Origin: Bacteroidetes bacterium ADurb.Bin217
GTDB lineage: Bacteria; Bacteroidota; Bacteroidia; Bacteroidales; UBA1715
Reading direction: 5' to 3'
NCBI GenBank assembly: GCA_002069975.1
Contig: MWCJ01000018.1
Location: forward strand, 1-49,542
Length of the DNA: 49,542 nucleotides
Of the stretch, positions 1-49,542 are shown in pieces. How positions within the stretch are numbered: position 1 is the stretch's first letter; every line of letters begins with the position of its first letter. Below the pieces are notes generated by a model that was given only the letters and a program-made list of their open reading frames with translations, searched no databases and was not told the DNA's origin. The position numbers and the translations under genes are program-made.

Positions 1-3000
1 GTATAAACCACCTTGGTCGGTTGTTCGAATTTTAATAGAATAACTTGATTTTGTCTCAAAATTAAATACAGCATTCGTTTGTAATGTATTGCCTGAAATT
101 GTAAAACTTATATTATCGGTTCCTCCAGCAGCTAAACTATACGTAAACGTATTTGCAGCATCGGGGTCGGTGGATGTTAAAGTTGCTAGTGTTGTGCCTG
201 ATGCAAGATTTTCGTTAATTGCTGAAGACGAAAGAGTAATATTTGTGGGTGCTTCGTTTACATTTGCAACTATAATAGTAAATGTTTTTTCAAAGAACAA
301 TCCACCTTGGTCTGTAGTTCGAATTTTAATAGAATAACTTGATTTTGTCTCAAAATTAAATACAGCATTGGTTTTTAGGGTATTACTTGCAATTGAAAAA
401 CTTGCATTGTCGATTCCGCCAGCAGCTAAACTATACGTAAACGTATTTGCAGCATCGGGGTCGGTGGATGTTAAAGTTGCTAATGTTGTGCCTGATGCAA
501 GATTTTCGTTAATTACTGAAGCTGAAAGAGTAAGGTTTGTTGGGGGGTGGTTTGCTTTAGAAACGCTAATTTTGTTCAAATTAAAACCACCTTTAATTAA
601 CTGTATTTTTAAAATGTGTAAACCTTGCGGTATTGAATATATTGACTCTATATCTTGATAGGTAGCAATTCCACCTGTTGCAGGAATAGAAATTGGAGTC
701 CCAAGTGCAGCACCATCTAAATAATACTGAATGGTACTACCAGCAGTTGCTGCAGCTATTCTTGTTTTGAATAAAAAATCTGTAGATTCTGAAACTTGAA
801 TAATGTATTCAAGCCATTCTCCATCGCGAATCCATCCTATATTATAGCCACCTCCGGTATCGCCGGTGGTTTGTAAGTCAACTCCTTCTGTTGTGCGATA
901 GCTACCGCCATTGTTAGCAATGTCAATATCGTTATATGCGTTTCCTAGTCCGCCAATATTGAAATTTTCCGCTTCAATTATTCCGGGTATAGAGCTCGGT
1001 ATCGTGGGATAAGCTCCGGTAATTTTCACTAAATCCAATAGTACCTTACCACTCGAAGCTGTAGAAGGATCTAAACGCAATTGCTTAATTGTACCTGTCC
1101 AATTTGGATTGGAAGACAAATCAATGATATAATACCTTTGTTTTGTGTCGTTTGCTACAATGGTAAATCCAACTCGTTTTGTGCTGTTGAATGTTCCATC
1201 AGCCGTAGTTGTCCAAAACAACTCTGCACTTGTAGAACCGGTTTGATTTTGCATACCAATAATTACATATTTATATTGTGACGCTGAAAGATTTAAATTA
1301 TTTGGTGATAATACATTCGCATCTGCCCCAGAAATAGTTATTGTATTTATGCTATTTTCAATATTCATTGTTAATCGAGTAGGATTATTCCACCCTTCGG
1401 TACTCGATATGAAATCCCAGTAATTATATAGAGTATTTTCATTATACGTAACAGCCATAGCATCTCGAGGTCCATAAGGGTCTTGCGGATTCCAATATAA
1501 CCAAAGACAGTAACCACCCTCTGAATTCAATGCTTTGCTTGTATTAGATACAACAACTCGAATTGTAGTACTCGGATTTACCATTTGATTGGTGTAGGTA
1601 TATCCATCGGCAGATTGAATTTGATTGGTAATGTCTGTGGTGCCATCATATACAGTAACAGTTGTTCCATCTAACTGTAATTTCTGCATTTTAAGCATAG
1701 GTAAAATTGTTAAACTACTTGGGTTTGAAAATGTAAATTCATACGTTTTTTGACTACCAATTGCTGGCAGGACATCTTCATATTTTTGATTAATTGCTTT
1801 TGCTTCGTACACTCCATTGCCAAAACCATTTGTTGGAGCTACCATTCGTAAATCAAGTTTTTGATTTGGACCTTTTACATAATTTATAATGTCTTTACCT
1901 AATTTTGCAAATGAGCCTGCTTTGTTTTCATTAGCAACATCATACGGATATTTAAGCCAACTTTCAACTACATACATATCGGGACGCATACCTAATCGTT
2001 GGTATAATTGTATTCCCAACATACTTTTTTCATAATATGCTAAATCGAGCTGATCGCGAACAGATTGCGTAGCTGTACAATATGCAGCATCGGGCTGTCC
2101 GTTAAGAGGGTTTTCGGCTGCTGTTGCACCTCCAGTTACAATTATATGATGTTCTCTTCCATTTGCATGAAGCCAATCTTCGTAAGCTTTTATTATTTTC
2201 CTATAATCATCTCGAACAGTTGTATTCGACCAATTCCAATATTCATAAGGAGTGTCTGACACAAAATTGGTGTGTATTGCCGGATTCCCTCCTTTAAAAT
2301 GACTTGTAAACCATTGATATCCATCAAAATTAAAACTCACTTGTTGACCGTTTACTAAAACAGGACTTGTTCCATCATGAGTCATCAATGGGTCGAAAAC
2401 AAGATGTGATGAGATTGAAGTTAGTGGTGTTTTTCCTGGTTCTTTCCAGTCGAAAAATACATGAGCCGCAACAATGTTTGCAGAAACTACCGGATTTTGT
2501 TTATATAATTCTTCGGTAAATGTTTTCCAAATACCATTGCCAACTGGTTTCGAACCAATATATCCACCAGTTGTTCCGCTTCCATACAGTGCAACTAAAT
2601 CTGTTTCATTCCAATCGGGATGTCTCCGTGCTATTCCTCCAAGACCAGCTTTCGGTCCCATATCAATATTAACTTCAGTTAGATTTATACCAGCATTCCT
2701 CATAGGCGTTACTTGGTCGGTCATAATACGTTGTGCCCATATTTTACCGACTTCCGAATCGGGTGCTGTAGGCACATTCCACGCATGAAAATATACCGCA
2801 TTTTCTAATGCAACCGGTTTGTTGCCGATAATTGCAGCAAATTCAGCCCATCTGTTTTTTCCTGCAGTTGGTCCGGGACAATACACTAAATAATTTGTGT
2901 TTAACCAATATTGCTGATGCATTAAATACATATCCATATGTTCACGTACAAATTTCCAATTATCGGGATTGTCAAATAATTGTTCGGAATACATAAATGT

Positions 3001-3114
3001 GCCCCATGCTACTTTTGCAGGATATTTTACGGGACTCGGTTGAAATTGTAATTGAGAAAAAATTTGACTTGTAATCCCTATACAAAGGCAAAAAATAATT
3101 GTAATTTTTTTCAT
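1..3114 (-). CDS. Secreted multidomain protein with unrecognised N-terminal domain, CBM6-like and cadherin-like modules (3' end outside window)
   Basis: The frame is open for 1038 codons from ATG at 3114 to the window edge, so the C-terminus is missing. It begins with a signal peptide (MKKITIIFCLCIGITSQIFS). Residues about 20-555 form a large domain, possibly a glycosidase TIM barrel with a beta-sandwich behind it, that I cannot assign to a family. After it come a 'YWDF..STEGWNNPT' galactose-binding-like module (about 565-705), a CBM6-like module opening with IPGIIEAENF (about 708-855), and two cadherin-like repeats (from about 863 and 958) with the TSTDPDA and FETKSSYSIKIRTTDQGG signatures. 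The accessory modules match those of the next three genes upstream. The role is inferred to be polysaccharide binding and degradation outside the cell. A dedicated operator and promoter lie at 3142-3207, so it can be transcribed separately from the upstream gene. Confidence 0.85.
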   Translation of the reverse strand, partial: MKKITIIFCLCIGITSQIFSQLQFQPSPVKYPAKVAWGTFMYSEQLFDNPDNWKFVREHMDMYLMHQQYWLNTNYLVYCPGPTAGKNRWAEFAAIIGNKPVALENAVYFHAWNVPTAPDSEVGKIWAQRIMTDQVTPMRNAGINLTEVNIDMGPKAGLGGIARRHPDWNETDLVALYGSGTTGGYIGSKPVGNGIWKTFTEELYKQNPVVSANIVAAHVFFDWKEPGKTPLTSISSHLVFDPLMTHDGTSPVLVNGQQVSFNFDGYQWFTSHFKGGNPAIHTNFVSDTPYEYWNWSNTTVRDDYRKIIKAYEDWLHANGREHHIIVTGGATAAENPLNGQPDAAYCTATQSVRDQLDLAYYEKSMLGIQLYQRLGMRPDMYVVESWLKYPYDVANENKAGSFAKLGKDIINYVKGPNQKLDLRMVAPTNGFGNGVYEAKAINQKYEDVLPAIGSQKTYEFTFSNPSSLTILPMLKMQKLQLDGTTVTVYDGTTDITNQIQSADGYTYTNQMVNPSTTIRVVVSNTSKALNSEGGYCLWLYWNPQDPYGPRDAMAVTYNENTLYNYWDFISSTEGWNNPTRLTMNIENSINTITISGADANVLSPNNLNLSASQYKYVIIGMQNQTGSTSAELFWTTTADGTFNSTKRVGFTIVANDTKQRYYIIDLSSNPNWTGTIKQLRLDPSTASSGKVLLDLVKITGAYPTIPSSIPGIIEAENFNIGGLGNAYNDIDIANNGGSYRTTEGVDLQTTGDTGGGYNIGWIRDGEWLEYIIQVSESTDFLFKTRIAAATAGSTIQYYLDGAALGTPISIPATGGIATYQDIESIYSIPQGLHILKIQLIKGGFNLNKISVSKANHPPTNLTLSASVINENLASGTTLATLTSTDPDAANTFTYSLAAGGIDNASFSIASNTLKTNAVFNFETKSSYSIKIRTTDQGGLFFEKTFTIIVANVNEAPTNITLSSSAINENLASGTTLATLTSTDPDAANTFTYSLAAGGTDNISFTISGNTLQTNAVFNFETKSSYSIKIRTTDQGGLY

Positions 3115-3141
3115 ACCGAATTTTCTTTAAATGAATTTTCA

Positions 3142-3207
3142 CAAAGTTCGATTGTAATTGTAAAAAGCTCTTATAGAAATGTTACAAAAAAGTATAACCA
3201 TGTTACA
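3142..3207 (-). promoter_or_regulatory. HTCS-type operator and promoter of the first secreted protein gene
   Basis: On the minus strand two TGTAAC half-sites lie 21 bp apart (3207-3202 and 3186-3181) with TTATACT between them. A GAACTTTG box (3149-3142), one base off the TAnnTTTG -7 consensus, follows after 31 nt, and the start codon is 27 nt further on. The same arrangement occurs at 6850-6916 and 14679-14745. The first half-site directly abuts the TAA stop of the upstream gene. Binding by the neighbouring regulator is inferred. Confidence 0.65.
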
Positions 3208-6200
3208 TTACCTATTCATCCAATACCCCTTGCCTTGTTCGAAGTTTTGAATAGAATTCGTAGTGCCATTTGGTACCCAAAACCCATCGAAATTTTTAAT
3301 CATTTTACAATTGGTTGTGTTGAAATAATTGGATATTGGCGTAGGGGCGAATAATAATTCGCCCACGCCCACGCCCGTACACGGATATCCAATTAATTGC
3401 CACCCCGTGGGGGCGAAAAATTTTTCGCCCGTACAAGGAATTCCCGAAATCGCAATTGTTCCCGCCGCATTCATATTCACCAAATATCCTTTGCCCGGTT
3501 CTAAGGTTTGCAATGAATTAAATTGTTCCGGTTGGTTAGGTTTCCAAAATCCATCGGCATTTTTTACGTTTTTCACGTCTTTTCCCGTAAAGATGCGATT
3601 TATCGCGTTTCCACCATTGGCGGTGTCAATCACCGAAACCGATATCAAATTCCAACCTTTTGCTAATGCAATTGTTTGTTTTTGCACCGCATCGGTACAT
3701 ATAAGTTTATCAATATTAAATCCTGCAGTATTTGATTGAATGCGAATTACGTGTGTGCTTATTGCTAATTTTTTGTTTGTTACAATATTCACCGCTTGAT
3801 ATGTTGTATATGCTCCGGTATTAGGTATTGTAATTTCGGGAGTAATGATTTCTCCATTGAGTAATATTGATATCCTTGCTGTGTTAACCGGAGATGATAC
3901 CCAGGCTTGCATATTGTAAAATGTTTCTTTTTGAATCTGTACAATATATTCCATCCATTCACCGGCAGAAGTCCAACCAACAACAAAGTTATCTGGTTCC
4001 TGAGGGTGTATAGTAATGTCAACTCCTTCGTTAGTTCGGTATTGATTGCCAGAATTTGTTGTTGGTGTAGCATCATTATATGCATTTCTTTGACCTCCTT
4101 TGTTAAAATTTTCTGCTTGTATGGTGCCGGGAATAGCAGCCGCAGTAGTAGGATATGCTCCTGTAATTTTAATGAAATCTACTTGTAATGAACCATTTGC
4201 CGCAATGGTAGGGTCGAGGCGAAGTTGTTTCAACGCCCCTGTCCAGTTTGGATTTGCAGAGAGGTCAACAATATAGTATCGTTGTTGTGTATCGTTGGCA
4301 ATAATAGGAATAGCAACTCGTTTGGTGCTATTAAAACTTGGCGATTCGTAGGTTGTCCAAAATAGTTCAGCTGTGGTAGAGTTTGTTTGATTTTGCATAC
4401 AAATTACCACATATTTGTTCTCCGATGTTGTAATATTCAAATTATCAATAGAATGTATAAACGGGTCGGTTCCTGTAATTGAAAATGTGGCAACGCTACT
4501 CGCAGCAGCTGCAGTTAGGTTATTTGGACTATTCCAACCTTCGAGGTCGGAAACAAAATCCCAATATGTTGGTTCTTCAACATTATTTATAGTAATAGTA
4601 AATATTTTTTCAAAGTATAAACCACCTTGGTCGGTTGTTCGAATTTTAATAGAATAACTTGATTTTGTCTCAAAATTAAATACAGCATTGGTTTTTAGAG
4701 CATTACCTGTAATTGTAAAACTTGCATTATCGGTTCCGCCTGTAGCAAAGGTGTAAGTGTAAGTATTTCCTATGTTTCCAAACAATGTAGAAAAATTTCC
4801 TATTACTGTTCCTACCGGTTTATTTTCTTGAATAGCAGAATTTGATAATACAATTTTATCCGGAATATATCTAAAGTTAAATCGTGCATCGGGAGCAGCA
4901 TCTCCCATATCCAAAAAATTAAGTGGATCATTATACACACCCCCAAGTCCATTCGAAGCATTTACAGAATTGTCTGACCATTTAAAATCAAATCCATTTT
5001 GATTTAACAACGAACGTTCAATTACAAGATGCATTTTATTACCCGACATTGTAAATTGAACATTTTTATACCCTGCCCATGAGGTGCCATTGTATTTATG
5101 CAAAACTGCTGTTGTAGTGCTATACGAATTTATAAGCAAATCGTAACCATTCCAACCTGTTGCAGGATTCATATCACTATCAATAAAAAGATTCATACAT
5201 CCCTTATCATTTGGAATAAGTTGGATTGCTTCAGCAGTTTCAACATAAAAAAATGCATGTACATCATTCAAAGAAACTTTTGCGGTAATAATATCATTTC
5301 TGCCGGAATTATTTATATACGTTGTAAAATCTGCAAAAGCTTTATGATTTCTTGCATACGTGTCGCCTATCATATCACGAAATTCAGGAGTTATTCTGTT
5401 CCATTGACTAAAATCGATATTTAAATTTATATCGGTTTGAACCGTTGCTTTTGGAATAGCTCTTGCTCCCTTATATTTTCTAATGTTTGCTGCTAATTGA
5501 TAGTAAAAATTGTCGCCAAAACCTAAGCCTTGTTTATCTTTCATAGGTTCGATATCACGAGAAAATTCAGGATTAAAACAATCTACAAAGTAATCATCAT
5601 ATTCAGGTTTTGTTGGATCAACTTTATATGTATTTGCTATTATTTGTCCACTTGCCAAACCATTTATGCTACTTGCCCAACGCCCGGCAAACCATTCGTT
5701 CCACCCGGTAACTAAAATTACTGATGGATTTTTAGAAATAGCATAGTCAAAATGTTCTTGAAATCCTAACCCTTTACCGGAAGATCCATTCAGTGTTAAA
5801 CTAAATTCAAAGTCATTCACCATTGGTCTTGTTGAACTAAATTTTGCCGACTTGAAAGTAGGATTTGTACTCACATTACTTCTCCCTCCATTTCCATTTG
5901 CCCAAAATCCACACATTACTACCATTTGTTCTAATACAGATTTGTCGGAATTATAACCAGGAGCTTGAGGATACGTGTCTGCCCATAACCAAGTATCCTT
6001 TCCTAATGTTTCTTTGTAAAGTGCTCCAGATTCATTTGCCCAAGATCGTCTTATAGTAAAATAGTTTACAATCTCTCTATTTTTTTCAATATCATTCCAC
6101 CAATCTTGAGCAACATTATCGTATGGGGTATTTAATAATGTTTTAACTTCACTGACACTTGTTGCATAAAAAAGTTTTGGGTTTCCCAAAATTAGGGGTT

Positions 6201-6831
6201 TTCCATCCCATTGATAAAATAACTCATTGTATTTACCAGATTTTAAAAAATCATTATATACCGATTTAATAAATTTATACCCTGTGAGAGGAGTTTCGCC
6301 AAAGAAGAAAACAATTTGAGGTGTTTTGCCGCCCTTTTGTCTTATATCTAAATAAATATCAAGTATTTTTTTTTCAGTTGTAATATACATTGAACTATTT
6401 GAATTGTCAAAAAAGATAAAATCTACCCCGGCATTTACAAGCATGGCTGCATGTTTTCTTATTACCCATTCATCATCAGATTTATAGTATCCAAAATACG
6501 GTTCGCTCCAGAAATGAGCATACCCTCGATTTCCTTTGTGCATCGTTTCCCATACTTTAGGAATCCCTCCATCAATGTATGCTTGAGTATGATCAATAAC
6601 TCCTTGAGCTGGATCTCCGGAATGCCAAACAAAATAGAACATTCCAACATCTTTTTTGTTTTTAGGATTACCAACGGTTTCATTTGTTGGTATATTCCTT
6701 TTTATGTTATCCGTTGCAACCCATGTGTCTGAATATAAATCACGATAGGGAATGGTTGTAGTTTGACACAATGTTGTTTTGTAACCAACAAGTAATAAAA
6801 AATGTAACATTAAAAATAGTATCGTTTTCAT
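3208..6831 (-). CDS. Secreted GH71/GH99-like glycoside hydrolase with CBM6-like and C-terminal GWNLIS module
   Basis: The protein has 1207 aa and an N-terminal signal peptide. Residues about 25-475 resemble the GH71/GH99-like (WbsX-like) barrels of Bacteroidota: YFVWHSGD, HFWSEPYFGYY, GVDFIFFDNSNS and GWNEWFAGRW are visible. These families act on alpha-mannan-like or related glycans, but the substrate here is not determinable. A DOMON/CBM9-like beta-sandwich follows (about 480-650), then one cadherin-like repeat (660-750), a YWDF module (755-895), a CBM6-like module beginning IPGTIQAENF (900-1045) and the two-lobed C-terminal module (1050-1207, ending GKGYWMNR). Two palindromic repeats lie in frame within that last module, the first expanded by a hexamer that adds an extra VG. 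The start at 6831 is supported by a promoter 19 nt upstream whose spacing equals that of the gene starting at 14660. Confidence 0.88.
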   Translation of the reverse strand: MKTILFLMLHFLLLVGYKTTLCQTTTIPYRDLYSDTWVATDNIKRNIPTNETVGNPKNKKDVGMFYFVWHSGDPAQGVIDHTQAYIDGGIPKVWETMHKGNRGYAHFWSEPYFGYYKSDDEWVIRKHAAMLVNAGVDFIFFDNSNSSMYITTEKKILDIYLDIRQKGGKTPQIVFFFGETPLTGYKFIKSVYNDFLKSGKYNELFYQWDGKPLILGNPKLFYATSVSEVKTLLNTPYDNVAQDWWNDIEKNREIVNYFTIRRSWANESGALYKETLGKDTWLWADTYPQAPGYNSDKSVLEQMVVMCGFWANGNGGRSNVSTNPTFKSAKFSSTRPMVNDFEFSLTLNGSSGKGLGFQEHFDYAISKNPSVILVTGWNEWFAGRWASSINGLASGQIIANTYKVDPTKPEYDDYFVDCFNPEFSRDIEPMKDKQGLGFGDNFYYQLAANIRKYKGARAIPKATVQTDINLNIDFSQWNRITPEFRDMIGDTYARNHKAFADFTTYINNSGRNDIITAKVSLNDVHAFFYVETAEAIQLIPNDKGCMNLFIDSDMNPATGWNGYDLLINSYSTTTAVLHKYNGTSWAGYKNVQFTMSGNKMHLVIERSLLNQNGFDFKWSDNSVNASNGLGGVYNDPLNFLDMGDAAPDARFNFRYIPDKIVLSNSAIQENKPVGTVIGNFSTLFGNIGNTYTYTFATGGTDNASFTITGNALKTNAVFNFETKSSYSIKIRTTDQGGLYFEKIFTITINNVEEPTYWDFVSDLEGWNSPNNLTAAAASSVATFSITGTDPFIHSIDNLNITTSENKYVVICMQNQTNSTTAELFWTTYESPSFNSTKRVAIPIIANDTQQRYYIVDLSANPNWTGALKQLRLDPTIAANGSLQVDFIKITGAYPTTAAAIPGTIQAENFNKGGQRNAYNDATPTTNSGNQYRTNEGVDITIHPQEPDNFVVGWTSAGEWMEYIVQIQKETFYNMQAWVSSPVNTARISILLNGEIITPEITIPNTGAYTTYQAVNIVTNKKLAISTHVIRIQSNTAGFNIDKLICTDAVQKQTIALAKGWNLISVSVIDTANGGNAINRIFTGKDVKNVKNADGFWKPNQPEQFNSLQTLEPGKGYLVNMNAAGTIAISGIPCTGEKFFAPTGWQLIGYPCTGVGVGELLFAPTPISNYFNTTNCKMIKNFDGFWVPNGTTNSIQNFEQGKGYWMNR
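3341..3380. repeat. In-frame palindromic element, copy 1 (expanded form)
   Basis: The arms GGGCGAAT and ATTCGCCC flank an AATA loop. The right side carries three tandem CGCCCA-type hexamers instead of the two found at 7050-7083. On the coding strand it encodes CTGVGVGELLFAPT inside the C-terminal module of the GH71/99-like protein. Confidence 0.8.
3407..3434. repeat. In-frame palindromic element, copy 2
   Basis: This 28-bp element has a perfect 20-bp palindromic core (GGGCGAAAAA/TTTTTCGCCC). It encodes CTGEKFFAPT in the loop just before the GWQLIG strand. Confidence 0.8.
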
Positions 6832-6849
6832 AGAATTTATTTTTTACTA

Positions 6850-6916
6850 CAAAAATCAGATACTTTACAAGTTGAGGGATAACACTTGAGTTACAAAACA
6901 GTATAAAAATGTTACA
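6850..6916 (-). promoter_or_regulatory. HTCS-type operator and promoter of the GH71/99-like gene
   Basis: Two TGTAAC half-sites lie 21 bp apart on the minus strand (6916-6911 and 6895-6890), with TTATACT between. A GATTTTTG box (6857-6850) follows exactly 32 nt downstream, and ATG lies 18 nt after it. About 90 bp here are closely similar to 14658-14747, so promoter and operator were duplicated together or kept under selection. Confidence 0.7.
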
Positions 6917-9900
6917 TTACCTCTTCATCCAATACCCCTTGCCTTGTTCAAAGTTTTGAATAGAATTCGTGGTGCCAAATGGCACCCAAAACCCATCGAA
7001 ATTTTTAATCATTTTACAATTGGTTGTGTTGAAATAATTGGATATTGGCGTAGGGGCGAATAATAATTCGCCCACGCCCGTACACGGAAATCCAATTAAT
7101 TGCCACCCCGTGGGGGCGAATAATATTTCGCCCGTACACGGAATCCCTGAAATTGTAATCGTTCCCGCCGTATTCATATATACTAAATATCCATTTCCAG
7201 GTTCTAAGGTTTGCAATGAATTAAATTGATTCGGTTGGTTAGGTTTCCAAAATCCATCGGCATTTTTTACGATTTTCACGTCCTTTCCCGTAAAGATTCG
7301 ATGTATCGCGTTTCCATCATTGGCGGTTTCAATCACCGAAACAGATATCAAATTCCAACCTTTTGCTAATGCAATTGTTTGTGTTTGCACCGCATCGTTA
7401 CATATAAGTTTATCAATATTAAATCCTGCAGTATTTGCTTGAATACGAATTACGTGTGTGCCTATTGCTAATTTTTTGTTTGTTACAACATTTACCGCTT
7501 GATATGTTGTGTATGCTCCGGTATTAGGTATTACAATTTCGGGAGTAATGATTTCTCCGTCGATTACTATTGATATCCTTGCTGTGTTACCTGTAGATGA
7601 TACCCAGGCTTGCATATTGTAAAATGTTTCTTTTTGAATCTGTACAATATATTCCATCCACTCACCGGCAGAAGTCCATCCAACAACAAAGTTACCTGGT
7701 TCTTGAGGGTGAACAGCAATGTCAACTCCTTCGGTAGTTCTGTATTGATTGCCAGAATTTGTTGTTGGTGTAGCATCATTATATGCATTTCCTTGACCTC
7801 CTTTGTTAAAGTTTTCTGCTTGTATGGTGCCGGGAATAGCAGCCACAGAAGTAGGATATGCTCCTGTAATTTTAATGAAATCTACTTGTACAGAACCACT
7901 TGCCGCAATAGTAGGGTCGAGGCGAAGTTGTTTTAATACTCCTGTCCAGTTAGGATTTGCAGAGAGGTCAACAATATAGTATCGTTGTTGTGTATCGTTG
8001 ACAACAATAGGAATAGAAACCCGACGAGTGCTGCTGAATCCGGGAGCATCATAGGTAGCCCAAAATAGTTCGGCAGTAGAAGCAGTAGTTTTGTTTTGCA
8101 TACGAATTACAACAATGTTAAAGAGTTCAGCATTGGCATTAAGGTAATCAAGAGAATATACATTAGGATCTGAGCCGGTAATTGTCATAGAGTTACAACC
8201 GTTAGATTGAATCATAGTCAGATTATGCGGGTTTTTCCAACCATCGAGAGAATCGGTGAAATCCCAATAGAGATTGTCGTAGATATCGGTAATAGAGATA
8301 GTGAAATTTTTTTCGAAAAACAATCCGCCAATATCGGTAGTTCTAATAGTAATTGAATATGTTTTTTTAGATTCAAAATCAAACATTGCATTAGATATAA
8401 GAATGTTGTTTTCAATTGTAAAGAATTGGTTGTCTGAAGAATTTCCAGAGAGGGAGAAAGAGAACGAGTCACCAATGTTTGGGTCGGTAGTAGAAAGGGA
8501 GCCTACTACCGACCCCACAACACGGTTTTCAGATATTGATGAATTTGTTAATGAAATATTTGTAGGAGAGAGGTTTTGGGTAAATACAATTTTATCAATG
8601 TTATATCCTGCTGAAACTGTTAGAAGTTTTAAGAGATGAATACCACTTTCAATTTTCACAAGTTTTGTGATTTTATTATATGTATTATAATCTCCTGTTG
8701 CAGGTAATGTAATAACTGTTAATATTTCAGTACCATCAACAAGTAATGAAATCTTCGAATTATCAGCTGGAGCAGAATAATATATGTCAATAAAATAATC
8801 GGTTTGTTGTTCTACATTAACAATATATTCTAACCACTCTCCATTAGCAATCCAACCGACAATATTATTGTTAGGAATTGTTGGATGATTAGCAATATCA
8901 ACAGATTCAATTATTCTATAGTTATTTCCATAGTTTGAAAATGGTGTAGTTTCATAATATGCATTATTGTATTCGCCATAATTGAAGTTTTCGATTTCAA
9001 TTGTGCCAGGTATATTTACAATAGCAGTAGGATAAGCCCCTACAAGTTTTATGAAATCGACTTTAACAGTACCCGTTGATGCAGTTGAAGGATCGAGTCT
9101 TAATTGTTTTATAATACCTGTCCAATTAGGATTTTTAGATAAATCAATAAAATAATATCGTTGTTGATTATTGTCATTAGGAACAATTGAAAAACTTATT
9201 CTATTAGTGCTATTAAAATTAGGATTAGTTGTTGTTGTCCAAAAAAGTTCAGCTGTAGATGCAGTACTCTGATTTTGAAGTCTTACAATAACATATTTAT
9301 ATTGAGATGTTGATACGAGTAAATTGTCAGGTGATAATACGTGAGGGTCTGCAGCATTAACTTTCATCCAATTAATACCATTCACAATATTCATAGTCAT
9401 GTTTGTTGGCGAATTCCAACCTTCGGTACTCGTTTCGAAATTCCAATAGGTAATAGATTTGCATGAAGCCCAATTATTACTTTCTAAAATTTTATTTTTG
9501 ATATAATTACCAGAAGGAGATGAATTATTCCATAAATTATTATTGCACGAACCTTGAATTAATGCACATGCAGAACCTGGACCATCTGCAAAATTATGAT
9601 TACACCAACTCACAATCTGATTCCCTGGATTATTTCCATTCCATAAGTTTAGCCACGTGTCAGAAGCTTCATAATCTAGTTCTCCATCCCCTGTGTATGT
9701 GCATACTCCCCATTCTGCGGCGAAAATTGGAATTTTATCGGAAGCATAATTAAATTTAGAAAATACATTATCATGACTAGCTGCATATATATGTAAACAA
9801 TACAAAACATTATAGCTTAGGCTTTCTGGTAATGGATCATTTGCTGCAATATCTACATCTTGACAATATGATGGTGTAGGTACAATAATTAATGCATATG

Positions 9901-10447
9901 GACAAATATTTCTAATCACAGGTATTAATTCTGATGCAAAAGTTTTACAATTTGCCCAAGTACCATTTACTCCATGAGGCTCATTTAATGGTTCATAAAT
10001 GATGTTTATTTTATCTTTATGTTTTGTGCAAAAATATTCAAATTCATCTTTTGCCACAGTAATCCAATCTAATGGGTTTTCACCTTCAACATTTTGAATT
10101 ATTACATAAATGCCTAATTCGGTTAAAATTTCTACTAGATTATCTACATAATTTCTTGCATATTCAACATCCTTTACATACCATAATGTGTAATTAATTT
10201 TTATTTCAAAAACATCAATTCCCCAATCATTTACTAATGCCGTTAAACTTTCTTTGTTATAACATTGAGGAAACCACATTAGACCATGACTCCCAAATCC
10301 TTTTAATTGTACTGGATTTCCACATTCATTAACTAATTGGTTATTTTCAACACGTAATTTTCCGTTTAAAGCAACAGGCGAATTAGAAGGTTGAGAAAAT
10401 GAGTTTAAAAAAAATATTATTGAGATTACAAAAAAGAATAATTTCAT
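6917..10447 (-). CDS. Secreted GH5-like endoglycosidase with duplicated CBM6-like modules and C-terminal GWNLIS module
   Basis: The protein has 1176 aa counting from ATG at 10447. The frame extends to an ATG at 10486, but that would overlap the upstream gene by 35 bp and put a charged stretch before the signal peptide (MKLFFFVISIIFFLNSFS), so 10447 is preferred. Residues about 30-325 are a GH5 (cellulase-type) barrel: the acid/base is E156 in IIYEPLNEPHG and the nucleophile is E245 in FAAEWGV. Then follow a YWNF module (332-475), CBM6-like (479-620), a cadherin-like repeat (624-725), a second YWDF module (726-868), a second CBM6-like module (871-1015) and the C-terminal module (1021-1176, ending GKGYWMKR). 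Only 4 nt separate it from the upstream gene, so the two form an operon. The second CBM half is nearly identical in DNA to that of the upstream gene. Confidence 0.9.
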   Translation of the reverse strand: MKLFFFVISIIFFLNSFSQPSNSPVALNGKLRVENNQLVNECGNPVQLKGFGSHGLMWFPQCYNKESLTALVNDWGIDVFEIKINYTLWYVKDVEYARNYVDNLVEILTELGIYVIIQNVEGENPLDWITVAKDEFEYFCTKHKDKINIIYEPLNEPHGVNGTWANCKTFASELIPVIRNICPYALIIVPTPSYCQDVDIAANDPLPESLSYNVLYCLHIYAASHDNVFSKFNYASDKIPIFAAEWGVCTYTGDGELDYEASDTWLNLWNGNNPGNQIVSWCNHNFADGPGSACALIQGSCNNNLWNNSSPSGNYIKNKILESNNWASCKSITYWNFETSTEGWNSPTNMTMNIVNGINWMKVNAADPHVLSPDNLLVSTSQYKYVIVRLQNQSTASTAELFWTTTTNPNFNSTNRISFSIVPNDNNQQRYYFIDLSKNPNWTGIIKQLRLDPSTASTGTVKVDFIKLVGAYPTAIVNIPGTIEIENFNYGEYNNAYYETTPFSNYGNNYRIIESVDIANHPTIPNNNIVGWIANGEWLEYIVNVEQQTDYFIDIYYSAPADNSKISLLVDGTEILTVITLPATGDYNTYNKITKLVKIESGIHLLKLLTVSAGYNIDKIVFTQNLSPTNISLTNSSISENRVVGSVVGSLSTTDPNIGDSFSFSLSGNSSDNQFFTIENNILISNAMFDFESKKTYSITIRTTDIGGLFFEKNFTISITDIYDNLYWDFTDSLDGWKNPHNLTMIQSNGCNSMTITGSDPNVYSLDYLNANAELFNIVVIRMQNKTTASTAELFWATYDAPGFSSTRRVSIPIVVNDTQQRYYIVDLSANPNWTGVLKQLRLDPTIAASGSVQVDFIKITGAYPTSVAAIPGTIQAENFNKGGQGNAYNDATPTTNSGNQYRTTEGVDIAVHPQEPGNFVVGWTSAGEWMEYIVQIQKETFYNMQAWVSSTGNTARISIVIDGEIITPEIVIPNTGAYTTYQAVNVVTNKKLAIGTHVIRIQANTAGFNIDKLICNDAVQTQTIALAKGWNLISVSVIETANDGNAIHRIFTGKDVKIVKNADGFWKPNQPNQFNSLQTLEPGNGYLVYMNTAGTITISGIPCTGEILFAPTGWQLIGFPCTGVGELLFAPTPISNYFNTTNCKMIKNFDGFWVPFGTTNSIQNFEQGKGYWMKR
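7050..7083. repeat. In-frame palindromic element, copy 3
   Basis: The core GGGCGAAT-AATA-ATTCGCCC is followed by two hexamer units before GTAC. It encodes CTGVGELLFAPT between the GWQLIG strand and the ISNYFN segment of the C-terminal module. Confidence 0.8.
7110..7137. repeat. In-frame palindromic element, copy 4
   Basis: This 28-bp element has GGGCGAA/TTCGCCC arms and a TAATAT loop. It encodes CTGEILFAPT just before the GWQLIG strand, the same loop as copies 2 and 6. Confidence 0.8.
7645..8019. repeat. Near-identical YWDF/CBM6 module segment, copy A
   Basis: About 375 bp match 11149-11523 with only scattered differences, while the flanks on both sides diverge abruptly. A third, more diverged copy covers about 3943-4318. 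The boundaries fall inside modules rather than between genes, as expected for gene conversion or module exchange. Confidence 0.7.
8481..8515. repeat. 35-bp inverted repeat inside a cadherin-like repeat
   Basis: Perfect 13-bp arms GGGTCGGTAGTAG and CTACTACCGACCC flank a 9-nt loop. It encodes GSVVGSLSTTDP, which has the same length as the equivalent part of the neighbouring protein, so it is not a clear insertion. Confidence 0.7.
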
Positions 10448-10451
10448 TTTT

Positions 10452-13400
10452 TTATTTTTTAATAAAATACGCTTTACCCGGTTCAATGCTTTGAATAGAA
10501 TTTATAGTTGCATTAGGAATCCAAAAGCCATCAAAGTTTTTAACAGTTTGACAGTTCGTAGCATTAAAATGAGATGAAATTTCAGACGAGGTTTGGTACG
10601 GGCACCCTATTAAACTCCACCCATTTTTAGAGACACCCAAAAAGGGTATCTCTAATGGTATTCCGCTAATAGAAAGCGTTGCTTCAGTATTCATATAAAC
10701 CAAATACCCATTCCCTGCACTCATTGTTTTGAGAGAATTAAAAGCTGAAGGTTGGAACGCTTCCCAAAAGCTATTTGCATCTTTAATCATAGCCACATCG
10801 AGTCCGCTAAATAAGGTTTCTATAGTATTATCTTCGGGTTGAACATATGTGGAGATAAGATTCCACCCTTTGTTGAGAGTAATATTTTGAGTTATAACCG
10901 CATCAGAAAAAATGATTTTATCAATATTAAATCCTGAATTCAAAGCAGTAATTCGAAGAACATATTTTCCTTGAGGTATTTTTTCTGTAGTAATAAAGCT
11001 TAAAGTATCATAAATAGAATAAGCTGTAGTATTAATAATGTTTTTTGATGCAATTATGTTTCCATTTAATTCAATTTGAATTTTACCTGAAGTAGAAGGA
11101 GAAGAAACCACAGCTTGAATTTTATAGAAAGTATTACTTTCAACATTTACAATATATTCCATCCACTCACCGGCAGAAGTCCATCCAACAACAAAGTTAC
11201 CTGGTTCTTGAGGGTGAACAGCAATGTCAACTCCTTCGGTAGTTCTGTATTGATTGCCAGAATTTGTTGTTGGTGTAGCATCATTATATGCATTTTCTTG
11301 ACCTCCTTTGTTAAAGTTTTCTGCTTGTATGGTGCCGGGAATAGCAGCCACAGTAGTAGGATATGTTCCTGTAATTTTAATAAAATCTACTTGTACAGAA
11401 CCACTTGCCGCAATAGTAGGGTCGAGGCGTAGTTGTTTCAATGCCCCTGTCCAGTTAGGATTTGCAGAGAGGTCAACAATATAGTATCGTTGTTGTGTAT
11501 CGTTGGCAACAATAGGAATAGCAACTCGTTTGGTGCTATTGAAACTAGTCGATTCGTAAGTAGTCCAAATCAATTCGGCAGTAGTTGCCGTTGTTTGGTT
11601 TTGCATACGAATAATAATATAATTGTAAAGCGAGCAGGGGATATTCAAATTGTTGGTCGAATGAATAAACGGATCGCTGCCTGTAATAGTAAGTGTTGCA
11701 ATACTATTACTTACTGAAGATGTAAGATTATTCGGAGCATTCCAACCTTCAATATCTGTTGCAAAATCCCAATAGGTAAATTCATCAACATTGGTAACGG
11801 TAATTGTAAATGTTTTTTCAAAAAATAATCCACTTTGGTCGGTACTGCGGATTTTAATAGAATACGAAGATTTTGTTTCGAAATCGAAAATTGTATTAGT
11901 TGAAAGTGTATTACCAGTAATTGAAAAACTTGCATTGTCTATTCCTCCAGCAGCTAAACTATATGTAAACGTGTCTCCTGCATCGGGGTCGGTTGTTGTA
12001 AAAGTACCCACTGTTGTACCTATTACAAGATTTTCATTGATTGATGTTGCAGAAAGGGAAATGTTTGTGGGAGCTTCGTTTACATTTTTAACAGTAATTG
12101 TAAATGTTTTATCAAAATACAATCCACCTTGGTCTGTGGTACGAACTTTTATACTATAGCTCGATTTATCTTCATAATTAAATACAGCGTTTGTTTTTAA
12201 TGTATTGCCTGTAATTGTAAAGCTTGCATTATCGGTTCCGCCTGCGGCTAAACTGTATGTAAAGGTGTTTCCGGCATCGGGGTCGGTTGAAGATAGGGGC
12301 CCTATATTAGAGCCTACTGCTAGGTTTTCGTTAACACTTGTACTAGATAACGTTACATTGGTTGGTGCGTGATTCGTTTTTGTAAAACTAATATTGTTTA
12401 TATTAAAACCAGCGGTAGATACATGTATTCTTAAAACATGTATACCTGCGGGTAATGATCTTGTTACAACAAAATCCTGAAAAATGCTATAATCTGTTGT
12501 TGAAGGAATAGATATAAGCCCTTGAAGCAGCTCTCCATCTAAATATAATTGAATCTTTCCGGTGTTGTTTGGTGCAGAAATCCTAAATTTTATATCATAA
12601 TCAACTGATTCTTGAATAGAAACTATATATTCCAACCATTCGCCTGTAGATACCCAGCCGATTGCATAATTTGAACCATTGTCGTTTACACTACCAATGT
12701 CAACACTATGATTTGTTCTATACAAACCACCTGAATTACTTGAAGGTGTTGCATCATAATAGCTGTTTCCAAGATTGCCAAAATTAAAATTCTCGGCTTC
12801 AATTATACCAGGTATATTTGTTATAGTTTTTGGATATGCACCTGTAAACTTTATAAAATCAATTTTAACTGTTCCGCTCGATGCTGTAGAGGGGTCTAAA
12901 CGTAATTGTTTTATAGTACCTGTCCAATTTGGGTTTGTTGATAAATCAATAATATAATATCGTTGCTTTGTATCATTTGCTACAATAGAAAATCCAACTC
13001 TTTTAGTAGAATTTATTGTTGGAGCTGCATTTGTTGTCCAAAATAGTTCAGCCGATGTTGCACCTGTTTGATTTTGCATAGAAATAATAACATATTTGTA
13101 AGCATCTGCTGAAATATTTAAATAATTGGGTGAGTAAACGTATGAATCGGAACCGGTTATATTTATAGTATTAATGCTATTACTTGCAGACATGGTAAGC
13201 CTTGTAGGATTATTCCAATTTTCAACAGAATTTTCAAAATCCCACATGTCTGTTCTATATGTTTTAATTGTTATTACGTCTCTTACAAATACTGAGTTGG
13301 GTTGCGGACGAACTTCGAACGACATATCGAGTGTGGCAGGGAGTTGTGTTTCTCCAGTTTTACTTATTGTTATTGTAATTGCTTTTTCATCTAAAGGCAT

Positions 13401-14660
13401 TACACGATTATTTTTATAGAATAAATAACCATCATTTGAAATAATATCATTTGTAATGTCAATTCCTGCATATGAATATTTAATTATCCATCCTGCTGGT
13501 AATCCGGAAACAATTGCTTTAACTGTAGGTATAAAATCAATGTGTTTACTCCTGTTTTTCAGATAAAGTGTATAGGTAAATGTTCCATTACTACCTGTCC
13601 AAGCATTAGCAATAATAGGACTTGCTTCGTTGAATGATTCGCACACAATATTTTTGTTGTGTGTAACTCCATCGGGCGATTTTACCCATAAATCTAATTC
13701 TTTCTCGTCGGCTCTCCCATGTTTAAGAAGCCAACGCGAAACACCCGTTACCGTATTTGCACAAACAATATCTCCAGATGTATTTATTTGAGATTCGGGA
13801 GTTAGATTTATACCCCATGATAGGCCATAAATTTCTACTCCATAAAAGTCAGGAATTCTATCATTATCTTCTAAATAATGAACGGTTGTAATAGCATCTC
13901 GCAAGAAATTATCGCCACTGGCATTCGGTGAAATTAAAAACAAGAATTTTTTACCATTTTTATGACAGTAATCAACCGCATCATAAACCGTTTTTCTATA
14001 TGCCTCCGGTCTATTTACAAACAAATATGTAGGTGCATCAACAGATGTTCCATAACTTTGATTTATAAATGTCAATTTTGGGGCATTTTGCACATCATAA
14101 AATCCATTTGGATACTTTTCCATAACATGTGGAGCAAGCATGGTACAACTTTTTACATTGCGAGTTAAATTAGTATCAACTCTAGGAATCCAATTCACCG
14201 TTGTATTGGGGATTCTGTTCACAAATGCATATGTTGGATTAAATCCAAGACCAATTACCCTACGTATTGCGGGAATATCATCGGCAATTCTATCAGCGTC
14301 CATATCACCTTCTACAAGGCATTTTTTTCCTATAAAATATTTTGCGAGTACTTTCCATTCTTCGGGAGTAATATTATCGTATCCATCGGTATTGTGATAC
14401 CCTACCGGATGCCAAAATATTCCATCACCAATTCTGCGAACATACGACCACTGAGAGCTATCCATCAGTTGCCTAATATGGAAAGCAGAACCGGTGTAAA
14501 CTTCATAACTTCCGGCACCAATAGTATTGTTTTGTGGTTTTACTTCGTTGTGAAGGCATAATAAGAGTAATGTAAGGATTACATACAATGCTCTTAAAGT
14601 TTTTTTTATGATGTAATTTTCATAAAATGAATCACATATTGATAATTGTATCGTTTTCAT
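10452..14660 (-). CDS. Secreted multidomain protein with unrecognised N-terminal domain, paired YWDF/CBM6 modules and C-terminal GWNLIS module
   Basis: The protein has 1402 aa. A hydrophobic export segment (LYVILTLLLLCLHNEV) starts about 24 residues in; the ATG at 14660 is kept because its spacing to the upstream -7 box equals that of the gene at 6831. Residues about 45-470 look like a barrel enzyme plus a beta-sandwich (GDGIFWHPVGYHN, FLFLISPNASGDNF, DFYGVEIYGLSWG), but I cannot name the family. They are followed by a WDF module (470-610), CBM6-like (617-755), two cadherin-like repeats (763 and 860), a second YWDF module (962-1100), a second CBM6-like module (1107-1250) and the C-terminal module (1257-1402). 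This C-module lacks the GTAGGGG-type palindromes of its relatives but has a different palindrome at 10628-10654. It is the first gene of the operon with the GH5 gene and directly follows HTCS1. Confidence 0.88.
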   Translation of the reverse strand: MKTIQLSICDSFYENYIIKKTLRALYVILTLLLLCLHNEVKPQNNTIGAGSYEVYTGSAFHIRQLMDSSQWSYVRRIGDGIFWHPVGYHNTDGYDNITPEEWKVLAKYFIGKKCLVEGDMDADRIADDIPAIRRVIGLGFNPTYAFVNRIPNTTVNWIPRVDTNLTRNVKSCTMLAPHVMEKYPNGFYDVQNAPKLTFINQSYGTSVDAPTYLFVNRPEAYRKTVYDAVDYCHKNGKKFLFLISPNASGDNFLRDAITTVHYLEDNDRIPDFYGVEIYGLSWGINLTPESQINTSGDIVCANTVTGVSRWLLKHGRADEKELDLWVKSPDGVTHNKNIVCESFNEASPIIANAWTGSNGTFTYTLYLKNRSKHIDFIPTVKAIVSGLPAGWIIKYSYAGIDITNDIISNDGYLFYKNNRVMPLDEKAITITISKTGETQLPATLDMSFEVRPQPNSVFVRDVITIKTYRTDMWDFENSVENWNNPTRLTMSASNSINTINITGSDSYVYSPNYLNISADAYKYVIISMQNQTGATSAELFWTTNAAPTINSTKRVGFSIVANDTKQRYYIIDLSTNPNWTGTIKQLRLDPSTASSGTVKIDFIKFTGAYPKTITNIPGIIEAENFNFGNLGNSYYDATPSSNSGGLYRTNHSVDIGSVNDNGSNYAIGWVSTGEWLEYIVSIQESVDYDIKFRISAPNNTGKIQLYLDGELLQGLISIPSTTDYSIFQDFVVTRSLPAGIHVLRIHVSTAGFNINNISFTKTNHAPTNVTLSSTSVNENLAVGSNIGPLSSTDPDAGNTFTYSLAAGGTDNASFTITGNTLKTNAVFNYEDKSSYSIKVRTTDQGGLYFDKTFTITVKNVNEAPTNISLSATSINENLVIGTTVGTFTTTDPDAGDTFTYSLAAGGIDNASFSITGNTLSTNTIFDFETKSSYSIKIRSTDQSGLFFEKTFTITVTNVDEFTYWDFATDIEGWNAPNNLTSSVSNSIATLTITGSDPFIHSTNNLNIPCSLYNYIIIRMQNQTTATTAELIWTTYESTSFNSTKRVAIPIVANDTQQRYYIVDLSANPNWTGALKQLRLDPTIAASGSVQVDFIKITGTYPTTVAAIPGTIQAENFNKGGQENAYNDATPTTNSGNQYRTTEGVDIAVHPQEPGNFVVGWTSAGEWMEYIVNVESNTFYKIQAVVSSPSTSGKIQIELNGNIIASKNIINTTAYSIYDTLSFITTEKIPQGKYVLRITALNSGFNIDKIIFSDAVITQNITLNKGWNLISTYVQPEDNTIETLFSGLDVAMIKDANSFWEAFQPSAFNSLKTMSAGNGYLVYMNTEATLSISGIPLEIPFLGVSKNGWSLIGCPYQTSSEISSHFNATNCQTVKNFDGFWIPNATINSIQSIEPGKAYFIKK
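10628..10654. repeat. In-frame palindromic element of a second family
   Basis: The arms TAGAGACACCC and GGGTATCTCTA (one G/T mismatch) flank AAAAA. It encodes LEIPFLGVSK in the loop before GWSLIG, the same loop that holds copies 2, 4 and 6 of the other palindrome in the related proteins. Confidence 0.7.
11149..11523. repeat. Near-identical YWDF/CBM6 module segment, copy B
   Basis: This is the partner of 7645-8019. Similarity begins abruptly inside the CBM6-like module (at the EYIV segment) and ends inside the YWDF module. Confidence 0.7.
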
Positions 14661-14678
14661 AGTATATATTTTTTACTA

Positions 14679-14745
14679 CAAAAATCCGATAATATACAAG
14701 GAGAGGGGTAACACTTCAGTTACAGAATAGTATAAAAATGTTACA
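14679..14745 (-). promoter_or_regulatory. HTCS-type operator and promoter of the two-gene CAZyme operon
   Basis: TGTAAC half-sites at 14745-14740 and 14724-14719 (21-bp period, TTATACT between) are followed 32 nt later by a GATTTTTG box at 14686-14679, with ATG 18 nt after it. The element lies in the 97-bp gap directly downstream of HTCS1. Confidence 0.7.
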
Positions 14746-14757
14746 TTATAGAACTTC

Positions 14758-17700
14758 TTACTGTTGATCTATATATTTTGAAGGCGTTATGCCATAGTGT
14801 TTTACAAAACATGATGTAAAATAATGTGGTTCGTTAAACCCTACTTCATATGCAACATCAGCAACTCGCCATTTTTTAGTTTTGAGTAATAAAGCAGCTT
14901 TTTCTAAGCGGTAATTTTTTATGAAATCTTGGGGAGTAATGCCAATTATTGTTTTGAATTTTCTATACAATTGTACTCTGCTTATTGCCATGTGTTGTGC
15001 TAAATCTTCAACAGAAAATTTTTCTTGCTTATAATTGTTCTCTATATGGTTAATTGCATTTTTTAGAAATTTTTCGTCATACGAAACAGGTAATTCTTTT
15101 TGTTGGGGCGTGTGCGATTGAATTTTATAATGTTGCAAAAACCGTTTGCGTTGTTCTATGATAGCTTGAACTTTGTTTAATAATATTTCATGATTAAATG
15201 GTTTTGTCACATAATCATCAGCTCCCGATTGATATCCTTCAATTTGTTCAATATCAGAATCTTTTGACGATAAAATTACAATTGGGATATGGTTTGTAAT
15301 CGGATGTTTCCGTAATTTTTGTATCATTTCAATACCATTGAGTTGTGGCATTTCAATATCGGTAATTATGATGTCGGGCACTTGATTTACAATAAGTTCA
15401 AATCCCTTGTTGCCATCGCTTGCCGTGTGTGTAGTATAATATTGATTAAAAATAGATTGTATTACCGATAGTACATGTTCATTGTCTTCAACTATGCATA
15501 GTACTATATCTTCATCTTTTTGAATTGTAGAATAAATAGAAAGATTGTTGTGTACAGTTTCTTTGGGGACCTCTTGTATTGTATCTATGGGCAGTCCTTT
15601 GGGTACTTGAATTTTGAATATGGTGCCTTTGTTTACTTCTGAAGAAATGTCAAATGTGCCATTGTTTTTTAGTATAAATTCTTTAGCTATCCCCAATCCC
15701 AATCCCGTACCTTTTTCGTAGTTGGTACCATAGGTAGATTTTAAGTATTTTGAATGGAGTATAGATTCTATTTGAATTTGAGTCATACCAACCCCTGAAT
15801 CTTTTATTTCTATACAAATGTAATTGTTGTTTTCTTCAGTTGAAATAGTAATAGAACCATACTGTGCTGTAAACTTCAACGCATTATGTAATATATTTCG
15901 TATTACTGTGTTAATCATTATTTTATCTACGAGTGCATAATGAGAATGTAAGCATTTTGATGTTACCGTAATGTGTTTTGCTTTTGCAATTTCAATTTCC
16001 AATTCTATTGTTTCTTGAATAAGTAATTGCAGATTATATGATGCAATCGAAGGTTTTATAGAATCGGTTTGTACTACCGACCAATTCAATAAATTTAACG
16101 TGAGATTTGTAAGAGATTTTGTAGCATCAACAATATTTTGTAATAAATTCATTTTTTCTTGGTCAGAGAAACTTTTGAAACCATCCTTTAAAATCTGTGA
16201 AAGCCCCAACATCGCATTCAATGGGTTTTTCATGTCATGCGAAATAATAGAGAAAAGTTTGTTTTTTGTGTCATTAGCAATTTGTAAATCCTCATTTTTT
16301 TTGGAAATTATTGCATATTGTTCTTCTAATTTTTCTTTTTGAATTGATAGCTCTTTTGTTCGCTCTTTTATTTTTTTCTGCAAAAATTGGTTTAGTTGTT
16401 TTTGCTTACGATTGCGTATATATGAATAGAGATATACTAACGCGATAATAATAAGTATGATACATAGTTTAAACCACCAAGTCATCCACCATTTTGGAAT
16501 TATTTTTATTTCTAATTCTTTTTCAGAAATAATACTACCATGTTTTTCTCCACGCATTTCAAGGATATAGGTTCCCGGTGATAGTCCCGAAAATGTTATG
16601 TTTCTATTTTTATCAAGATGTATCCATGTGGTATCATAGCCTAACATTCTATATGAATATGAAATTTCGTGGAGTCGCGATAATACAATTGATGCTAATT
16701 CTATTGTAATTACATCTTTTGAATAAGGGAAACTCAATCGCGTAGCTTGCGAAATATGGGGTCCATACAATAGGGTATCTTGTATTTTATTGAAATTAAC
16801 AAATAAATTTCGTAAAAATAGTGGGAGAGCATGAAGCGTATTCTCTATTGCATGTGGATAACATCGAACAAAGCCAGCAGTTGTACCAATATAAATGCAC
16901 CCGTCAGTAGTTTTGTATATAGCATTTTGAATACATTCTCCTTCTACACCAATAGATTCGTTTGAGTAGTGTATACGTTTATTTGTTTTTGTATCGTATA
17001 ATACAATTCCTCGTTCGTAGCTTATCCAAAGTACTCCGGCGTTGTCTTGTATTATTCCTCGGGGCGTTGTAGGTAAACGTAATTTTTTAGAGATGTTAGT
17101 AAATGTATTAGTTCTATTATCAAATGTATTAATACCATTACCTGTAATTATCCATAATTGTTTAGCTGCATCTTCATATACAGCATATACTTTATTGTCT
17201 GAAATAGACGTGGAATCTTCTTGGTCAAAATAGTAATGCTGTAAGCCTGATGTCGTATTGTATTTATACAGTCCATAAAACGTAGAAATCCATATATTTC
17301 CTTTTGAGTCTTTGTCGATATGGTTTATCCATAATGGTTCTTTATAGTTAAAAGAAATCTTGGAATGTGGATTCTGAGAATGAAAAAATTTCTGAGTTTT
17401 AGAATTAAATAATGCAATACCATCACCATGTGTTCCTACCCACATCAACGAATCAATATAGAGTATTCCTTTGATATTATTAATAGGTATTGACGCCGGA
17501 TTGTTTTCTTGAAATGAATAATTTTTAATTGTGTAGTTATTTTGTAAATCAATCTTAGAAAGTCCGCCACCCCATGTTGCAACCCAAATCATGTTCCCAT
17601 GTGTATAGAGTGAAATAATATTATTTGATAGAATTTTTTTTTCTTGTCCAAAAACATCTATGTCTTTTGTTTTAGTATTGTACACAAAAAGCCCATCACC

Positions 17701-18774
17701 ATCGCTTCCAAACAACAATACCTCATTATGTTGTGCAAATGAACTTACATTGCTAAAATCAACTTTTTTATTAGCATACATTGCTGATTTATAAAATTCA
17801 AATGTGTTTGTTTGTTTTGGAATACAGTATAGACCAGCCCTATGAAATCCTAACCAAATATTGCCTTCTTTGTCTTCGTACATGCATGTGATTGATTTAA
17901 ATTCATTAGTGTAGTTGTTTATTCTTGTGTCATGTTTTTTAATAAACACATCTCGTTTCGTATCATATTTATTTAAAAAACCATTTTGACAAGCTATCCA
18001 AACAGCATGTTTTTTGTCAATAAAAATTGACCAAATATTATCAGATCCTATTGAATTTGATTGTTCTGGATTGTGTTTAAAAATTTTTTTTTGTAGCGTT
18101 GTGGTATCTATACGCACCAATCCATTTGTGCGTGTTCCACACCAAATATTTCCTTTTGTATCAAATGCTATAGTTTTTACCCAATCTAAAGAAATATGTT
18201 TTTTAATGATTTGGGTATGAGCATCTATTTTTAGAATTCCTTGTCTACACCCAGCCCAGACATAACCTTTATTGTCAATTTTTAATTCTTCTAAATCGGT
18301 AAATAATAGTTGTTTTTCTTTTGAAATAAAAGTCTGTAATTGTTTTGTCTTGCTATTTATGATGTACAATCCTACTGAAGAAGAAATCCATATGTTAGAA
18401 TGTGTATCTTCTACGATACCAGAAATGTAATGAAATTGAATGTCTTTATGAGTTTCGAATGTATTTGAACGTTTATTGTAAAATCCTAATCCCGAAATTG
18501 TTCCAACCCAAATATTACCTTGAGAATCTTGAAATAATTGTGTTATCCAATTATTAGGCAAACTAGGTTTATATTCTTCTGTATAGAATTTTTCGAACGA
18601 ATACCCATCGTATCTATTGAGTCCATTCCACGTTCCCACCCACAAAAAACCATCAGCATCCTGTAATATACATTCTATATTATTATTGGATAATCCTTTA
18701 TCAATTGTAAATTGATTACCCGCAATTCCATATAAATGCATAAAAAATAAACAAAGTAAGATTTGAATTTTCAT
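14758..18774 (-). CDS. Hybrid two-component regulator HTCS1 (sensor kinase, receiver and AraC domain)
   Basis: The protein has 1338 aa, the normal size of the Bacteroidota HTCS family, which senses glycan fragments in the periplasm and activates polysaccharide-utilisation genes. Order: signal peptide; two-component beta-propeller repeats with many (N)IWxG(T/S) motifs (about 20-670); Y_Y_Y domain; membrane segment (WWFKLCIILIIIALVYLYSY, about 763-782); HisKA with FSIISHDMKNPLNA (His about 844); HATPase with the GTGLGLGIAKE box; receiver with IITDIEMP (Asp about 1138); and a C-terminal AraC helix-turn-helix pair ending GFNEPHYFTSCFVKHYGITPS. It sits between its presumed targets, and the TGTAAC direct repeats with a 21-bp period next to it fit the binding mode of an AraC-type dimer. 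A TATCTTTG -7 box at 18797-18804 suggests its own transcription. Confidence 0.95.
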   Translation of the reverse strand: MKIQILLCLFFMHLYGIAGNQFTIDKGLSNNNIECILQDADGFLWVGTWNGLNRYDGYSFEKFYTEEYKPSLPNNWITQLFQDSQGNIWVGTISGLGFYNKRSNTFETHKDIQFHYISGIVEDTHSNIWISSSVGLYIINSKTKQLQTFISKEKQLLFTDLEELKIDNKGYVWAGCRQGILKIDAHTQIIKKHISLDWVKTIAFDTKGNIWCGTRTNGLVRIDTTTLQKKIFKHNPEQSNSIGSDNIWSIFIDKKHAVWIACQNGFLNKYDTKRDVFIKKHDTRINNYTNEFKSITCMYEDKEGNIWLGFHRAGLYCIPKQTNTFEFYKSAMYANKKVDFSNVSSFAQHNEVLLFGSDGDGLFVYNTKTKDIDVFGQEKKILSNNIISLYTHGNMIWVATWGGGLSKIDLQNNYTIKNYSFQENNPASIPINNIKGILYIDSLMWVGTHGDGIALFNSKTQKFFHSQNPHSKISFNYKEPLWINHIDKDSKGNIWISTFYGLYKYNTTSGLQHYYFDQEDSTSISDNKVYAVYEDAAKQLWIITGNGINTFDNRTNTFTNISKKLRLPTTPRGIIQDNAGVLWISYERGIVLYDTKTNKRIHYSNESIGVEGECIQNAIYKTTDGCIYIGTTAGFVRCYPHAIENTLHALPLFLRNLFVNFNKIQDTLLYGPHISQATRLSFPYSKDVITIELASIVLSRLHEISYSYRMLGYDTTWIHLDKNRNITFSGLSPGTYILEMRGEKHGSIISEKELEIKIIPKWWMTWWFKLCIILIIIALVYLYSYIRNRKQKQLNQFLQKKIKERTKELSIQKEKLEEQYAIISKKNEDLQIANDTKNKLFSIISHDMKNPLNAMLGLSQILKDGFKSFSDQEKMNLLQNIVDATKSLTNLTLNLLNWSVVQTDSIKPSIASYNLQLLIQETIELEIEIAKAKHITVTSKCLHSHYALVDKIMINTVIRNILHNALKFTAQYGSITISTEENNNYICIEIKDSGVGMTQIQIESILHSKYLKSTYGTNYEKGTGLGLGIAKEFILKNNGTFDISSEVNKGTIFKIQVPKGLPIDTIQEVPKETVHNNLSIYSTIQKDEDIVLCIVEDNEHVLSVIQSIFNQYYTTHTASDGNKGFELIVNQVPDIIITDIEMPQLNGIEMIQKLRKHPITNHIPIVILSSKDSDIEQIEGYQSGADDYVTKPFNHEILLNKVQAIIEQRKRFLQHYKIQSHTPQQKELPVSYDEKFLKNAINHIENNYKQEKFSVEDLAQHMAISRVQLYRKFKTIIGITPQDFIKNYRLEKAALLLKTKKWRVADVAYEVGFNEPHYFTSCFVKHYGITPSKYIDQQ

Positions 18775-18796
18775 ATGCCTTTTGTTATACTCCTAA

Positions 18797-18804
18797 CAAA
18801 GATA
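18797..18804 (-). promoter_or_regulatory. Putative -7 box of HTCS1
   Basis: TATCTTTG matches the TAnnTTTG Bacteroidota -7 consensus on the minus strand, 22 nt before the ATG, within the 33-bp gap after the GH5 gene. No good -33 element is visible. Confidence 0.4.
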
Positions 18805-18807
18805 CAA

Positions 18808-21156
18808 CTATTTCTTCAAAAAATACCCCTTCCCTGATTCAAAATTCTCAATAGAATTTATTGCCCCATTTGGCACCCAAAATCCATCGAAATTTTTAAT
18901 CATGTTGCAATTTGTTGTATTGAAATAATTGGATATTGGCGTAGGGACGAATAATAATTCGCCCACGTCCGTACACGGATATCCAATTAATTGCCACCCT
19001 GTAGGGGCGAATAATAATTCGCCCCTACACGGGATGCCCGAAATTGTTAAATTTTCAGCCGCATTCATATACACCAAATATCCTTTGCCTGGTTCTATGT
19101 ATTGCAATGAATTTAATTGTTCCGGTTGGTTTGGTTTCCAGAACCCATCGGCATTTTTTACAATGTTCACATCCATTCCCATAAAGATACGATTTATTGC
19201 GTTTGCACCACCGACACTATCAACAACAGAAACAGATATTAGATTCCACCCTTTTTGCAACGCAATAGTTTGCGTAACAGGTTGTAGTGCAACATGTTTT
19301 TTACCATACACTTCAAATTCAAATATTGAATACCCAAAGTCTGTAGCACGTTGTATTCCTTGCCATCGAACATATCGTGCCGGGTTATCAGATACAGATA
19401 CCGTATCTTCATCACCATTCCCGGCAGACTCAGTATAAATAATATTCCATATAATGCTATCAGTAGATATAGCAATAGTATATTGCGAACCATATGCAGC
19501 TTCCCACAAAATTTGCATTCTATCTATGGTATATATTTGCTGCAAATCAATAGTAAGCCACTGAGCATTAGTATAAGAACTACTCCATCTGGTAGTTTTA
19601 AGACTATCATTAATGTTGCTTGCAATATTTCCAAATCCAGCTTCAGTAGAAGATACTGCTACAGGTCTATTGAGTGCCAAATTTGACTGATATACCTCAA
19701 CTTCAAAGAGCGAATACCCCCATTCAGTTGCTCTTGAGGTGCATGTAATACGCACATATCTTGCGGCTCTATGAGTAAACGTAATTTTATCGATTCCACC
19801 ATTTCCAGTAGTAGTATCAAATATTTGTAACCATTCAACTCCATTTTCTGAAATTTCAACTTTGTACGCTTTTCCATATGCAGCTTCCCAAAATAAACTT
19901 ATTTCCGAAATAATAAATACATATTCCAAATCTATTTGTACCCATTGCTGGTCAGCATAAACACTTGCCCAACGAGTAGTTTTATCGCCATCGGTTATAT
20001 TGTTTGCTATATTATTTCCTGCTTCGGTAGACGATACGGTAACCATTTTATGCAACGCAACATTAAGACGTTTATCTTCTTCATTAGAATTATCAAGGTC
20101 AATATTAATATCATTGGGATACGCATTTTCCAAATATGTTAATCCCGGCGTTGCATCAGCCAAACCACCATGCCCGTCGTGATTTGTATACGTCCAGCTT
20201 AATGCACCTGCATAATTACCTTCATATACTCTTTTGTAACATTCAGTAGCACTTACATTTGGATTGGTAAACCCATGCGCACTATATTCGGCAACAATAA
20301 TAGGTTTGTTGAGTCCCCAATATGCAGCATTATGATGAAATGGAGAATGATGAGTATTATCTCCACCATCGTTATTATAATAGTGTACCATATAAAAATC
20401 GAGAATACCGTTTTGCACTCCTCCGGCATTACGCAATTCGGTATCAGAATAATAATTTTTATGTCCCAAAATATTGCATAATACTTTCATATTCCAGGAC
20501 CCGTTTGAAACTTTTACTCCCGGTACCGCAGTATGTATAGCGCCGGCTGCACGGTTTACAAACTTCTGTATATCGGTCATTGCAACACGTGCAGGAGTCC
20601 ATCCAAATTCAGTCATTCCTTCGGGTTCGTTAAAAATTTCCCAACATAATAACGATGGATGATTGCCAATAGCAGTAACCAATGGAACTATAGCGTTATC
20701 AATACATGCTTTGATACCAGCATCGGTCTGTAACATTCGTTTATTATTTGCTTCATCAACTCCCCATTGGCTTGTTTGTAGCATATCAAACGAAAGCAAA
20801 CAAGGTATAACCATCATATTTCGTTCGAGAGCTAAATCAAGCACTGCTTGTACATTTATTATAGTATGCGTTCCTAATCCCGATACATATCCATTCGTAA
20901 ATTTAGGTACTTGCGATGCATTTACAAATAACCACCATCGCACAGTATTTCCACCTGCAGCTTTTACATCGTCCAACACTTTTGTCCAATCTGCAACATT
21001 TATAGGAGTATCGGCACAGTCGCCACCATAATTACGCCATGCGACATTAATACCCGAGAAAAAAGGAATTGTACCATTGGGTAAAGTAATTCTTTGTGCA
21101 ATTGTTTGTAATTGCATACACACACACAAACAGATACAATATAGGACTTTCTTCAT
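18808..21156 (-). CDS. Secreted GH5-like (mannanase-type) hydrolase with two F5/8 discoidin-like modules and C-terminal GWNLIS module
   Basis: The protein has 782 aa and a signal peptide ending near LQTIAQ. Residues about 25-350 form a GH5-type barrel: NTVRWWLFVNA, CWEIFNEPEG (acid/base E177) and IIVAEYSAHG (nucleophile E290). The layout recalls beta-mannanases, but substrate is inference. Two tandem F5/8 type C (CBM32-like) modules follow (about 365-490 and 493-625), each with an SSTEAG.....N..DG/D...TRW pattern. The C-terminal module (630-782, ending GKGYFLKK) contains two in-frame palindromes, one of them perfect. It reads away from HTCS2 across a 158-bp intergenic region. Unlike the other four secreted proteins it has discoidin-like instead of CBM6-like modules, yet it shares their C-terminal module. 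Confidence 0.92.
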   Translation of the reverse strand: MKKVLYCICLCVCMQLQTIAQRITLPNGTIPFFSGINVAWRNYGGDCADTPINVADWTKVLDDVKAAGGNTVRWWLFVNASQVPKFTNGYVSGLGTHTIINVQAVLDLALERNMMVIPCLLSFDMLQTSQWGVDEANNKRMLQTDAGIKACIDNAIVPLVTAIGNHPSLLCWEIFNEPEGMTEFGWTPARVAMTDIQKFVNRAAGAIHTAVPGVKVSNGSWNMKVLCNILGHKNYYSDTELRNAGGVQNGILDFYMVHYYNNDGGDNTHHSPFHHNAAYWGLNKPIIVAEYSAHGFTNPNVSATECYKRVYEGNYAGALSWTYTNHDGHGGLADATPGLTYLENAYPNDINIDLDNSNEEDKRLNVALHKMVTVSSTEAGNNIANNITDGDKTTRWASVYADQQWVQIDLEYVFIISEISLFWEAAYGKAYKVEISENGVEWLQIFDTTTGNGGIDKITFTHRAARYVRITCTSRATEWGYSLFEVEVYQSNLALNRPVAVSSTEAGFGNIASNINDSLKTTRWSSSYTNAQWLTIDLQQIYTIDRMQILWEAAYGSQYTIAISTDSIIWNIIYTESAGNGDEDTVSVSDNPARYVRWQGIQRATDFGYSIFEFEVYGKKHVALQPVTQTIALQKGWNLISVSVVDSVGGANAINRIFMGMDVNIVKNADGFWKPNQPEQLNSLQYIEPGKGYLVYMNAAENLTISGIPCRGELLFAPTGWQLIGYPCTDVGELLFVPTPISNYFNTTNCNMIKNFDGFWVPNGAINSIENFESGKGYFLKK
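18941..18974. repeat. In-frame palindromic element, copy 5
   Basis: This copy resembles 7050-7083, with GGGACGAAT on the left and a CGTCC hexamer variant on the right. It encodes CTDVGELLFVPT between the GWQLIG strand and ISNYFN. Confidence 0.75.
19001..19028. repeat. In-frame palindromic element, copy 6 (perfect copy)
   Basis: Perfect 12-bp arms GTAGGGGCGAAT and ATTCGCCCCTAC flank an AATA loop. It is the best-preserved copy and probably close to the founding sequence. It encodes CRGELLFAPT in the loop before GWQLIG. Confidence 0.85.
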
Positions 21157-21185
21157 ACTATTTTTATTTTAAAAAGTTTATGAAA

Positions 21186-21245
21186 CAAAAGTAAAGTAGG
21201 TATACAATGTATATGTGTAATTATTATTCTATGATGTGTGATAAT
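21186..21245 (-). promoter_or_regulatory. Putative operator and promoter between the GH5 gene and HTCS2
   Basis: Two imperfect direct repeats, ATGTGTAATTAT (21213-21224) and ATGTGTGATAAT (21234-21245), lie 21 bp apart, the same period as the TGTAAC elements but a different sequence. Overlapping the first is the palindrome TATACA-A-TGTATA (21201-21213). A TACTTTTG -7 box for the GH5 gene lies at 21193-21186, 29 nt before its ATG. HTCS2 is the likely binder by position. Confidence 0.45.
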
Positions 21246-21289
21246 GTTGCAGACACAAAATTTCATAGAGAAATATAGATATAATAGCT

Positions 21290-21297
21290 TATATTTG
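21290..21297 (+). promoter_or_regulatory. Putative -7 box of HTCS2
   Basis: TATATTTG matches TAnnTTTG and lies 17 nt before the ATG at 21315, implying a very short leader. No clear -33 element is present. Confidence 0.4.
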
Positions 21298-21314
21298 TTA
21301 GAAATAAATAAACT

Positions 21315-24300
21315 ATGCGGTTTCTAAGACTTATAATTTTTTGTATCATAATTGTTAAAGCAAACAACCAGAGTTATTCTCAAATTTCTGCTTCGTCGCA
21401 TTACACAAGTTATTCTACATCGCAAGGAATGTGCGACAATACTGTCACAAAAATTCACCAAGACACACAAGGATTTATTTGGATTGGTACAGAAAACGGA
21501 TTATCATGATTTGATGGGCACCAATTTATTACATTTAAACATAAAACAAATGATATACATTCAATTCCACACAATAGAATTTTTGATATATGTACCGATA
21601 TAGAAGGAGATACATGGATTGCAACAAGTAACGGGTTAGCTAAATTCAATTTATTTTCACATTCATTTACCCGAATAACACAAGAGAATGGGTATTCTCA
21701 AATTCCTAATAATTTTGTTCGTCATGTATATTCTGATAATCAAGGTAATGTATGGTTTAGCAACTCGTTCGCTATTTGTAAACTATCTAAAAAAACAAAA
21801 AAAATTGAACTTTATGAAGTTCCCAAAACACGTGGTACAACATCATATCCATACATAGAAACCATGTTTTACGACCGGAATAACACTTTATGGCTTGCTA
21901 TTGATGAATTTTTATATACATTTAATACAAAAACTCACACTTTTACTCATATAAGTGAATATTCCACAACATCGTCAAACCAGCTTATAACTGCTATACA
22001 AGATGATACAAAAGGTAATATTTGGATTGGCACTAACAATGGTAAAATATTACAATACAATAAGGAAAACAAAAAAAAAATATATCATAACCTATCAACA
22101 AGGTATAAATCATCATCAGTAATTTCTGATATTTACGAAGATTCAAAAGGAAACTTGCTAATATCAATTCAGAAAATTGGAATTGCATATTTTAAACAAG
22201 GCAAATTGCAATTGATTTCTAATCCCCTATTTTCATTTATTGACAATTGCGATATTTCTTGTATGATACAAGATAAGCATGGCAACTATTGGTTAGGACA
22301 CACAAAATTAGGTATAAGTTTTATACCACAATATTCTAATTTCAATCATATACATGCCAATCCGCTTTTACATTATAATTTACGCAGTAATGTAGTAAGT
22401 GCAGTATATAGCGATGCACAAGGCTCACTATGGATAGGTACAGATGGCGGAGGATTACATGTTCGAAATTCAAATAATTTTAGCATTTCACCGGTAACTA
22501 TCGACGGGCTTCCTTCAAACGAAAGCATTCTTTGGATAGGATCGTTTGAACCAAATACAATAACAATTGGGACATATAGAAACGGAGTAATTACATATAA
22601 TACCAAGACTAAAACTACAACCAAAATTTCTACACACAATTCTACATTACCTACCAATGATATTAGAAAAGGTATAGTTGACAAAACTAACACCCGATGG
22701 TATATAACACATGGCAAAGGAATTACAGGTATTTCGAACAAAAAAACTTTCAATATTTCATCTTCAAGTCCATCGCCTACACAATTGAGTGGCGATTGGA
22801 CATTTGACGCCCTGTGCCTACCCGACAATAGTATAGCTGTTGCTAGCAATTACGGACTCAATATTATACATCCGCAACGCAACAAAACTGAACAGTTTGT
22901 TCGCAATACCAATGACTCCATAACACTTGCCAACAATACCATATATTGCTTATGGTACGATGGTGCAGAAACTATATGGTGCGGAACTTTAGAAGGAATT
23001 TCGGCATTTTCACTCAAAACACGCACATTTTCATTCAATATATTGCAAGATTATTCTATTCATTCCATGCAAGCTCAGAGCAAAACATCGCTTTGGATAG
23101 GAAGCAATAAGGGATTACACAACATAAATCCGGTAACACATACCCTTATTCAATCATTTTACGATACCGATGGAACCGGAGGCAATCAATTTTCGAACGG
23201 AGCATTTTGTAGCGATTCAATCGGAACAGTATATGCCGGAGGTACCCATGGTATTACTATATTTCAACCACAACTTTTACAACAAAATAAGTACAAACCC
23301 AGTATGGTAGTAAGCGATATAAAAATAAACGGAATTTCATTGTTTTCTATAGATTCGGCTCGAATACGTTCATTCTTTATTGATTCTACTTTAGAACTTT
23401 CGTACCAAGAAAATTCTTTGGAATTATATATTACCGCATTACAATATATAGCTCCGCACAAACACAAATATTCATATTTTTTAGAAAATTACGACAGTTC
23501 GTGGCACTCATCAAATCAGCACATGCTTCTGTATAAAAATTTAGAACCAGGTACGTATCATTTATATATACAATCAAGCAATAACGATGGAATACACAGC
23601 AATATATCACGGTATACCATCCATATAATATCACCATGGTGGCAACGATGGTGGGCATATGCACTCTACAGTCTTATTATAATAATAGTAATATGGGCTG
23701 CATATGTATACATGTATATTTCTGTTCGAAACAAACACGAAATGGCTCTCGAAAAAGCAAAAAACAAACATTTAGAAGAATTATATCAAGCAAAAATTAA
23801 CTTTTTTACAAATATTTCGCACGATATACGTACCCCACTAACACTTATTCTTAGCCCAATACAACGAATTTTAAACCAGCCCGAAATACAAACAGAAACC
23901 AAAGAATTGTTGAATATAATGCAACGCAATGCCAATCAATTGTTGCAATTAGTAAATGAACTACTCGACTTTAAAAAAATAGAAGCAGGTGCAATGCCGT
24001 TAGAACTAACCGACACTAATATCTCCGTATGTGTAGAACAAGTAGTTTCAGATTTTACCAATCAGGCAAAACATAAAAACATTCAATTAGTCTATTCATG
24101 CAGTGCACCCTATGTATATGCAAAAGCTGAAGTTCGCTCTATTCAAAAAGCGGTATATAACTTACTGTCAAATGCATTTAAATTTACCCCCGAACATGGT
24201 ACTATAGAGGTACATATAGCAAACACAACCATAAAAAAAGCACAACGTACACGTTTTCATAAAACCAAAGAAACAGAATTCATTACTATTTCGATTCACG

Positions 24301-25343
24301 ATTCGGGTGCAGGAATACCCGAAACAATTATCGATAAAATTTTTGAACGATTTTACGAAGGCAAAAATACCAGTGGCAGCGAAAGTTCCGGAATAGGATT
24401 ATCTATAGTAAAAGCAATAATTGAACAACATGGAGGTTTTGTACTGTGCAGAAATAATAAAGGTGCTGAATTTATAATTCATATACCCCTGAGCAACAGT
24501 ACGCATAACATAGATAATCAAAAAATTCAAGACAATCAAGACATCATTGAAACAAAACCAATATCGATAGAGAAAATCAAAAAATCAAAAAATATACATT
24601 CAGTGTTATTAGTCGAAGACAATGATGAATTACGCAATTATTTACAATCATTTTTATCGAATCATCTAACTGTATATACAGCCGCTAATGGTACGCAAGG
24701 ATTTGAACAAGCTATAGAATATTCGCCAGATATAATACTAAGCGATATTATGATGCCCGATATGGACGGTTATGAATTATGCAAAAAAATTAAAGAATCA
24801 CTTGAAACATCACATATACCTATCATATTACTAACAGCAAAAGATTTAGAGGAACACATCCTTCAAGGCTATACACAAGGTGCCGACGACTATATTGTAA
24901 AACCCTGCAACGAAGATGTTCTGCTACTTAAAATTCAAAACATATTACAAACTCGTCGTCAGTTACAAGCTCGTTTTACGGTAGAATCTAAAGATTTAGA
25001 AGATATTACATCCAATTCGGTTGACAATACATTTTTACGAAATTTTATGACACATATACACGAACACTATAGTGAAAGTAAACTATCGGTAGAAGACATA
25101 GGCGATACCATTGGCATAAGTAGGAGCAATATGTATAGAAAATGCGTGGCTCTAACGGGAAAAACACCGGTAGATATTTTACAAGAAGTTCGCATACAAA
25201 ATTCTATACATTTACTCAAACAAACCGACCTTACCATTTCCGAAATTGCATATAAAGTTGGCTACAACGACCCGCGATATTTTAGTAATCGCTTCAAAAA
25301 AATGACTGGAGTAAGTCCGAGCGAAATGCGTGAAAAACAGTGA
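21315..25343 (+). CDS. Hybrid two-component regulator HTCS2, interrupted by an in-frame TGA at codon 65
   Basis: From ATG 21315 to TGA 25341-25343 the frame is continuous (1342 codons), except for one TGA at 21507-21509. The residues on both sides, ENGLS-stop-FDGHQF, match the family's conserved GL(S)RFDG motif, so the TGA most simply replaces a CGA arginine codon. Order: signal peptide, beta-propeller with NIWIGT repeats, Y_Y_Y domain, membrane segment (about 780-800), HisKA with FFTNISHDIRTPL (His about 836), HATPase with SSGIGLSIVKA, receiver with ILSDIMMPDMDG (Asp about 1144), and AraC domain ending KKMTGVSPSEMREKQ. Without readthrough, or with a restart at an inner ATG such as 21864, the product would lack its signal peptide and first propeller blades. 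The rest of the gene shows no decay, so the mutation is recent, an error, or tolerated. Confidence 0.9.
21507..21509 (+). other. In-frame TGA in HTCS2
   Basis: This is a single nonsense codon in an otherwise intact frame. One C-to-T change from CGA would restore the conserved RFDG motif. Confidence 0.9.
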
Positions 25344-25372
25344 GCTATATTTTATATGTAAATACTTTTTTT

Positions 25373-25380
25373 TACATTTG
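25373..25380 (+). promoter_or_regulatory. Putative -7 box of the 25401 lipoprotein gene
   Basis: TACATTTG, a perfect TAnnTTTG match, lies 20 nt before the ATG at 25401. Confidence 0.45.
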
Positions 25381-25400
25381 CACGTACAAACACTCATACA

Positions 25401-26717
25401 ATGAAAATACAACTTGTTTCAATCTTATTTTTGTGTACTTTTATTATACAAAGTTGCGTACTATATCCATCACTTTGCGATATTCCTTTGATAGAAAGAA
25501 AAGATGATGTAGTAATTACCGGTGGAATTACAAGCACTACTCCTCCCCCTATATATTCACCAATGGCTAATATATTGAGCATTGGAGCAAATGCTTCTGC
25601 CGCATATGGACTTACAGATCATATTGCAATTCAATCTCATGCATACATACACACATCTATGATGCTTATAACTGCTGCTTTTCTTCAACAATCAGTAGGA
25701 TACTATAGTAAATTTGGAGAAAATATTCTCTATGAAAACTATTATGGTGCAGCATTAGGATATGGTAGTGAATATTCTTCGGATAATGATAACTATATAG
25801 CTGGAAAATATTATAACTTATATACTCAAATTAATATTGGGAAGTATTTCGACGAACAACAAATAACCTGTGCGGGAATTGGATTGAAATTCACATATCT
25901 ACAGGGTAATTTTGAGGAAAATACAATAGACGAAAAATATGAATATGATAGGGTTTTCAAAACAAGAGATTTCGAAACGCAAGGTTTTTTATATTCACCA
26001 TTATTATTCGTAAGAATTGGGCAAAAACAATTATCGTTTAATATCCTTGCACAATATCAATATACTCCTATTAAAACTGTGTCTTCATTACCTATTAATT
26101 ATGGAGTAAGTTTACAATATAGACCACGAAGAATAAATACCTATTACAATGCATACGAAGTAAAAAAACAAAGAATAAAATCGTATAATAATCCTAAAGA
26201 AAGCCGCACATACAAACAATTATTCGATTATCCAAATTCAATGATTTCTTTACATACCGAAACAATAGATGAAAGTGAGGAATCATATTTAAATCATTTA
26301 AATAGAAACGATAAATTTTCACTACCGGTACAATTGAAATATGATGTAAGTCTTGATACGTGGTTTACATTGAGTATGTCTTGCAAATATAAAAAACATA
26401 AAGGAACGTATTGGGGCAGAATTGACGAAACCTATAATCCATATAATATAGATGTTGTTAATATAACTGCCAGACCATTGTGCGTTTTTCAAAATTTTAA
26501 GAAAATGAAACTGTACTTTGGGTTTGGGCTTGGATATAATTTCTATTCTGGCACAATCGCAAATTCATCGATTCGAGAACAAAATTTTTCCCCATACACA
26601 TTTGAATTTATTCCTTTAGGAATGTATTACAACTTTCATAAAGGTTTTTTCATTAACAGCGAAACAATTATTCGAGAACCTTTTTCACAATCATTGGGTG
26701 TGGGATATATGTTTTAA
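25401..26717 (+). CDS. Putative outer-membrane lipoprotein with barrel-like repeats, function unknown
   Basis: The protein has 438 aa. The N-terminus is a lipoprotein signal (hydrophobic stretch then IIQSC, Cys19). The body is rich in alternating aromatic and polar residues typical of beta strands and ends with an aromatic residue (GVGYMF), suggesting an outer-membrane beta-barrel. The early segment ADGL-like 'ASAAYGLTDHIAIQSHAY' is a pattern common in Bacteroidota lipoproteins of this kind and is echoed in the convergent neighbour (TSVAYAINPLVAVQTEFA), so the two are probably distant paralogues. I do not recognise a named family or function. It is transcribed away from HTCS2's end with its own -7 box, and shows no sign of belonging to the carbohydrate locus. 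Confidence 0.8.
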   Translation: MKIQLVSILFLCTFIIQSCVLYPSLCDIPLIERKDDVVITGGITSTTPPPIYSPMANILSIGANASAAYGLTDHIAIQSHAYIHTSMMLITAAFLQQSVGYYSKFGENILYENYYGAALGYGSEYSSDNDNYIAGKYYNLYTQINIGKYFDEQQITCAGIGLKFTYLQGNFEENTIDEKYEYDRVFKTRDFETQGFLYSPLLFVRIGQKQLSFNILAQYQYTPIKTVSSLPINYGVSLQYRPRRINTYYNAYEVKKQRIKSYNNPKESRTYKQLFDYPNSMISLHTETIDESEESYLNHLNRNDKFSLPVQLKYDVSLDTWFTLSMSCKYKKHKGTYWGRIDETYNPYNIDVVNITARPLCVFQNFKKMKLYFGFGLGYNFYSGTIANSSIREQNFSPYTFEFIPLGMYYNFHKGFFINSETIIREPFSQSLGVGYMF

Positions 26718-26753
26718 TTTAGCTTGTTAGCATACATATTAAAAATAGTTCCT

Positions 26754-27995
26754 TTACAACCTTACCTGCACTCCCCCCGAAACCGAGGCATGCCAATCTC
26801 GAAACGTTGTTTCTACATGTAATCCAAACTTGTTTTTGAAATAATACCCTACCCCTATAGGAATAAGCCCATATTCAAGCATTGGAAGATACTCTTCGTG
26901 AAATTCGTATCGAGAATCATTGTTTTGTATAAAACTAAATGAATAGTATGGTTGAGCAAAATATGTCCCCATGTACACATCAAAAGTTTTAGTAAGTATA
27001 AAATTATAATAGGCTCTACCCAATAATTTAGTATCGCTATATCTAAACTTACTTCCCTTGTAATCAGAACCTTGTATAGCATAATGATACAAGCCTGCAC
27101 TTACATTTAGCCAATTAAACAATTGATAATTGTACGAAACACTTGTTGGAATAAAATCTAGAGAGACAGAAATTTTGTCTGATGATTGTTCGGAAATATT
27201 TTCGCGCCACGAAACTAATGGAGTTCCTACCGAAACTTTAAAATATGATGAATGCGTATATTTTTCTTTTTGCTTAAACAATCTAGGGCATAATTCGGGA
27301 TTTGAACATTTTTTATACTGAAAACTAAGTCCAAAATTAATATTATCAATTCCCATTTTTTTTACACGATAATTATACCCACCTATGACTTGAGCTTGCC
27401 CCCCAATACGAACTCGAGGCAAATCAAACTTAACAAACAATTGATGAGCATAAAAAAATCCGGTTTGTAAACCATATACATATTCTGAAGTAAATTGATT
27501 ATTTTCATAATATGTGTCTAAATAACAATACGGATTACAAATATATCCGGGCATCATACTCATACCATGAAGCCATTTTGAATTTGGATGCCAACGTGTT
27601 GCAAAATTTATACGGGCAAAATAAACAGAATAATCCCCATTTTCACTATAAAATCCGAACCAACTGTCGGCATCATATTTACCATATAAATACCCCGCAT
27701 ACAATTCATAATTATATATCGATGATTGTTTTTTATACAAACCTATTGCTTGTTGAATATGATACGAATCTTCGTTACATGCAAATTCAGTTTGAACAGC
27801 AACGAGGGGATTTATAGCATACGCTACCGAAGTTTGCAATCCTGGTAAAACACCAAACACACCAACATCTACAACCGTTTGCCCCTGTTCTTCGAGCAAT
27901 GGTGCCGAAGGTATAGTAGAGGAAATTTTACATGAAGTACTTGCAAGTACAAGGGTAAATATTATAACTGTAATTTGATGTATTGTATATTTCAT
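26754..27995 (-). CDS. Putative outer-membrane lipoprotein, function unknown (distant paralogue of the 25401 gene)
   Basis: The protein has 413 aa from ATG 27995. A longer frame starts at 28025 but would overlap the upstream gene and put ten polar residues before the signal sequence, so 27995 is preferred. The N-terminus MKYTIHQITVIIFTLVLASTSC has a lipobox (LASTSC). The PLLEEQGQTVVDVGVFG and TSVAYAINPLVAVQ segments align with the convergent neighbour. Many tyrosine/phenylalanine-rich strands follow, and the protein ends with SVSGGVQVRL, as in an outer-membrane barrel. It lies 17 nt behind a small cysteine-rich lipoprotein gene and is probably co-transcribed with it. Function is unknown. Confidence 0.78.
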   Translation of the reverse strand: MKYTIHQITVIIFTLVLASTSCKISSTIPSAPLLEEQGQTVVDVGVFGVLPGLQTSVAYAINPLVAVQTEFACNEDSYHIQQAIGLYKKQSSIYNYELYAGYLYGKYDADSWFGFYSENGDYSVYFARINFATRWHPNSKWLHGMSMMPGYICNPYCYLDTYYENNQFTSEYVYGLQTGFFYAHQLFVKFDLPRVRIGGQAQVIGGYNYRVKKMGIDNINFGLSFQYKKCSNPELCPRLFKQKEKYTHSSYFKVSVGTPLVSWRENISEQSSDKISVSLDFIPTSVSYNYQLFNWLNVSAGLYHYAIQGSDYKGSKFRYSDTKLLGRAYYNFILTKTFDVYMGTYFAQPYYSFSFIQNNDSRYEFHEEYLPMLEYGLIPIGVGYYFKNKFGLHVETTFRDWHASVSGGVQVRL

Positions 27996-28012
27996 TTTCA
28001 GTTTGTGCAAGA

Positions 28013-28375
28013 TTATTTGCTCCAAATAAGTTGTTTGTGAGATCTTTTTTCAATAAAATCATTATTACAAAACGTTCCTCCCCAACTACATGAACACATA
28101 GCAACACCAGTTGAATCTAATATCGAATTGCAATGTTCATCAATTAAACTATAACAACCCTCAGGGCACGGATACACAAACAAATAAACATCTTTTCCCA
28201 AATAATTATAACGATATACAGAATCAAGACAATTGTGAATATTGTCCTCTTTAATCTTTTTTCTTATACAAGATGGAGTTCCTTGAGGTACATCTACTTT
28301 ATTGCATGCTATTACGACTATTAAAAGTATAAGCGTAACTACAATTCGTTGAATTATTAAAAATATTTTTTTCAT
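28013..28375 (-). CDS. Small cysteine-rich lipoprotein, possibly DUF6970-like
   Basis: The protein has 120 aa. The lipoprotein signal ends with VIACNK (lipobox Cys24). The mature part has a CIRKKI...VYRYNYLGKDVYLFVYPCPEGCYSLIDEHCNSILDSTG pattern with paired cysteines and ends KQLIWSK. Short Bacteroidota lipoproteins with a VY.Y.Y.GK.VY / C..SLYDE.C.....G / IW plan are known (DUF6970-type); I assign it there only tentatively. No catalytic residues are apparent. It precedes the barrel-like lipoprotein gene by 17 nt (using that gene's inner start). Confidence 0.7.
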   Translation of the reverse strand: MKKIFLIIQRIVVTLILLIVVIACNKVDVPQGTPSCIRKKIKEDNIHNCLDSVYRYNYLGKDVYLFVYPCPEGCYSLIDEHCNSILDSTGVAMCSCSWGGTFCNNDFIEKRSHKQLIWSK

Positions 28376-28394
28376 AAAGAATCTTATAAATTTC

Positions 28395-28529
28395 TAATTT
28401 TCAAAAATTTCAGCAGGATTTATTTTAAATTGTAACATTTTAGCTGTATCCCTACCACCATCTCCACCTTTTCTTTGCATAGTAATTATTCCAATTTTAA
28501 AATTTCCTCTTGCAGTAATTTCAATCATT
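28395..28529 (-). pseudogene. 44-codon remnant ORF, possibly the C-terminal end of a restriction-type nuclease
   Basis: The frame encodes MIEITARGNFKIGIITMQ followed by RKGGDGGRDTAKMLQFKINP and ends FEN. It looks like the tail of a larger conserved protein rather than a free-standing gene: the frame is open a few codons further upstream and then hits a stop. My impression of a type II restriction endonuclease C-terminus is from memory and weak. It lies between the small lipoprotein gene and the purT fragment, in the same scarred stretch. Confidence 0.35.
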
Positions 28530-28602
28530 ATGTATTTCTTTCGCTTACAATTTATTTAAAAACAACCTTTTATTTTGGGTTCTGTATTAAAAATCACTCC
28601 CA

Positions 28603-28714
28603 CTACAACACAAACTTCACACACCTACTCGCTTTATTTGCTTTGTCGCGGGCATTATCGGTATCGGTTCCTAATGCTAAGCATACACCCATACGGCGTT
28701 CGCCGTTAACTTCG
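28603..28714 (-). pseudogene. Duplicated 3' fragment of purT
   Basis: These 112 bp align without gaps to 29678-29789, the last 37 codons of purT including its TAG stop, with about six mismatches. Translation gives [19 protein letters not shown] and on to RCVKFVL-stop. Similarity begins exactly at the stop codon and fades at about 28735. It lies directly downstream of the fic gene, so fragment and intact purT bracket the toxin-antitoxin pair as direct repeats about 1.07 kb apart. The 28376-28760 stretch holds only this fragment and the remnant ORF. Confidence 0.88.
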
Positions 28715-28760
28715 GTTGCTCGAAGACACTCTAAGTTTAGCGTGAGTTATGCTTTCGTTC

Positions 28761-29360
28761 TTATTTTTTTTCAATTAGTTCAAGTATCAATTCTGTCAAT
28801 GCTTTCACATCACTATTAATCGTACCATACATATATCGTTCATATACACTTATATTGTCTGGCGGATTGAGATTTAATTTTAAATCTTTTTCCAAAGCCA
28901 ATATCCGTATAAACTCTCTTTGTGTACGTCCATTTCCTTCTCTAAATGGGTGTAAGAAATTTACATTATCTAAAATTTCGGCTAATTTAAATGCAAGCTC
29001 ATCTTTCTTTGTTTTACTTATATTTCGATATTCTATAAGAAGATTATCAATATACTGAAAAGCAAAAGAAAAACGTTCTCCTTCAAAAAATGGTTTACCA
29101 TTTTTACTGATATTTACAGTTCTTTCTTTTCCCGCCCATTCGTAAACATCTTGAAACAAATAATAATGTAAATATAGCAATGAACTATGGTCTATTATTT
29201 TAATAGGATTTTCAAATAATTCTTCAACTCTTTTAGATACTTTTAAGCTCTCATAAGCTATTAGTATTTTTTCATTATCAATATTTGCCAAATTATATAA
29301 TACACCATTTTTATTGGTGTATTTATATTCAGGATCAACATACTGATATTTATTTTCCAT
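28761..29360 (-). CDS. fic: Fic family toxin (AMPylase-type)
   Basis: The protein has 199 aa. The Fic signature HPFREGNGRTQR is at residues 137-148, with the catalytic histidine H137 and the phosphate-binding GNGR loop all intact. Fic enzymes transfer AMP (or another nucleotide part) to a hydroxyl of a target protein; known bacterial Fic toxins of this class target gyrase and topoisomerase IV, but the target here is unknown. There is no inhibitory (S/T)xxxE(G/N) helix inside the protein; that motif is in the small overlapping gene just upstream, which defines a class I Fic system. The start overlaps the antitoxin gene by 11 bp, implying translational coupling. The stop lies about 46 bp from the purT fragment. 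Confidence 0.92.
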   Translation of the reverse strand: MENKYQYVDPEYKYTNKNGVLYNLANIDNEKILIAYESLKVSKRVEELFENPIKIIDHSSLLYLHYYLFQDVYEWAGKERTVNISKNGKPFFEGERFSFAFQYIDNLLIEYRNISKTKKDELAFKLAEILDNVNFLHPFREGNGRTQREFIRILALEKDLKLNLNPPDNISVYERYMYGTINSDVKALTELILELIEKK

Positions 29361-29577
29361 ACAAGGTATATAAATTAGTCAAAAAGTCCGTTTCAGAAAT
29401 TAAACCTGTTTTCCAGTCTACATATAATTGAATTAATTCTTTTGTTGGCTCAAAACCTTCAAACATATTTGTACCAATAGCATTTGCTGTACTTTCCAAT
29501 GTTTTAAGATCAGAAAACTTCACTCCCATTAATGTTAGGTTATTTCGGTCTATTTCTATTGTTTTATACATTTTCAT
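29350..29577 (-). CDS. VbhA-like antitoxin of the Fic toxin
   Basis: The protein has 75 aa. The sequence GTNMFEGFEP contains T36-xxx-E40-G41, an exact (S/T)xxxE(G/N) inhibitory motif; in class I systems the glutamate blocks ATP gamma-phosphate binding in the Fic active site. The C-terminal half (TKELIQLYVDWKTGLISETDF) resembles the helical part of VbhA-type antitoxins. It is the first gene of the pair and overlaps fic. A strong promoter match lies upstream at 29595-29625. The assignment rests on motif and context. Confidence 0.85.
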   Translation of the reverse strand: MKMYKTIEIDRNNLTLMGVKFSDLKTLESTANAIGTNMFEGFEPTKELIQLYVDWKTGLISETDFLTNLYTLYGK

Positions 29578-29594
29578 TCAATTTATAATCATTA

Positions 29595-29625
29595 CAAAGA
29601 TACAAATTTTCTAAAATTATTTCAA
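29595..29625 (-). promoter_or_regulatory. Promoter of the Fic toxin-antitoxin pair
   Basis: On the minus strand TTG (29625-29623), a 20-nt spacer and TATCTTTG (29602-29595) match the Bacteroidota -33/-7 consensus. The ATG is 17 nt downstream. The pair can therefore be transcribed without purT. Confidence 0.6.
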
Positions 29626-29677
29626 TTGTTTTATTTGAAGCGTTTTCCTGAATGAAGCATAACTACCTTATACAAAC

Positions 29678-30859
29678 CTACAACACAAAATTCACACACC
29701 TACTCGCTTTATTTGCTTTGTCGCGGGCATTATCGGTATCGGTTCCTAATGCTAAACAAACACCCATACGGCGTTCTCCGTTTACTTCTGGTTTCCCGAA
29801 CAATCTTAGTTGGGTATCGGGTTCGGTAAGTGCCGCTTCTAAACCGGTAAAACTAACTTGTTTCGAAACACCTTCTACCATTATTACACTGGATGCTGCC
29901 GGGGCATATTGCACGATATTTGGAATTGGTAAGCCTAAAATTGCTCGCACATGCAATGCAAATTCCGACAAATTTTGCGAAATCATTGTTACCATACCTG
30001 TATCGTGTGGGCGAGGCGATAATTCGCTAAAATATACCGTATCGCCTTTTATAAAAAATTCTACGCCAAATAATCCGCGTCCTCCCAAAGCCAACACAAC
30101 TTCTTTAGCTATGTGCTGTGCATCGGCAAGAGCTTTGGTTGTCATAGCTTGCGGTTGCCACGATTCTTTATAGTCGCCGTGTTCTTGTCGGTGACCAATA
30201 GGAGCACAAAACGATACACCATCTTTGTGACTAATAGTTAACAATGTAATTTCATAATCAAAATCTACAAATCCTTCTATTATTACTCTCCCCCCTGTTC
30301 CGCGTGCTCCATCGCGTGCATAGTCCCAAGCTGCTTCTATTTGTTCGACTGTTTTTATTGTACTTTGTCCTTTACCCGACGAACTCATTACCGGCTTAAT
30401 TACACATGGTAAACCTATTTCGGATACTGCTTCTAGGTATTCTTCTTTACTTCCGGCAAAACGATAAGGCGATGTTCGCAACCCTAATGTTTCGGCTGCC
30501 AACGTGCGAATACCTTCGCGATTCATGGTAAGATTTGTTGCTTTTGCCGAAGGTATTACGGTATATCCTTCTTTCTCTAATTCTACCAATAATTCGGTTG
30601 CTATTGCTTCTATTTCGGGAACAATATAGTGTGGTTTTTCTTTTTCTATAACAGCACGTAAAGCTACCGCATCAAGCATAGATACTACATACGATTTGTG
30701 TGCAACTTGCATGGCTGGTGCATTTTCGTATCGGTCAACAGCTATAACCTCAACACCATAGCGTTGTAATTCTATTACTACTTCTTTACCAAGCTCTCCC
30801 GAGCCCAACATCATTACTTTAGTTGCCGATGCCGATAGTGGCGTTCCTATTTGTACCAT
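29678..30859 (-). CDS. purT: Formate-dependent phosphoribosylglycinamide formyltransferase 2 (PurT)
   Basis: The protein has 393 aa, the usual length. PurT uses formate and ATP to formylate GAR in the third step of purine synthesis. The N-terminus has [20 protein letters not shown], and the ATP-grasp domain shows [10 protein letters not shown] (P-loop-like), [18 protein letters not shown] and the metal-binding [27 protein letters not shown] stretch in conserved form. The C-terminal [15 protein letters not shown] segment is intact and is also present as a stray copy at 28603-28714. A CAAAAATA (TATTTTTG on the coding strand) -7 box at 30885-30892 precedes it. It may have been the insertion site for the downstream Fic pair, in which case its last 37 codons could be of foreign origin. 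Confidence 0.96.
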
Positions 30860-30884
30860 ATGCTATTATTTTATTGATTTTTTA

Positions 30885-30892
30885 CAAAAATA
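30885..30892 (-). promoter_or_regulatory. Putative -7 box of purT
   Basis: TATTTTTG on the minus strand is a perfect TAnnTTTG match 25 nt before the purT ATG. A 13-bp palindrome, TAACAA-A-TTGTTA, lies farther upstream at 30936-30948 in the otherwise empty 113-bp gap. Confidence 0.45.
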
Positions 30893-30972
30893 AGTAAACT
30901 TACGTATGCTAAAAAAAAGCAATACAATAAATTACTAACAAATTGTTAAAGATTAATTCATATTTCGGGCAT

Positions 30973-31476
30973 TTACCAACGAGGCATTTCTATAACTGCC
31001 AAATTTTGTGGTTTTCCGTTACATATTTCAAATCGTATCATTGTGCGAACAGCATGAAATCCTGTTTTACCAATAGCTCCGGGGTTAATGTATAACAACG
31101 AATGTTGAGAATCATGCATTACTTTACAAATATGGGAGTGTCCCCCAACTACTATCGATGGCTTGAGGTCTTTAATTTTTGATATAATTCCGGGAGCATA
31201 TTTGGGAGGATATCCCGTAATATGTGTCATAAAAACTGATACTCCGGCACATTCAAAATTCAAAAAATCTTTGGTTTGCATGCGTAGGGCATGCGAATCG
31301 ATATTACCATATACACATCGCACAAGAGCCTTTGCAGCAAGAGCATCTATAACTTCTTGAGAACCAATATCACCAGCATGCCATATTTCATCGGCTTGCG
31401 AAGCGTGGTTCAATATTGTTTCATCTATATATCCATGTGTATCGGACAATACTAAAATAGAACGAACTTGTTTCAT
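30973..31476 (-). CDS. YfcE/MJ0936-like metallophosphoesterase
   Basis: The protein has 167 aa. The full calcineurin-like metal-site set is present: LSDTHG (residues 9-14), HAGDIG, VYGNID, MTHITG and GGHSHICK. Members hydrolyse phosphodiesters; the cellular substrate is unknown. The start overlaps the tilS stop by 4 bp (ATGA type), so it is translated from the same mRNA and is the last gene of the four-gene minus-strand operon. Confidence 0.92.
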   Translation of the reverse strand: MKQVRSILVLSDTHGYIDETILNHASQADEIWHAGDIGSQEVIDALAAKALVRCVYGNIDSHALRMQTKDFLNFECAGVSVFMTHITGYPPKYAPGIISKIKDLKPSIVVGGHSHICKVMHDSQHSLLYINPGAIGKTGFHAVRTMIRFEICNGKPQNLAVIEMPRW

Positions 31477-32831
31477 ACCTCATCATTCAATTGCTGCATT
31501 TCTATACAAAATACACGTGTAGTATGATTTGTTATAGCATACAAATTATGTATGGTAAATCCCACCAACCACACTATTGTACCGTTCGATTCCAGAACTA
31601 ATACGTGTTGTTTGATATGAACAGGAATTTTTGCATCAATTAAATAATCACTCACTTTTTTGTTGCCTTTCATTCCAAACGGCACAAAGCTATCGCCGGC
31701 TTTCCATGTACGTAGCACTAATGTATTCGATAATTTAGCGGCATCAATATATGCCCAATGCGGATGTTTGGTTAGAGTAATTTCAGTACTATTGTGTAAC
31801 GAACATCGAAACTTTGCATACGGCGTACTAATCGTATACGATTGAAGTAATACTTCTATTTGAAATGCTTGTTCAATAATTTTTGGAAATATAAACAATG
31901 TATCTCTATCGTGAACAGCTGTATATTGCGGCGATTCAAAAATTTTACCCGACTGTGTTCCAAAACTTTGCAGTATTTGTTCTATACTATTAGGAGTAAA
32001 TCCATATGAACGAAATAATTCAAATGCTAATGCTTGTTTATGTTTGTGTGCAAGCAATACGTGTTCGTTAACCATACAACCTGTTCCGGTATATGTAACA
32101 ATTCGAGCCAATTCTTGAGCTATGGTATCGGCATATACATCATAGGCTTGCGAAACATGGTGCATACTTGTTACAATATTATTATGAGCCTGTGGGTGAA
32201 TCGATACCAGTTGGGGCAATACGATATTGCGAATTTTATTTCGCACATATTCATTTTCTAAATTACTACTATCTGTTCTATATGTTATATTGTTTGCATG
32301 TGCATAAGCTTCGATGCTACTGCGGGTAGAATTTAGTAACGGACGAACTATTCTACCATTTGTAATGGGAATTCCTCGCAATCCTTTAATTCCGGTAGTT
32401 CGAAGCAATTGTATAAAAAAAGTTTCTACACTATCGTTTTCATTGTGAGCTATTGCAATATAATCACAAGAATGTTCTACGCATAACTCAGAAAACCAAT
32501 CATATCGCAATTCCCGTGCAGCCATTTCAATAGACATATGAGTTTGTTGAGCATATTCACGCGTATTGAATCGGGTTACACTATAGGGAATATTGTTTGA
32601 CTGGGCATAACTTACCACCAAGTGTTCATCGGCATCGGATTCTGCACCGCGAAGCGAAAAATTACAATGAGCAACATGCACCTTACATTCCAATGCCTGT
32701 AATATGTGTAACAATACCATAGAATCAACACCTCCACTAACACCTACCAACAAAGTATCTGTAGCAATAGAAAATAATGCATGATTGCGAATGGTTTGTA
32801 ATACTAATGATTGCAATTGCTGGTGTACCAT
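31473..32831 (-). CDS. tilS: tRNA(Ile)-lysidine synthase TilS
   Basis: The protein has 452 aa. The PP-loop SGGVDS (residues 32-37) is the ATP-pyrophosphatase signature. The catalytic domain continues with HCNFSLRGAESDADEHLV and IAIAHNENDSVETFFIQLLRTTGIKGLRGIP. The C-terminal TilS domain includes LRTWKAGDSFVPFGMKGNKKVSDYL. TilS modifies C34 of the CAU-anticodon tRNA-Ile to lysidine so that it reads AUA, and is essential in most bacteria. In the DNA-binding-like LAHNQ/D motif the usual histidine-aspartate is present as HNEND. The gene sits 14 nt downstream of the BatA-like gene. Confidence 0.96.
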   Translation of the reverse strand: MVHQQLQSLVLQTIRNHALFSIATDTLLVGVSGGVDSMVLLHILQALECKVHVAHCNFSLRGAESDADEHLVVSYAQSNNIPYSVTRFNTREYAQQTHMSIEMAARELRYDWFSELCVEHSCDYIAIAHNENDSVETFFIQLLRTTGIKGLRGIPITNGRIVRPLLNSTRSSIEAYAHANNITYRTDSSNLENEYVRNKIRNIVLPQLVSIHPQAHNNIVTSMHHVSQAYDVYADTIAQELARIVTYTGTGCMVNEHVLLAHKHKQALAFELFRSYGFTPNSIEQILQSFGTQSGKIFESPQYTAVHDRDTLFIFPKIIEQAFQIEVLLQSYTISTPYAKFRCSLHNSTEITLTKHPHWAYIDAAKLSNTLVLRTWKAGDSFVPFGMKGNKKVSDYLIDAKIPVHIKQHVLVLESNGTIVWLVGFTIHNLYAITNHTTRVFCIEMQQLNDEV

Positions 32832-32845
32832 AGTAATTCGCCGAA

Positions 32846-34885
32846 TTATTTAAAAAACCGAATAATAAAAACTTCTGCACATACAAACAAAACAGCTAAA
32901 AGAATAAACCATTGCCATAATACAGTGCCTAATTCTATATCTTGTAAATGAGTGCTCAATGATTGAGAATCAACTGAAAGAATACGAACATTTTGCAATT
33001 GTAATGTATTCACCAGTTCCTCAATTTCGTCACGTACATAAAAACCTGATTTTGATTCCTGACGAGAATAATTATACGCAATTCCGGCAACAGGTTTACC
33101 TTCGCTTACAACAGAATAATGACCGGCTTCTTGAATTCCTTGCATAGGATGCAAGGTAACAGTTGCACTGTGAGCCGATTGTGCTATTTGAGGTATAAAA
33201 TCTACTTTCTTTTCCTTATTTTGAATATGAAAAATAGGATCCATCTCAATCACCGGACGAGGTATTACTATGGGGTAACCTATAATACTGTATATTTGCA
33301 TCTGCGAAGTTACATACAAACCCATACTATACAAACCAACATATAAAGGGTGCGAAACAAATGACGATGTCTTAAGTGAAAATGGTGAAGTAAACACAAA
33401 CAAAGAACCCTGCCCTACTCGAATTTCCGACAAAAACGGATGTTGATTATACATACGAATTATTGAATAATGCTCTACAGGGGTAAATGGAAAATGTTTA
33501 AAAACCACGGGTAATTGAGCATTTTCATCAGTCTTTTCAAATACGTTTGCATATAACGTATGCTTGTAATCTACCGAATGAACGGTAGTTTTAGTTGTAT
33601 CGAGTTTCGAAAATTTTTGTGAACCAAACAATGTAAAAAACGAATTATACGATTCAATATCGCTTTGCTCAGATGGTATACATATAACTGTTTTTCCGGC
33701 TTTCATCATCAATTGTAATTGTTGAGCCAAGCCACCCGATATAGTTTGCAAACCATCGAGAACAACAACCGAAAATTTACGCAACTCTGCAAAATCAATA
33801 CGCTCAACATCCTGCAATTGCAGCGATATATATGAATCTTTACCAAATAATGTTTGCACATACGAATTTGGTTTTTGGTCGTACACCATTACAACGGGTA
33901 TTTTTGCAGCCAATTCATACGAAGCATACAACACATTATCATACACAATAGGATAATCTTCTATTTCTACACGCAAAGCCTGTACCCCCGAAGTATTGAC
34001 TGTAAATGAAATACCAACTTCTTGCTTAGATTGAGCTTGAATAGTACAAGGCACGATAGCTTTTAGCGAATCGTTAATGTATAATTTAACAGGCATATTT
34101 GTAAGAATCTGATCGCTTGCATTAAGAACAGACACTCGCAATTCTTCGGCTTGTCCTCGCATACGGTAGGGCGAAGTAAACCAACAAGAATCTATACAAA
34201 CAGTACTACTTGCTTCACGTTCAAACGGTAATACATGTATAGTTATTAATGAATCGTTTGGTAATGCATTGAAATCTGATGAATATTTTTGAAAATCGGA
34301 GAAAACAAACAAAGAAACAGGCATGCGTGTTTGATTTTGAATAGCCTGCACCGAAGCATACATTTCCGATAATTGTTTTGTAAATGCCGAAGCACGTATA
34401 CTCGATAATTGATTCAGCATTTGTTCCTTCGTTAGCTGAACATGTTCTAATTGATTAGGGGTATTGGTAATACAATAAAATTTCTGTACCGACGAATACC
34501 CCGAAACCAATTCGCGTGCTTTTGTTATCATATATTCTAAAACCATTCCTTGTTTGGAATTCGCCTGTGTGCTAAATGAATTATCTACATACACAACTAC
34601 GGTGTGGGCTTGTTGTTGTTTTTGAGAAACTGCGGCATGAGGAATAAATGGCTGTGCACAAGCAATTACAACCGCTGCTATAGTTAGAATTCGAGCTGCC
34701 AATACAAGAAGATGTTTTAATTTTGTCCGAGTTTTATTTTGTTCTTGCTGAATTGTTTTGAGCAAAAAAATAGAATGAAAAAAAACCTTTTTGTATTTAC
34801 GAAACGAAAATAAATGTATAATAACAGGTATACAAATAGCAATCAAGAAATAGAGAAACTCAGGATGTTTGAAAGCTATGTTCAT
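32846..34885 (-). CDS. BatA-like membrane protein with N-terminal aerotolerance-type domain
   Basis: The protein has 679 aa. The N-terminus (FKHPEFLYFLIAICIPVIIHLFSFRKYKKVFFHS, about 5-40, then a second helix ending in CAQPFIP) is the BatA/aerotolerance N-terminal domain. A von Willebrand-like alpha/beta region follows (VVVYVDNSFST, FVFSDFQ), then a long beta-rich periplasmic part, with a final membrane helix near 650-672 (FILLAVLFVCAEVFIIRFF). Such proteins are common in Bacteroidota; their precise function is unknown. Its start overlaps the TonB receptor stop by 4 bp and tilS follows by 14 nt, placing it in the receptor-tilS operon. Confidence 0.88.
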   Translation of the reverse strand: MNIAFKHPEFLYFLIAICIPVIIHLFSFRKYKKVFFHSIFLLKTIQQEQNKTRTKLKHLLVLAARILTIAAVVIACAQPFIPHAAVSQKQQQAHTVVVYVDNSFSTQANSKQGMVLEYMITKARELVSGYSSVQKFYCITNTPNQLEHVQLTKEQMLNQLSSIRASAFTKQLSEMYASVQAIQNQTRMPVSLFVFSDFQKYSSDFNALPNDSLITIHVLPFEREASSTVCIDSCWFTSPYRMRGQAEELRVSVLNASDQILTNMPVKLYINDSLKAIVPCTIQAQSKQEVGISFTVNTSGVQALRVEIEDYPIVYDNVLYASYELAAKIPVVMVYDQKPNSYVQTLFGKDSYISLQLQDVERIDFAELRKFSVVVLDGLQTISGGLAQQLQLMMKAGKTVICIPSEQSDIESYNSFFTLFGSQKFSKLDTTKTTVHSVDYKHTLYANVFEKTDENAQLPVVFKHFPFTPVEHYSIIRMYNQHPFLSEIRVGQGSLFVFTSPFSLKTSSFVSHPLYVGLYSMGLYVTSQMQIYSIIGYPIVIPRPVIEMDPIFHIQNKEKKVDFIPQIAQSAHSATVTLHPMQGIQEAGHYSVVSEGKPVAGIAYNYSRQESKSGFYVRDEIEELVNTLQLQNVRILSVDSQSLSTHLQDIELGTVLWQWFILLAVLFVCAEVFIIRFFK

Positions 34886-37284
34886 AATTGAATAGACAAT
34901 TTAACGTTTAATCTTCGCGAAGTTAAATAATTGGGTACACCATAAAATTTACCGTTTACATCTTCAACCCAAAAGTATGAAATTTTATTCGGATTATCGA
35001 ATAAATTAAAAACTTCGGCACCAAGCCACATATTTTTAATTACTCGTTGCGAAGGCTGTGGTTTTCGTCCGGTTAGTATAACCAAAAACCCTAAATCAAC
35101 ACGCGAATATGGTGAAATTGTATAATCATCAAATTGATTATATGCCACATGAGGCTGTGCTGTAGGAATCCGCGAACCAAACATGTAGGTTAAACTCATT
35201 TTTATATTTTCACTTCCGGGCACATAATCTTGAAAAAACATAGAAAAATTTACTCGTTGGTCGTTGGGGCGACGAATTATATCACTGAGAGAATCTTGCA
35301 ACCACTCCATACTTTTCATACACGACACACTTACCCACGACTCTACACCTTTAACAAATTCACCATTAAGCTTTGTTTCAATTCCAGTAGCATATCCTTG
35401 TGCTTGCAATTGCGGATAATACACTGTTGATACGTTTTGCAACAAATATGGAATTACCTGTTGCAATTGCTTATAATACACTTCTGACTGAAATACAAAC
35501 GGTCGTCCCCACATATACAGACCTTGAGTATAGCCTAACACATATTGTATAGATTTTTGAGCTTGAACATTCGAATAAAAAACACCCGATTCGTCGAGTA
35601 ATTCTTTAAATTGCGGCGGTTGATAATACACTCCGGCTGCTGCCGATATCGAAATATTTTTATCTTGTTTTGGTTTACACAACAATCTAATACGAGGATT
35701 ATATAAAACATCTGAAGAATAATCATCAAATGTTGCTCGCAATCCGGCTTGTACTTTAACAGAAGTACGCCACAGATTATCAAAATCGAACCGTTTTGAT
35801 GCTTGCATATATGCTGCTATCAATTGCTGCACATGATATACATCTGCCGTTTTCACATTTTTTAATACTATAGCCGAATCGGAATAGGGCAACGCATAAT
35901 TTGCAGAATCAATATATGTCCATTCATTATACAATGCATCGTAGGAATTGAGAGCATATGACACCCCCCACATGTAGGTAGCAAACGGACTTGTATGTTT
36001 TCCGGAATGTGACGCGTAAAATGTTCGCGACAGTAATGAATTTCTGCCATGTTCCAAAAAAGATCCTACAGCCAAAGGTTTTACTGAATCTGATAATGCC
36101 CCCGGATTCTTATCATCAGGAACTATTTCTCCCAATCTATATTGCCCTAATACATCAAATCGTTCTTTCTCCGATGCCGCATATTCCATAAGCAAAAAAT
36201 CTAACTTTGTTCTATCACTTGCTTGATATTGTAGGGTTAAAGCATTTCCAATATTCCTGTATGTATACGATTCATTACCTTCAAAATAAATATTCATTCG
36301 ATATTGTTTTTCTAAACCGCCAAAATCGGTTGTTCGCGTATCGGGCACAAATGTATATGTATTATTTGCACCATATAACCAATACGACAACGAAACTTTT
36401 GAGCTTATAGGATATCGCACAAGAGCTTGAACATCATAAAATATTGGTTTATATTCTCCCTGAGCATCAAGTGAATCAAGCAGAAACGATGTGTTTTTGT
36501 ATCGAGCTCCCACTAAATACGTAAGACCTACAGAATCTGCTTTGCCTTCGAAGGTAAGATTCGCATCTAATAAACTTGCGTCAAACTGAATACGTTCGTC
36601 TGTTACATCGCGATAATTAACAGTAAGTACACTAGATAATTTATCGCCGTATTGTGCACCAAAAGCCCCATTTGAAAATTCAATACTCCCAACCATATAA
36701 GGGTTTATAATACTTAACCCTTCTTGCTGATCAGAACTTGCAATATTAGGTTTAAAAGTAGGTATACCTTGTATATATACTAAATTTTCTTCGTAACTGC
36801 CTCCTCGTACCGAATACTGCGAACTCAATTCCGATTTGGAACTTACCCCGGGCAATGTTTTAATACTACCTTCAACTCCAGCCAACGACAATCCGGCAAG
36901 AGCTACAGCCTTTTCAGATGTAAGATATGTAATTTTCTCCTCTACTTCTTTATTATAAATTACCTCAACTTTTGGAATTTCCACATTCAAGCGTTCAAGC
37001 AACACCGAAATAGTATTTGTACCAGGTAAAACTTTTACAAATTTTCTATATGGAGCATATCCAACATGCGAAAAAAACAAAGTAATTGTATCGGTTTGGG
37101 GAATTGCAATAGAATACAAACCTTTTTCGTTAGTAAATACCGTTTCAAACACCGTACTCACTGTAACATAACTCAATGATTTGCCATATTCATCGCTAAC
37201 CTTCCCTTGAATAGTAGCATAGGGTTGTTGTCCATACACCATGAACGACCCGCAAAGTAATAAAACTATATATATATACTTCAT
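34882..37284 (-). CDS. TonB-dependent outer-membrane receptor with carboxypeptidase-like N-terminal domain
   Basis: The protein has 800 aa from ATG 37284; the frame extends to 37389, but the inner start directly gives a signal peptide (MKYIYIVLLLCGSFMVYGQQ) and fits the promoter. A carboxypeptidase-like regulatory domain (ATIQGKVSDEYGKSLSYVTVS through to VLLERLNVEIPKVEV, about 20-115) precedes the plug (GSIKTLPGVSSKSELSSQYSVRGGSYEENLVYI) and the 22-strand-type barrel, ending LNVKLSIQL. There is no partner SusD. It therefore resembles a general or siderophore/vitamin-type receptor rather than a SusC; the substrate is unknown. It is the first gene of an operon with BatA-like, tilS and the phosphoesterase, and is divergent from gldB. 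Confidence 0.93.
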   Translation of the reverse strand: MKYIYIVLLLCGSFMVYGQQPYATIQGKVSDEYGKSLSYVTVSTVFETVFTNEKGLYSIAIPQTDTITLFFSHVGYAPYRKFVKVLPGTNTISVLLERLNVEIPKVEVIYNKEVEEKITYLTSEKAVALAGLSLAGVEGSIKTLPGVSSKSELSSQYSVRGGSYEENLVYIQGIPTFKPNIASSDQQEGLSIINPYMVGSIEFSNGAFGAQYGDKLSSVLTVNYRDVTDERIQFDASLLDANLTFEGKADSVGLTYLVGARYKNTSFLLDSLDAQGEYKPIFYDVQALVRYPISSKVSLSYWLYGANNTYTFVPDTRTTDFGGLEKQYRMNIYFEGNESYTYRNIGNALTLQYQASDRTKLDFLLMEYAASEKERFDVLGQYRLGEIVPDDKNPGALSDSVKPLAVGSFLEHGRNSLLSRTFYASHSGKHTSPFATYMWGVSYALNSYDALYNEWTYIDSANYALPYSDSAIVLKNVKTADVYHVQQLIAAYMQASKRFDFDNLWRTSVKVQAGLRATFDDYSSDVLYNPRIRLLCKPKQDKNISISAAAGVYYQPPQFKELLDESGVFYSNVQAQKSIQYVLGYTQGLYMWGRPFVFQSEVYYKQLQQVIPYLLQNVSTVYYPQLQAQGYATGIETKLNGEFVKGVESWVSVSCMKSMEWLQDSLSDIIRRPNDQRVNFSMFFQDYVPGSENIKMSLTYMFGSRIPTAQPHVAYNQFDDYTISPYSRVDLGFLVILTGRKPQPSQRVIKNMWLGAEVFNLFDNPNKISYFWVEDVNGKFYGVPNYLTSRRLNVKLSIQL

Positions 37285-37289
37285 TTGTG

Positions 37290-37319
37290 CAAAAATACTG
37301 AATTGAATTGAATTTTCAA
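37290..37319 (-). promoter_or_regulatory. Promoter of the TonB receptor operon, implying an almost leaderless mRNA
   Basis: On the minus strand TTG (37319-37317), a 19-nt spacer and TATTTTTG (37297-37290) match the -33/-7 consensus. Only 5 nt separate the -7 box from the preferred ATG at 37284, so transcription would begin at or next to the start codon. Confidence 0.5.
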
Positions 37320-37376
37320 GTATGATTTTTTTTGGATTTTTTTTAACGCTTGTAGCAAACGCATTGATTTTGTTTT

Positions 37377-37384
37377 TATTTTTG
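37377..37384 (+). promoter_or_regulatory. Putative -7 box of gldB
   Basis: TATTTTTG is a perfect -7 match 18 nt before ATG 37403. This supports the inner start over the longer frame beginning at 37322. The spacing to the nearest TTG is too long for a good -33. Confidence 0.4.
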
Positions 37385-37402
37385 AACAAAAATATAATCC
37401 GT

Positions 37403-38410
37403 ATGAAATACTTACTAATTATTTACATATTCATCAGTTTTGGTTTACTCTCGTGCACTCAAAATCCCTATGAACGTAACATTGACGATATTTCAGTACA
37501 ATTTACAATACTTCCGCATCATTCAGATATACGTACATTATCTCAAAATTTTACAGAACAAAATCGCACTTCACTATCTGAGAAATACGGGCCTTTTTTT
37601 GAATCGTATAACTCGCGTATTGTACAATTAGGACTTTCAACAGACACCTCATTTCCTCAAAAATTACAAAAATTACTCGAAGAAACGTGGATTCAAGATA
37701 TATACAAAAAAACAAACGAAGTATTTGCCGACACTACATATTTGTATAAAGAATTGGAACCTGCATTACAATATTTTTCATACTATTTTCCCAACAAAAC
37801 TATCCCCCGCTTTGCCACATTTGTAGGAGCTGTGCAATATTCGGTTGTTATTGATTCCAATCTTATAGCTATAGGAATAGATAAATATTTAGGGCAAGAT
37901 TTTCAAATGTACAAAGACATGGAAATATCGTCGTTTGTAAGACGAAATATGTACAAAGAAAAAATAGCAAGTGATGTAATGCGTGCCATGGCCGAAAATG
38001 AATTTCCTAATCCGTGTTCCGAACAATATTTACTTGCTCATATGATACAATACGGACGATACATGTATTTTGTACGATGCATGCTACCACACACCCCCGA
38101 CAGTGTAATGTGGGGATACACAACACGACAACTAGAGTTTTGCTCAAAATCTGAATCCGAATTTTGGAAATATTTTGTTTCAACCGACAATACCCTCTTT
38201 AGCAGTGATTATATGACTATTAAACGATTTATAGATGACGGACCGTTTACACCGGTGTTCACAAAAGAATCACCCGGAAAAATAGGGCAATGGATAGGGT
38301 TTAAAATAGTAGAATCATATATGAAACAAAATCCCCAAACAACATTAGAAGAGTTATTTAGTATAGAATCAGCCCAAGAAATTATGCGAAAATCAAAATA
38401 CAATCCTTAG
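37403..38410 (+). CDS. gldB: GldB-like lipoprotein
   Basis: The protein has 335 aa from ATG 37403. The frame is open from 37322, but the inner start gives a clean lipoprotein signal (MKYLLIIYIFISFGLLSC, Cys18). The body matches GldB: YNSRIVQLGL, ELEPALQYFSYYFPNKTIPRFATFVGAVQYSVVID..LIAIGIDKYLGQDF, a DVMRAMAENEFPNP segment, LLAHMIQYGRYMYFVRCMLP and a final GKIGQWIGFKIVESYM. GldB is a lipoprotein first found as necessary for gliding in Flavobacterium, with homologues in many non-gliding Bacteroidota. No other gliding or type IX secretion gene is visible in this window. It is divergent from the TonB receptor operon. Confidence 0.88.
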   Translation: MKYLLIIYIFISFGLLSCTQNPYERNIDDISVQFTILPHHSDIRTLSQNFTEQNRTSLSEKYGPFFESYNSRIVQLGLSTDTSFPQKLQKLLEETWIQDIYKKTNEVFADTTYLYKELEPALQYFSYYFPNKTIPRFATFVGAVQYSVVIDSNLIAIGIDKYLGQDFQMYKDMEISSFVRRNMYKEKIASDVMRAMAENEFPNPCSEQYLLAHMIQYGRYMYFVRCMLPHTPDSVMWGYTTRQLEFCSKSESEFWKYFVSTDNTLFSSDYMTIKRFIDDGPFTPVFTKESPGKIGQWIGFKIVESYMKQNPQTTLEELFSIESAQEIMRKSKYNP

Positions 38411-38518
38411 GGATTGGAGATTACAGATTAGAAACCCTATACCGTAACCCCCTTCCTCCAAAAATCAACAATCCTACACCCTTGTTAAAAACTCATAAAA
38501 AAATTACATACATTTTCA

Positions 38519-38548
38519 TTGATTATATACGCATTTTATGTATTTTCG
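38519..38548 (+). promoter_or_regulatory. Putative promoter of the DUF4301-TPR-ComA unit
   Basis: TTG (38519-38521), a 19-nt spacer and TATTTTCG (38541-38548, one base off TAnnTTTG) lie 24 nt before ATG 38573. Confidence 0.4.
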
Positions 38549-38572
38549 ATAAAATTAAATAAATTAATACTT

Positions 38573-40126
38573 ATGTTTAGCGATTCACAAATGTTAGAAA
38601 TTTCGACCTATGGATTGAATATAGAAAGTGTTGAAAAACAGATAGAAAGATTCAAAACAGGGTTTCCAACCATACATATTACTCAAACAGCGACAAAAGA
38701 TAACGGCATACTATATTTCGACGAAAAAGAAGCTTTAAAATTTGCCAAATTGTTTGATAAAAAGAAAAAACGCAAAAAAATAGTAAAATTTGTACCGGCT
38801 TCGGGAGCAGCAACACGCATGTTTAAAATGTTGTATTCAATGCTCGAAACATATGATGGTTCAGAAGCTTCATACAAAAAACTTTTCTCCGACACAAGTT
38901 TACATTCACCATACGGATTTATTGAAAATATTAAAAAATTTGCATTTTATCCGCAATTATCACAATTATTAGAAAAAGATGGGTATTCTATAGAAACATT
39001 ATTACAAACCAAAGATTACAAGCCTATTCTTACCTATATATTAACAGAAAAAGGTTTAAATTACGGTAATTTACCTAAAGGTTTGTTATTATTCCACTCA
39101 TACGGTAATGAGCAACGAACAGCATTAGAAGAACATTTAGTAGAAGGTGCGTTATATGCAAAAAATCATAATAAAGACGTACATATTCACTTTACCGTTT
39201 CACCCGAATTTATGCAAGGCTTTAAATCAAAAGTTGCCGAAACCAAAAGCGGATATCAAGAATTATATGAAGTAAAATATTATACCGATTATAGTGTTCA
39301 AAAAACAAGTACCGACACTATTGCTGTAAATATAGATAACACACCGTTTATTAATTCTGATGGCAGCTTATTGTTTCGTCCTGCCGGACATGGTGCATTA
39401 ATCGAAAATTTGAACGATTTAGATTTTGATATAATTTTTATTAAAAACATTGATAATGTTGTTCCCGATTCTCAAAAAAACAGTACCGTGTTGTACAAAA
39501 AAGTTTTAGGAGGAATTTTATTGCATTATCAAGCTACTATTTTTAAATTTTACGATAAAATATCGCATAGCAAACATTTATCGGACAAACGATTTAGAAA
39601 TGTAACCAAATTTTTAACAGAGGAATTACAATTTAAATTTCCTGAGGGTTTTGAATCGTGGCCTCGAAATGATTGTAAAGATTATATTTTGGGTATTTTA
39701 AACAGACCTATTCGTGTATGTGGAATGGTTAAAAACGAGGGAGAACCAGGTGGTGGACCATTTTTCGTATTAGAAAAAGACGGTTCGCAAACGCTCCAAA
39801 TTATTGAAAAAGCTCAAATTGACACAAAAAATAAAGAACAATTAGAAATTCTTACTGCATCTACTCACTTTAATCCGGTAGATTTAGTATGTGGTGTAAA
39901 AGACGCGCAAGGAAAAAAATTCAACCTTACCGAATTTGTTGACAACGATTCTGGTATAATTACGACTAAAAGTAAAGACGGAAAAGAACTAAAAGCTTTG
40001 GAATTACCAGGCTTATGGAATGGCGCTATGGCAAATTGGAATACTATTTTTGTTGAAGTTCCTATAAATACATTTAATCCTGTAAAAGAAGTAACCGATT
40101 TACTTCGAACAGAACATCTTCAATAA
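38573..40126 (+). CDS. DUF4301 family protein
   Basis: The protein has 517 aa from ATG 38573. The longer frame from 38519 would start inside the promoter and add a hydrophobic tail not needed by the family. The sequence has the DUF4301 hallmarks: an early FVPASGAATRMFK stretch that resembles a nucleotide-sugar pyrophosphorylase loop, GLLLFHSY...RTALEEHLVEG, VHFTVSPEF-like IHFTVSPEFMQGF, and LFRPAGHGALIENLNDLDFDIIFIKNIDNV. The GHGAL and nucleotidyltransferase-like motifs suggest sugar-nucleotide chemistry, but the activity is unproven. A TPR gene begins 2 nt after the stop. Confidence 0.88.
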   Translation: MFSDSQMLEISTYGLNIESVEKQIERFKTGFPTIHITQTATKDNGILYFDEKEALKFAKLFDKKKKRKKIVKFVPASGAATRMFKMLYSMLETYDGSEASYKKLFSDTSLHSPYGFIENIKKFAFYPQLSQLLEKDGYSIETLLQTKDYKPILTYILTEKGLNYGNLPKGLLLFHSYGNEQRTALEEHLVEGALYAKNHNKDVHIHFTVSPEFMQGFKSKVAETKSGYQELYEVKYYTDYSVQKTSTDTIAVNIDNTPFINSDGSLLFRPAGHGALIENLNDLDFDIIFIKNIDNVVPDSQKNSTVLYKKVLGGILLHYQATIFKFYDKISHSKHLSDKRFRNVTKFLTEELQFKFPEGFESWPRNDCKDYILGILNRPIRVCGMVKNEGEPGGGPFFVLEKDGSQTLQIIEKAQIDTKNKEQLEILTASTHFNPVDLVCGVKDAQGKKFNLTEFVDNDSGIITTKSKDGKELKALELPGLWNGAMANWNTIFVEVPINTFNPVKEVTDLLRTEHLQ

Positions 40127-40128
40127 AT

Positions 40129-41532
40129 ATGGACGAAGGAAATGACTATTTATTGAGCGACAAAGAATATGTTGCAATTTTTGAACGATGCGAATTGATG
40201 CTCGAGTCAAAAATTGAAACATATTTTGACGTGTATGAATTTACCGAATTACTCGATAATTATATTGACCAAGGTAAGCTAAACAAGGCATACTCTCTTG
40301 TTAATATAGCTCAAAAACAACACCCCGGCAATATTGAATTAGAATTCAGAAAAGCCCGTATACATATAGAACGTAACGATTACGATACTGCTATTGACAT
40401 TTTAAAAAATTTATTACGCATTGAAGATTCTAACGAAGAATATCACACCTGCATAGGTGTTGCATATGCATACACACACGATTACACCAATGCAATAAAA
40501 CACTTTGATGCCGGAATTGCTTTAAACCCCGATACCGAAGAAGATAATTTATACAATATTGGAGTTACCTTTTTACATGTAGACAACTACGCTTTGGCTT
40601 ATGATTATTTAAACAAAGCTCATGTAAAATACCCTCACAATATTCTGGTAATATACGATTTGGCATATTGCTGCGAACGATTAAAGCAGTTGGACAAAAG
40701 TATAGAATTATATAAAATTTATCTTGATAAAGACCCCTATTCGGAATATGCATGGTTTAATATGGGACTTGTGTATGCTCAAAAAGAAGAATTTCATGAC
40801 GCAATTCACGCTTTTGATTATGCAATAACAATTAACAGTAAATTTAGTTCTGCATATTTTAATAGAGCTAATTGCTTTATGGCTTTAGACTTATACTTAG
40901 ATGCTCGCGAAGCATATAAAGAACTCCTAACACTAGAACCTGACAACGAACTTGCAATGGTTTGCATAGCCGATTGTAGCGAAAAAATAGGTGAATTTGA
41001 AGAATCGTATATGTATTACGAAAAAGCAACCGAAATTGCCCCCGATTTTGAAGAAGGGTGGTATGGTTTGGCATTACTCGAATTTTACAATAACAATACT
41101 GCCAAAGCAATTCAATTGTTCGAAAAAGCTATTGAACTAAGCGATTCTAACGATAAATTTTGGGTAAGCTACGGCATAGCATTAAGCGACGACGAACAGT
41201 TTCCCAAAGCTATAGCTGCTTTTAAAAAAGCTATTTCACTTAATGCTTACGAATATGAAGCATGGATACAATACAGCAACATAGAATATTTGCTCAACAA
41301 TACCAATGTGGCTAAACGTATTGTTAAAAAAGGCATTGACAAAGCTCCTCATGCTGCATTGTTTTTTACTTTGGCAGCATACTATGCTAACGAACAAGAC
41401 ATGACTAATGCTCTTGAATATTTCACTAAAGGTGTTTCGCTTGATGCAGAATTTGCTACAATGTATTTTTTCGACATGTGTCATATTCCTCTCAACTCAC
41501 TTCAACTTTTTTACGATATACTATTAAAATAA
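40129..41532 (+). CDS. TPR-repeat protein
   Basis: The protein has 467 aa and no signal peptide, so it is probably cytoplasmic. From about residue 45 to the end it is built of tandem tetratricopeptide repeats with the W/L-G-Y-A-F-A-P pattern (for example EYAWFNMGLVYAQKEEFHDA and KFWVSYGIALSDDEQFPKAI), roughly eleven repeats by eye. TPR arrays mediate protein-protein contact; no catalytic motif is seen. The start lies 2 nt after the DUF4301 stop and the ComA-like gene begins 6 nt after its own stop, so the three are co-transcribed. Confidence 0.9.
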   Translation: MDEGNDYLLSDKEYVAIFERCELMLESKIETYFDVYEFTELLDNYIDQGKLNKAYSLVNIAQKQHPGNIELEFRKARIHIERNDYDTAIDILKNLLRIEDSNEEYHTCIGVAYAYTHDYTNAIKHFDAGIALNPDTEEDNLYNIGVTFLHVDNYALAYDYLNKAHVKYPHNILVIYDLAYCCERLKQLDKSIELYKIYLDKDPYSEYAWFNMGLVYAQKEEFHDAIHAFDYAITINSKFSSAYFNRANCFMALDLYLDAREAYKELLTLEPDNELAMVCIADCSEKIGEFEESYMYYEKATEIAPDFEEGWYGLALLEFYNNNTAKAIQLFEKAIELSDSNDKFWVSYGIALSDDEQFPKAIAAFKKAISLNAYEYEAWIQYSNIEYLLNNTNVAKRIVKKGIDKAPHAALFFTLAAYYANEQDMTNALEYFTKGVSLDAEFATMYFFDMCHIPLNSLQLFYDILLK

Positions 41533-41538
41533 TATACA

Positions 41539-42303
41539 ATGAATTTCCCTTTACCACACATCCCGCAACGCGAACAAAAACCTCGAAATGCAGGTCTAAC
41601 AATGATTATAGACAAAGGTTTAACCTGTATAGAAGCTCAAGGTTTGGCTCAAGATGTTAATGAATTTATAGATTTTGCAAAATTAGGATTTGGAACATCA
41701 CTCATTACTAAAAATTTAGAAAAAAAAATAGCTATATATAAAGAAGCCGGAATAACTCCTTATTTTGGCGGAACTTTGTTTGAATTGTTTATCATTCGCA
41801 ATCAATTTGATGATTATCAACGGTTTTTAAATTCATACGGAATAGAAGTAGCCGAAGTAAGCGATGGTTCTATGGATATGAACCATGATGATAAATTAGA
41901 GTATATATCAAAATTATCGAAACATTTTACTGTAATTTCCGAAGTTGGATCAAAAGATGCATCTGTTGTAATTACTCCCGAAGAATGGATATCGCAAATG
42001 CAAAGCGAACTCGATGCCGGCTCTGTAAAAGTTATAACCGAAGCCCGCGAAAGTGGTACTATTGGAATTTTCAATAAAGACGGATCGCCGAATAAAACAT
42101 TGATTAATACCATAATTTCGAATATAGATATTACAAAAGTAATGTGGGAAGCTCCTTTAAAATCGCAACAAGCATTGTTTATTCAGTTATTAGGCTATAC
42201 TGTGAATTTAGGAAATATTGCCACTAATGAAGTTATTGCATTAGAAGCATTACGCTTAGGTTTACGAGGCGACACATTCTTCCAATTTTTACCAAAAAAA
42301 TAA
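41539..42303 (+). CDS. comA: Phosphosulfolactate synthase-like protein (ComA family)
   Basis: The protein has 254 aa, the usual ComA length. ComA adds sulfite to phosphoenolpyruvate to give phosphosulfolactate. Family features visible are KPRNAGLTMIIDKGL, an FAKLGFGTS loop, GITPYFGGTLFE, EVSDGSM, ISEVGSKD, a KVITEARESGTIGIF segment and MWEAPLKSQQ. In methanogens the product feeds coenzyme M and in Bacillus spores sulfolactate; in Bacteroidota the role is unsettled. Third gene of the DUF4301-TPR-ComA unit; no ComB or ComC homologue is next to it, so the pathway cannot be named. Confidence 0.9.
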   Translation: MNFPLPHIPQREQKPRNAGLTMIIDKGLTCIEAQGLAQDVNEFIDFAKLGFGTSLITKNLEKKIAIYKEAGITPYFGGTLFELFIIRNQFDDYQRFLNSYGIEVAEVSDGSMDMNHDDKLEYISKLSKHFTVISEVGSKDASVVITPEEWISQMQSELDAGSVKVITEARESGTIGIFNKDGSPNKTLINTIISNIDITKVMWEAPLKSQQALFIQLLGYTVNLGNIATNEVIALEALRLGLRGDTFFQFLPKK

Positions 42304-42367
42304 TATGCATATACGTACAGGCTGGGTTAAATTAACTTTTTGGTAAAGTCCATATCAAATTTTTACG

Positions 42368-42375
42368 TACATTTG
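42368..42375 (+). promoter_or_regulatory. Putative -7 box of secA
   Basis: TACATTTG is a perfect -7 match 40 nt before the secA ATG. No convincing -33 element is present. Confidence 0.4.
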
Positions 42376-42415
42376 CTTTTCATATACTAAATATAATTAC
42401 AAAAATTAACTCAAT

Positions 42416-45400
42416 ATGAGCTTACTACAGAAAATATTATCTGCTTTTCTTGGCAATAAATCTCAAAAAGATATTCAAATTATACTTCCTCTTGTTGATA
42501 AAATAAAAGAATTCGAAGTGCACTATTCACAATTATCGCACGATGGGTTACGAAATGTAACTTCACAACTTCGTAATATTATTCAAGACGCTATTGCTCC
42601 TATGCAATCAGAAATTGATACTATTCAACAAAGTTTAGACAACGACGAATCGTTAAGTTTTGCAAAACGTGAAGAAATGTACGACACAATAGATTCGCTA
42701 AAAAAGGATATTGATAAAACTATTGAAAAAACACTCGATGAAATTTTACCCCAAGCCTTTGCTGTAGTAAAAGAAACAGCCAAACGATTTACTCAAAATG
42801 CTGTAGTTGAAGTTGAGGCGTTAGAATTCGATAAAGAATTAGCAACACATAAAGATCATATTACAATACAAGGAAATAAAGCCTTATGGAAAAATGCATG
42901 GACTGCCGGAGGTAATATTATACCATGGGATATGATTCATTATGATGTTCAGCTTATTGGTGGTACTATTTTGCATCAAGGAAAAATTGCAGAAATGACA
43001 ACCGGTGAAGGTAAAACGTTGGTTGCTACCTTACCCGTGTTCCTTAATGCTCTTCCGGGCAAAGGAGTACATGTTGTAACAGTAAATGATTATTTAGCAA
43101 AACGTGACTCTGAATGGATGGGGCCAATTTTCGAATTTCATGGCTTGAGTGTAGACTGTATCGACAATCACGAACCAAACTCCGAAGCTCGTAAAAAAGC
43201 ATATCGTGCCGACATTACTTACGGAACCAATAATGAATTCGGCTTTGATTACTTACGCGACAATATGGCTACTACTCCCGAAGAGTTAGTACAACGAGTT
43301 CACAATTTTGCAATTGTCGATGAGGTTGACTCTGTGTTAATTGACGATGCTCGTACGCCTCTTATAATATCTGGTCCTATTGCGAAGAAAAACAATAGCG
43401 ATGAATTATTTATAGAATACCGTCCTCGTGTTGAAAAAATATACAATGCCCAAAAAGCATATGTAACTCGTATTCTTGCCGATGCCAAAAATATGATAGG
43501 CAGCGATGATAAAAAAACTGCCGAAGAAGGTGCAAAACTTTTAGTAAGAGCGTTTAAAGGTTTACCTAAAAATAAAGCTCTTATTAAATTTTTGAGTGAA
43601 CAAGGAATGAAATCTTTGGCTACTAAAACAGAGAATTTTTATATGGCCGAAAACAACAAAAACATGCATTTGGTTACCGATGAATTGTTTTTTGTAATCG
43701 ACGAAAAAAATAACTCAATAGAATTGACCGAAAAAGGTATAGATTTCTTATCGTCGGACTTAGAAGATAAAAACTTTTTTGTACTACCCGATATTGGCGA
43801 ACAAATAGCTGAAATTGAAAAGACAATTGTAAACCCCGATGAAAAACTAAAACTTAAAGACGCATTAACTCAAGATTATGCTGTAAAATCAGACCGAGTT
43901 CATACTATAAATCAATTACTTAAAGCTTACGCATTATTCGAAATTGATGTAGAATATGTAGTAATTGACAATAAAGTAAAAATTGTAGATGAACAAACCG
44001 GTCGTATTATGGAAGGTCGTAGGTATTCCGATGGATTACACCAAGCTATAGAAGCTAAAGAACGGGTAAAAGTAGAAGCTGCAACACAAACACATGCAAC
44101 CATAACACTTCAAAATTACTTTAGAATGTACAAAAAACTGTCGGGTATGACAGGTACTGCCGAAACCGAAGCAAAAGAGTTATGGGATATATATAAATTA
44201 GAGGTAATTGTAGCTCCTACCAACAAACCTATTGTTCGCGAAGACCGCGAAGATTTAGTATATAAAACACGTCGTGAAAAATACAATGCTGTAATTCAAC
44301 ATATAGAAGAATTAGTACAACAAGGTCGCCCTGTATTGGTTGGTACCACTTCGGTTGAAATATCGGAATTATTGTCGCGCATGCTTACTCGACAAAAAAT
44401 TAAACACAATGTTCTTAATGCCAAATTACATAAAAAAGAAGCTGATATAGTTGCCGAAGCCGGACATGCAGGCAATGTAACAATTGCAACCAACATGGCA
44501 GGTCGTGGTACCGACATTAAATTAACTCCCGAAGTAAAAGCAGCAGGAGGTTTGGCTATCATAGGTACCGAACGCCACGAATCACGTCGTGTAGACCGCC
44601 AGTTGCGTGGTCGTGCCGGACGACAAGGCGACCCGGGTTCATCGCAATTCTTTGTTTCACTCGAAGACGACCTTATGCGTATGTTTGGTTCGGACCGTAT
44701 AGCTCGTGTAATGGACAGGCTAGGACTCGAAGAAGGCGAAGTTATTCAACATTCTATGATTTCTAAATCTATAGAACGTGCTCAGAAAAAAGTTGAAGAA
44801 AACAACTTTGGTATTCGTAAGCGACTTCTTGAATACGATGACGTAATGAATTCGCAACGTGAAGTAATTTATACCAAACGACGACATGCTTTACATGGAG
44901 AACGTATAGGTGTAGATTTTTCGAATATGATGTACGATGTTTGTGCAAGCATTGTTTCTAACGCACATGGAAATATAGAATTTGACGAATTTAAATTTGA
45001 ACTGCTTCGAATTCTATCTATAGAATGTCCAATAAACGAACAAGATTATTTGCAAAAGTCAGCCGATGATATTATCGAAATTATATATCAATCATTACTC
45101 GATATGTACGAACGCCGCGTTCAAACTATTGCAAATCAAGCATATCCGGTAATTAAAGATGTGTTTGAAAAACAAAGTGGCACCTATAAAAACATAGTAG
45201 TTCCTATAGCCGATGGCAAACGAGTATTTAGCATAGTTACAAATTTAGAAAAGGCTACAAAATCTGAAGGTAAAGAACTTGTTCGCTCATTTTTGAAAAC
45301 AATAATTTTAGTAAGCATAGATGAAGCTTGGAAAGAACATTTACGAGAATTAGATGACTTGAAACAATCGGTACAAAATGCTTCGTACGAACAAAAAGAT

Positions 45401-45730
45401 CCGCTGTTAATTTATAAATTCGAATCGTTTAATTTGTTCCAAACTATGTTGGAGATTGTAAACAAAGAAATAGTTTCGAGTGTGCTTAAAGCTCATATTC
45501 CTATGCAAGCCGAAGCTCATGAAGCTCAAGAACGACGACGTACGCCAATGAATAATCTACAAGCAAAAAAAGATGATATTCAAACAGCTGCTCGTAACCA
45601 AGATACACGCGAAAAACCTAAAGCAGCTCCCGTTCGTGTAGCTCCTAAAGTTGGACGAAATGAAGACTGCCCCTGCGGAAGTGGGAAAAAATATAAAAAT
45701 TGCCATGGTAAATCTGCTATAGACGAATAA
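42416..45730 (+). CDS. secA: Preprotein translocase ATPase SecA
   Basis: The protein has 1104 aa. SecA is the motor of the Sec pathway. The first DEAD-type motor shows MTTGEGKTL (about 195-203), [49 protein letters not shown]2 shows [50 protein letters not shown]. It is longer than the E. coli protein, with the usual Bacteroidota inserts between about 315 and 480. The C-terminal [16 protein letters not shown] is the SEC-C zinc motif that contacts SecB or ribosome. A small membrane-protein gene starts 3 nt after the stop. Confidence 0.98.
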
Positions 45731-45733
45731 ATA

Positions 45734-46273
45734 ATGATAGAACAAGAGTGTTCCATACCCCCAGATTTCACTAAATCATACGTTACACGAATGTTGCAAA
45801 AACGGTTACGTATGGTTCATATAGGATTTGGGCTCGTTGCTTTTATATTTATTTTTATAGCAGCAGTTTCAAAATCGTTTACGTTTTTTGTTATTGGTGC
45901 ACTTATATTGGGGTTTGTATACTTGTATATGCGTGCTAGTTTTACCTACGAATTTCAAAAAATTGCTCAAGGGCTCCGAATTGTTATTTCGAATAATTCT
46001 ATTAGAAAATACATTGACACAGAATCACTTGAAGCAATGAACAAACAAAAACGTTCACAAGCTGCATACAATTACAACCAAGTAATTCCATTTACCGACA
46101 TTACATCTGTTACTATAAAATCAAATGAAATTATAGTTTTCACAAAACAAGCTAATACAACAAATGAATTTGGCAGAATTACAATTCCTTGCGAAATAGA
46201 ATCATTCGAAAACATATCAGATTTTTTTATTTCAAATCCTGAATTATTTCCACGTATTTCAAGAGTAAACTAA
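45734..46273 (+). CDS. Two-helix membrane protein with cytosolic beta-rich domain, function unknown
   Basis: The protein has 179 aa. Two adjacent membrane helices (about 29-50 and 51-70: VAFIFIFIAAV, VIGALILGFVYLYM) are followed by a domain of about 105 residues (RIVISNNSIRKYIDTESLEA, DITSVTIKSNEIIVFT, RITIPCEIESFENI) that resembles a PH-like bacterial membrane-protein domain. It begins 3 nt after secA, so it is co-translated with it. There is no recognised function. The 158 bp after its stop carry the helicase promoter. Confidence 0.75.
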   Translation: MIEQECSIPPDFTKSYVTRMLQKRLRMVHIGFGLVAFIFIFIAAVSKSFTFFVIGALILGFVYLYMRASFTYEFQKIAQGLRIVISNNSIRKYIDTESLEAMNKQKRSQAAYNYNQVIPFTDITSVTIKSNEIIVFTKQANTTNEFGRITIPCEIESFENISDFFISNPELFPRISRVN

Positions 46274-46370
46274 ATTTTGATTTCCATTTCTAATAATACA
46301 TTGTAATACGTGCATAGATGTATTTCTTTCTTTTTTTTAATATGCTATCGCTTTTATTATAAAAACCAAC

Positions 46371-46378
46371 TATTTTTG
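46371..46378 (+). promoter_or_regulatory. Putative -7 box of the DEAD-box helicase gene
   Basis: TATTTTTG is a perfect -7 match, 53 nt before the ATG. The leader is long compared with others in this window. Confidence 0.4.
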
Positions 46379-46431
46379 TGCAAGCAAACGAATATGGGGT
46401 AATACGTATATTCATTAAAAAATAAAATGAA

Positions 46432-47667
46432 ATGAAATTTCAAGAATATACATTGTGTAAAGAAATTAAACAAAATTTACAGGAATTAGGTTACATAAAA
46501 CCTACCGACATTCAATATAAAGCAATACCTTCAATACTTAAAGGTGAAGACGTATTGGCAATAGCCCAAACAGGTACTGGAAAAACAGCTGCTTTTGTAA
46601 TTCCAATTTTGGAAATTTTATATAATCGCACCAGACAAAAACGACACAAACAAATTCAATGTGTAATAATGGAACCCACTCGCGAACTTGTAATACAAAC
46701 AGCTCGGGTGTGCAACCAATTGGCAAAACAAACATCTATTACTACATTAGGATTGCTTGGTGGTGTAGAGCAGGACCCTCAAATAGCAGTATTAGAAAAA
46801 GGTGTTGATATTCTTGTAGCAACTCCGGGCAGATTGTTTGACCTTATTAGTCAAGGCTATGTATCGCTGCAAAACCTTAAAATTTTGGCAGTAGACGAAG
46901 CGGACCATATGCTCGATTTAGGGTTTATAAACGATATTCGGCAATTATTACGTCATATTCCACGCTATAGACAAACACTATTTTTTTCGGCAACTATTTC
47001 TCCCGAAATTAAAGATTTAGCTTATTCACTTGTTCACAAACCGGTACGCATTCAAATTTCCCCCAAAGACCCGGTTTCAAAAAATATTGACCATTTTGTA
47101 AGCTATATTGAAATGGACGATAAACGATTTTTTTTAGAACAGTTTATTACGAGTCATTCAACAAACAAAATACTTGTGTTTGTGAGAACTAAAGTACGAG
47201 CTGAACGGGTAAAATCGGCAATGGAACGAGTTGGTATAGCTACCGAAACTATTCATGGCGACAAAATTCAAAAAGAACGCAATCAAATAATGAAACAGTT
47301 TTCCGACGGTACTATCCATGTTCTTATAGCTACCGATATTTCGGCACGTGGTGTTGATATTCCGAATATAGATTTTGTAATAAATTACGACCTCCCCGAT
47401 GAAGTAGAAAATTATGTTCATAGAATAGGAAGAACAGGCAGGGGAACTCAACGTGGTACGTCAATTTCGTTTTGTAGTAGTAGCGAAAAAGAAATGCTAC
47501 AAAATATAGAAACATTTATAAGTAAACCAATTTCAGTATTAGAAATTGATAAATCTACCTACAAACAAACTATTTTAGAATCATCAGAATTCCGGTTACC
47601 CATAAAAGAATTGCTACAAGAAATTGATGAAATAGAAATTAGAAAGAAAAAAAAGAAGAAAAAATAA
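46432..47667 (+). CDS. DEAD-box RNA helicase (RhlE-like)
   Basis: The protein has 411 aa. All motifs are present: Q motif (GYIKPTDIQYKAIP), AQTGTGKT (motif I, about 44-51), PTRELVIQT, ATPGRL, VDEADHML (DEAD), FSATI (SAT), ATDISARGVD, and HRIGRTGRG (motif VI). A short lysine tail (KKKKKKK at the end) is the only C-terminal extension. The family unwinds RNA in cold adaptation, ribosome assembly or decay; specificity cannot be read from the sequence. Confidence 0.94.
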   Translation: MKFQEYTLCKEIKQNLQELGYIKPTDIQYKAIPSILKGEDVLAIAQTGTGKTAAFVIPILEILYNRTRQKRHKQIQCVIMEPTRELVIQTARVCNQLAKQTSITTLGLLGGVEQDPQIAVLEKGVDILVATPGRLFDLISQGYVSLQNLKILAVDEADHMLDLGFINDIRQLLRHIPRYRQTLFFSATISPEIKDLAYSLVHKPVRIQISPKDPVSKNIDHFVSYIEMDDKRFFLEQFITSHSTNKILVFVRTKVRAERVKSAMERVGIATETIHGDKIQKERNQIMKQFSDGTIHVLIATDISARGVDIPNIDFVINYDLPDEVENYVHRIGRTGRGTQRGTSISFCSSSEKEMLQNIETFISKPISVLEIDKSTYKQTILESSEFRLPIKELLQEIDEIEIRKKKKKKK

Positions 47668-47704
47668 AACATTTTAGGTACGAACATTATTCAAAACTAA
47701 TATC

Positions 47705-48529
47705 ATGAAAACAGATCAACGTATATCGCACATTCCATATATAAAAACATATGATTCGCACAATTTTTTTCTGATTGCCGGTCCATGTGTAATCGAAGGA
47801 GAAGGCATGGCTATGCAAATTGCCGAAAAAATTAAACAAATCTGTGAATCGTTGGAAATTCCATTTCTGTTCAAAGGTTCTTATCGTAAAGCAAATCGTT
47901 CGCGAATTGATTCGTTTAGCGGTATAGGCGACGAAAAAGCTTTACAGATATTAGCAAAAGTTCGTAACGAATTGCACATTCCGGTAGTTACAGACATTCA
48001 TTCTGCCGAAGAAGCAGCTATGGCTGCAGCATATGTAGATGTTTTACAAATTCCGGCGTTCTTATGTCGACAAACAGACATATTAATTGCAGCTGCTCGA
48101 ACAGGTAAAATTGTAAACATTAAAAAAGGGCAATTTGTATCGGCAGAAGCTATGAAATATGCTGCCCAAAAAGTGGTAGATTCAGGAAATTCTCAAATTT
48201 TACTTACCGATAGAGGAACTATGTTTGGGTATCACGATTTAATTGTAGACTACCGAAATATACCCGAAATGCAAACAATAGGTTTTCCTGTAATATTAGA
48301 TATAACACATTCATTACAACAACCAAATCAAAGTTCGGGAGTATCGGGTGGTAAACCGCAATTGATAGAAACAATTGCCAAAGCTGGTGTTGCTGTGGGT
48401 GTAGACGGGTTATTTATAGAAACACATTCGTTTCCGGCTCAAGCAAAATCCGATGGAAGCAATATGTTGCAACTCGATTTATTAGAAGGATTATTACGTA
48501 AATTAGTAGCTATTCGCAGTGTTTTATAA
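47705..48529 (+). CDS. kdsA: 3-deoxy-8-phosphooctulonate synthase (KDO-8-phosphate synthase)
   Basis: The protein has 274 aa, the usual length. KdsA condenses arabinose-5-phosphate and phosphoenolpyruvate for the KDO of lipopolysaccharide, consistent with a Gram-negative envelope. Visible: LIAGPCVIEGEGMAMQIAEKI, FKGSYRKANRSR, VTDIHSAEEAAMAA, LQIPAFLCRQTDILIAAARTGKIVNIKKGQF, RGTMFGYHDLIVD and VILDITHSLQQPNQSSG. The YRKANRS stretch with asparagine replaces the KANRSS loop typical of the family. A small secreted-protein gene follows after 6 nt. Confidence 0.96.
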   Translation: MKTDQRISHIPYIKTYDSHNFFLIAGPCVIEGEGMAMQIAEKIKQICESLEIPFLFKGSYRKANRSRIDSFSGIGDEKALQILAKVRNELHIPVVTDIHSAEEAAMAAAYVDVLQIPAFLCRQTDILIAAARTGKIVNIKKGQFVSAEAMKYAAQKVVDSGNSQILLTDRGTMFGYHDLIVDYRNIPEMQTIGFPVILDITHSLQQPNQSSGVSGGKPQLIETIAKAGVAVGVDGLFIETHSFPAQAKSDGSNMLQLDLLEGLLRKLVAIRSVL

Positions 48530-48535
48530 TGTAGT

Positions 48536-49048
48536 ATGAAATTGTTTGTATCTATATTTTTATTGAGTTTTGGGTATTCCAATCTGGTAAGTGGACAATC
48601 TACATACACTCAAAAATTTTCGGTTAATTCACAACTTAAAGTTATGATAGAATCTCCCGATAATTTTATGACATTAGAAATATACAACAATGCAAATGAT
48701 TCAATTCAGTTACTTACAAATTACAACATTTTCGAAACCGACAATCCTATTTTGTGTACAGTTGCCGACTATAATTTCGATGGAAATAAAGACTTTTCGT
48801 TATCGTACGAACACGAAGGAAACACGTGGTTTCATATATTTTTGTTTAATCCATTGCAAAAAGAGTTTGTAAGACTGTACACTCCTAATTCGAGTAAAGC
48901 TATGTGTTACGGATTTAGTAATATTACAATTGATTCTCAAAAAAAACGGTTACTATCTACATGTAAAAACGAAGACAATGAAGTTTCAACTGATGTGTGG
49001 ATAATTACAGCAGATGGAACAGCAGAATATGCAGGTAAAAAGAAATAA
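48536..49048 (+). CDS. Small secreted protein, XAC2610-like
   Basis: The protein has 170 aa and a signal peptide (MKLFVSIFLLSFGYSNLVSG). The motif VADYNFDGNKDFSLSYEHEG is like the Asp/Asn-rich D.N.DG..D loop of XAC2610-type or FG-GAP-like domains, which bind calcium in some members, followed by IFLFNPLQKEFVRL. No function is proposed. The start is 6 nt after the kdsA stop, so co-transcription is likely. A strong bidirectional terminator follows. Confidence 0.8.
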   Translation: MKLFVSIFLLSFGYSNLVSGQSTYTQKFSVNSQLKVMIESPDNFMTLEIYNNANDSIQLLTNYNIFETDNPILCTVADYNFDGNKDFSLSYEHEGNTWFHIFLFNPLQKEFVRLYTPNSSKAMCYGFSNITIDSQKKRLLSTCKNEDNEVSTDVWIITADGTAEYAGKKK

Positions 49049-49050
49049 AA

Positions 49051-49078
49051 AAAGAGCAACACCTAAGCATTGCTCTTT
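49051..49078. terminator. Bidirectional rho-independent terminator
   Basis: The 9-bp stem AAAGAGCAA / TTGCTCTTT encloses a 10-nt loop, with A and T runs on the sides. It lies between the convergent small secreted-protein gene and the aminotransferase gene. Confidence 0.85.
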
Positions 49079-49106
49079 GTAAAATATCTAAAAACTAAAC
49101 ATATAG

Positions 49107-49542
49107 TTACGCAAGTTCTTTACATGCATTATAAATATTAGAAACTAACGTTTCAATTTTATGTTCGGGTACAGCAGAATATGCTAATCGAACAATATCG
49201 CCAAACACAATTACTCCGGTAGAATATTTTTCGAGCAATAGCTGACGAAGTTTTTCACCATTAATACCTTGTTTTACACGAATACACATAAAGTATCCCG
49301 AATTATATGGCAAACTATCGTAATATGTTCCTAAATCATTTGATTGCAATGCTTTTTTAAGAGCTGTGTATCGCGATTTAAGAATATCATATTTTTCTTG
49401 TTTGTACGCATCGTATTTTTCTGATTGGTACACTTTATACAATAACGATTGTGACAAATTGCTAATATTAACGTCAATTCGACCTAAGCAGCAGCTATTA
49501 ATCTTTCATTATCAATAATTTCGATATTCAATGAAGGTTTTT
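49107..49542 (-). pseudogene. PLP-dependent aminotransferase, C-terminal part, with an apparent 1-nt frameshift and cut by the window edge
   Basis: The 3' half is a frame ending at TAA 49107 that reads LGRIDVNISNLSQSLLYKVY through to YNSGYFMCIRVKQG and the end. Just upstream, in another frame, the sequence reads KPSLNIEIIDNERLIAAA and then hits TAG. The two join naturally as ..IAAA-LGRIDV.. if one T is added near 49484-49490, so a base is missing there. The content resembles the C-terminal domain of class I/II aminotransferases. A 'start' at 49457 is a TTG inside the conserved region and is not a real start. The N-terminal catalytic lysine domain lies outside the window. Confidence 0.75.

Follow-up and report, generated by a model that had tools for sequence, protein, structure and literature searches.

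Paired GTAG-type REP palindromes as coding loops of a secreted-enzyme module in a Bacteroidales genome and their probable spread between paralogous modules

The window analyzed here, i.e., the whole stretch of 49,542 nucleotides of contig MWCJ01000018.1 from Bacteroidetes bacterium ADurb.Bin217, carries on its minus strand three ORFs (3208-6831, 6917-10486 and 18808-21156) whose products, carbohydrate-active proteins that are secreted, end in a common module of 147-149 residues, the GWNLIS module. The module consists of two mutually similar halves, GWNLIS...GKGYLV and GW(Q/N)LIG...GKGY, which are joined by a linker, loop 1, while loop 2 lies directly after the GWQLIGYP of the second half. Profile searches place the module at 18811..19251 (match 1.6e-89), 6920..7360 and 3211..3657, all on the minus strand and each with palindromes in both loops. 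According to Pfam, the protein of ORF 18808-21156 contains F5/8 type C domains and a glycoside-hydrolase-like N-terminus, that of ORF 6917-10486 a GH5 cellulase domain and CBM6, and that of ORF 3208-6831 CBM6. A fourth minus-strand module at 10455..10868 (ORF 10452-14660; CBM6, cadherin) is free of palindromes and provides an empty reference in the same window. Between the module-bearing genes, 14758-18774 encodes a protein that resembles hybrid two-component sensors and has a DNA-binding C-terminus; its position suggests a regulated cluster for polysaccharide use. Structure prediction of the module gave a mean pLDDT of only 36, i.e., low confidence, and the fold search from that model was disregarded.

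The two loops of the three modules contain six palindromes of 28-40 bp, read here on the plus strand, which were established by direct reading of the window sequence, codon alignment and a covariance-model search. All six are coding and share one common frame. In ORF 3208-6831, the loop 2 palindrome at 3341..3380 (peptide CTGVGVGELLFAPT) is expanded in frame by 6 bp, the coding strand reading GGGCGT twice, and reaches a covariance-model E of 7e-7, and loop 1 is formed by the palindrome at 3407..3434 (peptide CTGEKFFAPT; arms GGGCGAAA/TTTCGCCC). The corresponding palindromes of ORF 6917-10486 are located at 7050..7083 in loop 2 (peptide CTGVGELLFAPT) and at 7110..7137 in loop 1 (peptide CTGEILFAPT). 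In ORF 18808-21156, loop 2 contains the palindrome at 18941..18974 (peptide CTDVGELLFVPT), the outer arms of which, GTAGGGACG/CGTCCGTAC, depart from the sister copies on both sides jointly, and loop 1 contains copy 6 at 19001..19028 (peptide CRGELLFAPT), a perfect 28-bp double-foot palindrome, GTAG..CTAC. Taken over the modules, loop 1 reads C(T/R)GE(L/I/K)(L/F)FAPT and loop 2 ..VGELLF(A/V)PT. The initial annotation had listed six copies, all within genes and none between genes of the window, in two corresponding module loops and in one frame with CTGE-like peptides, and had called copy 6 perfect; reading the sites, the translations and the codon alignment bear out all of this, the genes being the three minus-strand ORFs. 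It was also right that the module at 10452 lacks the loop 2 insert and is seven residues shorter there; in addition, loop 1 of that module (LEIPFLGVSKN) is palindrome-free, which had not been mentioned. Within the window, the 12-base arm GTAGGGGCGAAT has ten matches with at most two mismatches, nine of which are arms of these palindromes, compared to 1.67 expected, and no shuffle reached ten.

REPs are short hairpin-forming DNA repeats, which in bacteria are usually intergenic and are copied by a dedicated enzyme. A double-foot REP was defined here as a palindrome of 20-40 bp that ends in GT[AG]G on one side and in the exact or nearly exact complement of this foot on the other. All six window copies are palindromes of 20-40 bp with GTAG (four copies) or GTGG (two copies) at the 5' foot of the stem on the plus strand; the 3' foot is CTAC in copy 6 and GTAC, one base off C[TC]AC, in the other five of the six. 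Judged by these sequence features, the window palindromes are GTAG-type REPs and closely resemble the double-foot REPs that are associated with RAYT (TnpA_REP) transposases. A scan of about 85,000 species genomes returned at least 116 stretches with the exact 24-base pattern GTAGGGGCGAATNNNNATTCGCCCCTAC, the matches listed including Chloroflexi, Cyanobacteria, Desulfacinum, Bacteroidales, Planctomycetota, Omnitrophota and more. A comparison of intergenic and intragenic copies among the matches listed placed only 24-30 of 121 copies inside long ORFs, compared to 63-75% of random 28-mers, and the palindrome therefore behaves as an extragenic repeat elsewhere. The family palindrome is present in 12 of 99 genomes, comprising the own genome and its relatives, and one of these (G031) contains 70 copies, which in the sample inspected are mostly inverted pairs. 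Thus, other genomes contain a dispersed, mainly extragenic family, whereas in the own genome nearly all copies are part of the module and one lies outside.

Furthermore, where copies are coding in relatives they use different frames, resulting in the peptides VGANHYSPL, GVLQYAPT and TGELQFAPT. A BioG-like gene of a relative carries an in-frame copy (VGAKDFSPL), and its Pfam match covers 167 residues compared to 157 model positions, as an insert of ten residues would give; a methylase-like ORF of a relative also has one in-frame copy. Together with the RAYT genes described below, the palindrome is hence found in frame in unrelated protein genes of relatives. These findings bear on the possibility that no REP is involved at all and that CTGxxxxAPT is a coding repeat kept for the protein, for example as a pair of cysteine loops, with the palindromy being incidental. 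In the own genome the loop residues C, T, A and P are indeed well conserved, with one cysteine per loop. However, the exact DNA pattern is found in many phyla outside long ORFs and also in frames other than that of the module (VGANxxSPL, VGAKDFSPL), and changes in the core alter the peptide while the arms stay paired (GEL..LFAP vs. GVL..YAP; LLF, ILF, KFF), making a protein-driven repeat highly unlikely. No evidence for a function of the loop peptides was obtained, and a tolerated loop sequence is the likeliest view.

The initial annotation had likened the palindromes to the Rickettsia palindromic elements. The likeness stands insofar as both are palindromic and lie within unrelated genes, in frame in the case of the relatives studied here; the window elements are nevertheless nearer to the GTAG REPs associated with RAYTs than to RPE-1, which is longer. 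In the available text of Di Nocera et al. (PMC3733652), RPE-4 and RPE-6 are counted among the CGTC REPs and RPE-1 is longer; unlike the RPEs, which were compared by these descriptions, the window elements are GTAG-type, about 28 bp in length, RAYT-linked and found in another phylum. The same text reports that intragenic GTAG and CGTC REPs code for short peptides in varied proteins and that REPs occupy approximately the same position in recB of two Xanthomonas species (Di Nocera et al., 2013, PMC3733652). Intragenic REPs are therefore already known, and what differs here is the pairing of REP loops in a module family and a cassette that probably moved between paralogues; paired loops, spread among paralogues and a conversion cassette are not described in the available text of that study. 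Similarly, REPINs/BIMEs were described, in the text available, as paired hairpins with a short spacer and a link to RAYTs (Bertels and Rainey, 2011, PMC3116915), whereas the spacer here codes for part of the module and the pair keeps to a single homologous position. Closest are the double-foot REPs of TnpA_REP (RAYT) subclass 2.4 from Cyanobacteria, Bacteroidetes and others, for which in-frame REP insertion within the transposase gene, between HuH and Y, has already been described (Quentin et al., 2018, PMC6006769). Comparable palindromes and peptides are present here in RAYTs of relatives. Unlike in subclass 2.4, the REPs of the own genome are hosted in pairs by a C-terminal module of secreted enzymes, most own-genome copies of this type are coding, and five of the six window copies end in GTAC instead of CTAC.

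Four RAYT genes of relatives (L049, L052, L058, L062; NF047646 E-values between 1e-15 and 5e-19, none reaching the curated cut-off) contain in-frame copies, VGANxxSPL being a peptide encoded in RAYTs. The RAYT of G031 carries in frame, just after the HuH motif, the hairpin of the 70-copy family of that genome. Among the cross-phylum matches listed, only one of 121 copies lies inside a RAYT gene and one of 121 near one; coding within RAYTs is therefore a feature of some lineages only. A RAYT of the sister species (G001:C232:8196-8852; L168, L321) carries both core subtypes that are found in the modules, so that mobilisation becomes directly testable. The loop following the HuH motif in this RAYT is an array of ELHSPEISN repeats and then NRGVCDTPE repeats, and a further palindrome lies upstream at 8102-8122. 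For the own genome, a search with PF01797 (Y1_Tnp) had pointed to the absence of a transposase; this was overturned by the RAYT-specific model NF047646, which detects three RAYT-like genes, the negative result being due to the choice of model. Two of the three carry internal palindromes with cores other than those of the modules, and the own draft assembly therefore yielded no cognate RAYT whose internal hairpin matches. These are in-frame GTAG palindromes after HuH (L162 at G000:C23:27836-28417 and L163 at G000:C3:21579-22079), with the peptides VGAPLVVA together with GQPQGIAPT, and VGAGFTPAQ; contig C51 contains a truncated relative of the C23 gene. For a RAYT from Stenotrophomonas a change of GTAG to GTAC abolished cleavage (PMC8266576). 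In the window copies the GTAG/GTGG foot is kept on the plus strand and the coding strand has GTAC, so that a RAYT, if acting on them, would be expected to act on the plus strand.

Copy counts for the own genome rest on a draft assembly of 3.1 Mb in 194 contigs, in which profile searches identified 13 modules that are complete or almost so, as well as five shorter matches. Palindrome-derived sequence is found in both loops of 8 of the 13 modules; one further module (C9_42632) has a decayed palindrome in loop 1, and the remaining own modules examined have none clearly. Two subtypes occur in the modules, GAAT-N4-ATTC and GTAT-N4-ATAC, i.e., GGGCGAAT-N4-ATTCGCCC and GGGCGTAT-N4-ATACGCCC. In pattern searches allowing mismatches, every good match of this palindrome type in the own genome was inside a module. 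When 19 units of the module family were used to build a covariance model, the search recovered these units and one more, at C31:73-99 (E 6e-4; TAAGGGCGTATTGCATACGCCCTTAC), an apparently intergenic copy 73 bases from the contig end. In total, the genome holds about 17 recognisable module units and one outside, and no dispersed REP population. According to the initial annotation, a motif never found outside this module in the genome would be a module-specific sequence copied by gene duplication; because of the copy at C31:73-99 this is not the case, even though the element is still nearly confined to the module here. Two further GTAG palindromes with the core CCCTTGTGGTTG lie in an apparently non-coding tandem-repeat stretch at a contig end (G000:C8:67192-67216 and 67335-67360).

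For comparison with the 13 own modules, 40 stretches from seven relatives (G001, G002, G003, G004, G005, G009, G010) were used, and the module could be read in 37 of them. In G001, which belongs to the same genus, three modules have a palindrome in loop 1, and loop 2 is free of palindromes throughout. The modules of G002 and G005 showed no clear palindrome, some G005 loops matching in length with similar letters. In the more distant genomes G081 and G097 the GWNLIS module was matched more weakly, 30 and 39 times, respectively. No clean empty site of a founding insertion was found among the modules compared. Loop 1 is of similar length with or without a palindrome, and loop 2 of some G001 and G005 modules is equally long without one; the palindrome therefore looks like a replacement instead of a simple insertion. 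Altogether, empty loops, one palindrome, two palindromes, decayed palindromes and the two subtypes provide a countable natural series, from which REP capture and spread are reconstructable.

Aligning modules with and without inserts revealed that flanks and palindrome region have conflicting histories. In a tree without the loop columns the palindrome-bearing modules are scattered, requiring seven changes, at least four of which are forced by well supported branches. In the flank tree, from which GKGYLV to NTTN was left out, forcing the eight two-palindrome modules into a clade costs 94 log-likelihood units (p-AU 1.3e-8), and forcing these eight and the three G001 modules into one clade costs 81 log-likelihood units (p-AU 6e-5); these trees comprise 88-120 columns with many weak branches, and the tested group was defined once a first tree was at hand. 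Palindromic modules from different clades are 91% identical at the DNA level in the GWQLIGYP spacer and 89% identical in PISNYF, compared to 65-74% for the same region in comparisons with or among palindrome-free modules. Upstream, the identity of the palindromic modules of different clades is 56% (background 57-58%) and downstream it is little above background. In a sliding window the excess similarity extends from about residue 62 to about residue 110, and the palindromic set ranks first of 8008 six-module sets for excess similarity even with the palindromes themselves left out. At 18922..19068 on the minus strand, the excess delimits a cassette of about 147 bp comprising the end of the first half-module, loop 1, GWQLIGYP, loop 2 and PISNYF; its counterparts at 7031-7177 and 3322-3474 likewise exceed their flanks in similarity to other palindromic modules. 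Since the excess is confined to about 150 bp and flanks and cassette conflict, a segment with both palindromes appears to have been exchanged between paralogous modules, most likely copied by gene conversion.

These data also allow weighing the reading that a single capture spread solely through duplication of whole modules or genes. The modules at 3211, 6920 and 18811 form a supported clade (100/99) with a common palindrome subtype and a common 6-bp insert in loop 2, and for this trio the earlier suggestion of spread by module duplication holds. It does not hold for the eight, for which the flank columns reject a clade under the model used, and C12_48542 and C5_56507 have palindrome-free G001 modules as their nearest relatives. 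GWQLIG is common to all palindromic modules while most others have GWNLIG, which would fit one origin; this motif lies inside the exchanged segment itself, and a single origin deduced from it was dropped. Duplication as the sole route is thus unlikely. In this way three processes that are usually confounded, i.e., element insertion, module duplication and gene conversion, are separated.

Alternatively, a REPIN-like unit of two hairpins might be cut as single-stranded DNA by a RAYT and pasted into other modules. RAYT-driven movement of the palindromes is plausible: the hairpins lie at a distance of 54-66 bp with a spacer that hardly varies, resembling REPIN pairs, G031 contains many inverted pairs of the same hairpin, and the excess similarity is centred on the hairpins. 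Such a unit would, however, always have landed in frame at the homologous position; the excess passes both hairpins (residues about 62-74 and 105-110), as homologous conversion predicts; and the own genome was seen to hold no RAYT with a matching internal hairpin. The data fit both routes and do not separate them; pasting by a RAYT is considered rather improbable, and conversion is favored because the transfer is in frame and in place with a tract passing the hairpins. Hence, REPs were probably captured as coding loops, after which the two-palindrome cassette would have moved between paralogous modules, presumably by conversion. In this scenario a RAYT-type GTAG REP would first have been captured, presumably through the action of a RAYT, by loop 1 of modules in this genus, a second REP would later have been captured in loop 2, and the cassette of about 150 bp, comprising the two palindromes and the intervening codons, would then have been copied between own-genome paralogues, most likely by RecA-type gene conversion, with the arms being kept partly complementary by two-sided changes. 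Of the earlier idea of a mobile palindromic element tolerating being coding, the origin is supported by the occurrence in many phyla, in frame in unrelated genes and at C31:73-99, while a fresh insertion each time is not.

Finally, the complementarity of the arms was analyzed. Over the 19 module-family units 74% of 228 cells pair. One pair covaries strongly (A-U in seven and U-A in seven sequences), with a score that was attained in 25 of 500 shuffles but in no slid control. The earlier observation that arm changes fall partly at matching positions is thus real, with few cases and one strong pair in 19 units; general compensatory evolution over the whole stem was considered as well and is unsupported, given this single strongly covarying pair. 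The covariation is best explained by the two REP subtypes and a few local double changes. Suggestive of matched arm changes are three local cases: the subtypes, the inner pair of loop 1, which forms the series T-A (18811, C17), A-A (6920) and A-T (3211), and the outer arms of 18941-18974, where G to A is matched by C to T. These changes alter the peptide, making selection at the protein level an unlikely cause, and hairpin-templated correction would be a plausible one. Copy 6 has AGG in its left foot where the sister copies have ACG, and its perfection may reflect such a correction or a fresh copy. Concerted evolution of loop 1 and loop 2 within one module is weak (permutation fraction 0.037), and no conclusion rests on it. 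A protein loop sequence may be driven by a DNA hairpin; that hairpin behavior at the DNA level, i.e., transfer between paralogues and arm-templated correction, rather than protein selection sets the amino acids of the two loops in the whole secreted-enzyme family is conceivable though doubtful. Acting as RNA, the palindromes might be kept as mRNA hairpins for stability, termination or translation pausing before the gene end. The predicted mRNA hairpins are strong (z -5.4, -4.6 and -3.1), and REPs were proposed to act as RNA elements in the available text of Di Nocera et al. (PMC3733652). Yet the covariation is modest, many copies in other modules are decayed and an Rfam search of the palindromes returned no matching family, rendering an RNA-level element very unlikely. 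A separate, perfect 13-bp inverted repeat, GGGTCGGTAGTAG/CTACTACCGACCC, is located at 8481-8515 of the window within ORF 6917-10486.
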